Shown one piece after another: positions 1 to 64,000 of a stretch of 64,000 nucleotides of DNA. How positions within the stretch are numbered: position 1 is the stretch's first letter; the number at the start of each line of letters is the position of its first letter. The notes under the pieces were generated by a model. The model ran no database searches. It was not told the DNA's origin and worked only from the letters and a program-made list of their open reading frames with translations. A program made the translations under genes and the position numbers. This stretch comes from Gammaproteobacteria bacterium (GTDB lineage: Bacteria > Pseudomonadota > Gammaproteobacteria > Thiotrichales > Thiotrichaceae): positions 1 to 64,000 of the forward strand of contig JAHJJD010000054.1 in assembly GCA_018822845.1 (NCBI GenBank), in the 5' to 3' direction.

Positions 1-540
1 AGTGTTCAGAACGTGGCAGGGGAATAGCATGACAAAGGCAATATGTCTTAATCCCTTTTAAATCAGGGCAGTGTTCAGAAGTTTTCGCCGCTAAGAATGC
101 AGAAATCGCGCTGAGTCTTAATCCCTTTTAAATCAGGGCAGTGTTCAGAAGCAAAAATGATGCAGATGCAATTGCGGCTGAACGTCTTAATCCCTTTTAA
201 ATCAGGGCAGTGTTCAGAACAAATATACCGTGATATGGCAAAGCACTACGAGTCTTAATCCCTTTTAAATCAGGGCAGTGTTCAGAAGTCTAGCCCACAC
301 CGAATGCGTGCGTTATTGGGTGTCTTAATCCCTTTTAAATCAGGGCAGTGTTCAGAACAGCAGAAAATACGGCTTATCAGGACAAGAAAAGTCTTAATCC
401 CTTTTAAATCAGGGCAGTGTTCAGAACGGATAAAACACTTACCTCTCCCGGTGCAAGCCGGGTCTTAATCCCTTTTAAATCAGGGCAGTGTTCAGAAGGC
501 TCGTGTCTAATCAGCCTTTTAAATCAATCGGTTACAGAGA
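1..540. CRISPR. CRISPR array, truncated by the window start: partial repeat 1-11, full 36-nt repeats at 45-80, 115-150, 184-219, 252-287, 322-357, 391-426, 462-497, and a diverged terminal repeat at 505-540
   Basis: Exact repeats of GTCTTAATCCCTTTTAAATCAGGGCAGTGTTCAGAA; seven unique spacers of 32-35 nt; reverse complement ends in ATTAAGAC, resembling the 8-nt type III crRNA 5' tag (ATTGAAAC-like). Confidence 0.98.
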
Positions 541-860
541 CCCTTAGCAGGAAACTCACTGTATAAAAAGTTACCTTGCGTAAAAAATGAACATAATAGA
601 TTGTTAAACAGGCGACACGCTCAGGTATTTTCGTGTTAATGCGATGATTTTACAGATATTTTTTGAAAAATGGAAGAATTATCCGGCAGTTTCGCTACTA
701 TTAGCTCCAAAGTTGATCCCTGACTGGAACCATCCGTGCTAATGGAACAATGGGCTACCCTTAAGACGAGACAAATCAAGCTGTTCTGGCCTCAACAAAA
801 TGAATATCAGCGATTTGGGGGAAGGAGACAGGCTGCACTCTGCACCGAACATGCGCAATT

Positions 861-966
861 GTCTGAACCTGGATTTATGTGATTGGTATGATTAACTGTG
901 ATTTTGATGGTGGCACGCCCAAAAATCACAGTTAATCTGAAAAATCAGCGTAATCCCGGTTCAGAC
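861..966. repeat. 106-bp imperfect palindromic element, possible MITE/REP-like hairpin
   Basis: Outer arms GTCTGAACCTGGATT... / ...AATCCCGGTTCAGAC; inner perfect 16-bp arms GATTAACTGTGATTTT (890-905) / AAAATCACAGTTAATC (922-937). Confidence 0.75.
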
Positions 967-1031
967 ATATATTGCATACGCCACCGATGTTTTGCTCTGG
1001 ATGCTACCAGCCAGTTTGCACGAAAGTGAGA

Positions 1032-2204
1032 TTACGCCTTAAGTTTTGCTTCAAATTTGTCGATGAGTGCTTGTAAGTCCCGGATCAGACTGGTCGCAGG
1101 GTTACGCGCATCTTTTTCCTTAAAGCCCCCGTGTTGAATGTCATTTCTGACATTGCGTATCTGGTCGGCAATCCGTTCTGGTGAGTTTTTGCCTTCGGCT
1201 TCATTCCAGCGGCTTTCCATAGTGCTGCGAACATCGGATTTCAATTGTTGCTCATCTGCGCCTTGTGTCTGTGCGTACAGCGAAATCCAACCCTCGCGCA
1301 ACACGATAGCCGCTTCAGGGTAACGTTCGTAACTGACATACAGCTTTGCCAGTTCCAGCATTGCATGATGCCCTTGATGGTTAAACAACGAATCAGCAGG
1401 AATACCTTGCAGCTTGGCTTTCAACTGCTCCAACACCGGGAACAACGGCATGAAATGGGTACGCACTTCGGCTTCGCTTTGCGCAATCTTGGCGAGTACA
1501 TCGCTGGCACTGCCACGTTCTTTACCCGTGATGATTTGTGGCACACGCACGGTAGAAATATTATCCGAAAAAGCACGGATGGACTCCGCCAAACTCGCCA
1601 AAGTTCTGGGGCGTTCACCCTGCCCCGCCTTTTGGATAGCCGCATTTTCCTGACGTGCCAGCGTTGCCAAATCAGCACCATGCCCGGTTTTCATGAAGCT
1701 TTGCAGGCTGCTCGACCAATTCAGCAAACCGATGAAAGTGCTGATGTCCCAAACAGGCGAAGTGACTGCATCCTTGCGCCATTCACCGTAAAAAGCCTGC
1801 ATCGCTGGCACGCTATCCAGTGTCGAGCGCAGGTAGTTGATCACCGCAGCGGCAAAGAACGGCTGGGCGCGGAAACCGTGGGTAATGTCGAAACTGACAT
1901 GGGCAGCATTGCCCACCGTTACCGCATCACTAATGACCTCAAATTGTTGCCACAGCTCCTCAGTGTTACCACCAGAAGGAATACTGAGAATGGTCGGGCA
2001 CGGCAGTTGCAAACGCTCCAGCTCCTCACTCAGCCCTTGCGCGTGGGAAGCATATGCCTGCCCGGTTGCCAGCACGGTGATTTCATCGGCTTGCAGAAAG
2101 GTTGCCAAGGCTGCGGCGACGTAACGGGTTTGGCATTCCTGCCCGTTGAAGGTGTAACAGGTTTCGGCGTAGTTGCCTGTGCCGAGGAAGGTGATTAGGC
2201 GCAT
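1032..2204 (-). CDS. CRISPR-associated CARF-HEPN protein, TM1812/Csx1-Csx2-like, predicted cOA-activated RNase
   Basis: N-terminal MRLITFLGTGNY CARF motif, FDITHGFRAQP motif, C-terminal RNDIQH (R-x4-H HEPN motif); adjacent to the cmr operon. Confidence 0.85.
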   Translation of the reverse strand: MRLITFLGTGNYAETCYTFNGQECQTRYVAAALATFLQADEITVLATGQAYASHAQGLSEELERLQLPCPTILSIPSGGNTEELWQQFEVISDAVTVGNAAHVSFDITHGFRAQPFFAAAVINYLRSTLDSVPAMQAFYGEWRKDAVTSPVWDISTFIGLLNWSSSLQSFMKTGHGADLATLARQENAAIQKAGQGERPRTLASLAESIRAFSDNISTVRVPQIITGKERGSASDVLAKIAQSEAEVRTHFMPLFPVLEQLKAKLQGIPADSLFNHQGHHAMLELAKLYVSYERYPEAAIVLREGWISLYAQTQGADEQQLKSDVRSTMESRWNEAEGKNSPERIADQIRNVRNDIQHGGFKEKDARNPATSLIRDLQALIDKFEAKLKA

Positions 2205-2229
2205 GGGTTATCCGTTGTGTTAGCGGTTG

Positions 2230-2595
2230 TCAGGCAGCGGCAGCAAGCGGCAACCGCACATCAATTTCATCCCAAGGCACGAAGACCTTGCCGTGTTCGT
2301 CTTTCTCGATCACCAGCCATTCCGTAAGCAGGGCGACATCCTGATGCACATTGCGGTAGTGGCGATCCAGCCGCTTTGCCAGCTCGTAAATGGAAACCGC
2401 GCCGAACTTTTTGAGTTCGCTGATCAACTCCCAGCGTTTGGGGGTGAAGACCTTGGCGAACTGCGGCACGGTTTCAAAGCCGATGCTGAAATGCGGCGCG
2501 ACGGCTTGACCTGCTTCGAGGGCTTGCAGGGTTGCACCGAAGGTGTCGAGGGCAGCAGTGGCGGGTTGAATTTCGACGTGTAGTACATGGCTCAT
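2230..2595 (-). CDS. HTH DNA-binding protein (HVO_A0114/COG4190-like), putative antitoxin
   Basis: FTPKRWELISELKKFGAVSIYELAKRLDRHYRNVHQDVALLTEWLVIEKDEHGKVFVPWDEI; overlaps the DUF6516 toxin gene start-stop. Confidence 0.75.
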   Translation of the reverse strand: MSHVLHVEIQPATAALDTFGATLQALEAGQAVAPHFSIGFETVPQFAKVFTPKRWELISELKKFGAVSIYELAKRLDRHYRNVHQDVALLTEWLVIEKDEHGKVFVPWDEIDVRLPLAAAA

Positions 2596-2879
2596 GATGT
2601 TGCACCTTCTAGGTCACGTTTGAAGTCTGCCAGTAGTGTTGGTACATCTTTGAAAACATAAACCACTTCCAGTACCCCCATATGTTTATGGTCGCCTTTG
2701 CCGCGTTCGTTGTCGTAACCGATGACACGTTTACCCTCAACGATATAAACCAGACGGTATTTGTACGGGTGTTCAGAAGGCGGCACGGGAGTTGGAACTT
2801 CCCATACCACGCCTTCAATAATTCCGTCACCGTAGGCTTGGCGGAACTTGTGGAGGAGCTTTGCTTTCGATTCTGGCAT
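2592..2879 (-). CDS. DUF6516 (TumE-like) putative toxin
   Basis: VIGYDNERGKGDHKHMG signature and EGVVWEVPTPVPPSEHPYKYRLVYI; paired with an HTH gene. Confidence 0.75.
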   Translation of the reverse strand: MPESKAKLLHKFRQAYGDGIIEGVVWEVPTPVPPSEHPYKYRLVYIVEGKRVIGYDNERGKGDHKHMGVLEVVYVFKDVPTLLADFKRDLEGATS

Positions 2880-2929
2880 GATGCGTCATTTATGTAGGGT
2901 TTGTAAAGCCATATAGGGTTTAAGGCGCA

Positions 2930-4057
2930 TCATACTATATCAAACAGCACATTCATATTGCCTTGGCTCTTAACCACAGCCGTTGCCACTAAACGTTGTT
3001 TTTCCAACAGTTTACGTTTGTCATCCGGTAGCTTTGCGAACAATGCCTTGGCATCGTCACCGCGTACTGTTGCCCGCTTTTTGTTACCTGTTGCGGTGAT
3101 TTCGCCACTGCCTTTCTGGTATTGGAAAGTGGACTTTTCCCAGCGTTCATCCTGTTGTTGGAAAGTGCCTGTATTGCCCTTGCCATCAGATTCTAGCTGC
3201 ATTCCACCGTAACCCGTTGCCGTTTTGCCACCTGCACCCGCTTGTTCCAAGGCGCGATTCAATACATCCGCAACATCGGCTAAATCAATCGCAGGGCGTT
3301 TACTGTCAGCATCTGGGTATTGGCGCAGAGCAAAGCTGAACAGCAAAGTGATCTCTTTTGCCACCAGAAATGAAACCGGCACAGGGTCATGCCAATCGGC
3401 TGGCACAGCTTCGGCTGTTCCTGCTGCCTGATCTGTTCCGCCTTTTTCGTACCACTTACCCATGTGCGGAGTCATAATGTCCACGCCGAGTGTCACGGGT
3501 TTGGTAGGCAGTGCATCAAAGAAAATCAGATTGCCCGCTTGGCTATCATAGGTTTGATCTTCAGGTTTTTTGTGGTCACTGCCGAACCAATCAAACAGTA
3601 ATTTTTCCTTGTCGGGGTTTTCTGGATTATCAGTATCCAGATTATTTTCAATGTAACTCCGCACCAAACCTTTAACCGCCGCTCCTGTCAAGTACGGCAC
3701 ACCCAAAGTTGGATGCCACGCAAAACCGTTTTCTACCGGGTGCGGATTGCCCATGCCTGTAACAAAATGCCAATTAGCTTTGAATATATGGCTTTGCCCT
3801 TGCAGACTGGCGGCTAACTGCATTTGGGCTTGTGCATGGGCGGCAAGTTGTTTGTTATTCCCTACTACTCCATTAGTATTGTTATTGAAATGATTCTTTA
3901 GCCATGCTGCATTAGCAGCACTCTCAGGCTTGGGATTTGCCCATTGTTGTTGATCTTTGTATTGGTTAAAAAATCGTTCAAACCAAAGTCCGCGATTACC
4001 TTTATTGGTTATCTCAGGTGGCACTGCTTGTAATTCAACATATAATGGTGTTGTCAT
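2930..4057 (-). CDS. cmr6: Type III-B RAMP protein Cmr6
   Basis: HPTLGVPYLTGAAVKGLVRSYIE RAMP motif; ATGA overlap with cmr5; operon position. Confidence 0.9.
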   Translation of the reverse strand: MTTPLYVELQAVPPEITNKGNRGLWFERFFNQYKDQQQWANPKPESAANAAWLKNHFNNNTNGVVGNNKQLAAHAQAQMQLAASLQGQSHIFKANWHFVTGMGNPHPVENGFAWHPTLGVPYLTGAAVKGLVRSYIENNLDTDNPENPDKEKLLFDWFGSDHKKPEDQTYDSQAGNLIFFDALPTKPVTLGVDIMTPHMGKWYEKGGTDQAAGTAEAVPADWHDPVPVSFLVAKEITLLFSFALRQYPDADSKRPAIDLADVADVLNRALEQAGAGGKTATGYGGMQLESDGKGNTGTFQQQDERWEKSTFQYQKGSGEITATGNKKRATVRGDDAKALFAKLPDDKRKLLEKQRLVATAVVKSQGNMNVLFDIV

Positions 4058-4437
4058 TGCTGCTGCCCCCCACTATCACCATCGGTCATGAATGCTTTGG
4101 CAAATTTTTTCACCCAATCCATCAGCATTTGGGCTTCGGCTTGTGCAAGGCGGTATTTGTGCATATCTTCGCTAGTAATGCCAGCTAGTAAGTTGGCACA
4201 GCCTGCATACGGTTGATCTTGCTGGCACAACCAACCTGATAGCAAGTTATACAACTCACCATGTGTGCCGCCTTTAGACTTGAAGAATGCGGCGGCTTGC
4301 CCCAAGCCATTCATGTGAATCATGGCAGGCAAGTTGGAAGCATGAGCACGGTATTCTTTTTGATTTACGCCATTAGTAATAGCGGCATTCACTTGATCTA
4401 ATGCATACTTCGCCCGCTTTTGTTGCATGGTTTGCAT
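4054..4437 (-). CDS. cmr5: Type III-B small subunit Cmr5
   Basis: 127 aa, QKRAKYALDQVNAAI...YRAHASNLPAMIHMNGLGQAAAFFKSKG; between cmr4 and cmr6. Confidence 0.9.
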   Translation of the reverse strand: MQTMQQKRAKYALDQVNAAITNGVNQKEYRAHASNLPAMIHMNGLGQAAAFFKSKGGTHGELYNLLSGWLCQQDQPYAGCANLLAGITSEDMHKYRLAQAEAQMLMDWVKKFAKAFMTDGDSGGQQQ

Positions 4438-5348
4438 TATTTACCCCCTGCTACAGTTGTAACTGCACACCAGCCCATGCCAACAGTTTCATTGCCACCG
4501 ACTTGCAGCCACGGCTTATCAGCAAACAAACCTGTCACTGCATTCAAAACCCATTGTGCAGATTCATCCTTGGATAAATCCACTGTTTCTGTTTTTGGTT
4601 TTCTAACCGAATTAGCGGATAAACCAACATATAGTAAGGTTTCCGGTGGCAAGGTTTCTTCGTACCATAATTGACCTTTAAGGACGGTTTTCTTTTCGGA
4701 ATCAATTGCAATGTGCGCATTCACGGGCGTGGCATGTTGGCAAAGGTGCGCGAACATATCATTGCTGACAATCACCAACTGTTCTTGCAATACCGGTTTC
4801 GCGTCGTCGACTCTCATCAGGCTTGCTATTGCGTCGATGATGTCCGTTAAATCCCGCAAATTCGTATCGAAACGATATTCTTCCAAAAATAATTTAGCGT
4901 TAGCGGGTTGTTGTGGCACAAGTGCAGGGGTTGTAGTTGCCGTATCTGTCACTGTTGGTATTGCGAATGTTAAATTCATACCAAACCGTTGCGCATCATT
5001 TTGATAGCGCTTCAGTACAGCAGGGCATGTCACCCATTTGAATTGCGAGGTAAGGGAGCGGATAGGCAACAACAGTAACCGCGCATCGCTGACCATAATC
5101 GCACCTGCATGATCACTGGCATTGTTGGTATCAGGGCCAAAAACAAATTTTACGCTGTCATTGTCTTCGCCGTATTGGCTTTCGGCACGGGTGCGCAAAG
5201 CACCTTTCATGCTTGATCCGAAAATGCACGGGTAGCCATTATGCCCTTCACGCTGAATCGGCAGGTCGATAACACCCGTCGTTGAGCCTGTACCCGCGTG
5301 GATGGAGGTTTGTGCCAATAAGCCCAAAATTGCGTTTGCTTGAGTCAT
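4437..5348 (-). CDS. cmr4: Type III-B RAMP protein Cmr4 (backbone, target RNA cleavage)
   Basis: SIHAGTGSTTGVIDLPIQREGHNGYPCIFGSSMKGALR; catalytic-loop Asp (VIDLPIQRE) present. Confidence 0.93.
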   Translation of the reverse strand: MTQANAILGLLAQTSIHAGTGSTTGVIDLPIQREGHNGYPCIFGSSMKGALRTRAESQYGEDNDSVKFVFGPDTNNASDHAGAIMVSDARLLLLPIRSLTSQFKWVTCPAVLKRYQNDAQRFGMNLTFAIPTVTDTATTTPALVPQQPANAKLFLEEYRFDTNLRDLTDIIDAIASLMRVDDAKPVLQEQLVIVSNDMFAHLCQHATPVNAHIAIDSEKKTVLKGQLWYEETLPPETLLYVGLSANSVRKPKTETVDLSKDESAQWVLNAVTGLFADKPWLQVGGNETVGMGWCAVTTVAGGK

Positions 5349-6640
5349 GCTGAATGTCCTGAAGTGTTGTCGTTGTCATCCCAAACGCCGACGGCGAGGT
5401 GTCCGTAGCCGTATTCGGTGAAATCGCCAATGCGTTGGTCGTGTAATGCGTTGATTGCCGCTTGAATGTCGCCATCGTCCACGCTGCAAAAGAATACGCT
5501 GCCAGCAGGAACGAGACTTTTCACGGGGCGCGGTTTGTTGGCTGCCATGTCCCAGCCACCGACACGCTGGACTTTGCCCGTGATTGCACCATGCAAGGTG
5601 AGGGCAATACCGTTGAGTGTGCCGCGCCATACGGTCGGGTTGCATGCTTTGCGATGAAAATCAAGGCAGGGCGAGCCGTATAAAGGCGTGAGCAGATAAA
5701 GGGCAAACGTCGTACCACTGATGCTTACCTTGGGTAGAGTGTTACCTGTTGATTTCACGCTAAGGCTGGCTGTGCGTCCCTCACCGCCCAAACGGATGAT
5801 GGCGTTATTCGGCATGGCAGCGGGTAAGCCTTCTACATCCAATTCAATCGACATGCCAGCTTTGGGGCGAATGTGTTGGGTTTGGTACAACAAGCCTTTT
5901 TGTACGCTGCGCGTGGCGTTATCGCGGGCAATGCCAAGGCGTGATTCTTGCTCAAACAAATTTTTTGCATCGTGGATTTGTTCAGATGTTGGCTTGTCGC
6001 CCTGTAATACCGCTTTCCAACCTGCCTGGTTAAGCCATGCGTTTTCTAGAGGCTTGCTACCTTTGGGTTCGTCGCCGTCAGGGAGTTTTGGCAAGCGCAC
6101 GTTTTCACCCCAATCGCAGCGCACTACGTTTTCAACCACATCTAAGGTAAGTTGGAATAATTTCTCGCCTTTACGCATTAAATGCAGGGGTGCGGGATAG
6201 AAACGCTCACGCTTGTCATCTTCACCCCATGCCAGCCACGGGCCTTCAAAGCGTAGGTTGCCCAGCGATTCGCCGAAACCGATGTGAGTAGCGAGGGGAT
6301 GTTCGCCTTTTTTCTGATCAAACTCATCCCATTTAACGTGCAAATGTTCACCAATCAGGGTGCGCACCGCCCCAGCCAAGGTACGCACGGGAGGCGGGAA
6401 TACGCTTTGGGCTTCACCGAGTGCTTCCATTGGGCGCGACTCACGGAAAAACAGCGTGTCAGTGGCATTGAATACCAAGGTGGCTTTACCATTGACCGTG
6501 TGCTGCACTGCTATTTTTTCAAACGCTTGTTCCTGTGGTGGCGGCGATTTTGAGGTAGCAGGCTTAGTCAGTGACTGTTCTGATTTTTTACCGTAACGCA
6601 CAGGTTTGTATGGCGGTTTGTGCTTGTTAGGTTTACTCAT
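5345..6640 (-). CDS. cmr3: Type III-B protein Cmr3
   Basis: FNATDTLFFRESRPMEALGEAQSVFPPPVRTLAGAVRTLIGEHL; start set at MSKPNKHK. Confidence 0.9.
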   Translation of the reverse strand: MSKPNKHKPPYKPVRYGKKSEQSLTKPATSKSPPPQEQAFEKIAVQHTVNGKATLVFNATDTLFFRESRPMEALGEAQSVFPPPVRTLAGAVRTLIGEHLHVKWDEFDQKKGEHPLATHIGFGESLGNLRFEGPWLAWGEDDKRERFYPAPLHLMRKGEKLFQLTLDVVENVVRCDWGENVRLPKLPDGDEPKGSKPLENAWLNQAGWKAVLQGDKPTSEQIHDAKNLFEQESRLGIARDNATRSVQKGLLYQTQHIRPKAGMSIELDVEGLPAAMPNNAIIRLGGEGRTASLSVKSTGNTLPKVSISGTTFALYLLTPLYGSPCLDFHRKACNPTVWRGTLNGIALTLHGAITGKVQRVGGWDMAANKPRPVKSLVPAGSVFFCSVDDGDIQAAINALHDQRIGDFTEYGYGHLAVGVWDDNDNTSGHSA

Positions 6641-8558
6641 TTTCCATCCCCTTTTGTGCCAGGAAACGCACCAGTAACGCGCCATCAGCTTCCAATCGCT
6701 CACTACGTTCCCATTTTGTACTGTCTGCTTGATCTTTATCGCGGATGACAGGGCGACATTGTTTTAATAAAGGCTCTATCCGGTCTTTGGCTTGATCCAT
6801 TGTCTTTAAGTCAGATTTACCGGAGTTTAGATATTCCATCGCCATCAATGCCAGGGCATCTTCATCCTTTAAAACTCGCTCTTGTTTCTTGGCAAGATCC
6901 GGGTTCAGCAAGTCAAAACGCTCGCGGATTTTGTAGAAAAATTTGCTGGAGAACTGCTCTTTATCCTCTTGGATATTTTGGAAAGACTCAGCAATTTCCT
7001 CCAGATACGTTTTATTTGTTTCTGGTATCAGCGCAATATCCCACGGCTGTGACCATTCGAGTTGCAAGCCGCCCGGTTTCCACACCCGAATAGCGAGAGC
7101 ATCGCGTCCACGGCCATCTTTAGCTACTTCATCCAATAGTTTATGGGCATCATGCAGCACTTTGGTCAGCGGTGTTTTGATATGCACAAACTCAATCGCG
7201 CCGGAAAGTGTGGTGGGAATATCGTTATAGTCAAAGCAATTCATGTAGTGACTACGAAGTTCGGCAGCGCAAGGAATGGCATCTTCCAGCGGCAAAATTG
7301 CCAGTACGTCATCACCGCCTGCATATATCAGAAAACCATTGCACTGGTAGACAATCGGCTGTACACCTTTAGTAAAATCAGCTAAGCCTTCAGTAATAGC
7401 GCATTGCTTGAAGGTGTCACTCATGTGTGAGCCAAGCGAATCACCATCCATCATCAGAACTGCGTAAAATGGCGAAGGTTTAGGCAATTTAGGGTAGGTA
7501 CTGTCACGCACGGCATTCAATGCCTTCAACACCTTTTCAGCTTGTTTTTGATCTTCAACGATATTTGGGTTTTCAAGAGCACTTTCAAAGAATACATTGC
7601 CATCCAATGCTTTCCACTCACGCTTGCCCCATACTTCGGTTAAGCATTTAAGTTGTGTATCCCATTCTCCGTATTCACCTGCCAAGGTGCGAGCTTGGGT
7701 AAAGAAAGTGTTTAAGGTGAGTTCGTCAGCGGTATTCAAGGCTTTTTCCAGCCAATGCACTGCTGCCATGTAGGTTACGGATGGCACAGCACTGGATACT
7801 TTCCAGCCTTTCAATTGCCAACCTTGTGTCATTTTATGATCAAGATTCTTGAAGTGATGACTGAAGCGGCGTTTGACAAAAGCAATGGCACACAGGGCTT
7901 CATTTTTACGAAGATCACTTTTCATGCTTCCTTTGCCACTGTCACGCACTTTGTCCCAGAAATTTTCATTCATGGCTTTGCGGTTAGGGCGTTTTTCACC
8001 CGAAAGCTCTTGCCAGCCGTCCATCATGGCACATTTTACACCGGGTTCTTCGGGCGGGGCGTAAGTACGCCAGTTCTTGCGTTTGTCCAGCGCGGAACTG
8101 TCTTTCTCGTCTTCGGTAATGACCCAGCTCATATCCCAAAAGTTGCTGACCTGCCGATCCCAGATATTGCGCTGCACGCCATTGCTGACCGCTGCCAAAT
8201 CGGCTTCCCAGACTTTTTCGGCGAGGGCTTTCCATGCTTCTTGCACAGCATTTACGACGGCTTCGGGTTTAAACGTGGGGTCAACTGCTGCAACTAATCC
8301 TTTGAAACGGTTAGGAATGCTGCCTTGGGTTGGCTCAGTACCTTTTTTGCCGTCACCGACTAGCCAGGCCATATAATTATCATCCGGCTGTGGAAATTCC
8401 ACCTTGCCATTTTGATGTTTCACAGCTTGAATCGCTACGGCTGCCAGCCACGACAGGATAAATGACCCCGCCCAGAAATCACGGGTACGGCGAGCTTGTG
8501 ACACAAAGCCTTGTACCGGACCAAGGGTGAAGTGGAAATAGTGGGTGTTGTTACTCAT
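6633..8558 (-). CDS. cas10: Cas10/Cmr2 with GGDD cyclase motif, no apparent N-terminal HD domain
   Basis: Begins HYFHFTLGPVQGFVSQARRTRDFWAGSFILSWL (palm-proximal motif); MMDGDSLG and YAGGDDVLAILPLE. Confidence 0.95.
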   Translation of the reverse strand: MSNNTHYFHFTLGPVQGFVSQARRTRDFWAGSFILSWLAAVAIQAVKHQNGKVEFPQPDDNYMAWLVGDGKKGTEPTQGSIPNRFKGLVAAVDPTFKPEAVVNAVQEAWKALAEKVWEADLAAVSNGVQRNIWDRQVSNFWDMSWVITEDEKDSSALDKRKNWRTYAPPEEPGVKCAMMDGWQELSGEKRPNRKAMNENFWDKVRDSGKGSMKSDLRKNEALCAIAFVKRRFSHHFKNLDHKMTQGWQLKGWKVSSAVPSVTYMAAVHWLEKALNTADELTLNTFFTQARTLAGEYGEWDTQLKCLTEVWGKREWKALDGNVFFESALENPNIVEDQKQAEKVLKALNAVRDSTYPKLPKPSPFYAVLMMDGDSLGSHMSDTFKQCAITEGLADFTKGVQPIVYQCNGFLIYAGGDDVLAILPLEDAIPCAAELRSHYMNCFDYNDIPTTLSGAIEFVHIKTPLTKVLHDAHKLLDEVAKDGRGRDALAIRVWKPGGLQLEWSQPWDIALIPETNKTYLEEIAESFQNIQEDKEQFSSKFFYKIRERFDLLNPDLAKKQERVLKDEDALALMAMEYLNSGKSDLKTMDQAKDRIEPLLKQCRPVIRDKDQADSTKWERSERLEADGALLVRFLAQKGMENE

Positions 8559-9733
8559 AGTACGCGCACCTTTTCTGCGAAACGATCCATGTAGGTGTGA
8601 ATTACTTGCCAATCAATCATGGTTTTCTCATTAAAAAGCACCTTCACACTGCTCCCCACTTTAAACTCCAGATTATCTCCTTGAGGCAGAAAAGTTGCTG
8701 GCAGCAAGGTTTGAATAACAGCCACTTTTTTATCTGGGAACTGGTGGGTGTGGATAAATAGCGGAGACGCACGACGTGTACGTTCTTTTGCTGCGGGAGC
8801 AAAATCAGCTTTTTTCTTAGTTGATGAAAAGAAATAATTATGAGGTAAGCCAAAAACAGAACGATCAGGTATATTGGATGGTGATTTTTTATCGTCTATA
8901 ATTTTAGCAACCAAGTCATGATCTGCTCTGAAATTTTGTTCTGCATCTTTTTTCCCAACTTTTCCTTTTTGACCATAAGAACGATAAAGTTGCTGCTCCT
9001 CACCAACCTTATTTAAAACATCCAATGGCTTTGTACCTTGAGTTGCAACATCAATACGAGCTTGACTAGAAATCGCAGTAAAAGGAGGTAACCCCACGGT
9101 GCATTTCCAACTACTTAGAGCAGTTGTTAGTTCGGTAACATTTTTAGGAATAGCTACTGCATCTTTACCATTAGTTAATGACTCAATAGATAGCGATCCA
9201 AAACCCTTTCTTGCACGACTACCCAAGCCGCCCAGTAAGCCCAATGCAAACAATGCTTGAACCAGTTGTTCATTTTGAACATCGTAATCGGCTTGAGTTT
9301 GCTTTTCAGTTTTTGAATTAATATGCAATTCAACCTTGAGAGTTGCATCCAAGGCTAAGGCAGGGCGTAAATAGACATTGCGATATAGCCCTTGTCCCAA
9401 CAAATATATGATGCCCGGTTGGGGAGATGATAGAGTCGCAGCTTTTGCGTTCGATGTAACACGTAATGTAAACGCTGCTGCGTTGCCTTTATCCGCTGAT
9501 GAGCCAAACAACGAGCCTTCTTGGCAATGCAAACATTTCAAAGCAGAAGCGTCATCAGGGAAGTCAGCTCGAATCTTGCCCCACATCAACGCCCGCCACC
9601 AAAAGCGCAGCGCACCTTTGACCGAAGCGGGTGATATGCCCGATGCTTTTTGTTCCGCGTCCCCGATGAACATCGGAGTGACAATTCGGTATGTTGCCCG
9701 GATGACGTGTGGCTCTGTAAACTTTAAAGACAT
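8555..9733 (-). CDS. cmr1: Type III-B RAMP protein Cmr1
   Basis: YRIVTPMFIGDAEQKASGISPASVKGALRFWWRALMWG; GLGSRARKGFGSL. Confidence 0.93.
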   Translation of the reverse strand: MSLKFTEPHVIRATYRIVTPMFIGDAEQKASGISPASVKGALRFWWRALMWGKIRADFPDDASALKCLHCQEGSLFGSSADKGNAAAFTLRVTSNAKAATLSSPQPGIIYLLGQGLYRNVYLRPALALDATLKVELHINSKTEKQTQADYDVQNEQLVQALFALGLLGGLGSRARKGFGSLSIESLTNGKDAVAIPKNVTELTTALSSWKCTVGLPPFTAISSQARIDVATQGTKPLDVLNKVGEEQQLYRSYGQKGKVGKKDAEQNFRADHDLVAKIIDDKKSPSNIPDRSVFGLPHNYFFSSTKKKADFAPAAKERTRRASPLFIHTHQFPDKKVAVIQTLLPATFLPQGDNLEFKVGSSVKVLFNEKTMIDWQVIHTYMDRFAEKVRVL

Positions 9734-9796
9734 AAACAGTCCCTTCTGCTTCAATAAGTGGGTTTATTGAACCGATTATCAGCCAGTAAGCACCAC

Positions 9797-9822
9797 TTGT
9801 CACGGATGACAAGCTTGTCATC
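9797..9822. promoter_or_regulatory. Putative operator upstream of the cmr operon: 18-bp perfect palindrome GATGACAAGCTTGTCATC overlapping TTGTCA-N4-TGACAA
   Basis: Perfect palindrome 9805-9822; third TTGTCA half-site at 9797; a further TGACAA at 9855. Confidence 0.5.
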
Positions 9823-9890
9823 GACAACTTTATGCGTCAGAAAGCTGTATTGCGTGACAAACACCGCAGTTTGAAACAGAGGCGATTTTA

Positions 9891-10142
9891 TTAGCGGTTA
9901 ATGTTGTTGGTCAGTTCCGTGCGGATTTCCTGCAACAATTGGGGAGTCAATCGCTGGTTGTTATACGTTCCGGCAATGGTATTGGATTCGATCAGTTGCT
10001 TGCGCATATATTCCCTGACGCCAGCCCTGAAGCCGCTTGTTTCACCAGCGCGCCGCCCCTTCTCCATCCCATTATCATGACCAAGGCTCCAGCCTGACCA
10101 GACAAGTATCCCGGCAACACCCAACAGTATGAAAATTTCCAT
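9891..10142 (-). CDS. Small single-pass membrane protein (83 aa) in the cas locus
   Basis: N-terminal hydrophobic segment IFILLGVAGILVWSGWSL then charged tail; same strand as the flanking cas genes. Confidence 0.6.
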   Translation of the reverse strand: MEIFILLGVAGILVWSGWSLGHDNGMEKGRRAGETSGFRAGVREYMRKQLIESNTIAGTYNNQRLTPQLLQEIRTELTNNINR

Positions 10143-10220
10143 GCCCTACCCCTGGAACGGTTTCACTCGTGGGGTTGAGTTTACATCTGAATGGATCAAT
10201 AAAACATCAAAGAAAGCAAT

Positions 10221-11345
10221 TTATTGAACAAATGCCACCACCTCCACCGGCAGTACCAGCCCAAACCGCGTTACCGGCCTGCTACCGTGCGAATGCAGGC
10301 AATATGTCTTCGCCGCGTGCACCCCCAACGCTTTTTTCAGGCATTTATGCACGCTGGACTTGCGCTCTTCGAAATAAGATTTGCCCATGCCATCACGTTC
10401 CAGCGCTTTGGCGGCTTGCTCGTAGCCTCCGGTTATGCCGTACAGGCGTTGGTAAACATTGAGGAATTGCGCCGCCAGTGGGGTGGTTTCCTCATCCGTC
10501 CAGTGGAGCGGTGGAAGGTTTTTAACGCGACGCTCCAGCATCCATGCGTAGAATGTCAGTTGCACGGGCGGCATTTTCACCTGCTTGCCACCACAGGTCA
10601 GGGTGGCGGTATGCCAGTCCAGATGCACGACGGGCGGAACGAAACGGCGCTGGGCAGCAGCAATGGTTTCGCTGAAACTGCTGCTGCCCGCCAGCAATTC
10701 CCCCGGCAGGCCATCACGCAGGCGCAGGAAGGGGATGTCAGCCAGCGTGACTTCAACGTTGGCAGTGTCAAACTCGCTGCCATCACGGTCTGTTTGCCAG
10801 CACGTTTGCGGTGCAGGGTAGTAAAAATCCTTGAGGAAAAAGTAACAGTCGTCCACCAGCACATGCTTGAGGCGGTCTTGCGGCCTGCCGAACAGCGACA
10901 GCGCGTAACCAATGTAATAGGTCATGGTGCGGCGTCCACCCGAGAGCAAGGCATAGACGCTTGAGGTCGGGTCGGCGGTATATGCCTGCAATTGCTGGCT
11001 GATGAAATCCGCCGTGTGCTCGTTATCCTGTTCCGAACGCACATCCCACAGCACCTTGCCTTGCGGGTCAGTTATCAGGTGGAAAACCGGGCTGGCGCAA
11101 GCATCCGGCAAACCGTAATCAGCGCATAGCCGCGCCAGCCAGCCTTCGTGCAGCAGGGATTGCTGAATCTGGTCGCGCCCGCGTTCGGTAGTGATGACAT
11201 GCACCTCGGTGGGAATCCACGGCGGTTGCGTGGTCTGGCTGAGGGCGAAGAGCGCTTCGGTGATGGTCTGCGGGGAATAGGCTTCGACCGCGACCAGGAT
11301 GCGGCGCGGGTAAGTGTGCGGTTGGGTGGGGTCGGGTTGGCTCAT
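10221..11345 (-). CDS. CARF-domain CRISPR-associated protein, NE0113 family (PF09623-like)
   Basis: ALLSGGRRTMTYYIGYALSLFGRPQDRLKHVLV is characteristic of the NE0113 family; C-terminal KCLKKALG... wHTH-like region. Confidence 0.85.
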   Translation of the reverse strand: MSQPDPTQPHTYPRRILVAVEAYSPQTITEALFALSQTTQPPWIPTEVHVITTERGRDQIQQSLLHEGWLARLCADYGLPDACASPVFHLITDPQGKVLWDVRSEQDNEHTADFISQQLQAYTADPTSSVYALLSGGRRTMTYYIGYALSLFGRPQDRLKHVLVDDCYFFLKDFYYPAPQTCWQTDRDGSEFDTANVEVTLADIPFLRLRDGLPGELLAGSSSFSETIAAAQRRFVPPVVHLDWHTATLTCGGKQVKMPPVQLTFYAWMLERRVKNLPPLHWTDEETTPLAAQFLNVYQRLYGITGGYEQAAKALERDGMGKSYFEERKSSVHKCLKKALGVHAAKTYCLHSHGSRPVTRFGLVLPVEVVAFVQ

Positions 11346-11498
11346 GAGGAAATTATAGCCGACAAGTTCACAGCCTGCACCGGGCTTCGACTCTACTTCG
11401 ACAGGCTCAGCACAGCGCGCTCAGCCCTCGAATCTCACTCCGCACAAAAGAACTGGCACAACCCGTTGCCTGAGCGGAGTCGAAGGCAACTTAGGTCA

Positions 11499-12440
11499 TC
11501 AAAGCACATCCAGCGAATACTCGCCCATGCCCATCACAGCCCCCTTGCCCACATGCACCCACTGCCCCAGCCACAACCACGGCCAATAGGCTTCCAGCGC
11601 CTCAACCGGCAGACGGAAACTGCCCAGCAGCCCGCCCATCTGCACCTTGGTGTGCTGGCGGCTGGAATAGCGCGACCACTCATACCAGCGCAGCGCTTTG
11701 TCCAGCACCGCAAGCTGTTCCGCCGCATCACTCAGCGCCTTGAAATCCGCATCCAGCTCCACCCCGGCATGATGCACATGCAGCAACGAAATCCGCCGGA
11801 TCACCCCCATCATGAACGGCTGGAAATCAAACCGCCCCGCATGCACCAGCTTGCCCTCGTGCAGCGCCCGGTAAGGCGTGTGAAACTGCAAACGTACCTG
11901 TTCCGGCAGCGGTGGAATATCCGGCACACACCCCGGCAACGCCTGCAAACTGCCACCCGGCTGATGGATCGTGCGCCATTCCCCGCTACCCGGCGCTGTT
12001 TCCTGCTCCACCGCCTGCAATGCAAAGCGCCCATCCTGCTTGCCGACGCCACGCTCCCCCACCTGTTGCAGCGCATGGATCAGATACGGCAAATGTTCCA
12101 CCGCCTTGCCCATCAGGGTCAGGTACAGGCTGAAATCCTCCCCGCGCGCATACTGCCTGCCCGAAGTCGCCAGCGGATGCAAAATGTACGGGTGTGGTGC
12201 GGCATTAACCTTTTCCAGCAACGGCCCCTTGCCCGCAGGCGTCTCGAAAATCTGGCTGTAAACGCACGAACGCCACAACAAACACTGCCCGCACTCCGGC
12301 TCGCGGGTAATGCAAACAGTACGGCGCAAGGCATGACCAAACGCCCCCCGCCAGGTAGAACCAGCGTAGGCAGGAAAATGGATCAGGGTTTCAGCCCGCA
12401 ACCTGAAACGGTAACGGGCGACAGGCAACTGGAAATTCAT
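11499..12440 (-). CDS. cas6: CRISPR pre-crRNA endoribonuclease Cas6 (PF10040-type RAMP)
   Basis: YAGSTWRGAFGHALRRTVC...CGQCLLWRSCVYSQIFETP; C-terminal glycine-rich GKGAVMGMGEYSLDVL. Confidence 0.88.
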   Translation of the reverse strand: MNFQLPVARYRFRLRAETLIHFPAYAGSTWRGAFGHALRRTVCITREPECGQCLLWRSCVYSQIFETPAGKGPLLEKVNAAPHPYILHPLATSGRQYARGEDFSLYLTLMGKAVEHLPYLIHALQQVGERGVGKQDGRFALQAVEQETAPGSGEWRTIHQPGGSLQALPGCVPDIPPLPEQVRLQFHTPYRALHEGKLVHAGRFDFQPFMMGVIRRISLLHVHHAGVELDADFKALSDAAEQLAVLDKALRWYEWSRYSSRQHTKVQMGGLLGSFRLPVEALEAYWPWLWLGQWVHVGKGAVMGMGEYSLDVL

Positions 12441-12524
12441 GGATACCCGGCTTGCTAATCAGATCAACCGAGTGTAAGCCACACCACCATGAATACCAAC
12501 CTTCACAAGCTTGCCAAATGCTTA

Positions 12525-12565
12525 CTCCCTTCCCCCCTTGCGGGGGAAGGGCCGGGGATGGGGGT
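12525..12565. repeat. GC-rich palindromic repeat (REP-like)
   Basis: CCCTTCCCCCCTTGCGGGGGAAGGGCCGGGGATGGGGG; related copies elsewhere in the window. Confidence 0.8.
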
Positions 12566-12567
12566 CT

Positions 12568-13002
12568 TCAAGCCGTCGCAATCTTCTGCTGCTGCGCCGC
12601 ATGCAAGGCATCATTAATCGCGTAACCGTAGGCGCAATCCACCTCAATCCTCACCCGCATCAAGCCTTCCGCCCCCTCATCCAGCATCACCGCCAGTGGC
12701 GCACGGCGCTGGAAACGGCGGTGCGGCTTGCGCAGCCACAGCACGCGCATCTGGCTGCTGAACGGGAAAGTAGTACGCAAGGCGTCAGCAATACCGACGA
12801 TATGCTCAATGCGGTTCATCGTTTCCCCGGTCTGCGGGAACGCCTTCATCCCCATCCGGTACTGTTGCAGGTTGCGCGGGCGCACTTCCTCGCCAAGCCC
12901 CAGCACCGCAATCATTTCCTCGGAACTGATATTCCATTCATCCATATGATGCACCACCGCCTGGGTCAGCGCAGTCATTTCCTCTGGCGTAAACTGTTGC
13001 AT
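12568..13002 (-). CDS. MbcA/ParS/Xre antitoxin-like protein (orphan)
   Basis: NRIEHIVGIADALRTTFPFSSQMRVLWLRKPHRRFQRRAPLAVMLDEGAEGLMRV matches the toxin-binding-domain pattern; no RES-type toxin seen next to it. Confidence 0.55.
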   Translation of the reverse strand: MQQFTPEEMTALTQAVVHHMDEWNISSEEMIAVLGLGEEVRPRNLQQYRMGMKAFPQTGETMNRIEHIVGIADALRTTFPFSSQMRVLWLRKPHRRFQRRAPLAVMLDEGAEGLMRVRIEVDCAYGYAINDALHAAQQQKIATA

Positions 13003-13006
13003 GGCC

Positions 13007-13288
13007 TCAATCCTTCTTTTTCAGCCCCTGGATGGGGACAATTTTGCTAATGCGCGGCTCATCGGTAAAACGCGGGCGATCCCGGTTCTCCAGACCCGCT
13101 TCCTGCGCCAGTTCACGCTCACGGGCAGAAATCAGGTCGAAGCACATTTTCACATCCGTCACCGTTTCATCCGACAGCGGGTAGCGCGTTGCCGAGTCCG
13201 ACGGGGTAAGGTCGCGCACGATTTTGGCGAGTGTTTTGCGCATCGCCATCAGGATGCGCTTTTCCTGGGAGAAATGTTCTTCAGACAT
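13007..13288 (-). CDS. Conserved hypothetical protein
   Basis: ORF MSEEHFSQEKRILMAMRKTLAKIVRDLTP...; co-directional with the preceding gene. Confidence 0.6.
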   Translation of the reverse strand: MSEEHFSQEKRILMAMRKTLAKIVRDLTPSDSATRYPLSDETVTDVKMCFDLISARERELAQEAGLENRDRPRFTDEPRISKIVPIQGLKKKD

Positions 13289-13369
13289 ATCTGATCCTGC
13301 TAAAGCCATGAAAGTGGTGAAACTATCCTACCATTGACACAAATACCATACCACAAAGGTAGGATATGC

Positions 13370-14500
13370 CTAACGAATTCCCTGCCCGGCAAGGTATTCC
13401 CGCACCTCTTGCGGCGACCCGGTAAATACCAGCCGATCCTGCTTTTTGCTGATCTGGTAATCATACATCGGGTCGTAATAATCCAGCAGGATGAAACGCA
13501 CCCAGGCGTAATGCGCCTGCGTCTGCCCACTGGCTTGCTGTAGCGCCAGTGCATCCTGCATCTGTTTGCGCACCTGCTGGTAGCGCACGCCGCCCAGCCG
13601 CCGCTGAATCTTGTCCAGACTACCCAGCAAATAGGCACTGAAAGCAGCAAAACCAGCCTCGCCATCGCCGCCATGCAACTCGGTAAACGCAGCGCAGGTA
13701 TCCACCACGTATTCCTGATAACTGATCTCCACCCGCTCCTCATCAGAGACCTGCATCAGCACCAACGGCGCTTGCTGCAACTGGGCAAAGAAATGTTCCG
13801 GCAAATGCAGCGAGCCAATCATGCGGCTCTCATCCTCAAACAGCAGGGCAACATCGCCCTGATGGAACTTGCGCAGCAACTGGATGGCGAGTGTGTTCTC
13901 AAAACTGATTTGCGGCGGCTGCGGCGTAGGCTGGTTGCCAAACGCCGACCCCCGGTGATTGGCCAGCGCTTCCAGATCAATCTGCCGCTCAAAGGTACGC
14001 AGGAAACGGGTCTTGCCCGAACCGGTACGCCCGCTCAGCACCACCGGGCGGAAGCCTTCCGGCAGCGTTCCCAGTTGCTCCAGCAGGAAGCGGCGCATGG
14101 CCTTGTAGCCACCCGCGACGCGCGGATAGCGGATACCGGTCTGCTCAAACAGCCATTGCTGCGAAATGCGTGAGCGCAAACCACCCCGGAAGCAATACAA
14201 CAAGCCTTGCGGGTGTTGCCGCACGAACTCGGCCCATGCCGCCACCCGCGCCGCCTTGACCGCACCGCTGACCCGCGTCAAGCCCAGTTCAATGGCTGCA
14301 TCCTGCCCCTGATCCTTGTAACGCTTGCCAATGTTTTCCCGGTCGGCATCATCCATCAAGGGCAGGTTGGTACTGCACGGAAAAGCGCCTTCGCGGAACT
14401 CGACCGGTGCGCGCACATCCAGCATCGGGCGGTCTTGCAGGAACAGTTCCCGCAAGTCTTCGATGAGGGGTAAATCCTTGCCTGCGTCCTTAAGCGACAT
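13370..14500 (-). CDS. mnmH: tRNA 2-selenouridine synthase
   Basis: Rhodanese-like MLDVRAPVEFREGAFPCSTNLP...YCFRGGLRSRISQQWL, P-loop SGRTGSGKTRFL; next to selD. Confidence 0.95.
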   Translation of the reverse strand: MSLKDAGKDLPLIEDLRELFLQDRPMLDVRAPVEFREGAFPCSTNLPLMDDADRENIGKRYKDQGQDAAIELGLTRVSGAVKAARVAAWAEFVRQHPQGLLYCFRGGLRSRISQQWLFEQTGIRYPRVAGGYKAMRRFLLEQLGTLPEGFRPVVLSGRTGSGKTRFLRTFERQIDLEALANHRGSAFGNQPTPQPPQISFENTLAIQLLRKFHQGDVALLFEDESRMIGSLHLPEHFFAQLQQAPLVLMQVSDEERVEISYQEYVVDTCAAFTELHGGDGEAGFAAFSAYLLGSLDKIQRRLGGVRYQQVRKQMQDALALQQASGQTQAHYAWVRFILLDYYDPMYDYQISKKQDRLVFTGSPQEVREYLAGQGIR

Positions 14501-14501
14501 A

Positions 14502-15542
14502 CTATTCCACCGTAATCAGCGCAGCACCAGCCACTGGTTCGCGCAAATAGCCCATGGGCTGCAAATCAAAACCGGCAGCGCAGCACACCCGCAGGAAATC
14601 GGCTTCGCCCGCCGGGTCGACCGCTACCAGCAAACCACCGCTGGTCTGCGGGTCGCAAACGATCTGCCGTTGCCGTTCGCTCATTTCACCCAGCGCATAG
14701 CCGTAACTGTCGAAATTACGCTTGGCCCCGCCCGGTGAGCAATCGAGTTGCAGATACTGCGGAATATGCGGCAACACTGGCACTTGATCGAACTGAATGA
14801 CCGCCTGTACGCCGCTGCCTTCACACATTTCGCGCAAATGCCCGCCCAGGCCAAAGCCGGTGACATCCGTCAGTGCGTTGACGCAAGCCAGCTTGCCCAG
14901 TTCCGCACCGAGCGCGTTCAATTGGCACATCACATCCACCGCGAGGTTGCTGTGTTCCGGCAATAGCACCTTGCGCTTTTGTGCAGTGGTGAGGATGCCA
15001 ATGCCCAGCGGCTTGCTCAGATAGAGTTTGTCGCCGGGTTTGGCGGTGCTGTTCTGCTTGAGGTTGGCGGTGTCGACGATACCGGTGACAGCCAGGCCGA
15101 AAATCGGTTCGGGCGCGTCGATGCTGTGCCCGCCAGCCAGCGGAATACCGGCATCCTGACAGGCTTTGCGCCCACCTTCGACCACTTCGCGGCCCACTTC
15201 CGGCGGCAGTTTGTCCAGCGGCCAGCCGAAAATCGCAATTGCCATGATCGGTTTGCCGCCCATGGCGTAAATGTCGCTGATGGCATTGGTGGCTGCGATG
15301 CGCCCGAAGGTGAACGGGTCATCGACTATCGGCATGAAGAAATCGGTGGTGCTGATAACGGCAGTGCCATTACCCAGATCGTAGACAGCGGCATCGTCGC
15401 GCGAACTGTTGCCCACCAGCAGGGCGTCACAAACATCGGGGGGCAACTGGCTGTGCAGGATCACATCAAGCACGGAGGGGGCAATCTTGCAACCACAACC
15501 GGAGCCGTGGCTGTATTCGGTCATGCGGACAGGGGTTTGCAT
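14502..15542 (-). CDS. selD: Selenide, water dikinase (Cys-type active site)
   Basis: [51 protein letters not shown]. Confidence 0.96.
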
Positions 15543-15623
15543 ACAGGCTGATACCAAACGAAACAAAGCGTGGAATCATACCTGAAAGCCTGTCAGGGCG
15601 CGACAAGGCCCGCTGTTACGCTG

Positions 15624-16610
15624 TTACACACCCTGCCCGGTCACCACGATCCGCAGGGTTTGCAGCAGGATATGGAAATCCATCCAGCCGCTTTGGTGCT
15701 TGATGTAGTAAATGTCGTGGCGGTGCTTGTACATGGCATCTTCCACCGAAGAACCATAGGTATATTTGACCTGCGCCAGACCGGTTATGCCCGGCTTGAC
15801 CATGTGGCGGAAACGGTAAAACGGCACCTGCTTTTCCAGGTCGCGGATGAACACTTCACGCTCCGGGCGCGGCCCGATCAGCGACATTTCGCCTTTCAGC
15901 ACATTGATCAGTTGCGGCAGTTCATCAATACGGGTCTTGCGGATGAAGGAACCAACCCTGGTAATGCGGCTGTCATTCTTCGACGCCCAGCGCGCGCCAT
16001 CCTTTTCCGCATCCAGCCGCATGGAGCGGAACTTGATGATGTCGAATTCCTGATTGAACAGGCCAGTACGGCGCTGACGGAAGAATACCGGCCCTGGTGA
16101 TTCCAGCTTGATGGCCAGCGCGGTGAGTAACCATACCGGCAAGGTCATCAGCAGCAACAGGCCAGACAGAAAAATATCCAGCAGGCGCTTTTTCCACTGC
16201 CCACCATGATTATTGACTGCGCGCATAATGTTGTTGTCGAGCAGGTAATCGCCGTGCAGCAATTCCACTTCAACGAAGTTCAGACGCCGGTCAAGATAAT
16301 CCAGCAGGGCCTCCACCTGACCGCCAGCGCTGGCAGCATTCACCAGAAACTCGACCTGCGGGACGCTCAGTTCGGTACGTTTGAAAAAGCACAGGGTTTT
16401 ACCGGCAAAATCAGACACATCATATTGGTTTATGGCGTGAGGAATATTGGCGCGGCGCAGGACATCCCCAACATGTGCCACATCTTTCTCCGGCGCATAG
16501 ATATAAATCAGACGCTCATCGACTTTGTTTCCAGCAAAAAAACCTGAATGCTTTTGTTCCTGAAAAAATGAAGCAGCACTCAACCGGAATGCCAAACTGT
16601 TATCAGACAT
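15624..16610 (-). CDS. Bacterial sugar transferase (exopolysaccharide initiating glycosyltransferase type)
   Basis: KRLLDIFLSGLLLLMTLPVWLLTALAIKLESPGPVFFRQ...DELPQLINVLKGEMSLIGPRPE. Confidence 0.92.
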   Translation of the reverse strand: MSDNSLAFRLSAASFFQEQKHSGFFAGNKVDERLIYIYAPEKDVAHVGDVLRRANIPHAINQYDVSDFAGKTLCFFKRTELSVPQVEFLVNAASAGGQVEALLDYLDRRLNFVEVELLHGDYLLDNNIMRAVNNHGGQWKKRLLDIFLSGLLLLMTLPVWLLTALAIKLESPGPVFFRQRRTGLFNQEFDIIKFRSMRLDAEKDGARWASKNDSRITRVGSFIRKTRIDELPQLINVLKGEMSLIGPRPEREVFIRDLEKQVPFYRFRHMVKPGITGLAQVKYTYGSSVEDAMYKHRHDIYYIKHQSGWMDFHILLQTLRIVVTGQGV

Positions 16611-16759
16611 GATTTACACTCCATGAAATCCTGATCGGCAGATAATTTTTACTATTAAGCTTGCCGATACTATGCAACTGGAGTGGTCAACCATCAATTG
16701 GACAATTCACAACCGTCCCTGTTTAGCTGACGAAGTGTAGTTAATCAGTATTTTTCACA

Positions 16760-17980
16760 CTAATGCATGATCTGTGACATGCCACCCATGACCGGCAGCA
16801 TGATGGAAAGGACAATCAGGGTAACGATGCCACCCATGAGCAAAATAAGGCCAGGTTCCAGCAGGCTGAGCAGGGTTGACACCCGCGCCTGGGTTTCGCG
16901 CTCCTGCTGGATGGCGGCGCGCTCCAGCATTTCATCGAGTTTGCCGCTGCCTTCGCCGCTGGCGATCAGGTAGACCATCATTGGCGGAAAATACCCTGAA
17001 CGTTCCAGCGCCCGGTTGATCGGCATCCCTTCCCGCACCCGGTCGGCAGCTTGCAGCACCGATTCGCGCATGGGGATATTGATGACGACTTCGGCAGAAA
17101 TCTTCATTGCATCCAGCACCGGTACGCCACTGCTGGCGAGGATGCTGAAAGTACGGGCAAAATGTTCCGTATTCACCCCGCGCACAATCCGCCCGATAAT
17201 CGGCAAGCGCAACAGCAGGCGATGGTAGCGGTGTTTCCACACGGGCCGTTTCAGCAGCCAGACAATTCCGGCGACCAGCAAACCGATGCCAACCAGTAAA
17301 GCCAGCCCGTAATCACGCAGGAAATCGCTGGAAGCAATCAGCATCCGCGTCAGCAGGGGCAGCTCGATTTCCAGCGTGGCGAAAGCTTCCACCACTTTTG
17401 GCACGACGAAACGTAACAGGGCGCTCACCACGCCAACGGCGACCAACAACAGCACAATCGGGTACACCAGCGCCGCCGTAATCTTCTGCTGGCTGTGTTG
17501 GCTGTTTTCGGTGTAATCGGCCAGCCGCTCCAGCACCTGGGGCAAATGCCCCGATTGCTCGCCCGCCCCCACCGTAGCGCGGTACAGGACAGGGAATGCG
17601 CCTGGAAACAGCCCCAGTGAATTGGCCAGCGAATGCCCTTCCGTCACCCGTGCGCGGATGGCGGAAAATACCCGGCGGGCGGAATTGCGCTCAGTCTGGC
17701 GCACCACCGCGCCGAGCGCTTCTTCCACTGGCGAACCAGCGCGCACCAGCGTCGCCAACTGACGGGTCATCAAGGCCAGATCAGCAGGACGCAAACGCCC
17801 GCCGCGAAACAAACCGCCACTTTCGGACTTCTTCTGTTTCTGCTCAACCTCGTTGACTTCCAGCGGAATCAGCTCGCCATTGCGTAACAACTGGCGCACC
17901 TGGCGGGGCGTATCCGCCTCCATGATGCCGCGTTCTTCCTTGCCCGCCGTATTCAGGGCGCGGTATTCAAAAGCGGGCAC
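16760..17980 (-). CDS. gspF: Type II secretion inner membrane protein GspF
   Basis: MPAFEYRALNTAGKEERGIMEADTPRQVRQLLR; T2SSF domains. Confidence 0.93.
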   Translation of the reverse strand: MPAFEYRALNTAGKEERGIMEADTPRQVRQLLRNGELIPLEVNEVEQKQKKSESGGLFRGGRLRPADLALMTRQLATLVRAGSPVEEALGAVVRQTERNSARRVFSAIRARVTEGHSLANSLGLFPGAFPVLYRATVGAGEQSGHLPQVLERLADYTENSQHSQQKITAALVYPIVLLLVAVGVVSALLRFVVPKVVEAFATLEIELPLLTRMLIASSDFLRDYGLALLVGIGLLVAGIVWLLKRPVWKHRYHRLLLRLPIIGRIVRGVNTEHFARTFSILASSGVPVLDAMKISAEVVINIPMRESVLQAADRVREGMPINRALERSGYFPPMMVYLIASGEGSGKLDEMLERAAIQQERETQARVSTLLSLLEPGLILLMGGIVTLIVLSIMLPVMGGMSQIMH

Positions 17981-19497
17981 TAGCGGACATCCTCACGGGT
18001 GACGCGCAGCACTTCGTCCAGCGAGGTAAGCCCTTTCAGCACCAGCCGGATGCCGTCATCGCGGATGCTGGGGCTGGACTTGCGCGCCGCAACTTCCAGT
18101 TGCATTTCACTGCGGCGGTCGTGGATCATCTGGCGCAGCTCATCATCCAGCGCAATCAGTTCATAGATACCGGTACGGCCCGAGAAGCCGTTGAAATTGC
18201 AGGCCGGGCAACCGGTCGCCTTGTACAGCAGCGGGTGTTGCGCCAGTTGCGTATTGAGGTTAAGGATTTGCATTTCCTGGTCAGTGGCTTCGACCGGATG
18301 CTTGCATTCCGGGCACAAGGTACGCACCAGCCGTTGCGCCACCACGCCCAGCATACTGGAAGCCAGCAGGTAGGGTTCCACCCCCATGTCCTGCAAGCGC
18401 GTGACCGCACCCACGGCAGTGTTGGTATGCAGGGTGGAAAACACCAGATGCCCGGTCAGACTGGCCTGCACGGCGATTTCGGCGGTTTCGAGGTCGCGGA
18501 TTTCACCCACCATCACCACGTCCGGGTCTTGCCGCAAAATGGCGCGCAAACCACGCGCGAAAGTCATGTCGACCTTGCTGTTGACCTGGGTCTGGCCGAT
18601 GCCGTCGATATAGTATTCGATCGGGTCTTCTACCGTCAGGATATTGCGGCGGCTGTCGTTCAAATGGGTAAGCGCGGCGTACAGGGTGGTGGTTTTCCCC
18701 GAACCGGTCGGGCCTGTGACCAGAATGATGCCGTGCGGCTTTTCGATCAGGACTTGCAGGCGGGCATAAATGCCGGGGTCCATACCCAGATGCGACAGGT
18801 TCAGCCGCCCGGCCTGCTTGTCGAGCAGACGCAGCACCACCCGCTCATTGTGGCCGGAAGGCAGGGTGGAAACACGCACGTCCACCGCGCGCCCCGCGAT
18901 GCGCAACGAGATGCGGCCATCCTGCGGCAAGCGTTTCTCGGCGATGTCCATGCGCGCCATGACCTTGATGCGGGAAATCAGCAGCGGGGCCAGCTTGCGT
19001 GGCGGCTCAATGACCTCGCTCAGTACCCCATCGACGCGCATCCGCACCGACATGCGGGTTTCAAAGGTTTCGATGTGGATGTCGGAAGCATTCGCCTTGA
19101 CCGCCTGGGTCAAAAGCGCATTGATCAGGCGGATGATGGGCGCATCATCTTCCGATTCCAGCAAGTCTTCCGGCTCGGGCAGGGAACCGGCAATGTCCTG
19201 CAAGTCGGCATCGTCGCCGATGTCCTGGATCATGGCTGCGCCAACCTGGCTACGGTCGTAGTGGGCAGCCAGCATGCGGTCGAAGTTTTCTGCATCCACT
19301 GCCTGGACATGCAGCGTACCCGGTATGAAACGCTGTACCTCAGCCAGCGCCAGCGGCGTCAGCCCGGTACGGCACAGCACGTTGACTGCACCGTGCGCCC
19401 CTTCCTGCAACAAAACGCCGTGCCGTTTGGCGAAACTGTACGGCAGTTCCCTGATGGGAACCGGGGTCAATTCAACGCTGGATACCGCCTCGCTCAT
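17980..19497 (-). CDS. gspE: Type II secretion ATPase GspE
   Basis: VTGPTGSGKTTTLYAAL; CPECK...CPAC zinc motif; VGEIRDLETAEIAVQASLTGHLVFSTLHTN. Confidence 0.95.
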   Translation of the reverse strand: MSEAVSSVELTPVPIRELPYSFAKRHGVLLQEGAHGAVNVLCRTGLTPLALAEVQRFIPGTLHVQAVDAENFDRMLAAHYDRSQVGAAMIQDIGDDADLQDIAGSLPEPEDLLESEDDAPIIRLINALLTQAVKANASDIHIETFETRMSVRMRVDGVLSEVIEPPRKLAPLLISRIKVMARMDIAEKRLPQDGRISLRIAGRAVDVRVSTLPSGHNERVVLRLLDKQAGRLNLSHLGMDPGIYARLQVLIEKPHGIILVTGPTGSGKTTTLYAALTHLNDSRRNILTVEDPIEYYIDGIGQTQVNSKVDMTFARGLRAILRQDPDVVMVGEIRDLETAEIAVQASLTGHLVFSTLHTNTAVGAVTRLQDMGVEPYLLASSMLGVVAQRLVRTLCPECKHPVEATDQEMQILNLNTQLAQHPLLYKATGCPACNFNGFSGRTGIYELIALDDELRQMIHDRRSEMQLEVAARKSSPSIRDDGIRLVLKGLTSLDEVLRVTREDVR

Positions 19498-21542
19498 AAC
19501 GCCCCGGTGCAGAATGGATCCGCTACATTGCAGGAATTAGTCGTTCTGACCGGTTTGCGCGGAACCGGCGGCGGAAGGTGCAGGTCGTCAGCCGACCCAC
19601 GCTCGACCTTGCCCATGTCGGCAGGCAGCACCGATGCCTTTTCCGTCAGGCGACCGCGCTTATCCAGATTGGTGCGTTGCTGCTGTTGCTGGAGGGTATG
19701 GTATTTGCGCCGCGTGTAAGCATCGGCTGACTGGCCATCCGGCAGGATGATGGGATGGATAAAGACCATCAGGTTCTGCTTGGTCTTGTTGGTCGTGTTG
19801 TTGCGGAACAGGCCACCCAGTAATGGCACATCGCCCAGCACCGGTACCTTGTTCTCGGAGTCGCGGTAGTTGTCTTCAATCAGGCCACCCAACACCAGAA
19901 TCTGCCCGTCTTCCACCATTACGTTGGTGGCAATGCGGCGCTTGTTGGTTATCAGGTCGGCAGCGCCAGTGCTGCTGGAAGCCACATTGGAGGTTTCCTG
20001 CTCAATCTTCAGGTTAACTGTTTCGCCCCGGTTGATCTGCGGCGTAATCTTGAAGGTCAGGCCGACATCCTTGCGTTCGATAGTAGTGAACGGGTTGGTA
20101 GTGTCATTGGCTGCACTGGTGGATTGGCCGGTAATGAACGGCACTTCCTGACCGACCGTGATTTCCGCTTCCTCGTTATCCAGTGTAACCAGGGTCGGGG
20201 TGGAAAGGATGTTGGTAGCAGCATCACCTTTCAACGCATCGACGATCGCACCGAAACTCTGGTTGCCCCCACCCATCAGGAAACCGCCGGGTACTGTCGT
20301 TGTCGTTCCCGCTGCCAGACCAATGATGGTATTCAGGCTGCCATTACCGAAATTGCTGTAACCGACTGCACCGGAACCGCCATTGGCCGCGCCATTGGAC
20401 AACAGCGTCGTGCCAAGCTGGTTGGTCAGGTCGGTGGAAACCTCGGCGATAACCGCCTCCACCAGCACCTGTGCACGGCGGCGATCCAGTTGCGCAATCA
20501 CTTTCATCATGTTCTTTTGCAGGGTCGGCGGGCCGCTGATGATGATGGAATTGCTGGCTTTGTCCGCCAGTACCGTCACGCCGCCCGAACTGGCGCTGCT
20601 GGCTGCCGGGGCTGCGCCGCCCGCCGGAACCGCACCCGACTGCTGCTGAAGCGCGGGCGAAACACCGTTCAATACCGCCACCACGTCTTCCGCCTTGGAA
20701 TAGCGCAGGGGAATGACCTTGGTATCACCTTCGGTAGCACGCTGCACATCCAGCCGGGCAATGGCCTTTTTCATCCGTTCGCGGGTCTGCCGGTCACCGG
20801 AAATCAGTACGCTGTTGGTGCGTTCATCCGCCGATACGCGCCCACCGGCTGGCAGTGCCGCACCACCTTCAGCCCCACCGGCAGACATCAAGCCTTGCAG
20901 GGTAGCCGCAACCTGTGAAGCCACGGCGAAATCCAGCGCCACCAGCTCAAAATCATCATTGTTGGGGTTGTCGATGTTTTCCACCACATTACGCAGCCGC
21001 TGCACGTTTTGCGCCCGCCCGGTGATGACCACGGAATTACTCGCCTGATTGGGCTGGATGCGGGTTTCGCCCTGGCCACTGAGCGGAATCAGGGTCTGCA
21101 TGGCAGTAGCCACCGGAATGTAATCCAGCTTGACGACTTCGGTGACGGTTTCATCCACATCGCTTTCACCAGCATCGGTAACCAGTGGTGCCACCTGCGA
21201 ACGAGCCTTGCCAACGGGTACGACCTTGGTCAGGTTGCCTGACTCCACTGCATCGAAACCATGTACCTGCAACACCGACAGAAAGGCTTCGTAAAGGTCA
21301 TCCTTGTCCAGCCCGCTACCGGAAACGAAAGTCACCTTGCCGCGCACCTGCGGGTCGACGATAAAGTTCCTGCCGGTATTTTTCGCCACGATGTCGACCA
21401 GGGTACGGATTTCCACATCCTGAAGGTTGATGCGCGGGGTGTCTTCCGCATGCAGCCCTGCTGGCGCAACCAGCAACATCAGGGAACACGCCAGCGTCAG
21501 ACTGGGGAGTAACGACCTGCAACGTTTGTTATATGATTTCAT
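19494..21542 (-). CDS. gspD: Type II secretion secretin GspD
   Basis: Secretin VPFITGQ...VGLTFKITPQIN...VPVLGDVPLLGGLFR; start set at MKSYNKRC with signal peptide. Confidence 0.93.
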   Translation of the reverse strand: MKSYNKRCRSLLPSLTLACSLMLLVAPAGLHAEDTPRINLQDVEIRTLVDIVAKNTGRNFIVDPQVRGKVTFVSGSGLDKDDLYEAFLSVLQVHGFDAVESGNLTKVVPVGKARSQVAPLVTDAGESDVDETVTEVVKLDYIPVATAMQTLIPLSGQGETRIQPNQASNSVVITGRAQNVQRLRNVVENIDNPNNDDFELVALDFAVASQVAATLQGLMSAGGAEGGAALPAGGRVSADERTNSVLISGDRQTRERMKKAIARLDVQRATEGDTKVIPLRYSKAEDVVAVLNGVSPALQQQSGAVPAGGAAPAASSASSGGVTVLADKASNSIIISGPPTLQKNMMKVIAQLDRRRAQVLVEAVIAEVSTDLTNQLGTTLLSNGAANGGSGAVGYSNFGNGSLNTIIGLAAGTTTTVPGGFLMGGGNQSFGAIVDALKGDAATNILSTPTLVTLDNEEAEITVGQEVPFITGQSTSAANDTTNPFTTIERKDVGLTFKITPQINRGETVNLKIEQETSNVASSSTGAADLITNKRRIATNVMVEDGQILVLGGLIEDNYRDSENKVPVLGDVPLLGGLFRNNTTNKTKQNLMVFIHPIILPDGQSADAYTRRKYHTLQQQQQRTNLDKRGRLTEKASVLPADMGKVERGSADDLHLPPPVPRKPVRTTNSCNVADPFCTGAL

Positions 21543-21552
21543 TGAAAACCTG

Positions 21553-22329
21553 TTATTTTTTGGCTGTTCGGGCAGCCGCAATTCCACGCAGGGTAGGTAC
21601 GGCCAACCCTGCCTCATCCGCCATCTGCAAGGCGCGCTGCAAACGTGCCGGAGCACTGCGTCCCATGCATTTATGTTCCGGGTCGCCCTCAAATGCGACC
21701 AGCATGGCCTGCAACAGTTCCTCATGTTCCAGCCTGATGCCGGTCAGATGCTCCTGCAAGGCATGCACATCCAGCGCAACCGCCCGTGCCAGAGACTCGT
21801 GATTGTCCCACAATTCACGCACATTGCCGCCTGTTTCCAGCCCGGCAATGTTGCTGACCAGAATATAGTAATTTTTGCGCACCAGCTCGAATAAAAGCTG
21901 GTCACGATCATGCACCAGATAATTAGGTATATCCAGCACATCCAGACTGGCTGCCAACAAACCTGCGTGGGCACCGTAAATGGGGGATGGAACCACGACT
22001 TTCACATCCTGCCCTTGCTTTTTCTCGAACCAGACCGAAATCACGCTCGGGTCGGCTACGGCGTAACGTTCCCAGTCGGCGGGCAGCAATTCATTCTGGA
22101 TCAGGGCCAGCCGCTGCTTCCAGGGATCAGGCAACTCCGCCAGGGTAGCATGCAGGTCTGCCTCACCCACCGCCAGTATGACCAGCGCAGGCTCAGGAAT
22201 ACGCCGCAACTCCAGGGCAATATCCATGTCACGGGTAATGGGATAGACGGGGTGGCCGGTACGCAACATGCCCCGCGCAAAAACAGCACCTATTTCGCCA
22301 ATACCTATGATAACCACCGGATCTTTCAT
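21553..22329 (-). CDS. NAD(P)-binding oxidoreductase-like protein
   Basis: MKDPVVIIGIGEIGAVFARGMLRTGH Rossmann GxGxxG-like motif. Confidence 0.6.
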   Translation of the reverse strand: MKDPVVIIGIGEIGAVFARGMLRTGHPVYPITRDMDIALELRRIPEPALVILAVGEADLHATLAELPDPWKQRLALIQNELLPADWERYAVADPSVISVWFEKKQGQDVKVVVPSPIYGAHAGLLAASLDVLDIPNYLVHDRDQLLFELVRKNYYILVSNIAGLETGGNVRELWDNHESLARAVALDVHALQEHLTGIRLEHEELLQAMLVAFEGDPEHKCMGRSAPARLQRALQMADEAGLAVPTLRGIAAARTAKK

Positions 22330-22521
22330 TTTATTCCTCATCTTTATGGCCGCATTGAGTCTAGCCAACCTGCCCCGGCGTCTCAAGCCCCATTCGGTTA
22401 TCTAACAAAAATGACTTATTTCCCGGTGTCATTGGAACAAAATACAGCAAGCCTGTCTCAAATACCGATATATGGGCTACAATTTAAGATAAATGGGCAT
22501 AAAATACAGGGGATCTACATC

Positions 22522-23865
22522 ATGGCTACAATTACTGATCATTTAAACGCCGCCAAGCGTGAACGACAGGAAGCTATCCGGCAGCAACAACTGGCGATCG
22601 AATCAACCCGGTTGGTACAGGAACGGCTGGAAGAAAAAAAGACAGAAATCAACAACCGCAATGAATTCAACCGGCGAAAATTTGCCGCCCTGCAAGCTGC
22701 CCAGCGGGCATCTTCAACGGCGGAAGCCAACCGGTTGCGTTCGGATGCGGCTTATTGCGACACCCGCATTGCCGCCAGCAATGCACGCATTGTCGAGTGT
22801 GACCGGCTGATTGTACTCTGGAAGGAACGTGCAGCCACGCAACGGGCCAACATGCAGGCATGCAATGAGCGCGCCGCCGGGCATGAGGAAGCAGCCAGAA
22901 GATTACGCGAGCAAGGCGGTAGTACCACCACTACTACCAACACCCTGCCGTTGCCCGACAATATCAAGGCAATGGTTATGAGCAACCCGGCCAATGCGGA
23001 AGGTATCTATAACAGCATCGTATCCTACCTGATGACCCGTTACCCGGACTACCCGGATACGCTTTACGCCCTGAACAGCGCCAACACGCACCCGCCAGCA
23101 CCCGGAGCCATCAAACAGGCTTACATTCACGATGCTTTCAAGATCATGCGTGATGGTCTGCAAATCCAGGGCTTTGAAGTGCAGGACAATATGCCGGGCA
23201 CGCCTTTCGCGCGCGATTTCAATACGCTGATCGGGCAGGCGAATGCACTGATCCGCACCCGCAACCAGAACGCTTCCCGCCCGTTTGCCTTGCTGAACAC
23301 CTTTGACAAACTGCCGCACCGTGACGCCTTCCAGTTGATTCCGCACTGGACAAGCAATTACGCAGGCGGCGCGCTCAGCAACGTGGAAATCAGCGATAAC
23401 AGCATCGTGTCGAGCGCCCAGTTGCAAGGCGTGTTTGCTTCGGATGGCGCATTCCACAACCTGCGCATCAACAACAACCGGATAGGCACACCCAGTGCCC
23501 ACCAGATCACCATTGCCGGAATGTTGAGCGGCGAAATCCGCAACAACAAGACCCTGCAAGGCAGCGCACTCAACAATATCGAGTTGCTGCCGATGCGCAT
23601 TGGCGGTGGGGAAAATGTATTCGTGCTGTCGTTCCACCCGTCTTCAAGCTACCAGTACCGCCCGATTGCGGGTATTGCCGCCAGCTCTGACAAGCGCCAG
23701 CAAAAACGCACCAGCGTATGGAACGCAAAACACTACTATAATTTTCGTATGGACGCCTTTCTGGCGGCTTATAACGAGCAGGCTGCAAACACCAGTATGC
23801 CCGGCGGTGAACGCGCCCGGCTGGCTGCGCAGCTTGCTCCGGAATTTGGAACACTTGTCGCGTAA
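22522..23865 (+). CDS. Hypothetical protein: N-terminal coiled coil, C-terminal beta-helix-like region
   Basis: Long E/R/Q-rich helix MATITDHLNAAKRERQEAIRQQQ... then repeated N/I pattern (NVEISDNSIV, NLRINNNRIG, EIRNNKTLQG). Confidence 0.6.
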   Translation: MATITDHLNAAKRERQEAIRQQQLAIESTRLVQERLEEKKTEINNRNEFNRRKFAALQAAQRASSTAEANRLRSDAAYCDTRIAASNARIVECDRLIVLWKERAATQRANMQACNERAAGHEEAARRLREQGGSTTTTTNTLPLPDNIKAMVMSNPANAEGIYNSIVSYLMTRYPDYPDTLYALNSANTHPPAPGAIKQAYIHDAFKIMRDGLQIQGFEVQDNMPGTPFARDFNTLIGQANALIRTRNQNASRPFALLNTFDKLPHRDAFQLIPHWTSNYAGGALSNVEISDNSIVSSAQLQGVFASDGAFHNLRINNNRIGTPSAHQITIAGMLSGEIRNNKTLQGSALNNIELLPMRIGGGENVFVLSFHPSSSYQYRPIAGIAASSDKRQQKRTSVWNAKHYYNFRMDAFLAAYNEQAANTSMPGGERARLAAQLAPEFGTLVA

Positions 23866-23883
23866 AGGATCGGAAGGATCAGG

Positions 23884-24582
23884 ATGTTGAAAACCGTTAT
23901 TACCCTACCCCTGCTACTAGCCGTGTCGCTGGCCGCAGGAACTACCGCTCGGGCAGAGCCTGAAGCCGCTTGTACAGCATATTGTCACATTACTGAAACA
24001 AATGCGGGAAAATCAGGTCAAATCTGTTACTTGAACGGGGAAAACGGAATGTCTGCAACACTTACTCAACACTGCCTCAACCTGCCGACAGCCAGCCTGC
24101 CCATCCCGTTGCCGGAAGACCTGCAACAACGCCTGCTGCAAGGCAAGGTCAAAAACCCGTTCCGCGAGCAATACCCGGTAGCCGAGGGCGTCAGCATCCC
24201 TGTTATTGACCACGACACGGTTAGCGGCTTGCAGGCCCTGCCCCTGCAACTGGACGATGACGACCGTACCGAAGAATGGCTGGTGTACCAGACATCCCCT
24301 GAAGAAGCCGCACCACCCTATTTCTGGGTAATCCAGTTTCAGGGCAAGGGCATCTACCGCATTGTGCTGGAACATGCCGGGCAAATGTTCTGGGTGGAAA
24401 CAGACAAGGCAGACAACCATCACCAACTGCGCACAGCCCGTTTCGCCGAACTGGACGAAGGCGGCAAGAGCGGCTCTTTCACCGATGTGCGCGAATGGCA
24501 GTTCACCAGCGGTTTCTATTCCCTGCTGGCCACTACCGGCATGGCTGCCGGGCCTGTGGAACAGCCGGAGCCGATGATGTAA
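23884..24582 (+). CDS. Hypothetical secreted protein
   Basis: Signal peptide MLKTVITLPLLLAVSLAAGTTARAEP; no family recognised. Confidence 0.6.
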   Translation: MLKTVITLPLLLAVSLAAGTTARAEPEAACTAYCHITETNAGKSGQICYLNGENGMSATLTQHCLNLPTASLPIPLPEDLQQRLLQGKVKNPFREQYPVAEGVSIPVIDHDTVSGLQALPLQLDDDDRTEEWLVYQTSPEEAAPPYFWVIQFQGKGIYRIVLEHAGQMFWVETDKADNHHQLRTARFAELDEGGKSGSFTDVREWQFTSGFYSLLATTGMAAGPVEQPEPMM

Positions 24583-24616
24583 GCCACAAACAGGGCATTA
24601 CAGATGGAGGCAACTC

Positions 24617-25030
24617 ATGTTGAACAAACTTCCCAACCGGTTGGCTATTGGCGTGTGCCTGATGGCACTGGCCGGATGTGCAACCGTCACGCGCGGTACC
24701 AACGTATCCCTGCTGGTTGAATCAGAACCGTCAGGGGCTGAGGTCAGGCTTTCCACCGGGCAAACCGGCACCACGCCCAGCACCTTTTCCGTCAAACGGA
24801 GTGAACCGCTGGTAGTCACCATCAACAAACCCGGCTATGAAACCGCCACCATCAGCGTTACGCCGCAAATTGCCGACTCGGGCGCTGCTGGCGCGGCTAG
24901 TAACGCTTTTGCTGGCTTCGGCATTGGCATCATCGGCGCGGGGGTAGATGTTGCCACAGGGGCCATCAAGGAACTCAAGCCGAACCCGGTCAAGGTTACA
25001 CTGACGCCACAGAACTATTATTCCTACTGA
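24617..25030 (+). CDS. PEGA-domain lipoprotein
   Basis: Lipobox LMALAGC; VESEPSGAEVRLSTGQTGTTPSTFSVKRSEPLVVTINKPGYE. Confidence 0.75.
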   Translation: MLNKLPNRLAIGVCLMALAGCATVTRGTNVSLLVESEPSGAEVRLSTGQTGTTPSTFSVKRSEPLVVTINKPGYETATISVTPQIADSGAAGAASNAFAGFGIGIIGAGVDVATGAIKELKPNPVKVTLTPQNYYSY

Positions 25031-25106
25031 GGTGCAGCCTTTTCCAGGAATCCCCTGGTACAGGGGTTAATTGTCCATCGTGGTGTAATTGTCGGGGCCT
25101 GATAAT

Positions 25107-25895
25107 TCACTGACCATCAAACGCCACTCCCGTATAGGTAATACGCGGGAAGTTCATTTTTTTCAATTGTTGCCCATCAACACTGTAGCGGTACAAATTA
25201 TCTTTTGTGGAAAGGTAAACATCATTGCTGTCACCTGCCGCAATACCGGTTGGGCTAAAATCCGTTTCCACGAAATTTTCTTGTTCCAACTGGGCATCAC
25301 GGACAGTGAAACCGCGCTGCGAACCGTTGTAAGCGGCATAAACCTTGCCACCTTTAACAGCGATACCGGAATAGTTGATGCCTGACTCAGGGAAAGTCAT
25401 ATCAACCAATAACTGCCCATCATTACTGTATTTATACAAATGGTTACGTGCCGCCAAATAAATGAGGCCGTCATCATCAAGCGCAATCGCACTCGGCGCA
25501 AACGGTGTGGGGAACACATCGGATTGCTCCAGGGTTTCCGCATTGCGCACGCTAATACCCGTTTGTGAACCTGTGTAGGTCACATAAATATTCACACCAT
25601 GCAAAGCTACCCCGGTGTATTTGATGGTGGAATCACCCCACGCAAAATGAGCCAACTCCTGACCATCCTTGTCGTAGTGGTAGATATTGTTTTTCGACAA
25701 GGTATAAAACGTATCGCCTTCACCATCGCCAATCGCACCCGGTGCAAAAGTCATCGGTAAAAATGCCGACTGCGTTAAGTTCTCATCGCGCACCGTCACC
25801 CCGCGTTGTGAGTCGGTGTAGGAGGCATAAATTGTCCCTGCCTGGGCATGACCAAACATCCCCAATACCAAACCTGACAATAACCATTTTTTCAT
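25107..25895 (-). CDS. Secreted beta-propeller-like protein with three ~80-aa repeats
   Basis: Signal peptide; repeats IYASYTDSQRGVTVRD / IYVTYTGSQTGISVRN / VYAAYNGSQRGFTVRD with following YxYxxDGQ motifs. Confidence 0.65.
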   Translation of the reverse strand: MKKWLLSGLVLGMFGHAQAGTIYASYTDSQRGVTVRDENLTQSAFLPMTFAPGAIGDGEGDTFYTLSKNNIYHYDKDGQELAHFAWGDSTIKYTGVALHGVNIYVTYTGSQTGISVRNAETLEQSDVFPTPFAPSAIALDDDGLIYLAARNHLYKYSNDGQLLVDMTFPESGINYSGIAVKGGKVYAAYNGSQRGFTVRDAQLEQENFVETDFSPTGIAAGDSNDVYLSTKDNLYRYSVDGQQLKKMNFPRITYTGVAFDGQ

Positions 25896-25976
25896 AAACC
25901 CCTCGCTCTCAAATGACCAAAAACCGCTTACTTGGCAGTAACTTTCCAGCCACACCAGTTGCCACTGATAAACTTG

Positions 25977-26711
25977 TCACTTCACCGTGATCTTAAACGC
26001 GAATTTGCCTTTCCACGGATCAGCCTTCTTACACTCGACCACCTGAATTTTGTAGTCGCCTGCAATTGTGGGCTTGACCTTTGCATTGCTGTGGCAGGAA
26101 AGATCCATGTCATTGGCGTTTTCACCCTTGGGGTCAGTGATATAGATGGAAACGGAACCATCACTTTTCTTGTCCAGCTGTTCCACCGTCATGGTCTGGC
26201 CTTTACCTACGCCGATGAGATAGTTCTGCTCACCGTCGAAATCGGCAAGCTTGCCCGTAACTACCGCGCTGGATGCGCCCTTGGCAAACTTGATCCGGGT
26301 TGGAGCAGCACTGGCTTTACCCTTGGGCTTTGCTTCCTTTTTGTCCCATGCGCAAATCTCAGCATTTTTGCCAACCCAGCAACCACCCTTGAGTTTGAAA
26401 TCTTCACCCAGCAATTCCTGTGCGTGGGATGCCTGCTCTGTGCCATTCCAGGAAGCCCCCGCCACGCCTTTTTCCAGCATATTCAGGTAAACAAAATACT
26501 TGTCCCCAAACAGGCGGAAAGAACCATCCTTGTCGGCATCGTATATGCATGTACCCTTGAGGTAGGTTTTGCCCTTGACCTTCAGCGAGCAATCCACTTC
26601 GCGGCCTTCCGCTTCCTTGCGCCAATCTTCGGCATGGGCAACTGTTGCTTGCCCGAATAAGCTTGCGGCTAATAATGCAGCCACAGACAGTAATTTCATT
26701 TCCATAACCAT
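25977..26711 (-). CDS. Hypothetical secreted protein
   Basis: Signal peptide MKLLSVAALLAASLFGQATVAHAED; C-terminal beta-rich domain. Confidence 0.6.
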   Translation of the reverse strand: MVMEMKLLSVAALLAASLFGQATVAHAEDWRKEAEGREVDCSLKVKGKTYLKGTCIYDADKDGSFRLFGDKYFVYLNMLEKGVAGASWNGTEQASHAQELLGEDFKLKGGCWVGKNAEICAWDKKEAKPKGKASAAPTRIKFAKGASSAVVTGKLADFDGEQNYLIGVGKGQTMTVEQLDKKSDGSVSIYITDPKGENANDMDLSCHSNAKVKPTIAGDYKIQVVECKKADPWKGKFAFKITVK

Positions 26712-26751
26712 TCCTCACTAAACTGGTTTGTAACAACTCAACTCGATTCGC

Positions 26752-27402
26752 CTAATCCCCAGCCAGCAGCGATGACATCTGCCAACGCCCGTTAACTTTC
26801 TCAAACGATGCACGGTAATCCACTGGACTACGCGCAAAACTGCGGGAAACATAGCCCTTTTTGCCGTTTGGCAGCTTGATAGCGACCCACTGATCATTGC
26901 CATGATCGGTTGTATCCACTGGCACAACTTCATAGCTAAGGGTTTGTAAAACTTCACTATCCGTTTTAGGTGCTTTGCGCACATTGACCTTGTTACCGAC
27001 AATAGCGGTATTTTCAAACCCATCCCCAGCCGTATCTGGCCAGCTCGAAGCCACATAGGGTGCTGAGAAACTGCCATCACTTTGGAAACCGCCACCTAAT
27101 GCCAACACTGCACCGAGTGTTTCCCACAGTTTGCTGTTAGGCTTGTCGATTGCCCAATTTTTCTTGAAATTGTCGATGCCGTTATCGTCGCCAAAGCCAT
27201 TTTGGACATTCTTGCTAACGACTGCCAAAACTGCCGCCTTGTCACGTTTCGCCAGGGCAATCTGCAATTGCGCACGAAAAGTGAAAAAGTCGGGCTGTTT
27301 TGCCGCTTCATCCACTGGCAACAATGGGGCTGCTTGCAACATGACAGGAAGAGCTAACAGTACCCCAACAAAACTGGCTGCTAACCATGAACGCTTTAAC
27401 AT
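26752..27402 (-). CDS. SH3-domain secreted protein
   Basis: VNVRKAPKTDSEVLQTLSYEVVPVDTTDHGNDQWVAIKLPNGKKGYVSRSFARSPVDYRA bacterial SH3 pattern; signal peptide. Confidence 0.75.
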   Translation of the reverse strand: MLKRSWLAASFVGVLLALPVMLQAAPLLPVDEAAKQPDFFTFRAQLQIALAKRDKAAVLAVVSKNVQNGFGDDNGIDNFKKNWAIDKPNSKLWETLGAVLALGGGFQSDGSFSAPYVASSWPDTAGDGFENTAIVGNKVNVRKAPKTDSEVLQTLSYEVVPVDTTDHGNDQWVAIKLPNGKKGYVSRSFARSPVDYRASFEKVNGRWQMSSLLAGD

Positions 27403-27522
27403 ACATACCCTCGTTATCGTATTGATGAAGAAATACCCTATTAGGCAAACGGAGTGCGTAGCCATAGCCCATAAACTCACTTATATCTATGAATAATGAT
27501 AGAACATTCCAATCAGGATAGA

Positions 27523-27540
27523 ACTGTACAGTTGTACAGT
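27523..27540. promoter_or_regulatory. LuxR/las-box-like palindrome ACTGTACA-GT-TGTACAGT
   Basis: Perfect 8-bp arms; fits CT-N12-AG; lies between an SH3-domain gene and a LuxR-type HTH gene. Confidence 0.5.
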
Positions 27541-27564
27541 ATTTTGCGAATTCTCAATGACAAT

Positions 27565-27777
27565 TCAAACGGAGGGGTCGTCCAGCAAACGCTGGTTGAT
27601 GGCTTGGGCGGCAGCTTCGACACGGGTAGCAACGCCCAGTTTGAGCAAAATCGCGCTGACGTGATAACGGGCGGTGGGTTGGGAGATATTTAGTTTGCCT
27701 GCAATTTCGGTATTGTTGAAACCTTGCACCAGCAAACCGAGCACTTTGTGCTGCTGCGCACTCAACTTGGCATTCAT
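27565..27777 (-). CDS. Stand-alone LuxR/GerE-type HTH protein (~70-80 aa)
   Basis: LSAQQHKVLGLLVQGFNNTEIAGKLNISQPTARYHVSAILLKLGVATRVEAAAQA; in-frame stop shortly upstream, so no receiver or autoinducer domain. Confidence 0.7.
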   Translation of the reverse strand: MNAKLSAQQHKVLGLLVQGFNNTEIAGKLNISQPTARYHVSAILLKLGVATRVEAAAQAINQRLLDDPSV

Positions 27778-27833
27778 GCTGCTGACAGTAGATTTTTCTG
27801 CCGCCAATGCCTTGGCTCTAAACAGTTAGCCCA

Positions 27834-27858
27834 TAAAAAAAGCCCCGACCAGCGAGGC
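27834..27858 (-). terminator. Probable Rho-independent terminator downstream of acnB
   Basis: Minus strand AAGCCTCGCTGGTCGGGGCTTTTTTT. Confidence 0.55.
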
Positions 27859-27870
27859 TTCTTTCTCTTC

Positions 27871-27910
27871 CTCCCTTCACCCCTTGCGGGGGAAGGGTCG
27901 GGGATGGGGG
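27871..27910. repeat. GC-rich palindromic repeat (REP-like)
   Basis: CTCCCTTCACCCCTTGCGGGGGAAGGGTCGGGGATGGGGG; same family as 12525-12565. Confidence 0.8.
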
Positions 27911-27922
27911 GAACTCTTTCTC

Positions 27923-30526
27923 TTACCCCGCCACTACCGGAATCGGCACAACTTTCGCTGCTGCCTTCTGATAGCTTTCCATCTTGTCGAAGTTCAGGTA
28001 ACGGTAAATGTCAGCCGACATGCTATCCAGCTTGTTGGCGTATTCCATGTACTCTTCAACCGTTGGCAGTTTGCCCATGACCGCAGCCACGGAAGCCAGT
28101 TCGGCGGAAGCCAGGAATACGTCCGCACCTGTACCCAGACGGTTCGGGAAGTTACGGGTAGAAGTGGAAACCGCAGTAGAACCTTCCTGAATCCGCGCCT
28201 GGTTACCCATGCACAGTGAGCAGCCCGGCATTTCCATGCGCGCACCGGCACGACCGTAGATGTTGTAGTAACCTTCGTCGCTCAACTGGGAAGCGTCCAT
28301 CTTGGTCGGTGGCGCGATCCACATACGGGTTGGAATTTGCTTGTTGGCAGCATCCAGCAATTTACCCGCCGCACGGAAGTGACCGATGTTGGTCATGCAG
28401 GAACCGATGAAGACTTCATCGATCTTGCGACCAGCCACTTCAGACAGCAAACGTGCATCATCCGGGTCATTCGGTGCGCACAGGATAGGCTCCTTGATCT
28501 CATCCATATTGATTTCGATCACAGCCGAGTATTCCGCATCAGCATCGGCGCGCATCAGGCTTGGGTTGGCCAGCCATGCTTCCATTGCATTGATACGGCG
28601 TTCGATGGTGCGTGCATCACCGTAGCCTTCCGCAATCATCCACTTCAGCATGACGATGTTGGAACGCAGGTATTCAGCCACGGATTCTTCCGACAGCGCA
28701 ACCGTACAGCCAGCCGCAGAACGTTCCGCAGATGCATCAGACAGTTCAAATGCCTGCTCGACGGTCAGGTGATCCAGACCTTCGATTTCCACCACTGTGC
28801 CGTTGAATACGTTCTTCTTGCCTTTCTTTTCCACCGTCAGCAGACCCATCTGGATCGCTTTGTGTGGAATAGCATGAACCAGATCACGTAAGGTGATGCC
28901 CGGCTGCATTTTGCCAGTGAAACGTACCAGTACGGATTCAGGCATATCCAGCGGCATAACACCAGTCGCCGCAGCAAACGCCACCAGACCGGAACCCGCC
29001 GGGAAGGAAATACCGATCGGGAAACGGGTATGGGAGTCACCACCCGTACCAACCGTATCCGGCAGCAACATGCGGTTCAACCAGGAGTGGATAACGCCAT
29101 CGCCAGGGCGCAGCGAAACACCGCCACGGGTCATGATGAAATCAGGTAACGTGTGGTGAGTGACCACATCAACTGGCTTGGGGTAAGCAGCCGTGTGGCA
29201 GAAAGATTGCATGGTCAGGTCGGCAGAGAAGCCCAGGCAAGCCAGGTCTTTCAGCTCGTCGCGGGTCATCGGGCCAGTGGTATCCTGTGAACCAACGGTA
29301 GTCATCTTTGGTTCGCAGTACATGCCTGGGCGTACACCCGGCAGACCACAGGCTTTACCAACCATTTTCTGTGCCAGTGTGTAGCCTTTGCCAGTATCAG
29401 CAGGCTGCTCAGGAACGCGGAACAGGTCAACTGGTGGCAGACCCAGTGATTCACGCGCTTTCGCAGTCAAACCACGCCCGATGATCAGGTTGATACGGCC
29501 ACCAGCACGGGCTTCGTCCAGCAATACCTGGGTTTTCAGGCCAAAGTTGGCGATGACTTCATCCGTACCATGACGCTTGGCAACGCCTTCATACGGATAA
29601 ACGTCAACCACGTCACCCATGTTCATCTGGGAAACATCCATTTCGATCGGCAGTGCGCCCGCATCTTCCATAGTGTTGAAGAAGATTGGTGCAATCTTGC
29701 CACCGAAGCAGTAACCACCAGCACGCTTGTTGGGGATACCCGGCATGTCGTCACCGAAGAACCACAGTACAGAGTTGGTGGCAGACTTGCGGGAAGAACC
29801 CGTACCAACCACGTCACCGACATAAGCAACCGGGAAGCCTTTGGCTTTCACTGCTTCGATCTGCTGCAACGGGCCAACACTGCCTTGCACTTCAGGCTCA
29901 ATACCGTCACGCGCCATTTTCAGCATCGCGTTGGCATGCAGTGGGATGTCAGGGCGTGACCATGCATCCGGAGCCGGAGACAGGTCATCCGTGTTGGTTT
30001 CACCTGTAACCTTGAAGACAGTAACCGTGATTTTTTCAGCCACTTCAGGCTTGGAAGTAAACCATTCACCCGCAGCCCATGACTCCAGCACTTGCTTGGC
30101 AGCCGCATTGCCTGCCCTGGCTTTTTCTTCCACATCGTGGAAAGCGTCAAACATCAGCAAGGTGTGGGAAAGCGCCCTGGCAGCGGCTGCCGCAGTCACG
30201 TCGCTATCCAGCGCAGCAATCAGCGGCTGTACGTTGTAACCACCCAGCATCATGCCAAGAATTTCGACGGCGCGAACCTGGCTCACCAGACCACAGCTCA
30301 CTTCGCCTTTGGCAACTGCCGCAAGGAAACCGGCTTTGACATAAGCAGCTTCGTCAACGCCAGCAGGGACGCGGTTTTCCAGCAAATCAACCAGAAACGC
30401 CTCTTCACCGGCAGGCGGGTTTTTCAGCAGCTCAACCAGCGCAGCCGTTTGGGCAGCATCCAGCGGCTTGGGGGGAACGCCCTGTGCGGCGCGCTCTTCA
30501 ACGTGTTTACGGTAGGCTTCCAACAT
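27923..30526 (-). CDS. acnB: Aconitate hydratase B
   Basis: [38 protein letters not shown]...; [41 protein letters not shown]. Confidence 0.97.
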
Positions 30527-30564
30527 TACAATCAATCTCCTCAAAACAAACAAATTCTTTAAGA

Positions 30565-30669
30565 AACCCCTCACCCCAACCCCTCTCCCTCAAGGGGAGA
30601 GGGGCTGAAGAATCCCCTCTTTGCTCCCCCTCGCCCCTTGAGGGAGAGGGGGCTGGGGGGTGAGGGGTT
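30565..30669. repeat. Two-hairpin palindromic element (BIME-like)
   Basis: AACCCCTCACCCCAACCCCTCTCCCTCAAGGGGAGAGGGGCT ... CCCCTTGAGGGAGAGGGGGCTGGGGGGTGAGGGGTT. Confidence 0.85.
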
Positions 30670-31972
30670 ATCTTTTATCCAGCGCCACATAATCGCGGCG
30701 TTCCGCCCCTACATACAACTGGCGTGGACGCCCGATGCGGGATTCTTCATCCCCCATCATTTCATTCCATTGTGAAATCCAGCCAATGGTACGTGCCAGC
30801 GCAAACATGACCGTAAACATGCTGACCGGGATACCCATACTCAGGAAGATAACACCGGAGTAGAAGTCCACGTTCGGGTACAAATTACGCTCCTTGAAGT
30901 AATCATCGTGCAGGGCAACCTGTTCCAGTTCACGCGCAATGTCGAACAGTTTCTGGTTGGGGTTGCCCGGCGGCAGGCGATCCAGAATCTTGTTGGCCAG
31001 TTGACGGATGATCTTGGCGCGCGGGTCATAGTTCTTATACACACGATGCCCGAAGCCCATCAGGCGGAAACGGTCGTTCTTGTCCTTGGCGCGCTCCACC
31101 CAATGGGACAGCGGCTGACCGGATTTCTCGATCTCGCGCAGCATGGTAATAACCGCTTCGTTGGCACCACCGTGCGCAGGCCCCCACAGGGACGCAATAC
31201 CTGCCGCAACTGCCGCAAATGGATTGGCCTCGGAAGAGCCAGCCAGACGCACGGTAGACGTGGAAGCATTCTGCTCATGGTCAGCGTGCAAAATCATGAT
31301 CACATCCAATGCCTTTGCCATCAACGGGTCAACCTCGTAAGGCTCGGTCGGCACGGCGAACATCAGATGCAGGAAGTCTTCCGAGTATTTCAAACGGTTC
31401 TGCGGGTAGTTGAACGGCAGCCCCATGGAATAACGGTAGCTCCAGGCCGCGATAGTCGGCATTTTCGCAATCAGGCGATGCGCAGAACGCTGGCGCTGCT
31501 CAGGGTCATGGATGTTCAGGTCATCATGGTAGAACGCAGACAATGCGCCAACCACGCCCACCATGGTCGCCATCGGATGCGCGTCACGGCGGAAACCACG
31601 GAAGAACCCCTGCACTTGATCATGCAGCAAGGTATGGCGGGTAATGATCTGCTCAAAGTCAGCCATTTCAGTCAGGGTAGGCAAGTTGCCATTCAGCAGC
31701 AGGTAGCATACTTCCAGGAACGTGCTGTGTTCCGCCAGTTGTTCAATCGGATAACCACGGTAGAGCAAAGTGCCCTCGTCCCCGTCCAGATAGGTAATCT
31801 GACTGGAGCAACTGGCAGTCGCCATGAATCCGGGGTCATAGGTGAAATAGCCCAGTTCCTTGTACAGCTTGCGGATATCGATGGTCTTCGGCCCGATAGT
31901 CGGGTTCAACACATCCAGCTCCACCTGCTTGCCTGTTGCGTTATCAGTAATGGTTACAGTCTGTTTGGTCAT
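30668..31972 (-). CDS. gltA: Citrate synthase
   Basis: [55 protein letters not shown]. Confidence 0.97.
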
Positions 31973-32036
31973 GAGGGCACTCCAAAACAAAAATCAAAAA
32001 AGTAAATCAGCTATTCTGTTGGCAGCAAAGCCCACC

Positions 32037-32912
32037 TTACCTGGCAAGTTTTGCGAATGCGGCGGCAACGCCCTGCCCCAGCTCAGCTGGAGAACGTACA
32101 GTAATGACGCCTGCTGCTTCCAGTGCCGCAAATTTTTCATCCGCAGTACCTTTACCACCTGCAATAATCGCACCAGCGTGCCCCATGCGCTTACCTTTTG
32201 GTGCAGTCACGCCCGCGATGTAGGACACGACCGGCTTGCTTACATTGGCCTTGATGAAGGCGGCAGCCTCTTCCTCGGCTGAACCGCCGATTTCGCCACA
32301 CATCAGGATGACCTCGGTTTGCGGGTCAGCTTCGAACAGGGTCAGTGCATCAATGAAGTTGGTGCCCGGAATCGGGTCGCCACCGATACCAATACAGGTG
32401 CTCTGACCCCACGGGTTGGTCTGTTTGACCGCCTCATAGGTCAGTGTACCGGAACGGGAAACGATGCCGACGGAACCCGGCTTGTGGATATGGCCCGGCA
32501 TGATGCCGATCTTGCATTCGCCCGGAGTAATGACGCCTGGGCAATTTGGCCCGATCAGACGCACGCCGAGATTGTCCACGACCACTTTCGCCTCCAGCAT
32601 ATCCAGTGCAGGAATGCCTTCCGTGATGCAGACGATCAGTTTGATGCCCGCTTCAGCCGCTTCAATAATGGAATCTTTGCAGAAAGGCGCTGGCACGTAA
32701 ATTACACTTGCATCCGCCCCGGTTTCTGCTACTGCATCGCGCACGGTATTGAAAACCGGCAGGCCCAGATGGGTAGTACCGCCCTTGCCTGGCGTTACGC
32801 CGCCAACCATGTTGGTACCGTAGGCAATCGCCTGCTCGGAGTGGAAAGTGCCTTGCTTGCCAGTAAAGCCCTGGCAAATGACTTTGGTGTCTTTATTGAT
32901 CAAAACGCTCAT
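32037..32912 (-). CDS. sucD: Succinyl-CoA ligase subunit alpha
   Basis: [45 protein letters not shown]. Confidence 0.97.
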
Positions 32913-34078
32913 GCGGCTTCTCCTGTGGCAGCAACAACCTTGCGGGCAGCATCGCCCAAATCATTGGCAGTGATAACCGCCAGTCCACTTTGGTCCAGCA
33001 GTTCCAGACCCTTTTCGGCATTGTTGCCTTCCAGGCGCACCACCACAGGTACGCTGACATTCACTTCCTGCACAGCCTTGATAATGCCTTCGGCAATCAG
33101 GTCGCAGCGCACGATGCCGCCAAAGATATTGACCAGAATACCCTTGACGTTGGAATCAGACAGGATGATCTTGAAAGCAGCCGCCACACGCTCGGCAGTC
33201 GCTGTACCACCTACATCGAGGAAGTTGGCAGGCTGGCCGCCGGACAGTTTGATGATGTCCATGGTTGCCATTGCCAGACCGGCACCGTTAACCATGCAGC
33301 CAATGTTGCCTTCCAGTGCGACGTAGTTCAGATCCCATTCGGATGCTTCGATTTCACGTGCATCTTCCTGCGATTTGTCACGCATGGCGACCAGTTCAGG
33401 TTGACGGTACAGGGCATTGCTGTCAACGTTTACTTTGCCGTCCAGGCACAGCAGGTTGCCTTCGGCGGTGACCACCAGCGGGTTGATTTCAACCAGCGAT
33501 AGATCCTTTTCCTTGAACATTTTGCCCAGACCAGCCAGCAGTTTGCTGAACTGACCAATCTGTGCGCCTTCCAGACCCAGGCCGAAAGCCAGTTCACGGC
33601 CTTGATACGGCATCACGCCAACCAGCGGGTCAACAGTGGCCTTGAGGATTTTCTCGGGGGTTTCGTGCGCGACCTTTTCGATTTCCATACCGCCTTCGGT
33701 GGAAGCCATGATCACGATACGACGGCTGGAGCGGTCCAGCACTGCACCGAGGTACAACTCACGGGCGATGTTGCAGGTTTCTTCCACCAGAATGGAATTG
33801 ACCGGCTGGCCGTTTTTGTCAGTCTGGTAAGTCACCAAATGGGTGCCCAGCAGGCTAGCTGCCACTTCGCCAGCTTGCGCAGGCGTGCTGACCAGTTTGA
33901 CGCCGCCAGCTTTACCACGGCCACCCGCATGAACCTGAGCCTTGACAACCACTTTGGGAGTAGCAAGGGATGCAGCAGCCGCTTCGGCTTCAGCCGCCGT
34001 AGTGGCCACCTTGCCGTTCGGCACAGGCATGCCATACTGGCTGAAAACCACCTTGGCCTGATATTCGTGTAAATTCAT
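32909..34078 (-). CDS. sucC: Succinyl-CoA ligase subunit beta
   Basis: [38 protein letters not shown]-grasp. Confidence 0.97.
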
Positions 34079-34179
34079 CCTCAGTCTTCCTTTGATAACA
34101 GTTAAACCCGCCACCAGATCAGGGGGGTATATTCGCACAAACGCCACGTATCGCCGTTAAAGCTGATCGTGGCGCGTTT

Positions 34180-34284
34180 ACCCCTCACCCCAACCCCTCT
34201 CCCTCAAGGGGAGAGGGGCTAAGAGGTATTTTCTCTTGCTCCCCCTCGCCCCTTGAGGGAGAGGGGGCTGGGGGGTGAGGGGTT
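34180..34284. repeat. Two-hairpin palindromic element, near-identical to 30565-30669
   Basis: ACCCCTCACCCCAACCCCTCTCCCTCAAGGGGAGAGGGGCTAAG...CCCCTTGAGGGAGAGGGGGCTGGGGGGTGAGGGGTT. Confidence 0.85.
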
Positions 34285-34293
34285 CACAGCATT

Positions 34294-35736
<1,443 letters not shown>

Positions 35737-35741
35737 CTACC

Positions 35742-37022
35742 TCACACATCCAGCACCAGGCGAACCGGATTTTCAACCAGTTCCTTGATGGTTTTAAGGA
35801 AGGTAACAGCACCTTGACCATCAACGATGCGGTGGTCATAAGACAGGGCCACGTACATCATTGGACGAATAACGATCTGATCATTAACAACGACAGGGCG
35901 CTTCTGGATCGAGTGCATCCCCAGGATCGCGCTTTGAGGAGGGTTTAGAATTGGGGTTGATAGCAACGACCCAAAAACGCCCCCGTTGGTTATGGTGAAC
36001 GTACCACCGGACAAATCGTTCATATCCAGCTTGCCTTCACGGGCTTTGGCAGCGTAACCGGCGATGCCGGATTCGATGTCAGCCAACCCCATGTTTTCAG
36101 CATTACGCAGGATCGGAACGACCAGTCCGCGATCAGATGACACGGCGATCCCGATATCGCAGAAGCCGTGGTAAACAACATCATTGCCGTCGATAGAGGC
36201 ATTGATTTCAGGGAAACGTTGCAGCGCTACAGCGGCTGCTTTCACGAACAGGGACATAAAGCCCAGTTTCGCCTTGTGCTTTTTCTCGAATGCGTCTTTG
36301 TATTCGTTACGCAGATCCATCAACGGCTTCATGTCGATTTCGTTGAAGGTGGTCAGCATCGCGGTGGATTGCTTGGCATACATCAGGCGTTCGGCGATAC
36401 GCGCACGCAGGCGGGTCATCGGTACGCGCTGTTCCATGCGGGCTGCGCCCGTACCCCCCTTCCCCGGCCCTTCCCCCGCAAGGGGGGAAGGGAGTGAAGA
36501 AGAAGATGGAGCGGGTGCGGGTTTTGGTTCAGCAGGAGCATCTTGCCCCTTCCCCCCTTGCGGGGGAAGGCCGGGATGGGGGGGAGCGGCGATAGCAGCC
36601 TGCACATCTTCTTTCAGGATGCGACCCTGTTTGCCGGAGCCTTGTACATCAGCAGCAGACAGATCACTTTCGGCCATCATCTTGCGCACAGCCGGAGCAG
36701 TTTGCGCTTCACCAGCAGGTGCTTCAGCCTGAGGAGCTGGAGCCGCTTCAACTGCCGGAGAGGGAGCAGGAGCTGCGGCGACGGCACCAGCCGTCATGCG
36801 CCCCAGCAATTGGCTGCTGGTAACGGTTGCACCAGCATCTTCCACAATCTCGGTCAGAACACCATCAAACGGAGCTGGCACTTCCAGCACCACCTTGTCG
36901 GTTTCGATTTCAACCAGGACTTCATCCTGCTTGACGGCATCACCCGGTTTTTTGCTCCATGCAACCACGGTAGCATCGGCGACAGACTCCGGCAGCACCG
37001 GCGTCAAAATCTCACTGCTCAT
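35742..37022 (-). CDS. sucB: 2-oxoglutarate dehydrogenase E2 (dihydrolipoyl succinyltransferase)
   Basis: Lipoyl [18 protein letters not shown]; catalytic [26 protein letters not shown]. Confidence 0.96.
36453..36584. repeat. Pair of inverted GC-rich palindromic repeats inside the sucB coding sequence
   Basis: CCCCCCTTCCCCGGCCCTTCCCCCGCAAGGGGGGAAGGGA and CCCCTTCCCCCCTTGCGGGGGAAGGCCGGGATGGGGGGG; translated [14 protein letters not shown]...[17 protein letters not shown]. Confidence 0.85.
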
Positions 37023-37115
37023 CTATACACATCCTCATTTGTATTTATTGCGAAGCGCCCATTAGCATACAATGGATATGCGTATAGACGCATGAGTAAC
37101 TACCCAGCTCTTGAT

Positions 37116-37176
37116 TGTCGACATTATACCCGTATTTAGCCTTTATTAAAAGTCATTGACTGGCAAATTGTCGACA
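37116..37176. promoter_or_regulatory. Two TGTCGACA operator-like palindromes upstream of sucB
   Basis: ATTGTCGACATT-like sites at 37116-37123 and 37169-37176. Confidence 0.6.
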
Positions 37177-37186
37177 TTCCCGGTAA

Positions 37187-38314
37187 TCAACCCGCATCAG
37201 CGAGCCTTACCTGCTGATAGTCATCACCCTGCATTTCGTTCAAGCGGCTCAACGCGCGCTGGAATTCAAATTTCAGTTTCTGCCCCTGATACAAATTCTC
37301 CAGCGATATCGTGGTAGAAAATATGAACTGCACATTGCGGTCATACAGCTCATCGATCAGGTTGAGAAAACGCCGCGCCGCCGACTCGTGTTCCTCACTC
37401 AGGACATGCAATCCCGACAGGACAATATAATCAAACCGTTCGGCCAACTCGATGTAATCACGGGTGGAACGCGCCGTTTCACACAGGGTGCTGAAATCAA
37501 ACCAGACAATGTTTTCAGAAACCTTGTGGGCAGGCAGAATCCGCCCTTGCACTTCGATGTCCTGCCCGGTTTCGATAGCGCCCGTTGCCAGTTCAGCAAA
37601 GCACTTTTCCAGCTCATGCTCAACCAGAATAGCGTCATCATCTTCCAGGAAACTGTCATGGCTCACACGCTTGAGCATACGGTAATCGATGTTATTGTCC
37701 AATTCGACTACATGCGTGTGCTTTTTCAACATGGCAATGGCGGGCAGGAAACGTTCGCGCTGCAAACCGTTCAGGTAAAGATCATCCGGCACCCGATTGG
37801 AAGTGGTCACCAACGTAATGCCGTGCTTGCACATGGCTTCCAGCAAACCATGCAGCAACATGGCATCGACAATATCCATTACATGGAATTCGTCGACACA
37901 CATCAGCCGCACGTCCTTCGCCAGCTCTGCAACCAGTGCTTCCAGCGGATTACGCTTGTTGGCAAATCTTTTCAGCTCTTCGTGCACGAAGAACATGCAA
38001 TGGTGGTAGTGCATCCGCCGCTTTTCAGCCAGCGGAATGCGCGAATAGAACATGTCCATCAGCCAGGTCTTGCCGCGCCCGACGCCACCCCACAGGTAAG
38101 CGCCGCGCACTGGCTCAACCACGTTACGCCGGTTACCGGAAAACACCGACAGCAAACCGCGCGTTTGAGCTTTGGGACGCGGCTTGAGCAGTTCATTCCA
38201 GACATCCTGCAAAACCTTGATACCTTCCATTTGGGCGGGATCCTGCTGGATCGCGCCTTCCTTGACTGCATCGTGATAATGCTTCAACAGCGGCATAACG
38301 TTTACTTCCTTCAT
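37187..38314 (-). CDS. zapE: AFG1/ZapE-family cell division ATPase
   Basis: RGAYLWGGVGRGKTWLMDMFYSRIP...HHCMFFVHEELKRF; LVTTSNRVPDDLYLNGLQRERFLPAI. Confidence 0.94.
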   Translation of the reverse strand: MKEVNVMPLLKHYHDAVKEGAIQQDPAQMEGIKVLQDVWNELLKPRPKAQTRGLLSVFSGNRRNVVEPVRGAYLWGGVGRGKTWLMDMFYSRIPLAEKRRMHYHHCMFFVHEELKRFANKRNPLEALVAELAKDVRLMCVDEFHVMDIVDAMLLHGLLEAMCKHGITLVTTSNRVPDDLYLNGLQRERFLPAIAMLKKHTHVVELDNNIDYRMLKRVSHDSFLEDDDAILVEHELEKCFAELATGAIETGQDIEVQGRILPAHKVSENIVWFDFSTLCETARSTRDYIELAERFDYIVLSGLHVLSEEHESAARRFLNLIDELYDRNVQFIFSTTISLENLYQGQKLKFEFQRALSRLNEMQGDDYQQVRLADAG

Positions 38315-41163
38315 GACATGACGATTCCCAGTGCCTGATTGACCAACGCCTGCTGCTGGGCAGCGTGAACCTTGGAACTACCTACCGCAGGCGAGGCAGA
38401 AGCAGGACGGCTGGCCACATCCAGCCGCGCCATTCCTCCCAGCACATGACGCAGGGATGGCTGGATACTCAGCCACGCACCCTGGTTCAGCGGCTCTTCC
38501 TGACACCAGACATTGACATCAACATTCGGATAGCGGTCGAGAATCGCATCCATGTCTACTTCAGGGAACGGGTAGAGTTGCTCAATCCGGACAACAGCGA
38601 CGTGTTCGAGCTTTTCAGCACGACGCTTTTCCAGCAGGTCGTAATAAACCTTGCCGCTGCACATGACCAGACGTGTCACCTTGTGTGGATCAATAGCGTC
38701 GATTTCATCAATGACATTCTGGAAGCCGCGTTCAGTCAGGTCTTCCATTGTGTTGACCGCCATCGGGTGGCGCAACAGGCTTTTCGGTGTCATGACAATC
38801 AGCGGTGTACGGTAATCACGCACCATTTGGCGGCGTAACATGTGGAAAGCCTGCGCTGGCGTACTCGGTACACATACCTGCATATTGTTCTGGGCACACA
38901 GTTGCAAGTATCGTTCCAAACGCGCGGAAGAGTGCTCCGGCCCCTGCCCCTCGAAACCGTGCGGCAGCAACATGACCAGACCACACAAACGGCCCCATTT
39001 CTGCTCGCCGGAACTGATGAACTGGTCGATAACGACCTGCGCGCAGTTGGCGAAGTCACCGAATTGCGCTTCCCAGATAGTCAGGGTATTGGCTTCGGTA
39101 GTGGCGTAACCGTATTCAAACGCCAGCACGGCCTCTTCCGACAGCAGCGAGTCAATGACCACGAATGGCAGTTGCGCGGGTGACAGGTTTTGCAGGGGCA
39201 CGAAGGTTTCGCCCGTTTCCTGCTCATGGAATACTGCATGACGGTGGAAGAAGGTACCACGCCCGCAATCTTCGCCAGACAGACGAATCGGGAAGCCCTC
39301 CTCAATCAAGGTAGCGTAAGCCAGGTTTTCGCAGAAACCCCAGTCCATCGGCTGCTCACCTGCGGCCATTTTCTTGCGGTCGGCAACGATGCGGGCCACA
39401 CGGGAGTTGAGCTTGAAACCTTCCGGCACAAGCGTGAGCTTTTCACCCAGATGACGGATGGTTTCCTCATCAATGGTAGTGTCGACCGGCATGTCCCAGG
39501 TTCCCTTGACATAACGCTTCCAGTTGACCGGATGCGGATTTTGTACCTCATCCTTGTTCAGCAGGTGCGGAACTGTCGGCATGCCATCCGTCAACTGCTG
39601 ACGGCAACGCTGCACGCGCTCTTGTGCATCTTCCGCTGTCACTGTTCCTTCAGCTGCCAGTTTTTGCGCATAGCGCTCACGGGTAGTTGGCAGGGAACGA
39701 ATCTTGCGGTACATGACCGGCTGGGTAGCGGATGGCTCGTCAGCTTCGTTATGACCATGACGGCGGTAGCAAACCAGATCGATCACCACATCCTTTTTGA
39801 AGTGGTTACGGTAATCCATCGCCAACTGGGTGACCAGCACCACTGCTTCAGGGTCATCACCATTCACATGGAATACCGGTGAGTCGACCATTTTGGCCAC
39901 GTCGGTACAGTAATAGGTGGAACGTGCATCAATGGAAGCGCTGGTGGTAAAACCAACCTGGTTATTGATGACGATATGGATGGTGCCATGGGTGCGATAG
40001 CCACGGGTATCGGCCATTTGCAGCATTTCCATGTTGACACCCTGCCCCGCGAAAGCAGCATCACCATGCAACACGACCGGCACGATTTTCTCGTAACCGT
40101 TTTCAGCCCAGCGATCCTGACGGGCGCGTACTGCGCCTTCCACGACCGGGCCAACGATTTCGAGATGCGAAGGATTGAACGCCATCGCTACGTGCACCGG
40201 GCCACCTTCGGTTTTCAGGTCGGAAGCGTAACCCATGTGGTATTTCACGTCACCAGTACGGCCAGTGTCGGCATACTTGCCTTCAAACTCGCTGAACAGC
40301 ATGGCGGGCGATTTACCCAGCACATTGATCAGTACGTTCAGACGGCCACGGTGCGCCATGCCGATAACCATTTCCACTGCACCGTGCTTGCCAGCGTGCA
40401 GGATCATGGTGTGCAGCATGGGAATCAGGCTCTCGCCACCTTCCAGCGAGAAACGCTTCTGCCCGACGTAATTGGTGTGCAGGTAACGCTCCAGACCTTC
40501 AGCCGCAGTCAGGCGGTCGAGGATTTCGATTTTCTCTTCCTTGTTGAAGGAAGGCGTGGAACGGATGGTTTCCAGGCGTTGCTGAATCCAGCGTTTCTGC
40601 TCGGTACTGGTGGTATGCATGTATTGCGCACCAATCGAGCCGCAGTAGGTTGCTTCCAACTGGGCAATGATGTCGCGCAATTTCATCTGGTCTGCACCAA
40701 ACAGGGAGCCGGTATTGAAGGTGGTATCCAGATCCTGCTTGCCGAGGGAATGGTATTCGAGGGTCAATTCCTTGACGAAAGCAGGGGTGTTTTCATCCAG
40801 CGGATTGGTCTTGGCATGGAAGTGCCCCTGAAAGCGGTAAGCGTTGATCAGCTGCAACACTTTTACCTGCTTGCGCTCATGTTCCAGATCGACAGAGTTG
40901 CCCGCAGCGGCATAGGCCTGCGGCTTGGCTGCATAAGCACGGAAATAGTCTTTTACCAGTGAGTGGCGGGTATCGCCATCATGGCCGTTGACTTGCGGTA
41001 GACCGTCAAAGTATTGCTGCCAGCTTGCCGGTATGGAAGCCGGTTCCTGCAAGTAACGCTCGTACATCTCTTCCAGATACAGGACGCTGTTGCCGTCCAG
41101 TTGGGTATCCGCATTCCAGGCCACAGCCTGCCCTTCTCCTTTATTCATATATTGAACCTGCAT
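38311..41163 (-). CDS. sucA: 2-oxoglutarate dehydrogenase E1
   Basis: MAHRGRLNVLINVLGKSPAMLFSEFEGKY; HGDAAFAGQGVNMEMLQM; CYRRHGHNEADEPS. Confidence 0.97.
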   Translation of the reverse strand: MQVQYMNKGEGQAVAWNADTQLDGNSVLYLEEMYERYLQEPASIPASWQQYFDGLPQVNGHDGDTRHSLVKDYFRAYAAKPQAYAAAGNSVDLEHERKQVKVLQLINAYRFQGHFHAKTNPLDENTPAFVKELTLEYHSLGKQDLDTTFNTGSLFGADQMKLRDIIAQLEATYCGSIGAQYMHTTSTEQKRWIQQRLETIRSTPSFNKEEKIEILDRLTAAEGLERYLHTNYVGQKRFSLEGGESLIPMLHTMILHAGKHGAVEMVIGMAHRGRLNVLINVLGKSPAMLFSEFEGKYADTGRTGDVKYHMGYASDLKTEGGPVHVAMAFNPSHLEIVGPVVEGAVRARQDRWAENGYEKIVPVVLHGDAAFAGQGVNMEMLQMADTRGYRTHGTIHIVINNQVGFTTSASIDARSTYYCTDVAKMVDSPVFHVNGDDPEAVVLVTQLAMDYRNHFKKDVVIDLVCYRRHGHNEADEPSATQPVMYRKIRSLPTTRERYAQKLAAEGTVTAEDAQERVQRCRQQLTDGMPTVPHLLNKDEVQNPHPVNWKRYVKGTWDMPVDTTIDEETIRHLGEKLTLVPEGFKLNSRVARIVADRKKMAAGEQPMDWGFCENLAYATLIEEGFPIRLSGEDCGRGTFFHRHAVFHEQETGETFVPLQNLSPAQLPFVVIDSLLSEEAVLAFEYGYATTEANTLTIWEAQFGDFANCAQVVIDQFISSGEQKWGRLCGLVMLLPHGFEGQGPEHSSARLERYLQLCAQNNMQVCVPSTPAQAFHMLRRQMVRDYRTPLIVMTPKSLLRHPMAVNTMEDLTERGFQNVIDEIDAIDPHKVTRLVMCSGKVYYDLLEKRRAEKLEHVAVVRIEQLYPFPEVDMDAILDRYPNVDVNVWCQEEPLNQGAWLSIQPSLRHVLGGMARLDVASRPASASPAVGSSKVHAAQQQALVNQALGIVMS

Positions 41164-41217
41164 TGATGGTAAATCTCAAATACTCCTGACTTGACGCAGC
41201 GCAGCAAAATAGTGCAT

Positions 41218-41395
41218 TGTCGACATCTTGATGTCAAATGGTGCACTGCAAGCCTGTTTTCCAAGTCAAACACCGTCATGTACTTGTTATGATGTCGACA
41301 TTATAACTTGATAATGTCAACAATGTCAGGATGTTTTACTTGAAAAAACCCTCTTTCACGGTATTATTGTCAACATAAAGGACGAGATGTCGACA
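41218..41395. promoter_or_regulatory. Cluster of TGTCGACA/TGTCAACA operator-like sites between sucA and gntR
   Basis: TGTCGACA at 41218, 41293, 41388; TGTCAACA at 41315 and 41368. Confidence 0.7.
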
Positions 41396-41409
41396 AAACG
41401 AGGAGCACC

Positions 41410-42099
41410 ATGGCTTTTTTAACTGCATGTAAATTGCACGAACCGGTGACAATTGCAGACAAGTTATTTCTTGATCTGCGCCGCGCCATTCTGGAGGGTG
41501 AAATCCCCGCCGGAAAAAAAATCAGTGAGCCGGAACTGGCGTCCGCATATGGCGTAAGCCGGGGTTCGTTGCGGGAAGCGATTGGCAAGCTGGAGAACTG
41601 TAATCTGGTGACGCGCAAGCCCAATATTGGCGCACGCATCATCGGGTTTTCGACCGAACAAATGATGGAAATCTATCAGGTTCGCGAAGCCATGGAGGGC
41701 ATGGCAGCGCGTTTGGCCGCTGATAACATGTCTGAAGAGGAAGTGACCCGGCTGCGTCGCATTCTCGATCGGCATCGCGAACAAATTGAGAAGCACCAGG
41801 ATTACTCCCAGCAAGATGTCGACCTGGATTTCCATTTCAGCATCATTCAGGGAAGTAAGAATTCACGCCTGATCCGCATGCTGTGTCAGGATTTGTACGA
41901 TCTGGTGCGGTTTTACCGTTTCCGGCTTAAATCCGGCTTCAACCGCAGCGAACAGGCTTATCAGGAACACAACCTGATTGTGTCCGCCATTGAGCGGCGC
42001 GACGGGGAAATGGCGGAGACCCTGATGCGCCATCACATCCGGGCTTCACAGGACAATGCCCGCAAGACGCTGGAAGCAATGTCGCAAGCCCAGTCCTGA
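41410..42099 (+). CDS. GntR-family (FCD domain) transcriptional regulator
   Basis: ILEGEIPAGKKISEPELASAYGVSRGSLREAIGKLENCNLVTRKPNIGARI; C-terminal FCD helices. Confidence 0.92.
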   Translation: MAFLTACKLHEPVTIADKLFLDLRRAILEGEIPAGKKISEPELASAYGVSRGSLREAIGKLENCNLVTRKPNIGARIIGFSTEQMMEIYQVREAMEGMAARLAADNMSEEEVTRLRRILDRHREQIEKHQDYSQQDVDLDFHFSIIQGSKNSRLIRMLCQDLYDLVRFYRFRLKSGFNRSEQAYQEHNLIVSAIERRDGEMAETLMRHHIRASQDNARKTLEAMSQAQS

Positions 42100-42133
42100 G
42101 GCCAAACAGTATTTTATCCAACGGGAAACAGCT

Positions 42134-42511
42134 ATGAAGAATACGCACAACCGACCCCTTTCCCCTCACTTGCAGGTGTACAAGCCGCAACTGACATCCA
42201 TGTTATCGATCCTGCATCGTGGCACGGGTGTAGTGCTGGCGGTCGGCACACTGCTGGTAACGTACTGGCTGGCAGCCATTGCGGGCGGTGAGGAATCATT
42301 CAACAGCGCTAACGCCATCCTCGGCTCATGGTTCGGCAAGCTGGTGTTGTTTGGTTGGTCATGGGCGCTGTTCTATCACCTTTCCAATGGTATCCGTCAC
42401 TTGTTGTGGGATATCGGTTTCGGTTTTGACCTTCCTACTGTTTACCTGACTGGCAAGATTGTGGTGGGCGCTTCATTCGTGCTGACCATCCTGCTGTGGA
42501 TTGTTGCCTGA
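42134..42511 (+). CDS. sdhC: Succinate dehydrogenase cytochrome b556 subunit
   Basis: MKNTHNRPLSPHLQVYKPQLTSMLSILHRGTGVVLAVG...HLSNGIRHLLWDIG. Confidence 0.95.
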   Translation: MKNTHNRPLSPHLQVYKPQLTSMLSILHRGTGVVLAVGTLLVTYWLAAIAGGEESFNSANAILGSWFGKLVLFGWSWALFYHLSNGIRHLLWDIGFGFDLPTVYLTGKIVVGASFVLTILLWIVA

Positions 42512-42536
42512 AGGCCGTATTCAAGGAGTTTTGCAG

Positions 42537-42917
42537 ATGAGTTTATTGACGCCTTTCAAACGGGCCAGCGGCCTTGGCAGCACCAGCGACGGGGTAAAGC
42601 ACTGGTGGATGCAACGCATGACCGCTGTTGCCCTGGTTCCACTCACATTCTGGGTCGCTTTTGCAGTTGCATCCCATACTGGATCGGATTACGCCACAGT
42701 AGCGGCCTGGTTCACCCAGCCGTTCACTACCACCATGCTGACACTGTTCGTGTTTACTGCGTTCCTGCACGCCAGCCAGGGTCTGACCGTGGTCATTGAG
42801 GATTATATCCATCATGACGGCGTGAAAGTCACCGCGCTGGTCGGCATGAAACTGGCGCTGGTATTACTGGGAACCAGCAGCATCCTGAGCATTTTACGTA
42901 CCGCTTTTGCAGGCTGA
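42537..42917 (+). CDS. sdhD: Succinate dehydrogenase hydrophobic membrane anchor
   Basis: KHWWMQRMTAVALVPLTFWVAF...HASQGLTVVIEDYIHHDGVK. Confidence 0.93.
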   Translation: MSLLTPFKRASGLGSTSDGVKHWWMQRMTAVALVPLTFWVAFAVASHTGSDYATVAAWFTQPFTTTMLTLFVFTAFLHASQGLTVVIEDYIHHDGVKVTALVGMKLALVLLGTSSILSILRTAFAG

Positions 42918-42936
42918 TTGAGGGAGCACACAACAA

Positions 42937-44724
42937 ATGTCCGAATACAAGATCGAACATCATACCTATGACGTAGTGGTTGTAGGCGCTGGCGGCGCGG
43001 GTTTGCGTGCCACTTTCGGGATGGCTGTGAAAGGTTTGTCCACTGCCTGCATCACCAAGGTTTTCCCGACCCGCAGCCATACCGTGGCGGCACAGGGCGG
43101 CATGTCCGCCGCACTCGGCAACATGGGGCCGGACAAGTGGCAATGGCACATGTACGATACCGTGAAAGGTTCCGACTGGCTGGGTGACCAGGATGCCATC
43201 GAATACATGTGCCGTGAAGCAGGCCCTGCCGTGATTGAACTGGAACATCAGGGCGTGCCGTTTTCCCGCACGGAAGACGGACGTATTTACCAGCGTCCGT
43301 TTGGCGGCATGACCACCGAATTTGGCAAAGGCATTGCGCAACGTACTTGCGCGGCGGCTGACCGCACCGGCCATGCCATCCTGCATACCTTGTACCAACA
43401 GTCCTTGCGCCATAACGCAGTATTTTTCATTGAGCATTTCGCTACTGACCTGATCATGGACGAAGACGGCGTTTGCCGTGGGGTCATGGCCTGGGATTTG
43501 GCGAATGGTATCCTGCGCCTGTTCCGTGCCCAGAAAGTGGTGCTGGCAACCGGCGGTTACGGGCGTGCCTACTTCTCGGCAACCTCCGCCCACACCTGTA
43601 CCGGCGACGGTAACGGCATGGTGACACGTGCTGGCCTGCCCTTGCAGGATATGGAATTCACCCAGTTCCACCCTACCGGCATCTATGGTTCAGGCTGCCT
43701 GATCACCGAAGGGGTGCGTGGTGAAGGCGGTTATCTGACCAACTCACAGGGCGAGCGTTTCATGGAACGTTATGCGCCGAACGCCAAAGACCTGGCTTCG
43801 CGTGACGTGGTAAGCCGCGCCATGACGGTGGAAATCAACGAAGGCCGTGGTGTTGGCCCGGAGAAGGATCATATCCATATCCATCTGGAACATCTGGGTG
43901 CAGAAGTCATCCACGAACGTCTGCCGGGTATTGCCGAAAGTGCGAAAATCTTCGCGGGCGTAGACGTAACCAAAGAACCGATTCCGGTGCTGCCAACCGT
44001 CCACTACAACATGGGCGGCATCCCTACCAACTACCACGGCGAAGTCGTCACCCTGAAAGACGGTAACCCTGACAGCACGGTTCCCGGCCTGATGGCGATT
44101 GGCGAATGTGCCTGTGTATCCGTGCACGGTGCGAACCGCCTGGGTTCCAACTCACTGCTCGACATCGTGGTATTCGGTCGTGCAGCGGCTAACCGTTGCG
44201 CCGAAACCCTGTCACCGGGCGCTGTCCAGCAAGACCTGCCCGTTTCCGGTGTAAACAAAGCCATGGATCGTTTCAAGCGCATCCATAATGCCAATGGCAG
44301 CAAGACCACCGCACAAATTCGCGACAATATGCAGCGCACCATGCAGAAACACGCTGCGGTATTCCGTACCGGCGAATCCATGCAGGAAGGTGTGGCGAAA
44401 ATGAACGAGATTTACGCCAGCTTCAACGATGTTGCCGTCAGAGACCGCAGCCTGGTGTGGAACTCTGACCTGATGGAAACCTTTGAGCTGGCCAACCTGC
44501 TGGATTGCGCCCAGACCTCCATCAACTGCGCCTTGAACCGTGAAGAAAGCCGTGGTGCACACGCCCGTGAAGACTTCCCTGATCGTAATGATGAAACCTG
44601 GATGAAACACTCCATTGCCTGGCTGGATGATGCTGGCAAGGTATCCATCGACTACCGCCCCGTCCACACTTACACGTTGACGGATGAAATCGACTACATC
44701 GCACCGAAGAAACGGGTTTACTAA
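42937..44724 (+). CDS. sdhA: Succinate dehydrogenase flavoprotein subunit
   Basis: [18 protein letters not shown]...[21 protein letters not shown]. Confidence 0.98.
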
Positions 44725-44736
44725 GGGAGCATAGCC

Positions 44737-45516
44737 ATGGCTGAATTTACATTGCCTGCCAACTCGGTGATCAAGACTGGCAAAACCTGGGCAGCACCTG
44801 CTGGTGCAACCCGTGTTAAAAACTTCCGCATCTACCGTTACGACCCGGATAGCGGCGAAAACCCGCGCTGGGATACCTACCAGATCGACCTCGACCAGTG
44901 TGGGCCGATGGTGCTGGATGCGTTACTGAAGATCAAGAACGAGATTGATCCTTCCCTGACCTTCCGCCGCTCCTGCCGTGAAGGGATTTGCGGTTCCTGC
45001 TCAATGAATATCGGTGGTACCAATACGCTGGCCTGCATCAAGGCGATTGACGCATTTGACGGCGACCTGCAAATCAGCCCGCTGCCACACATGGAAGTCG
45101 TCAAGGATCTGGTTCCTGACCTGACCCACTTCTACGCGCAGTACTCCTCCATCAAACCATGGATGCAGACCCAGACCCCGGCTCCACCGGATCGCGAACG
45201 CCTGCAATCGCCGGAAGACCGCAAGAAGCTGGACGGCCTGTATGAATGCATCCTGTGTGCAAGCTGCTCAACCTCCTGCCCCAGCTACTGGTGGAACAGT
45301 GACCGTTACCTCGGCCCGGCAGTACTGCTGCAAGCTTACCGTTGGGTGGTGGACAGCCGTGACGAAGCGACTGGTGAGCGTCTGGACAATCTGGAAGACC
45401 CATTCCGCCTGTACCGTTGCCATACCATCATGAACTGCACCAATACCTGTCCGAAGGGCTTGAACCCGGCCAAGGCAATTGCAGAACTGAAGAAGAAAAT
45501 GATCGAACGTAGATAA
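44737..45516 (+). CDS. sdhB: Succinate dehydrogenase iron-sulfur subunit
   Basis: [60 protein letters not shown]. Confidence 0.98.
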
Positions 45517-45525
45517 GACCGATGT

Positions 45526-45559
45526 GATGCAGGGGCGAAAAATCTTTCGCCCCTGCATC
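45526..45559. promoter_or_regulatory. Perfect 15-bp stem, 4-nt loop intercistronic hairpin between sdhB and sdhE
   Basis: GATGCAGGGGCGAAA-AATC-TTTCGCCCCTGCATC. Confidence 0.75.
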
Positions 45560-45583
45560 CCTATAAAAACAGGACACAGCACC

Positions 45584-45820
45584 ATGAGCGAACTTTCCCG
45601 TTTGAAACTGCGCTGTCGGCGCGGCATGAAAGAACTGGATGTGTTGTTCCAGCGTTATCTGGAAGTTCACTACCCATCCGCCAGCGCGGAAGAAATCCAG
45701 CAACTGAATGAACTGCTGGACATACAGGATCCTCTACTGTTTGCCATGATTCTTGACATGGAACCGGTTCCTGGAACATATGCTGAGCTTGTTGCCAAAT
45801 TGAGGAAGGCACATGACTGA
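45584..45820 (+). CDS. sdhE: FAD assembly factor SdhE (SDHAF2 family)
   Basis: LKLRCRRGMKELDVLFQRYLEVHYPSAS: RGxxE motif; directly downstream of sdhB. Confidence 0.9.
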   Translation: MSELSRLKLRCRRGMKELDVLFQRYLEVHYPSASAEEIQQLNELLDIQDPLLFAMILDMEPVPGTYAELVAKLRKAHD

Positions 45821-46094
45821 GCACCTGGAAAAGGAGCGGATGGTACGCCTGCGCTGGGCCTGCCGCCGCACCCTGCAAGTGCTGGATCGGCCCTTGGGAG
45901 ACTTTTTGCAGGACTGCTTCGCCGATCTGGACATGGGGGAACAGTTTGCATTTGAACGCCTGTTGAACTGCAAGGATCAGGAAATTCTCGACTGGCTGAT
46001 CGGCAATCGGCAACCACACGACGCCCGCATTTGCGGTATCATCGACAAGATACGCGCCCACAACGACACTAACGGAGGAAATTCCCATGCCTGA
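45813..46094 (+). CDS. SdhE-like paralog lacking the RGxxE motif
   Basis: RLRWACRRTLQVLDRPLGDFLQDCFADLDMGEQFAFERLLNCKDQEILDWLIGNRQPHD has the SdhE fold pattern but RRTLQVLD in place of RRGMxELD. Confidence 0.7.
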   Translation: MTEHLEKERMVRLRWACRRTLQVLDRPLGDFLQDCFADLDMGEQFAFERLLNCKDQEILDWLIGNRQPHDARICGIIDKIRAHNDTNGGNSHA

Positions 46095-46509
46095 AATTCA
46101 TGACCTTTCCCCCAAAACTGCCTACACCTTCTTGCAGGAAACGCCCCGCAGCGTCCTGATCGACATTCGCTCATCCATGGAATACCTGTTTGTCGGTCAC
46201 CCGGTTGGCTCTGTGCACATTGCCTGGATCGATGAACCGGACTGGCAGGAAAACCCTGATTTCTCAATCGAAGTCCAGCGGCTGCTGGAACAGCGTTTCA
46301 AGGACTGCGACGCCAGACAGGATGCATCCGTCGTACTGATCTGCCGCAGCGGGAAGCGCTCCCAGGAAGCCGGGGCTGCCTTGCTGGCAGCCGGTTTCCA
46401 GAACGTCATGCACGTCGACGAAGGTTTTGAAGGCGAACGTGACGAGAACCACCATCGTGGCACCCTGGGAGGCTGGCGTTTTCATGGCCTACCGTGGGAG
46501 CAGTGCTGA
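46087..46509 (+). CDS. Rhodanese-like domain protein
   Basis: SVLIDIRSSMEYLFVGHPVGSVHIAW; VVLICRSGKRSQEAGAALLAAGFQNVMHVDEGFEG. Confidence 0.9.
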   Translation: MPEIHDLSPKTAYTFLQETPRSVLIDIRSSMEYLFVGHPVGSVHIAWIDEPDWQENPDFSIEVQRLLEQRFKDCDARQDASVVLICRSGKRSQEAGAALLAAGFQNVMHVDEGFEGERDENHHRGTLGGWRFHGLPWEQC

Positions 46510-46709
46510 AATAGCATCATCCCGCCAATCATTCATTCCAAGAACTCGTACATTATTCTGATTTATAAGCGCAATCATCGGCGCGCCCCTGCCTTTTATT
46601 CTATTTTCCCTGCCAGTTTCTCTGGTTGTAATTCAGCGTATCGCATACTATAAAAACATATGTTTTTATGGCTTGATACTAAACCCTCAATAAAAGGAGT
46701 TTCCCCCGC

Positions 46710-47582
46710 ATGAAACTTAAATCGTTAATCGTACTGTTACTGGCTGGCATCTGGGGTGTCGGTGGCTGGTGGTGGTATACCTGTAAAGTCAAAGGTTTCT
46801 GTGGTGCAGACGTAACAACTGCCCAGGTTGCCGCCGGAACTGCGGCAGTTGGCGCAGCCGCAATGTCTGCTAATGAGGATCCTGACAAAGCACCAGCAAT
46901 GGCAGAAGCTGCTACTGAACAGCCTGAAGCCGAAAAAGCCGCCGCCGAGAAAGCTGCCGCTGAACAGGCTGAAGCTGAAAAAGCCGCCGCCGAGAAAGCC
47001 GCCGCTGAACAAGTTGAAGCTGAAAAGGCCGCCGCCGAGAAAGCCGCCGCTGAACAAGTTGAAGCTGAAAAGGCCGCCGCCGAGAAAGCCGCCACTGAAC
47101 AAGCTGAAGCTGAAAAGGCCGCTGCCGAGAAAGCCGCTGCCGAAAAAGCTGAGGCTGAAAAGGCCGCTACCGAACAAGAACAGGCAGATGCTGACAAGGT
47201 AACCATGGAAACCAGCGCTAGCGCTGCTGGTAACGGCTCAGGCATCGACCCTGCCACCCTGCACTTCCCGACCGGCTCCGCCAACACGCAACTGGCAGAT
47301 GACACCAAAGCCTATTTCGAGAAAGTCACAAACTTCCTCAAGGAAAACCAATCGGCCAAAGTCACCATCACCGGCCACACGGACGACCAGGGTGATGCTG
47401 GCAAAAACAAGGCTCTTGGCCTGAAACGCGCTGAACTGATCAAGCAGATGCTGTCTGACATGGGTGCACCAACAGACCGGATTACCGCTTCATCCGAAGG
47501 AGAAGACAAGCCGGTGGCGGACAACAAGACCCCTGAAGGCCGCAAGAAAAACCGCCGCGTCGAAGTAACCCCCGAGCAATAA
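46710..47582 (+). CDS. OmpA-family protein with Ala/Glu/Lys-rich repeat linker
   Basis: N-terminal TM; C-terminal KVTITGHTDDQGDAGKNKALGLKRAELIKQML...NRRVEVTPEQ. Confidence 0.88.
   Translation: MKLKSLIVLLLAGIWGVGGWWWYTCKVKGFCGADVTTAQVAAGTAAVGAAAMSANEDPDKAPAMAEAATEQPEAEKAAAEKAAAEQAEAEKAAAEKAAAEQVEAEKAAAEKAAAEQVEAEKAAAEKAATEQAEAEKAAAEKAAAEKAEAEKAATEQEQADADKVTMETSASAAGNGSGIDPATLHFPTGSANTQLADDTKAYFEKVTNFLKENQSAKVTITGHTDDQGDAGKNKALGLKRAELIKQMLSDMGAPTDRITASSEGEDKPVADNKTPEGRKKNRRVEVTPEQ
46923..47179 (+). repeat. 45-bp (15-aa) tandem repeat in the OmpA-family gene linker
   Basis: Repeated EAEKAAAEKAAAEQ(A/V) units, near-identical at nucleotide level (GAAGCTGAAAAGGCCGCCGCCGAGAAAGCC). Confidence 0.9.
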
Positions 47583-47602
47583 GCTGATTGGAGTTGTTCA
47601 CC

Positions 47603-47734
47603 ATGTTTAAAGACATAACAAGCCGTTACGACATGACCAGCGCCAGTCTGGATGTCATCATCATGCTGGCAGTCGCTTTTCTGCTGGGTTTCCTGTTTTG
47701 TTACTTCCGCAACAAAGCCAGTCAGGAGGACTAA
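47603..47734 (+). CDS. 43-aa single-pass membrane protein
   Basis: ORF MFKDITSRYDMTSASLDVIIMLAVAFLLGFLFCYFRNKASQED, RBS-like GGAG upstream; below the ORF-track cutoff. Confidence 0.6.
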   Translation: MFKDITSRYDMTSASLDVIIMLAVAFLLGFLFCYFRNKASQED

Positions 47735-47737
47735 GCG

Positions 47738-48349
47738 ATGAACCAGAACCCCGATTACACTTTCGGCATAGCCAGTCTGGAAATCATCCTGCTGCTGCTG
47801 CTGTCATTCCTGCTCGGCATGTTGCTGTGCTGGCTGTTGCGCAAAATGGGCCTGTGCTGCGTCGCTCGTGAGCCTGATGACGGCTATGCGTATGACGAAA
47901 GAAAGATCAGCAACGGAGGAGGTTATACCGCCGACATCAACTCCCTGTTGCGCTCCCGCGAAGGCTCAGTCTCCAGTCATGACATGTCCCGCCCGCTGAC
48001 ATCCAAAATCCCGAGCGGAGCCACCCACGAAGTCTCCGGCATGGCAGCCGCAGCGACTGGCGTTGCCGCCAGCATTGCCGGTATCGGTGGTGGCCGCAAG
48101 GATGACCTGAAAAAACTGGAAGGTATTGGCCCCAAGCTGGAAAAAGTGCTGAATAGCGCTGGCATCCAGAACTATGAGCAACTGGCCGCAATGACGCCAG
48201 ACGCCATCAAGCCGTTGCTGGAAGCGGCTGGCAGCCAATTCAGGATGCATGACCCCAAGAGCTGGCCCTACCAGGCTGAACTCGCAGCAAAAGGTGAATG
48301 GGAACGCTTGCAGGAATACCAGAACCTGCTGATTGGTGGCCACGAGTAA
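47738..48349 (+). CDS. Membrane-anchored helix-hairpin-helix protein
   Basis: TM LEIILLLLLSFLLGMLLCWLL; C-terminal DDLKKLEGIGPKLEKVLNSAGIQNYEQLAAMTPD. Confidence 0.8.
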   Translation: MNQNPDYTFGIASLEIILLLLLSFLLGMLLCWLLRKMGLCCVAREPDDGYAYDERKISNGGGYTADINSLLRSREGSVSSHDMSRPLTSKIPSGATHEVSGMAAAATGVAASIAGIGGGRKDDLKKLEGIGPKLEKVLNSAGIQNYEQLAAMTPDAIKPLLEAAGSQFRMHDPKSWPYQAELAAKGEWERLQEYQNLLIGGHE

Positions 48350-48374
48350 TCCAGCCCCCAGACTCCCGTTCTGC

Positions 48375-48411
48375 AACAAAGCCCTTTACCCATCAGGCAA
48401 AGGGCTTTGTT
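48375..48411. terminator. Bidirectional terminator-like hairpin between convergent genes
   Basis: AACAAAGCCCTTT (48375-48387) / AAAGGGCTTTGTT (48399-48411). Confidence 0.8.
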
Positions 48412-48415
48412 CATT

Positions 48416-48970
48416 TCAGGTCATGGAAGAAAACGCGCTCTTGAGATATTGCACCATCGAAACAACCGTCAATACGGTAGCAATCGCCAGCGCCACCATC
48501 CCCCATTCCCGCAACGGTAGCACACCAAACAGATCCTGATTGTACAGCAGGAAAATCAGCGCAATGATTTGCGCCGTGGTTTTCACCTTACCGATAAAAG
48601 CTACTGCCACCTTGCCACGCGCACCGACTTCCGCCATCCATTCGCGCAGGGCTGAAATGGTGATTTCCCGCCCGATGATAATGATTGCAGCCAGTGTTAT
48701 CCACACGCTGGCTTCACGCTCCACCAGCAGGATCATCGCCACCGCCACGATCAGCTTGTCGGCCACCGGGTCGAGGAACGCACCGAAACGTGATTCCTGC
48801 TGCCACAGGCGAGCCAGATAGCCATCCGCCCAGTCAGTCAGCCCCGCAATGCCGAACACGGTCGCAGCCGCCAGCGGAGCCCATGGCTTGTCCAGATAGA
48901 ACAGGTACACCAACAATGGAATGAATATGATCCGCAGCCATGTAAGCATTACCGGCAGGTTGAACACCAT
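48416..48970 (-). CDS. pgsA: CDP-diacylglycerol-glycerol-3-phosphate 3-phosphatidyltransferase
   Basis: NLPVMLTWLRIIFIPLLVYLFYL; DWADGYLARLWQQESRFGAFLDPVADK CDP-alcohol motif. Confidence 0.95.
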   Translation of the reverse strand: MVFNLPVMLTWLRIIFIPLLVYLFYLDKPWAPLAAATVFGIAGLTDWADGYLARLWQQESRFGAFLDPVADKLIVAVAMILLVEREASVWITLAAIIIIGREITISALREWMAEVGARGKVAVAFIGKVKTTAQIIALIFLLYNQDLFGVLPLREWGMVALAIATVLTVVSMVQYLKSAFSSMT

Positions 48971-50805
48971 TACTTATCTTCCCCGTTAAAAAAATCGTAA
49001 ATCCGCCGCGCCAGTTCCAGACTGATGCCGGGTACTTTTGCCAGTTCTTCGGCGCTAGCGCGCTCCACTGCCCGCAAGCCGCCAAACTGTTTCAACAGAA
49101 CCTGCCGCCGTTTTGCGCCCAGACCTTCGATCTGCTCCAGCGGTGACTGGGTGCGCGCCTTCTGCCGCCGCGCCCGATGCCCGGTAATGGCGAAACGGTG
49201 CGCTTCGTCACGTATCTGCTGGATCAGGTGCAATGCCTTGGAATATTCCGGCAGGGCGAGTCTACCATTACCCTGTTCGATAATGAGCGTTTCCAGTCCC
49301 GGTTTGCGCCCTTCGCCTTTGGCAATGCCAACAATCTCCACTCCGCTGACCTGCAATTCCGCAAGCACATCAAGCGCCTGGGAAACCTGTCCCTTGCCGC
49401 CATCGATGAAAAGAATATCAGGTAGCTTGCCATCGCTCGCACTTGCCCGACGAAACCGCCGGGTCAGCGCCTGATGCATGGCTGCGTAATCATCACCCGG
49501 CTGGATACCGTCGATATTATACCGCCGGTATTCGGACTTCGCCGGGCCATTCATGTCGAACACCACGCATGACGCAACAGTCGCCTCGCCCATGGTGTGG
49601 CTGATGTCGAAACATTCCATGCGGGAAGGAAGTTCATCCAGCCCCAGAACCTCCTGCAAGGCGAACAGGCGTTGTTGCATGCCGGATTTGGACAGCAACT
49701 GCATTTGCAGCGCCTGCTCGGCGTTACGCTGCGCCATTTCCACCCACTTGCTACGTTCGCCGCGCTGCGGCTGGCGGATGGCAACCTTGCGCCCCTGTTT
49801 CAGGGTGAGCATTTCTTCCAGCACTTCCGGCTCATCGGGCATGACCGATACCAGAATATCGCTGGGCACATCATGGTTCAGGTAATACTGGGCGAGGAAA
49901 TAGCCGAGGATCTCCGCCGGTTCCGCATCTTCATCCGGCAACTGGGGGAAAAAATTGCGGTTGCCGAGGTTATTGCCATTGCGCACGGTGAATACCTGCA
50001 CGCTGGCAATCCCTGAATCCAGATGGATGGCGACCACATCGACGTTGCCATTGCCACCGCTGACGTATTGTTGCTGGGAAATGTGCCGCAGACTTTCGAT
50101 CTGGTCGCGGAATTCAGCCGCTTTCTCGAAATTGAGGGTGGAAGCAGCAGCCTCCATTTTCTGCACCAGTTCCCCGACCACATCCTGGGTGCGGCCTTGC
50201 AGAAACTGGATGGCGTGGCGCACGCTCTGGTCGTAATCTTCCTTGCTCACCAAACCGACGCAGGGGCCGCTGCAACGCTTGATCTGGTATTCCAGGCACG
50301 GGCGCGAACGGTTGGCGAAAAAACTGTCTTCGCACTGGCGTACCTTGAACAGTTTTTTCATCAGGTGCAGGGTCTGGCGTACCGCCCCCGCACTGGGATA
50401 TGGGCCGAAAAATTGCCCTGGCAGCTTGCGCGAACCCCGGTAAAACTGGATGCGCGGGTATTCCTGTTTGCTGGTTATGTAGATGTAGGGGTAACCTTTG
50501 CCGTCCTTGAGCAGGATGTTGTAGCGCGGCGCATGTTTCTTGATCAGGTTGCTTTCCAGCAGCAGGGCTTCCGCCTCAGTGCCAGTGATGGCAATTTCCA
50601 CATTGCAGATTTGTTTGACCATCGCAAAGGTGCGCGAGTTGGCGATGGTTCCCCGGAAATAGCTCGACAGCCGGTTACGCAGATCCCTGGCCTTGCCGAC
50701 GTAGAGGATTTCGCTCTCTTTGCCCAGCATACGGTACACGCCGGGCTTGTGCGGCACGGTCTTGAGGAAATCCTGCGGGTCGAAAATCGGGGTTGGGGCT
50801 TGCAT
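48970..50805 (-). CDS. uvrC: Excinuclease ABC subunit C
   Basis: FLKTVPHKPGVYRMLGKESEILYVGKARDLRNRLSSYF; start set at MQAPTPIFD. Confidence 0.96.
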   Translation of the reverse strand: MQAPTPIFDPQDFLKTVPHKPGVYRMLGKESEILYVGKARDLRNRLSSYFRGTIANSRTFAMVKQICNVEIAITGTEAEALLLESNLIKKHAPRYNILLKDGKGYPYIYITSKQEYPRIQFYRGSRKLPGQFFGPYPSAGAVRQTLHLMKKLFKVRQCEDSFFANRSRPCLEYQIKRCSGPCVGLVSKEDYDQSVRHAIQFLQGRTQDVVGELVQKMEAAASTLNFEKAAEFRDQIESLRHISQQQYVSGGNGNVDVVAIHLDSGIASVQVFTVRNGNNLGNRNFFPQLPDEDAEPAEILGYFLAQYYLNHDVPSDILVSVMPDEPEVLEEMLTLKQGRKVAIRQPQRGERSKWVEMAQRNAEQALQMQLLSKSGMQQRLFALQEVLGLDELPSRMECFDISHTMGEATVASCVVFDMNGPAKSEYRRYNIDGIQPGDDYAAMHQALTRRFRRASASDGKLPDILFIDGGKGQVSQALDVLAELQVSGVEIVGIAKGEGRKPGLETLIIEQGNGRLALPEYSKALHLIQQIRDEAHRFAITGHRARRQKARTQSPLEQIEGLGAKRRQVLLKQFGGLRAVERASAEELAKVPGISLELARRIYDFFNGEDK

Positions 50806-51064
50806 GTGGGTATTTTGCCACAGCGCAGCAATACTTACACAAAACAGAATGATGCTTAGCCCAACAATGCTTTTGCTTGCTATCCCGCAGCTCGATGAAA
50901 TTACCGGCCAAACCTTAAGAAACATCATGGTTTTGGCAAATTGTCGGCAATGGGAACTGAAATATCCACTGGCTTGCGCTACCCTATGCAGTGAACCTTT
51001 CTTCCACATGTAGAAAGCAAAAGTCATTCCAACAATCTAAATATTATTCTCAGGGTGACACCAC

Positions 51065-53848
51065 ATGAAAAACAAATGGGTATATTCCTATCACGAAGGC
51101 GATGGCAAAAATAAACAACTGCTGGGCGGCAAAGGTGCAAACCTGTGCGAAATCACCCAGATCGGCCTCAATGTCCCCCCCGGCTTCGTCATCAGCACCG
51201 AAGCCTGCCTGAGCTACCTCGACCAGCCAGAACACCAGTTACCGGATGGCGTCATGCAGCAAACCCGCGAGCAGATGGCCGCGCTGGAAAAAGCCACGGG
51301 CAAACAGTTCGGCAGTGCCAGCAACCCGCTGCTGGTTTCGGTGCGTTCCGGTTCCGCCATGTCGATGCCCGGCATGATGGACACCATCCTCAACCTCGGC
51401 CTCAACACCCACACGCTGGAAGGACTGATTGCGCAAACCAGAAACGAGCGTTTCGGCTACGACTCCTACCGCCGTTTCATCCAGTTGTTCGGCAAGGTCG
51501 CACTGGGCGTGCCGGACGAATTGTTCGACGCACAGTTTGAAGCGGTGAAAAAGGACGCAGGCGTACAAGCCGACATCGGCCTGCAAGCTGCCGACCTCAA
51601 GGAAATCAGCCAGCGCTTCCTCAGCGTGGTGCGTAACCACACCGGCAAACCCTTCCCTGAAGACCCTTACGAACAGCTCGAAATCGCCATCAAGGCGGTA
51701 TTCAACAGTTGGTCAGGCAAGCGGGCAGTCGACTATCGGCGTGAATTCCACATCACACCCGAAATGGCCAACGGCACTGCGGTCAACGTCGTCACCATGG
51801 TGTTCGGCAACATGGGCAATGATTGCGCCACCGGGGTCGGCTTCACCCGCAACCCGGCCACTGGCGAAAACATACTCTACGGCGAATACCTCACCAATGC
51901 GCAGGGCGAAGACGTGGTAGCAGGCATCCGCACCCCCAAAGCCTTGCAGGAAATGGCGCGTGAAATGCCCGCCCTCTACACCCAGTTGCTGGATCTGCGC
52001 AACCGGCTGGAACGCCATTACTGCGAAATCCAGGACTTCGAATTCACCATCGAAAAAGGCGTGCTCTACTGCCTGCAAACCCGCAACGGCAAGATGAACG
52101 CCAGCGCCATGGTGCGCACCTCGGTGGAAATGGTGCACGAAGGCTTGATCAGCGAGCAGGAAGCCCTGCTACGCATCAACCCGCAACACCTGGAACAGAT
52201 GCTCTACCCACGGCTTGACCCGTCCTTCAAGGGCGACGCACTCGCCACCGGCCTGCCTGCCTCCCCCGGTGCTGCCAGCGGCCAAGCCGTATTCGACGCC
52301 GACCGCGCCGAACAACTGGGCAACCAGGGCATCAAGGTCATTCTGGTGCGCGAAGAAACCAAACCTGAAGACATCCACGGCTTCTTCGCCGCACGCGGCA
52401 TCCTCACCAGCCGGGGCGGCAAGACCTCACACGCCGCAGTGGTTGCACGCGGCATGGGCAAACCCTGTGTAGCGGGCGCGGAAGGCATCCACGTTGACGT
52501 GCAACTGCGCAAGGCGTTCGTCGGCAATACCATCATCAAGGAAGGCGATGTCATCACCCTCGACGGCACCCGTGGCGACATTTATCTGGGCGAAATCCCC
52601 AAGGTTGAACCGGATTTCTCCGAAGAACTGGTCACCCTGCTGAGCTGGGCGGACAAGGTAGCGCGCCTGAAAGTCATGGCCAACGCCGACACCCCGGTCG
52701 ACGCCGCGCGCGCCCTCAAGTACGGCGCGATGGGCATCGGCCTGTGCCGCACCGAACGCATGTTCAACGCCGTTGACCGCCTGCCACTGGTGATCGACAT
52801 GATCGTGGCCGACACCCCCGAACAGCGCCAGGCCGCCCTCGACCTGTTACTGCCAATCCAGCGCGCCGACTTCAAGGAAGTGTTCAAAACCATGTCGCCG
52901 CGCCCGGTCACGGTACGCCTGCTCGACCCGCCGATCCACGAATTCCTGCCCAGTGAACAGCAACTGATAGATGAACTGGAACAACTGCGCCACCTGCGCC
53001 TGTCCGTACAAGGCATGGAAGTGGTAGTGGAAACCGCCCGCGTACTGGCCAGCAGCCACGGCGAACCACTGCCTGCCAGCGTGCATGAACTGGGCGACAC
53101 CCGGCTGGTCGACAGCATCATCACCCGCAAGACCCAAATCCTGCAAAAGGTACGCACACTGCGCGAAGTCAACCCGATGCTGGGACATCGTGGCGTGCGT
53201 CTGGGCATCACTTTCCCCGAAATCTACACCATGCAAATCCGCGCGGTGCTGGAAGCCGCCGCCGATTGCGTCAAGTCGGGCATCCCGGTCGCGCCGGAAA
53301 TCATGGTGCCGCAAGTCTGCACCGTGCAGGAACTCAAGTATGTCAAACGCTTGGCGCAAGCCGTTCACCAACAGGTCGAAGCCACTTTCGGCGTCAAGGT
53401 CGACTACCATTTCGGCAGCATGATGGAAGTGGTGCGCGCCTGTATGCGGGCGGAAAGCCTGGCGGAAGAAGCACAATTCTTCTCCTTCGGCACCAACGAT
53501 CTGACCCAGGCCAGCTTTTCGTTCTCACGCGAAGACGCCGAGAACAAATTCCTGCCAATGTACAACGATCGCGGCATTTTGCAGGACAACCCGTTCGAGG
53601 TACTGGATGTGAAAGGCGTTGGGCGACTGATGAAACTGGCGGTCGAATGGGGCCGTAGCTCCCATCCGGATCTCAAGGTCGGTATCTGCGGGGAGCACGG
53701 CGGACATCCGGCTTCGATCCGTTTCTGCGATGAAATCGGCTTGAACTATGTATCCTGCTCCGGGCCACGGGTGCCAATTGCACGGCTGGCAGCAGCTCAT
53801 GCGCAGATACTGATGAACAAGGAAGGCAGCAGCGACAAGGCCGCCTGA
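51065..53848 (+). CDS. ppdK: Pyruvate, phosphate dikinase
   Basis: LLGGKGANLCEITQIGLNVPPGFVISTEAC; GILTSRGGKTSHAAVVARGMGKPCVAG. Confidence 0.97.
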   Translation: MKNKWVYSYHEGDGKNKQLLGGKGANLCEITQIGLNVPPGFVISTEACLSYLDQPEHQLPDGVMQQTREQMAALEKATGKQFGSASNPLLVSVRSGSAMSMPGMMDTILNLGLNTHTLEGLIAQTRNERFGYDSYRRFIQLFGKVALGVPDELFDAQFEAVKKDAGVQADIGLQAADLKEISQRFLSVVRNHTGKPFPEDPYEQLEIAIKAVFNSWSGKRAVDYRREFHITPEMANGTAVNVVTMVFGNMGNDCATGVGFTRNPATGENILYGEYLTNAQGEDVVAGIRTPKALQEMAREMPALYTQLLDLRNRLERHYCEIQDFEFTIEKGVLYCLQTRNGKMNASAMVRTSVEMVHEGLISEQEALLRINPQHLEQMLYPRLDPSFKGDALATGLPASPGAASGQAVFDADRAEQLGNQGIKVILVREETKPEDIHGFFAARGILTSRGGKTSHAAVVARGMGKPCVAGAEGIHVDVQLRKAFVGNTIIKEGDVITLDGTRGDIYLGEIPKVEPDFSEELVTLLSWADKVARLKVMANADTPVDAARALKYGAMGIGLCRTERMFNAVDRLPLVIDMIVADTPEQRQAALDLLLPIQRADFKEVFKTMSPRPVTVRLLDPPIHEFLPSEQQLIDELEQLRHLRLSVQGMEVVVETARVLASSHGEPLPASVHELGDTRLVDSIITRKTQILQKVRTLREVNPMLGHRGVRLGITFPEIYTMQIRAVLEAAADCVKSGIPVAPEIMVPQVCTVQELKYVKRLAQAVHQQVEATFGVKVDYHFGSMMEVVRACMRAESLAEEAQFFSFGTNDLTQASFSFSREDAENKFLPMYNDRGILQDNPFEVLDVKGVGRLMKLAVEWGRSSHPDLKVGICGEHGGHPASIRFCDEIGLNYVSCSGPRVPIARLAAAHAQILMNKEGSSDKAA

Positions 53849-53875
53849 AGAAAATCCGGGAAGCGGGATTTCCTG

Positions 53876-53913
53876 TCCCTTCCCCCCACGCGGGGGAAGG
53901 TTAGGATGGGGGC
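53876..53913. repeat. GC-rich palindromic repeat (REP-like)
   Basis: TCCCTTCCCCCCACGCGGGGGAAGGTTAGGATGGGGGC. Confidence 0.75.
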
Positions 53914-53918
53914 CTTTA

Positions 53919-55256
53919 CTACGCTACCGCTTGCGGCTTACTGGGGCGGCGACGGCGTGGCTTGCTGGCAGCATTGCCATCCGTGCGCTTGACCGGTGGT
54001 AATCCGGAAGCTACCCGTGCCTCATTCTTCTGCGAACGGCTAGGGCGTTTTTTCGGGCGATGTTGCGCTTTGGCGGGCCTGTCGGCTTCAATGTTCGCTG
54101 CTTTTTCAGGACGTGGGCATTCTGGTGCCACACTGATCACAGGCACTTCTTCACGTGGCAATTTCTGCTTGATCAAGCGCTCAATGCCTTGCAGGAATTT
54201 GTACTCTTCCGGCTCTACCAGTGAAATCGCTTCACCCGTGGAACCCGCACGCCCGGTACGGCCAATGCGGTGGACGTAATCTTCCGACACGTTCGGCAAC
54301 TCAAAATTGATCACGTGTGGCAATTGGTCAATGTCGATGCCACGCGCGGCAATGTCAGTCGCGACCAGTACGCGGATATTGCTTTGTTTGAAATCCGCCA
54401 GCGCCCGAGTGCGTGCACCCTGACTCTTGTTGCCATGGATCGCAGCAGCGGTAACACCATCGCGTTCCAGCTTCTCAGCCAAGCGGTTTGCGCCATGCTT
54501 GGTGCGGGTAAACACCAACACCTGCTCCCACTGGTTATCACGCACCAGATGGCTCAGCAGCGCAGTCTTGCGTGCCTTGTCGATCATGTACACGGATTGC
54601 TTGACGGTATTCGCCGCTGCATTGCGCGGGCTGACCGATATTTGCTGCGGATCGTGCAGCAAGCCTTTCGCCAGACCGGTAATGTCGTCGGAAAAGGTGG
54701 CGGAAAACAACAGGTTCTGACGGCGTTTCGGCAGCAGCGCCAGAATCTTGCGGATATCGCGGATGAAACCCATATCAAGCATCCGGTCGGCTTCATCCAG
54801 CACCAGCATTTCCACCTGGGAAAACTTCACCGCATTCTGGTTGTACAAGTCCAGCAAACGGCCCGGTGTTGCCACCAGCACATCAACCCCTTTACGCAGG
54901 GTCATCATTTGCGGATTGATGCTCACGCCGCCAAACACGACTGAGGAAGTCAGCGGCAGGTGGACACCATAATCACGCACACTTTCGCCAACCTGTGCCG
55001 CCAGTTCGCGGGTCGGGGTCAGCACCAGTGCACGGATGTGGTTGGCAGCAGGACGCTTGCCATCCATCAGGATTTGCAGCATCGGCAGGGTAAAACCAGC
55101 GGTCTTGCCAGTGCCGGTTTGTGCCGCAGCCATCAGGTCGCGGCCAGACAATACAGCAGGAATGCCTTGTTGCTGGATAGGGGTGGGCGTTGCATAGCCC
55201 TGCTCTGCGATTGCGCGCAGCAACGGCTCGGCCAGGCCGAGTTCAGTAAATAACAT
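53919..55256 (-). CDS. DEAD-box RNA helicase, RhlE-like
   Basis: [49 protein letters not shown]. Confidence 0.93.
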
Positions 55257-55263
55257 TGTAAAA

Positions 55264-55749
55264 TTAACCTCGTTCCTCAGCCGTCCAGCGACTGTAGGGG
55301 TATTGGGTAAGGCAGACGTTGTAATAACGTTCCAGATGCGAAACGTCTTTTCCTGCCCAGCTGGGCATGGTTATTACTTCATCCTTGGAATCGAGTTCGA
55401 CTTCCGCGACCAGCAGGCCTGCGTTGTCACCGTGGAATTCATCTATTTCCCACAGTTTTCCGCCAAACTCGACAAAATGGCGGGTTTTCTCAATCAATGG
55501 GCGTTCGCACAACTGATCAAGCAGTTCTGCTGCATCATGCAGCGGAATTTCGTATTCATACTCAGGGCGTTCCACGCCCAGCGTCATACCCTTGATATTG
55601 AGGGTGGCCTTGTTATCTGCAATCCGCACCCTGACGGAGGCGCGTTTGTTGTTACTCAGATAACCCTGGCGGAAAGATTCGGAGCGGATAATTAATTGCC
55701 GCCACTCATCAGACACCAATAAAAATTTTCGTTCAATCTCGGTAGCCAT
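55264..55749 (-). CDS. CYTH-domain protein
   Basis: [55 protein letters not shown]. Confidence 0.9.
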
Positions 55750-56717
55750 CAGAAACGGATCAGTGCCGACCCCCAGGTAAAGCCGCCACCGAAGGCTTCC
55801 AGCAGGATAATGTCGCCACGCTGGATGCGCCCATCGCGCACGGCAGTATCCAGCGCCAAAGGAACCGACGCCGATGAGGTGTTGCCGTGCTTGTCGACGG
55901 TCACCACCACGTTATCCATCGACATATCGAGCTTTTTCGCCGTAGCCTGGATGATGCGGATATTGGCCTGATGCGGAACCAGCCATTTCACATCGGATTT
56001 GGTCATGCCATTTTTTTCAAGCGTTTCATCCACAATGCGCCCCAGGGTATTGACCGCCACCCGGAACACTTCATTGCCACGCATCTGGATCAAGGCACCT
56101 TCCGCCCGCAGCAACTCCTGGTTGCGCGAAATCCCCGCGTTCACACTCAGCAGATGCTCATACGCACCGTCGGAATGGATGTGGGTGGACAGGATACCCG
56201 GTTCTTCCGTTGCTTCCAGCAGTACCGCCCCTGCGCCGTCGCCGAACAGGATGCAGGTGCCCCGGTCAGTCCAGTCGAGAATCTTCGACATGGCTTCGGT
56301 ACCCACCACCAGGGCACATTTGGCTGAACCGGCACGGATGAAATTGTCGGCCACACTCAGGGCATAAACGAAACCCGAACAGGCTGCCTGCACATCCATC
56401 GCCGCTCCGCCATTGCGGATACCCAGGTTGTTCTGCAACAGACAGGCCGTACTCGGAAACACCAGATCAGGGGTGGAAGTGCCGACCACGATCAGGTCGA
56501 CATCTTCAGGATTCTTGCCCGCCATTTCCAGTGCCCGGCGTGCGGCGTGTTCCGCCATGTCGGAAGCGCTTTCCATTTCCACGATGTGACGTTCACGAAT
56601 ACCGGTACGTTCGAAAATCCACTCATCCGTGGTATCGACGATTTTTTCCAGATCCTTGTTGGTAAGCACTTTCTCTGGCAGGTAACTGCCGGTTCCTGTA
56701 ATGCGCGAATAGATCAT
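55749..56717 (-). CDS. fabH: 3-oxoacyl-ACP synthase III
   Basis: [58 protein letters not shown]. Confidence 0.97.
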
Positions 56718-57742
56718 GCGTTCTGCCTCTGTGCGAGCAAACTTTCAAGTTGTTTATGAATGCGTTGGGGGACTTTTGCGATAACTTCCGTGCGGGCGAT
56801 GCCGATGGCGTTGGCGTAAGCGAGACTGTCCGCTCCACCATGACTTTTGACAACAATACCCTGCAAGCCCAACAAGCTTGCCCCATTATAGCGTCTGGGG
56901 TCAAACTTGCGCCGGAATGATTTCAGTACCGGCAGGGAAATCAGTGCCGCCAGGCGGGTAAACAGGTTGGCCGTGTATTCTGCCTTGAGCTGGGAAGACA
57001 CCATTTTCGCCAAACCCTCACTGGTCTTGAGCGCCACATTACCGACGAAACCATCACACACCACTACATCAACGTTGCCGTGGTAGATGTCATCACCTTC
57101 CACATAGCCGATGTAATTGAGTGGGCAATCCTGCAACAAGGCATTGGCGGCCTTGACCTGCTCGTTGCCCTTGATCGCTTCCTGCCCGATATTGAGCAAA
57201 CCAACCCTGGGATTGGAATTATTGTCGATGGCCTTGGCCAGCTCGGAACCCATCAGGGCAAACTGGTAAAGGTGTTCCGCTTCGGAATCGACATTCGCCC
57301 CCAGATCAAGCATGTGGGTATGCCCATTGGTGGAAGGAAGCACCGTGCAAATGGCTGGACGGTCGATACCGGGCAAGGTTTTCAGCACGAAACGCGCTGT
57401 CGCCATCAGTGCACCGGTATTCCCGGCACTGACTGCGGCATCGGCTTCGCCAGCCTTGACCATATTAATGGCGATGCGCATGGAAGAATCTTTTTTGTTC
57501 TTCATCGCGATAGCTGGAGATTCATCCATCGCCACAACCTGTGTAGCGTGCCTGATTTGTAATCTGTTACCGGGTGCGGCTTTGTGCTGTTGCAGGGCTT
57601 CAGTGATTTGTGTTTCATCACCAACCAGGGTCAGCGCAATATCGTTGTATTGTTGCAGGGCTTTCAGGGCAGCCGGAACCACCACTGACAATCCATGATC
57701 TCCCCCCATCGCATCCAGCGCGATGCGATACTGTTCACTCAT
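56714..57742 (-). CDS. plsX: Phosphate acyltransferase PlsX
   Basis: [25 protein letters not shown]. Confidence 0.96.
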
Positions 57743-57760
57743 GTTCTCCCCTTCTCCTGA

Positions 57761-57788
57761 AAAAAAATCGCGGGTCAAGCCCGCGATT
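57761..57788 (-). terminator. Rho-independent terminator/attenuator between rpmF and plsX
   Basis: Minus strand AATCGCGGG-CTTGA-CCCGCGATT followed by T-tract. Confidence 0.85.
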
Positions 57789-57827
57789 CTATATCATCTG
57801 GTTGTAGAAGTACCAAGCATTAGTGGC

Positions 57828-58025
57828 TTAGTCTTCGTCGTCTTCCACTTCCACTGCATTCTTGATGATCTGACGGCCACGGTAGAAACCATCCGCAGTC
57901 ATGTGATGACGCAGGTGAGTTTCACCGGATACCGGATCAACCGACAGGGTTGGGTTTTTCAGCGCATCGTGTGAACGACGCATACCACGCTTAGAACGTG
58001 TCATTCGGGCTTGACCGACTGCCAT
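57828..58025 (-). CDS. rpmF: 50S ribosomal protein L32
   Basis: [47 protein letters not shown]. Confidence 0.95.
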
Positions 58026-58031
58026 CGTTAG

Positions 58032-58601
58032 TTACTCCGTTGTTTTCCAATCTTTCAAAACCGCAAAGGGATTTTTTTTGCCTTCCGGCGCATCATCCTC
58101 TTGCGAAGCCTGTGTTGCAGCTATCTCCGACGGCAATGCTTCAATCAGTTCCCGCACCGGTTCACACTGCTCATGCCGAGCCACCAAAGGCAAGGCAAGG
58201 AGAATTTCATCTTCAATAAAATCCTGTATGAACAGCCGGTCATCCTCCACCAGCCAGGCTTCAAGACCTTCCTGTTCGGGACGTTCATCCGACTCAAACG
58301 TCGTCAAGGCTACCTGTATCGGGTTGTCAATGGCGATTTCAACCGGTTGCAGACAATGCTGGCATTCCTGCACTACAATCCCACGCACATGCCCTTTGAT
58401 CATGGGCAAGCGGGAAATACTCCGGGTAAACTCCAGTTCCACCTCAAAATCCCCGGTTTCTGCCAGCGCAACTTCCGCTAAACGCGGCATTTGTTTAAGC
58501 AGCACCAAACCGGTCATGCATTTTTTCTGCTCAACCAATCGGAAGGGATTAACGTCTACGGGTAACCTGTTCAACATAAGCGCGCGATTATAAGAATCCA
58601 T
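58032..58601 (-). CDS. DUF177/YceD-family protein
   Basis: Upstream of rpmF; VQECQHCLQPVEIAIDNPIQVAL. Confidence 0.88.
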   Translation of the reverse strand: MDSYNRALMLNRLPVDVNPFRLVEQKKCMTGLVLLKQMPRLAEVALAETGDFEVELEFTRSISRLPMIKGHVRGIVVQECQHCLQPVEIAIDNPIQVALTTFESDERPEQEGLEAWLVEDDRLFIQDFIEDEILLALPLVARHEQCEPVRELIEALPSEIAATQASQEDDAPEGKKNPFAVLKDWKTTE

Positions 58602-58702
58602 ACCCGCTAGTGTAAAGAAATTTCTGGCTTTTTTACTTGGGGATTACATATATCTTGCGTATCATTTCGCGCTTTTCTACCAGATACGCCACAATAGACC
58701 AC

Positions 58703-59293
58703 ATGAGCGCACAACGTAAACTGATCCTCGGCTCCACTTCCCCCTACCGCCGCGAACTGATGCAACGCCTGCACACCCCGTTTGAAACTGCCGCCCCCGA
58801 CATCGACGAAACCCGTCTTGAGGGTGAAAGCGCCCGCGACATGGTACTGCGCCTGTCGCTGGAAAAAGCCCGGAAGGTGGCGGAACAGCACCCTGATGCC
58901 CTGATCATCGGCTCCGACCAGTGTGCCGTGCTGCACGAACAAATTATCGGCAAACCCGGCTCGCACGAAAATGCGGTGAAGCAGTTGCAGAATTCATCCG
59001 GCGAAACGGTCTATTTCCTGACAGGTCTGTGTCTGTATGACAGCCGCGATGGCAGCTACCAACTGGATGTCGTGCCCTTTCAGGTAGACTTCCGCCAACT
59101 GACGGATGGGGAAATCGACCGCTACCTGCGCAAGGATCAGCCTTATAACTGTGCAGGCAGCTTCCGCTCGGAAAGTCTGGGAATTACCCTGTTTAAACGT
59201 ATGCATGGCGACGACCCCACCGCACTGATGGGGCTGCCACTGATCCGTCTGAGCCAGATGTTCCAACAGGCAGGGCTGGATTTGCTGGGATAA
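58703..59293 (+). CDS. Maf/YceF-family nucleotide pyrophosphatase
   Basis: KLILGSTSPYRRELMQRLHTPFETAAPDIDET; SDQCAVL. Confidence 0.93.
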   Translation: MSAQRKLILGSTSPYRRELMQRLHTPFETAAPDIDETRLEGESARDMVLRLSLEKARKVAEQHPDALIIGSDQCAVLHEQIIGKPGSHENAVKQLQNSSGETVYFLTGLCLYDSRDGSYQLDVVPFQVDFRQLTDGEIDRYLRKDQPYNCAGSFRSESLGITLFKRMHGDDPTALMGLPLIRLSQMFQQAGLDLLG

Positions 59294-59309
59294 GCGGAGT
59301 TACATACCA

Positions 59310-59972
59310 TCATTTGCAGTCTTTTTGTGGTGAAACCCAACCCTTTTCCAGACTGCTCAACATGTATTCAATCATGGACTTGAATTCACTGATGGAACGG
59401 CTGTTGCTACCACCGTGTGCGTACATGTGACCTTTGCCATCAATCACGCTTCTTGCCAGCGCGTCAATATCCTTGTCCTTGCGTTCTTCCCAAGTTTCCG
59501 GACTACCCAGCTTGGGTGCTCCCAGATCGCCATAATCATGACACTTGAAACAAACCTGCTCATACAGCTTGCGACCGTGCAACAGATTCAAATGACGTTC
59601 CTTGTCTGCTGCACTGGCGGTATTGACCTGTTTTTGGCTGTCCGCATCCGTTACTGTGCCCATCATATAGCTGATCATGCTGCGCAGTTCCCACTCAGAC
59701 CAGACCGGACTGATACCTTTTGAATACATGTGACTGGGGCCGTCAATCACCCCCTTGAACAAGGTATCCTCCCCCAGCGGCAAACGTTTGGCCCAATCAG
59801 CCTTGTCAGCAGGACGCGGGGCATTGCCCAGACCCCGATCATGGCACATGAAACAATAGGTTTCATATAAGCTTTTGCCCGCAACCGGATCAAGCGGTTT
59901 GTCTTCAGCTACAGCACTCCATGTGCTAAGGGAAAGTGCGGCGAACAGGGTAGAAACCATCAGCCTTTTCAT
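59310..59972 (-). CDS. Di-heme c-type cytochrome
   Basis: Signal peptide; CFMCH and CFKCH heme motifs. Confidence 0.88.
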   Translation of the reverse strand: MKRLMVSTLFAALSLSTWSAVAEDKPLDPVAGKSLYETYCFMCHDRGLGNAPRPADKADWAKRLPLGEDTLFKGVIDGPSHMYSKGISPVWSEWELRSMISYMMGTVTDADSQKQVNTASAADKERHLNLLHGRKLYEQVCFKCHDYGDLGAPKLGSPETWEERKDKDIDALARSVIDGKGHMYAHGGSNSRSISEFKSMIEYMLSSLEKGWVSPQKDCK

Positions 59973-60058
59973 ACTGCTACTCCTTGCAGTTAATAGACAG
60001 CGTATCAAGAAACCTTCTATCCCCAGTCTAGTACATTCCCACAAGAAAAATAGCGATA

Positions 60059-61913
<1,855 letters not shown>

Positions 61914-61966
61914 TTATTTTGCCGATTAACGGCCACCTTTGCAAAACGCTCTGCTAACATCCGCGC

Positions 61967-63799
61967 ATGGAAATCATAATGCGCGAATACGGAAGCATCA
62001 TCCGCCAGAAATGGGGCTGGTTCCTGCTGGTCATGCTCGGCATTTCGGGTGGTGCGGGGCTGGAAGTGCTGGTTCCACTGTTTTACAAGGATATTGCCAA
62101 CAACCTGGTCAAACCTTTCAGCGATGCAACCTACCAGTTGCTGCTGGAAAGCCTGTTCGCCATCGCCCTCACCTACGGCGCGATCTGGCTGAGCTGGCGG
62201 GTGCTGGAACTGGGCATGATCATGTTCCAGAGCTGGGGGCTGAACAGGCTCGACAAGCGCTGTTTCGACGTGCTGACCCAACAGCGCCAGCACTTTTTCG
62301 AGAATAATTTCGCAGGCAGTCTGGTCAAGCAGGCATACCGCTTCATCAAGGCGTTTGAAACCGTCATCGACTGGCTGATTTTCCAGTTTTACGGCAACCT
62401 GCTGCAAATCACGCTGGCTTTCTTCATCTTCTTCCAGCAGCAACCGCGCTTCGCCCTGTACTTCCTGGTCTGGGTGGTGATTTTCCTCGGCTGGAGCGGC
62501 GGCTATCTGGTGTGGAAACTGAAATACGACAAGCGCGTGGCAGCGATGGACTCCAAACTCGGCGGCGCGTATGCCGATGGCGTCAGCAATATTGCCATCA
62601 TCAAAAGCTTCGCGCTGGAAACGCAGGAAAACGCCAATATCGGCGGCATTGCTGACGAATCCTACCAGAAGCGCAATGTGGCCTGGCTGCTGACCTTCGT
62701 CTCGTTTGCAGTGCAAAGCACGCTGGTGTTCGGCATCGAACTGCTGCTGATCTACTGGATGATCGGCGAATGGAAACAGGGTGCATTTGAAATCGGCGAA
62801 TTCGTGCTGTTCCAGACCGTGCTGCTGATCCTGATCAAGCACCTGTGGGAATTCGGCATGAATTTCCGGCGCTTTTTCAACGTGCTGGCGGATGCGCAGG
62901 AAATGGCCGATGTATTCCGCCAGACCGATCTGGATCGGGATCGGGAGGGGATGCAGGCGCATATCATCCGGCAGGGGGACATCCGTTTCGAGCAAGTGAG
63001 GTTTGCTTATGGCGGAGGAAAGAACCCCATCCCCAGCCCTTCCCTTGTCAGGGAAGGGAGCGAGGAGACTCCTCCCCTGACAAGGGGAGGCCGGGAGGGG
63101 TTTCTTCCAGGCTTGTTTGAGGGTTTCAACCTGCACATCAAGCCGGGGGAAAAGGTGGCACTGGTAGGGCATTCCGGTTCCGGCAAGACTTCGCTGACCA
63201 AGCTGCTGTTCCGTTTTGTCGACCCGCAGTCAGGCAGAATCCTGTTCGATGGGGTGGATGCGCAGGATTTCAGCCTGCGTTCGCTGCGCCAGCAGATCTC
63301 GCTGGTGCCGCAACAGCCGGAACTGTTCCACCGCAGCATCCGCGACAATATCGCGCTGGGCAAGGCTGTCAGCGAGGAACAATTGCGTGAGGTCGCCCGC
63401 AAGGCACGCGCGCTGGATTTCATCGACAAGCTGCCCAAAGGTTTCGACACGCTGGTGGGGGAACGTGGTGTGAAACTTTCCGGCGGGGAAAAGCAGCGGG
63501 TGGCACTGGCAAGAGCCTTCCTCGAAGACGCACCCATCGTAGTGCTGGACGAAGCCACCAGCGCACTGGATTCCCTCACCGAACAGCAGATTCAGGTGGC
63601 CATTTTCGAGCTGATCGAAAGCAAGACTGCGATGGTGATTGCACACCGGCTTTCCACCATCCTGCGCATGGATCGCATCATCGTGCTGGAAAACGGCCAG
63701 ATCATTGAGCAGGGTACGCACGCGGAACTGCTGGCGCTGCAAGGCCGTTATTACGACATGTGGCAGCACCAGAGTGGTGAATTCCTCAATAGCGACTAG
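61967..63799 (+). CDS. ABC transporter (fused TM-NBD exporter)
   Basis: Walker A GHSGSGKTSL; signature LSGGEKQRVALARAF; Walker B IVVLDEATSALD. Confidence 0.93.
   Translation: MEIIMREYGSIIRQKWGWFLLVMLGISGGAGLEVLVPLFYKDIANNLVKPFSDATYQLLLESLFAIALTYGAIWLSWRVLELGMIMFQSWGLNRLDKRCFDVLTQQRQHFFENNFAGSLVKQAYRFIKAFETVIDWLIFQFYGNLLQITLAFFIFFQQQPRFALYFLVWVVIFLGWSGGYLVWKLKYDKRVAAMDSKLGGAYADGVSNIAIIKSFALETQENANIGGIADESYQKRNVAWLLTFVSFAVQSTLVFGIELLLIYWMIGEWKQGAFEIGEFVLFQTVLLILIKHLWEFGMNFRRFFNVLADAQEMADVFRQTDLDRDREGMQAHIIRQGDIRFEQVRFAYGGGKNPIPSPSLVREGSEETPPLTRGGREGFLPGLFEGFNLHIKPGEKVALVGHSGSGKTSLTKLLFRFVDPQSGRILFDGVDAQDFSLRSLRQQISLVPQQPELFHRSIRDNIALGKAVSEEQLREVARKARALDFIDKLPKGFDTLVGERGVKLSGGEKQRVALARAFLEDAPIVVLDEATSALDSLTEQQIQVAIFELIESKTAMVIAHRLSTILRMDRIIVLENGQIIEQGTHAELLALQGRYYDMWQHQSGEFLNSD
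63024..63100. repeat. Two-hairpin palindromic element inside the ABC transporter coding sequence
   Basis: CCCTTCCCTTGTCAGGGAAGGG and CCTCCCCTGACAAGGGGAGG; encodes NPIPSPSLVREGSEETPPLTRGGREG. Confidence 0.85.
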
Positions 63800-63865
63800 C
63801 CGTTACAATCCCGCACCAGCCTGCCCTACCCTGGCAAAACCTGTGGACAGCGAGAGGGTTGCTGT

Positions 63866-64000
63866 TTACTTGGCGGTAACGGTGGTCGTCACCATATCGC
63901 CATCCTGCATCACCGGGCTATCCGCACCTTTGCCCTCACCAAACTCATAGATGCCGGGTTTCATGCCATCTTTCTCGGTATGCAGCATCAGCATCAACAT
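63866..64000 (-). CDS. C-terminal part of a CDS continuing past the window end (unknown product)
   Basis: Open frame ...MLMLMLHTEKDGMKPGIYEFGEGKGADSPVMQDGDMVTTTVTAK-stop. Confidence 0.5.
   Translation of the reverse strand: MLMLMLHTEKDGMKPGIYEFGEGKGADSPVMQDGDMVTTTVTAK

Follow-up and report, generated by a model that had tools for sequence, protein, structure and literature searches.

Introduction

Rickettsia palindromic elements (RPEs; Ogata et al. 2000, 2002) are palindromes that occur in many copies and have inserted, in frame, into many protein genes unrelated to one another, and a CGTC tag is reported for RPE-4 and RPE-6, according to the accounts of them in PMC10969869 and PMC3733652. 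Intragenic REPs of the GTAG/CGTC class were described in 2013 as single REPs and inverted dimers within open reading frames, where they encode 20–30 amino acids; their targets include DNA repair genes, recBCD among them, and two Xanthomonas species carry different REPs near one recB site (PMC3733652). Prior art is substantial, with intragenic REP dimers known since 2013 (PMC3733652) and RPEs since 2000–2002 (reviewed in PMC10969869). Two further systems share features with the elements reported here. REPINs of the REPIN-RAYT system (PMC3116915) are twin palindromes in inverted orientation with a spacer, and the QMITEs of Coxiella (PMC5896051) are short inverted-repeat elements that add coding sequence in a gammaproteobacterium. 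A text search of the literature with Thiothrix and repeat terms returned nothing on such elements. Here we compare with these systems a pair of palindromic repeats in sucB of a Thiothrix genome (G000; 4.0 Mb, 130 contigs). The window is the whole 64-kb stretch of DNA analysed.

Results

Two palindromic arms in the SucB linker

The gene and its repeats are arranged as follows.

35742–37022, minus strand: sucB (odhB), dihydrolipoyl succinyltransferase E2 of 2-oxoglutarate dehydrogenase, 426 amino acids, intact
36454–36494, minus strand: family-1 palindromic arm of B type in sucB, with a perfect 9+9 stem
36495–36546, minus strand: inter-arm spacer in sucB, 52 nt, 16 amino acids
36547–36584, minus strand: family-1 palindromic arm of A type in sucB, 84% complementary to the arm at 36454–36494 over 38 nt

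The neighbours of sucB are lpd (34294–35730) and a sucA-like E1 gene (38311–41163). All the SucB domains were found by Pfam: lipoyl (residues 4–75), E3_binding (109–141) and 2-oxoacid_dh catalytic (197–423). The initial annotation had placed two inverted copies of a GC-rich palindrome between the peripheral-subunit-binding and catalytic domains with the frame intact. This description holds: the arms at 36454–36494 and 36547–36584 lie in that interval, each is read in frame as a peptide of 14–15 amino acids, and the 426-codon reading frame is open across both. Frame conservation suggests that the peptide is translated in SucB. When SucB was modelled with AlphaFold using 33 aligned SucBs, residues 149–192 had pLDDT values below 50, and the linker holding the arms is predicted to be disordered. 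The predicted RNA fold of the whole insert has an energy of −95.8 kcal/mol (z −6.9).

A multi-copy family in the genome

A degenerate 24-nt palindrome pattern, allowing up to three mismatches, gave 91 matches per strand in the genome and 1 match when the pattern was reversed. A BLAST search with the 137-nt sucB insert gave 102 matches at E≤0.001. The sucB palindromes are therefore not due to chance. The copies fetched comprise at least 71 arms in at least 49 elements (22 of the 49 clear inverted doublets and 27 single arms); as the census was drawn from pattern and BLAST searches that score at most 40 candidate regions per genome and misses divergent copies, these counts are lower bounds.

Each hairpin arm, the unit of the family, measures about 45 nt (CCCCCCATCCNNNCCYTTCCCCCGCAAGGGGGGAAGG...AAGA) and is often paired with an inverted partner across a spacer of 20–50 nt. 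Type A arms read CCCCCCATCC(TAA/CGG)CCTTCCCCCGCAAGGGGGGAAGG(A/G)(A/G)CAAGA, and the slightly longer type B arms read CCCCCCATCCCC(A/G)(A/G)CCCTTCCCCCGCAAGGGG(G/T)G(A/C)AGGGAGC. Doublets are about 100–145 bp long with inverted ends. At least eight of the nine stem pairs are kept in 69 of the 71 arms. The two copies in sucB correspond to the arms of an inverted doublet, the arrangement usual for the family.

E2 linkers are rich in Ala and Pro and evolve fast, and the spacer between the sucB arms looks native; the segment could on these grounds be a native low-complexity Pro/Gly/Ala linker that resembles the repeat by coincidence. However, the arm at 36454–36494 shows 98% complementarity to the intergenic copy at 12524–12564 across 41 nt, its relatives are those counted above throughout the genome, and sister species do not have the segment. 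Identity to intergenic copies at the DNA level already refutes a coincidence, which we regard as hardly credible. Instead, the sequence comparisons indicate that the segment is very probably an insertion of a mobile palindromic repeat (REP/MITE-like), spread through Thiothrix genomes, into the inter-domain linker of SucB.

Of 16 Thiothrix genomes, 15 contain family-1 elements; outside the genus, they occur in 11 of 273 gammaproteobacterial genomes sampled. Rfam covariance models at the gathering threshold gave no match in the 64-kb window. Neither the phage nor the plasmid collection matched the elements, and carriage by phage or plasmid was therefore rejected.

The twin inverted hairpins around a spacer resemble REPINs. 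In a RAYT-driven REPIN family, an IS200/IS605-like transposase (RAYT) would act on twin REPs. The distribution of this transposase argues against such a family. No match to PF01797 (Y1 transposase/RAYT) was found in G000, and the Y1_Tnp profile, by which a parental element was sought, revealed none in that genome. Across Thiothrix genomes, the presence of Y1_Tnp does not follow that of the elements: G008 has 10 Y1_Tnp matches and no elements, whereas G003, G010 and G013 have many elements and no Y1_Tnp. Nor do the arms carry the REP tag, as GTAG occurs in 1 of 71 and CTAC in 1 of 71. A RAYT-driven REPIN family is thus very unlikely, and RAYT was rejected as the mobiliser because Y1_Tnp is absent from G000 and discordant with the elements genus-wide.

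Other copies within the window

Four further copies lie in the window.

12524–12564, plus strand: single arm of the same family as the sucB arms (family 1), intergenic
27871–27914, plus strand: single family-1 arm, intergenic
53876–53914, plus strand: single family-1 arm with the variant loop CACG, intergenic, between two convergent ORFs
about 63026–63105, plus strand: in-frame palindromic doublet of the related family-2 type, within the ABC exporter ORF 61967–63799; reads NPIPSPSLVREGSEETPPLTRGGREGFLP

The first three had been reported as intergenic copies at 12525, 27871 and 53876, in agreement with the ORF map. The doublet at 63026–63105 was absent from the initial annotation. Its ORF contains Pfam ABC_tran and ABC_membrane domains, the doublet lying just ahead of the core of the nucleotide-binding domain; the family-2 match at 63069–63105 in contig C35 of G000 is part of this doublet.

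Other repeats were also seen in the window. A third palindrome family (CCCCTCACCCCAACCCCTCTCCCTCAAGGGGAGAGGGGCT...) forms near-identical intergenic doublets at 30566–30669 and 34180–34284, about 3.6 kb apart, and an arm related to it is present in smc of G014. A CRISPR-like array at 45–517 has at least seven 36-nt repeats (GTCTTAATCCCTTTTAAATCAGGGCAGTGTTCAGAA) spaced by 68–71 nt, and tandem repeats with a 15-nt period occupy 46861–47220, in or near an ORF.

Elements inside genes

A genome-wide search for the repeat in other ORFs had been suggested. It placed 25 of the 49 counted elements within recognisable genes or at their ends; the remainder are intergenic or undecided. Twenty insertions, including that in sucB, are internal, and at all of these Pfam finds the host domains intact. 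We assigned names such as recB, recD and CydC-like from the domains together with our reading of the sequence.

Internal, metabolic and redox hosts (Pfam): sucB, aceF, lpdA, glnE, a hydrogenase-related protein, hydroxyacyl-CoA dehydrogenase, a HyuA-HyuB fusion
Internal, DNA-maintenance hosts (Pfam): recB, recC, recD, smc, priA
Internal, other hosts (Pfam): three nSTAND sites in two genes, a CydC-like ABC exporter, an ABC ATPase
Internal, other hosts (Pfam): a CHAT/TPR protein, an FGE-domain protein, an HI0933-like protein
C-terminal extensions (three): an HlyD-type adaptor, NifZ, Fmt
N-terminal elements (two), true start uncertain: RarA, a ThiF-family protein

The insertion in SucB exemplifies a phenomenon seen across the genus, which had only been suspected at the outset.

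All three recBCD genes of G000 contain family-1 elements (L199 in contig C119, L003 in C9 and L194 in C86), and recB and recC also contain sequences resembling further palindrome families (TPLSDRADPFTERRSLSGVEGSRSEH; SPLAPLFQRGEQ...SPPFEKGGAGGI). An nSTAND-WD40 protein gene, L202 (G000:C39, 16850–19900), carries two family-1 doublets about 1.15 kb apart. This pair of doublets is common to G003, G012 and G014, with a frame change ahead of the first doublet in G012.

Reading-frame bias

The B arm is free of stop codons in all three frames in both directions. Reverse arms in genes were read in the PLAGEG frame in 19 of 19 cases; for those that are strictly internal the count was 16 of 16, with a probability of about 7e-8 if the three frames are equally likely. 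Among forward arms in genes, 12 are read as PPQGGK, 6 as PARGEG and none as the Arg/Lys-rich PRKGGR. The bias suggests selection against Cys-, Trp- or Arg-rich peptides, although a preference of insertion for a particular codon phase could also have produced it. Part of the orientation bias arises because type A arms with TAA bring a stop codon in one frame of each strand. The spacing of arms in genic doublets is largely the common spacing, and intergenic doublets follow no clear rule modulo 3; doublet spacing alone is therefore not evidence for coding.

Comparison with other Thiothrix species

The alignment of SucB from relatives that had been proposed as a check was carried out with 15 other Thiothrix species. 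In 14 of these the linker is an ordinary Ala/Pro linker without any palindrome. The exception, G009, has a doublet of the second palindrome family at the same spot in the linker (GAAACCCCTCC...CCTCCCCTTGTCAGGGGAGG, read as ETPPSLPLSGEEQ...SSSPDKGRSGGVS). Family 2 is multi-copy in both G009 and G000, and is often in frame. The segment is thus an addition to an Ala/Pro linker that varies among the 16 Thiothrix SucBs; together with the low pLDDT values, this bears out the earlier proposal that repeats colonised a flexible linker.

The orthologues of other insertion sites were compared in five relatives, whose linkers are strongly diverged from those of G000 at the insertion sites. Element-free orthologous sites were found for glnE, recB, recC, recD, smc and the HI0933-like gene. 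Occupied sites are common to relatives in lpdA, hydroxyacyl-CoA dehydrogenase, the nSTAND-WD40 pair, smc and the hydrogenase-related gene. At one and the same site in lpdA, aceF, the hydrogenase-related gene and smc, different palindrome families are present depending on the species.

The two arms in smc lie on either side of native hinge sequence (FPKAGVTLLATES; arm-free relatives have FPTSGITLLENT and FPQAGVTLLETT). Arms can therefore flank host sequence, and the sucB spacer may likewise be host sequence between arms. This bears on whether the sucB doublet arrived as a unit or whether two single arms inserted independently around a segment of native linker. Independent insertion is consistent with the smc arrangement, with the abundance of single arms in the census, and with the sucB spacer, which at 52 nt is longer than the 20–25 nt of canonical doublets and differs from their spacers. 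On the other hand, many doublets have a similar short spacer (20–25 nt), combine an A arm with an inverted B arm, and look like a unit. The 52-nt spacer is probably native linker, judged by its sequence, but the low complexity of the sucB linker blocks a decisive alignment and places native origin beyond proof. We give independent insertion of the two arms a little less than an even chance.

Conservation of arms at synonymous sites

At six insertion sites shared between G000 and relatives, fourfold-degenerate positions differed by 4.9% in arms, 23.5% in spacers and 29.1% in flanking codons. When only Pro and Gly codons were counted, the values were 4.2% in arms and 25.2% in flanks. With so few sites and species, which moreover are not independent, Fisher p values are only indicative, and the roughly sixfold difference is the main point. 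Judged by their spacers the shared insertions are old, whereas their arms look young. Arms more conserved than their flanks at fourfold sites are not what one would expect of an insertion that simply decays under neutrality, and the difference of 5% against 29% therefore implies that, in addition to coding, a process at the DNA level shapes the arms. It could be explained equally by gene conversion among copies and by selection for the hairpin, which the data do not separate.

The insertions might also be kept for a function: as RNA hairpins they could influence the stability or polarity of mRNA from the sucA-sucB-lpd operon, or as DNA hairpins they could serve recombination or architecture proteins. 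The conservation of arms at fourfold sites, the near-complete retention of stem pairing and the very stable predicted fold of the sucB insert are all compatible with this. However, 14 of 15 sister species have no insert in sucB, and the same pattern would arise from gene conversion within the set of about 70 arms that a genome carries. Retention for function is therefore somewhat unlikely. A further reading, to which we give somewhat less than an even chance, is that arms in coding sequences are maintained at the DNA level, by gene conversion or hairpin selection. The linkers of unrelated proteins would then evolve in concert and exchange one family for another at fixed hot spots, whatever the selection on the proteins themselves.

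Discussion

The Thiothrix elements combine features of several known classes. Like REPs, they are short palindromic units at high copy number, but they are not predominantly extragenic, with 25 of 49 in or at the ends of genes. The 22 inverted doublets have the REPIN form of two REPs inverted around a spacer, and the 20 internal insertions correspond to the in-frame insertion in many unrelated genes that characterises RPEs and CGTC repeats. As in MITEs, the ends are inverted repeats, the length falls within roughly 70–400 bp and the element has no transposase of its own. The likeness to RPEs drawn in the initial annotation stands as to mode, in that in-frame palindromes occur in many unrelated genes, in restricted frames and with intact domains. 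It does not extend to membership, as the CGTC tag of RPE-4 and RPE-6 is lacking (CGTC in 1 of 71 arms, GACG in 5 of 71). Thus the elements work like RPEs or intragenic REPs, but with no Y1 transposase found in G000, tags that are rare and no match in the Rfam, phage and plasmid searches, we do not assign them to either class.

As far as RPEs are described in PMC10969869 and PMC3733652, they too form several families per genome, with about half of the copies inside ORFs. They differ in that the Thiothrix arms are GC-rich, 45 nt long, form doublets of roughly 100–145 bp and have no CGTC tag, and in that the host is a gammaproteobacterium rather than an obligate intracellular alphaproteobacterium. 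With intragenic REPs, the Thiothrix elements share single and inverted dimeric forms in ORFs, recBCD hosts and family differences at one site; unlike them, they have arms without GTAG/CGTC, two multi-copy families, either of which may occupy a given linker depending on the species, and no RAYT in G000. Compared with REPIN-RAYT systems (PMC3116915), G000 has no RAYT, and about half of the elements are genic whereas REPINs are mostly extragenic. QMITEs that have inserted into functional annotated genes lie at the 3′ end (PMC5896051), whereas 20 of the 25 genic elements in Thiothrix are internal. Four features appear to be new: families that lack a tag, the exchange of one family for another at fixed linkers, the filtering of reading frames, and arm sequences conserved at synonymous sites.

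These observations suggest a pathway in which elements would insert widely across the genome, and those surviving in genes would be the ones that keep the frame and encode a small peptide rich in Pro, Gly, Ala and Glu. Survivors would fall in tolerant linkers, hinges, loops or termini, where the peptide would be translated and functionally neutral. The arm sequence would later be held near-identical by gene conversion among copies or by hairpin selection.

Rickettsia provides the best-known examples of in-frame palindromic elements; in Thiothrix, two or more untagged families behave in the same way in core genes. As Thiothrix species supply empty sites, occupied sites and sites occupied by another family, questions of the kind raised by RPEs can be put to a direct test. 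They concern the frames and positions at which an element is tolerated, the translation of the peptides, and whether homogenisation at the DNA level prevails over the rate at which the host gene itself changes. Much as palindromic elements do in Rickettsia, repeats in Thiothrix are rewriting the linkers of proteins.
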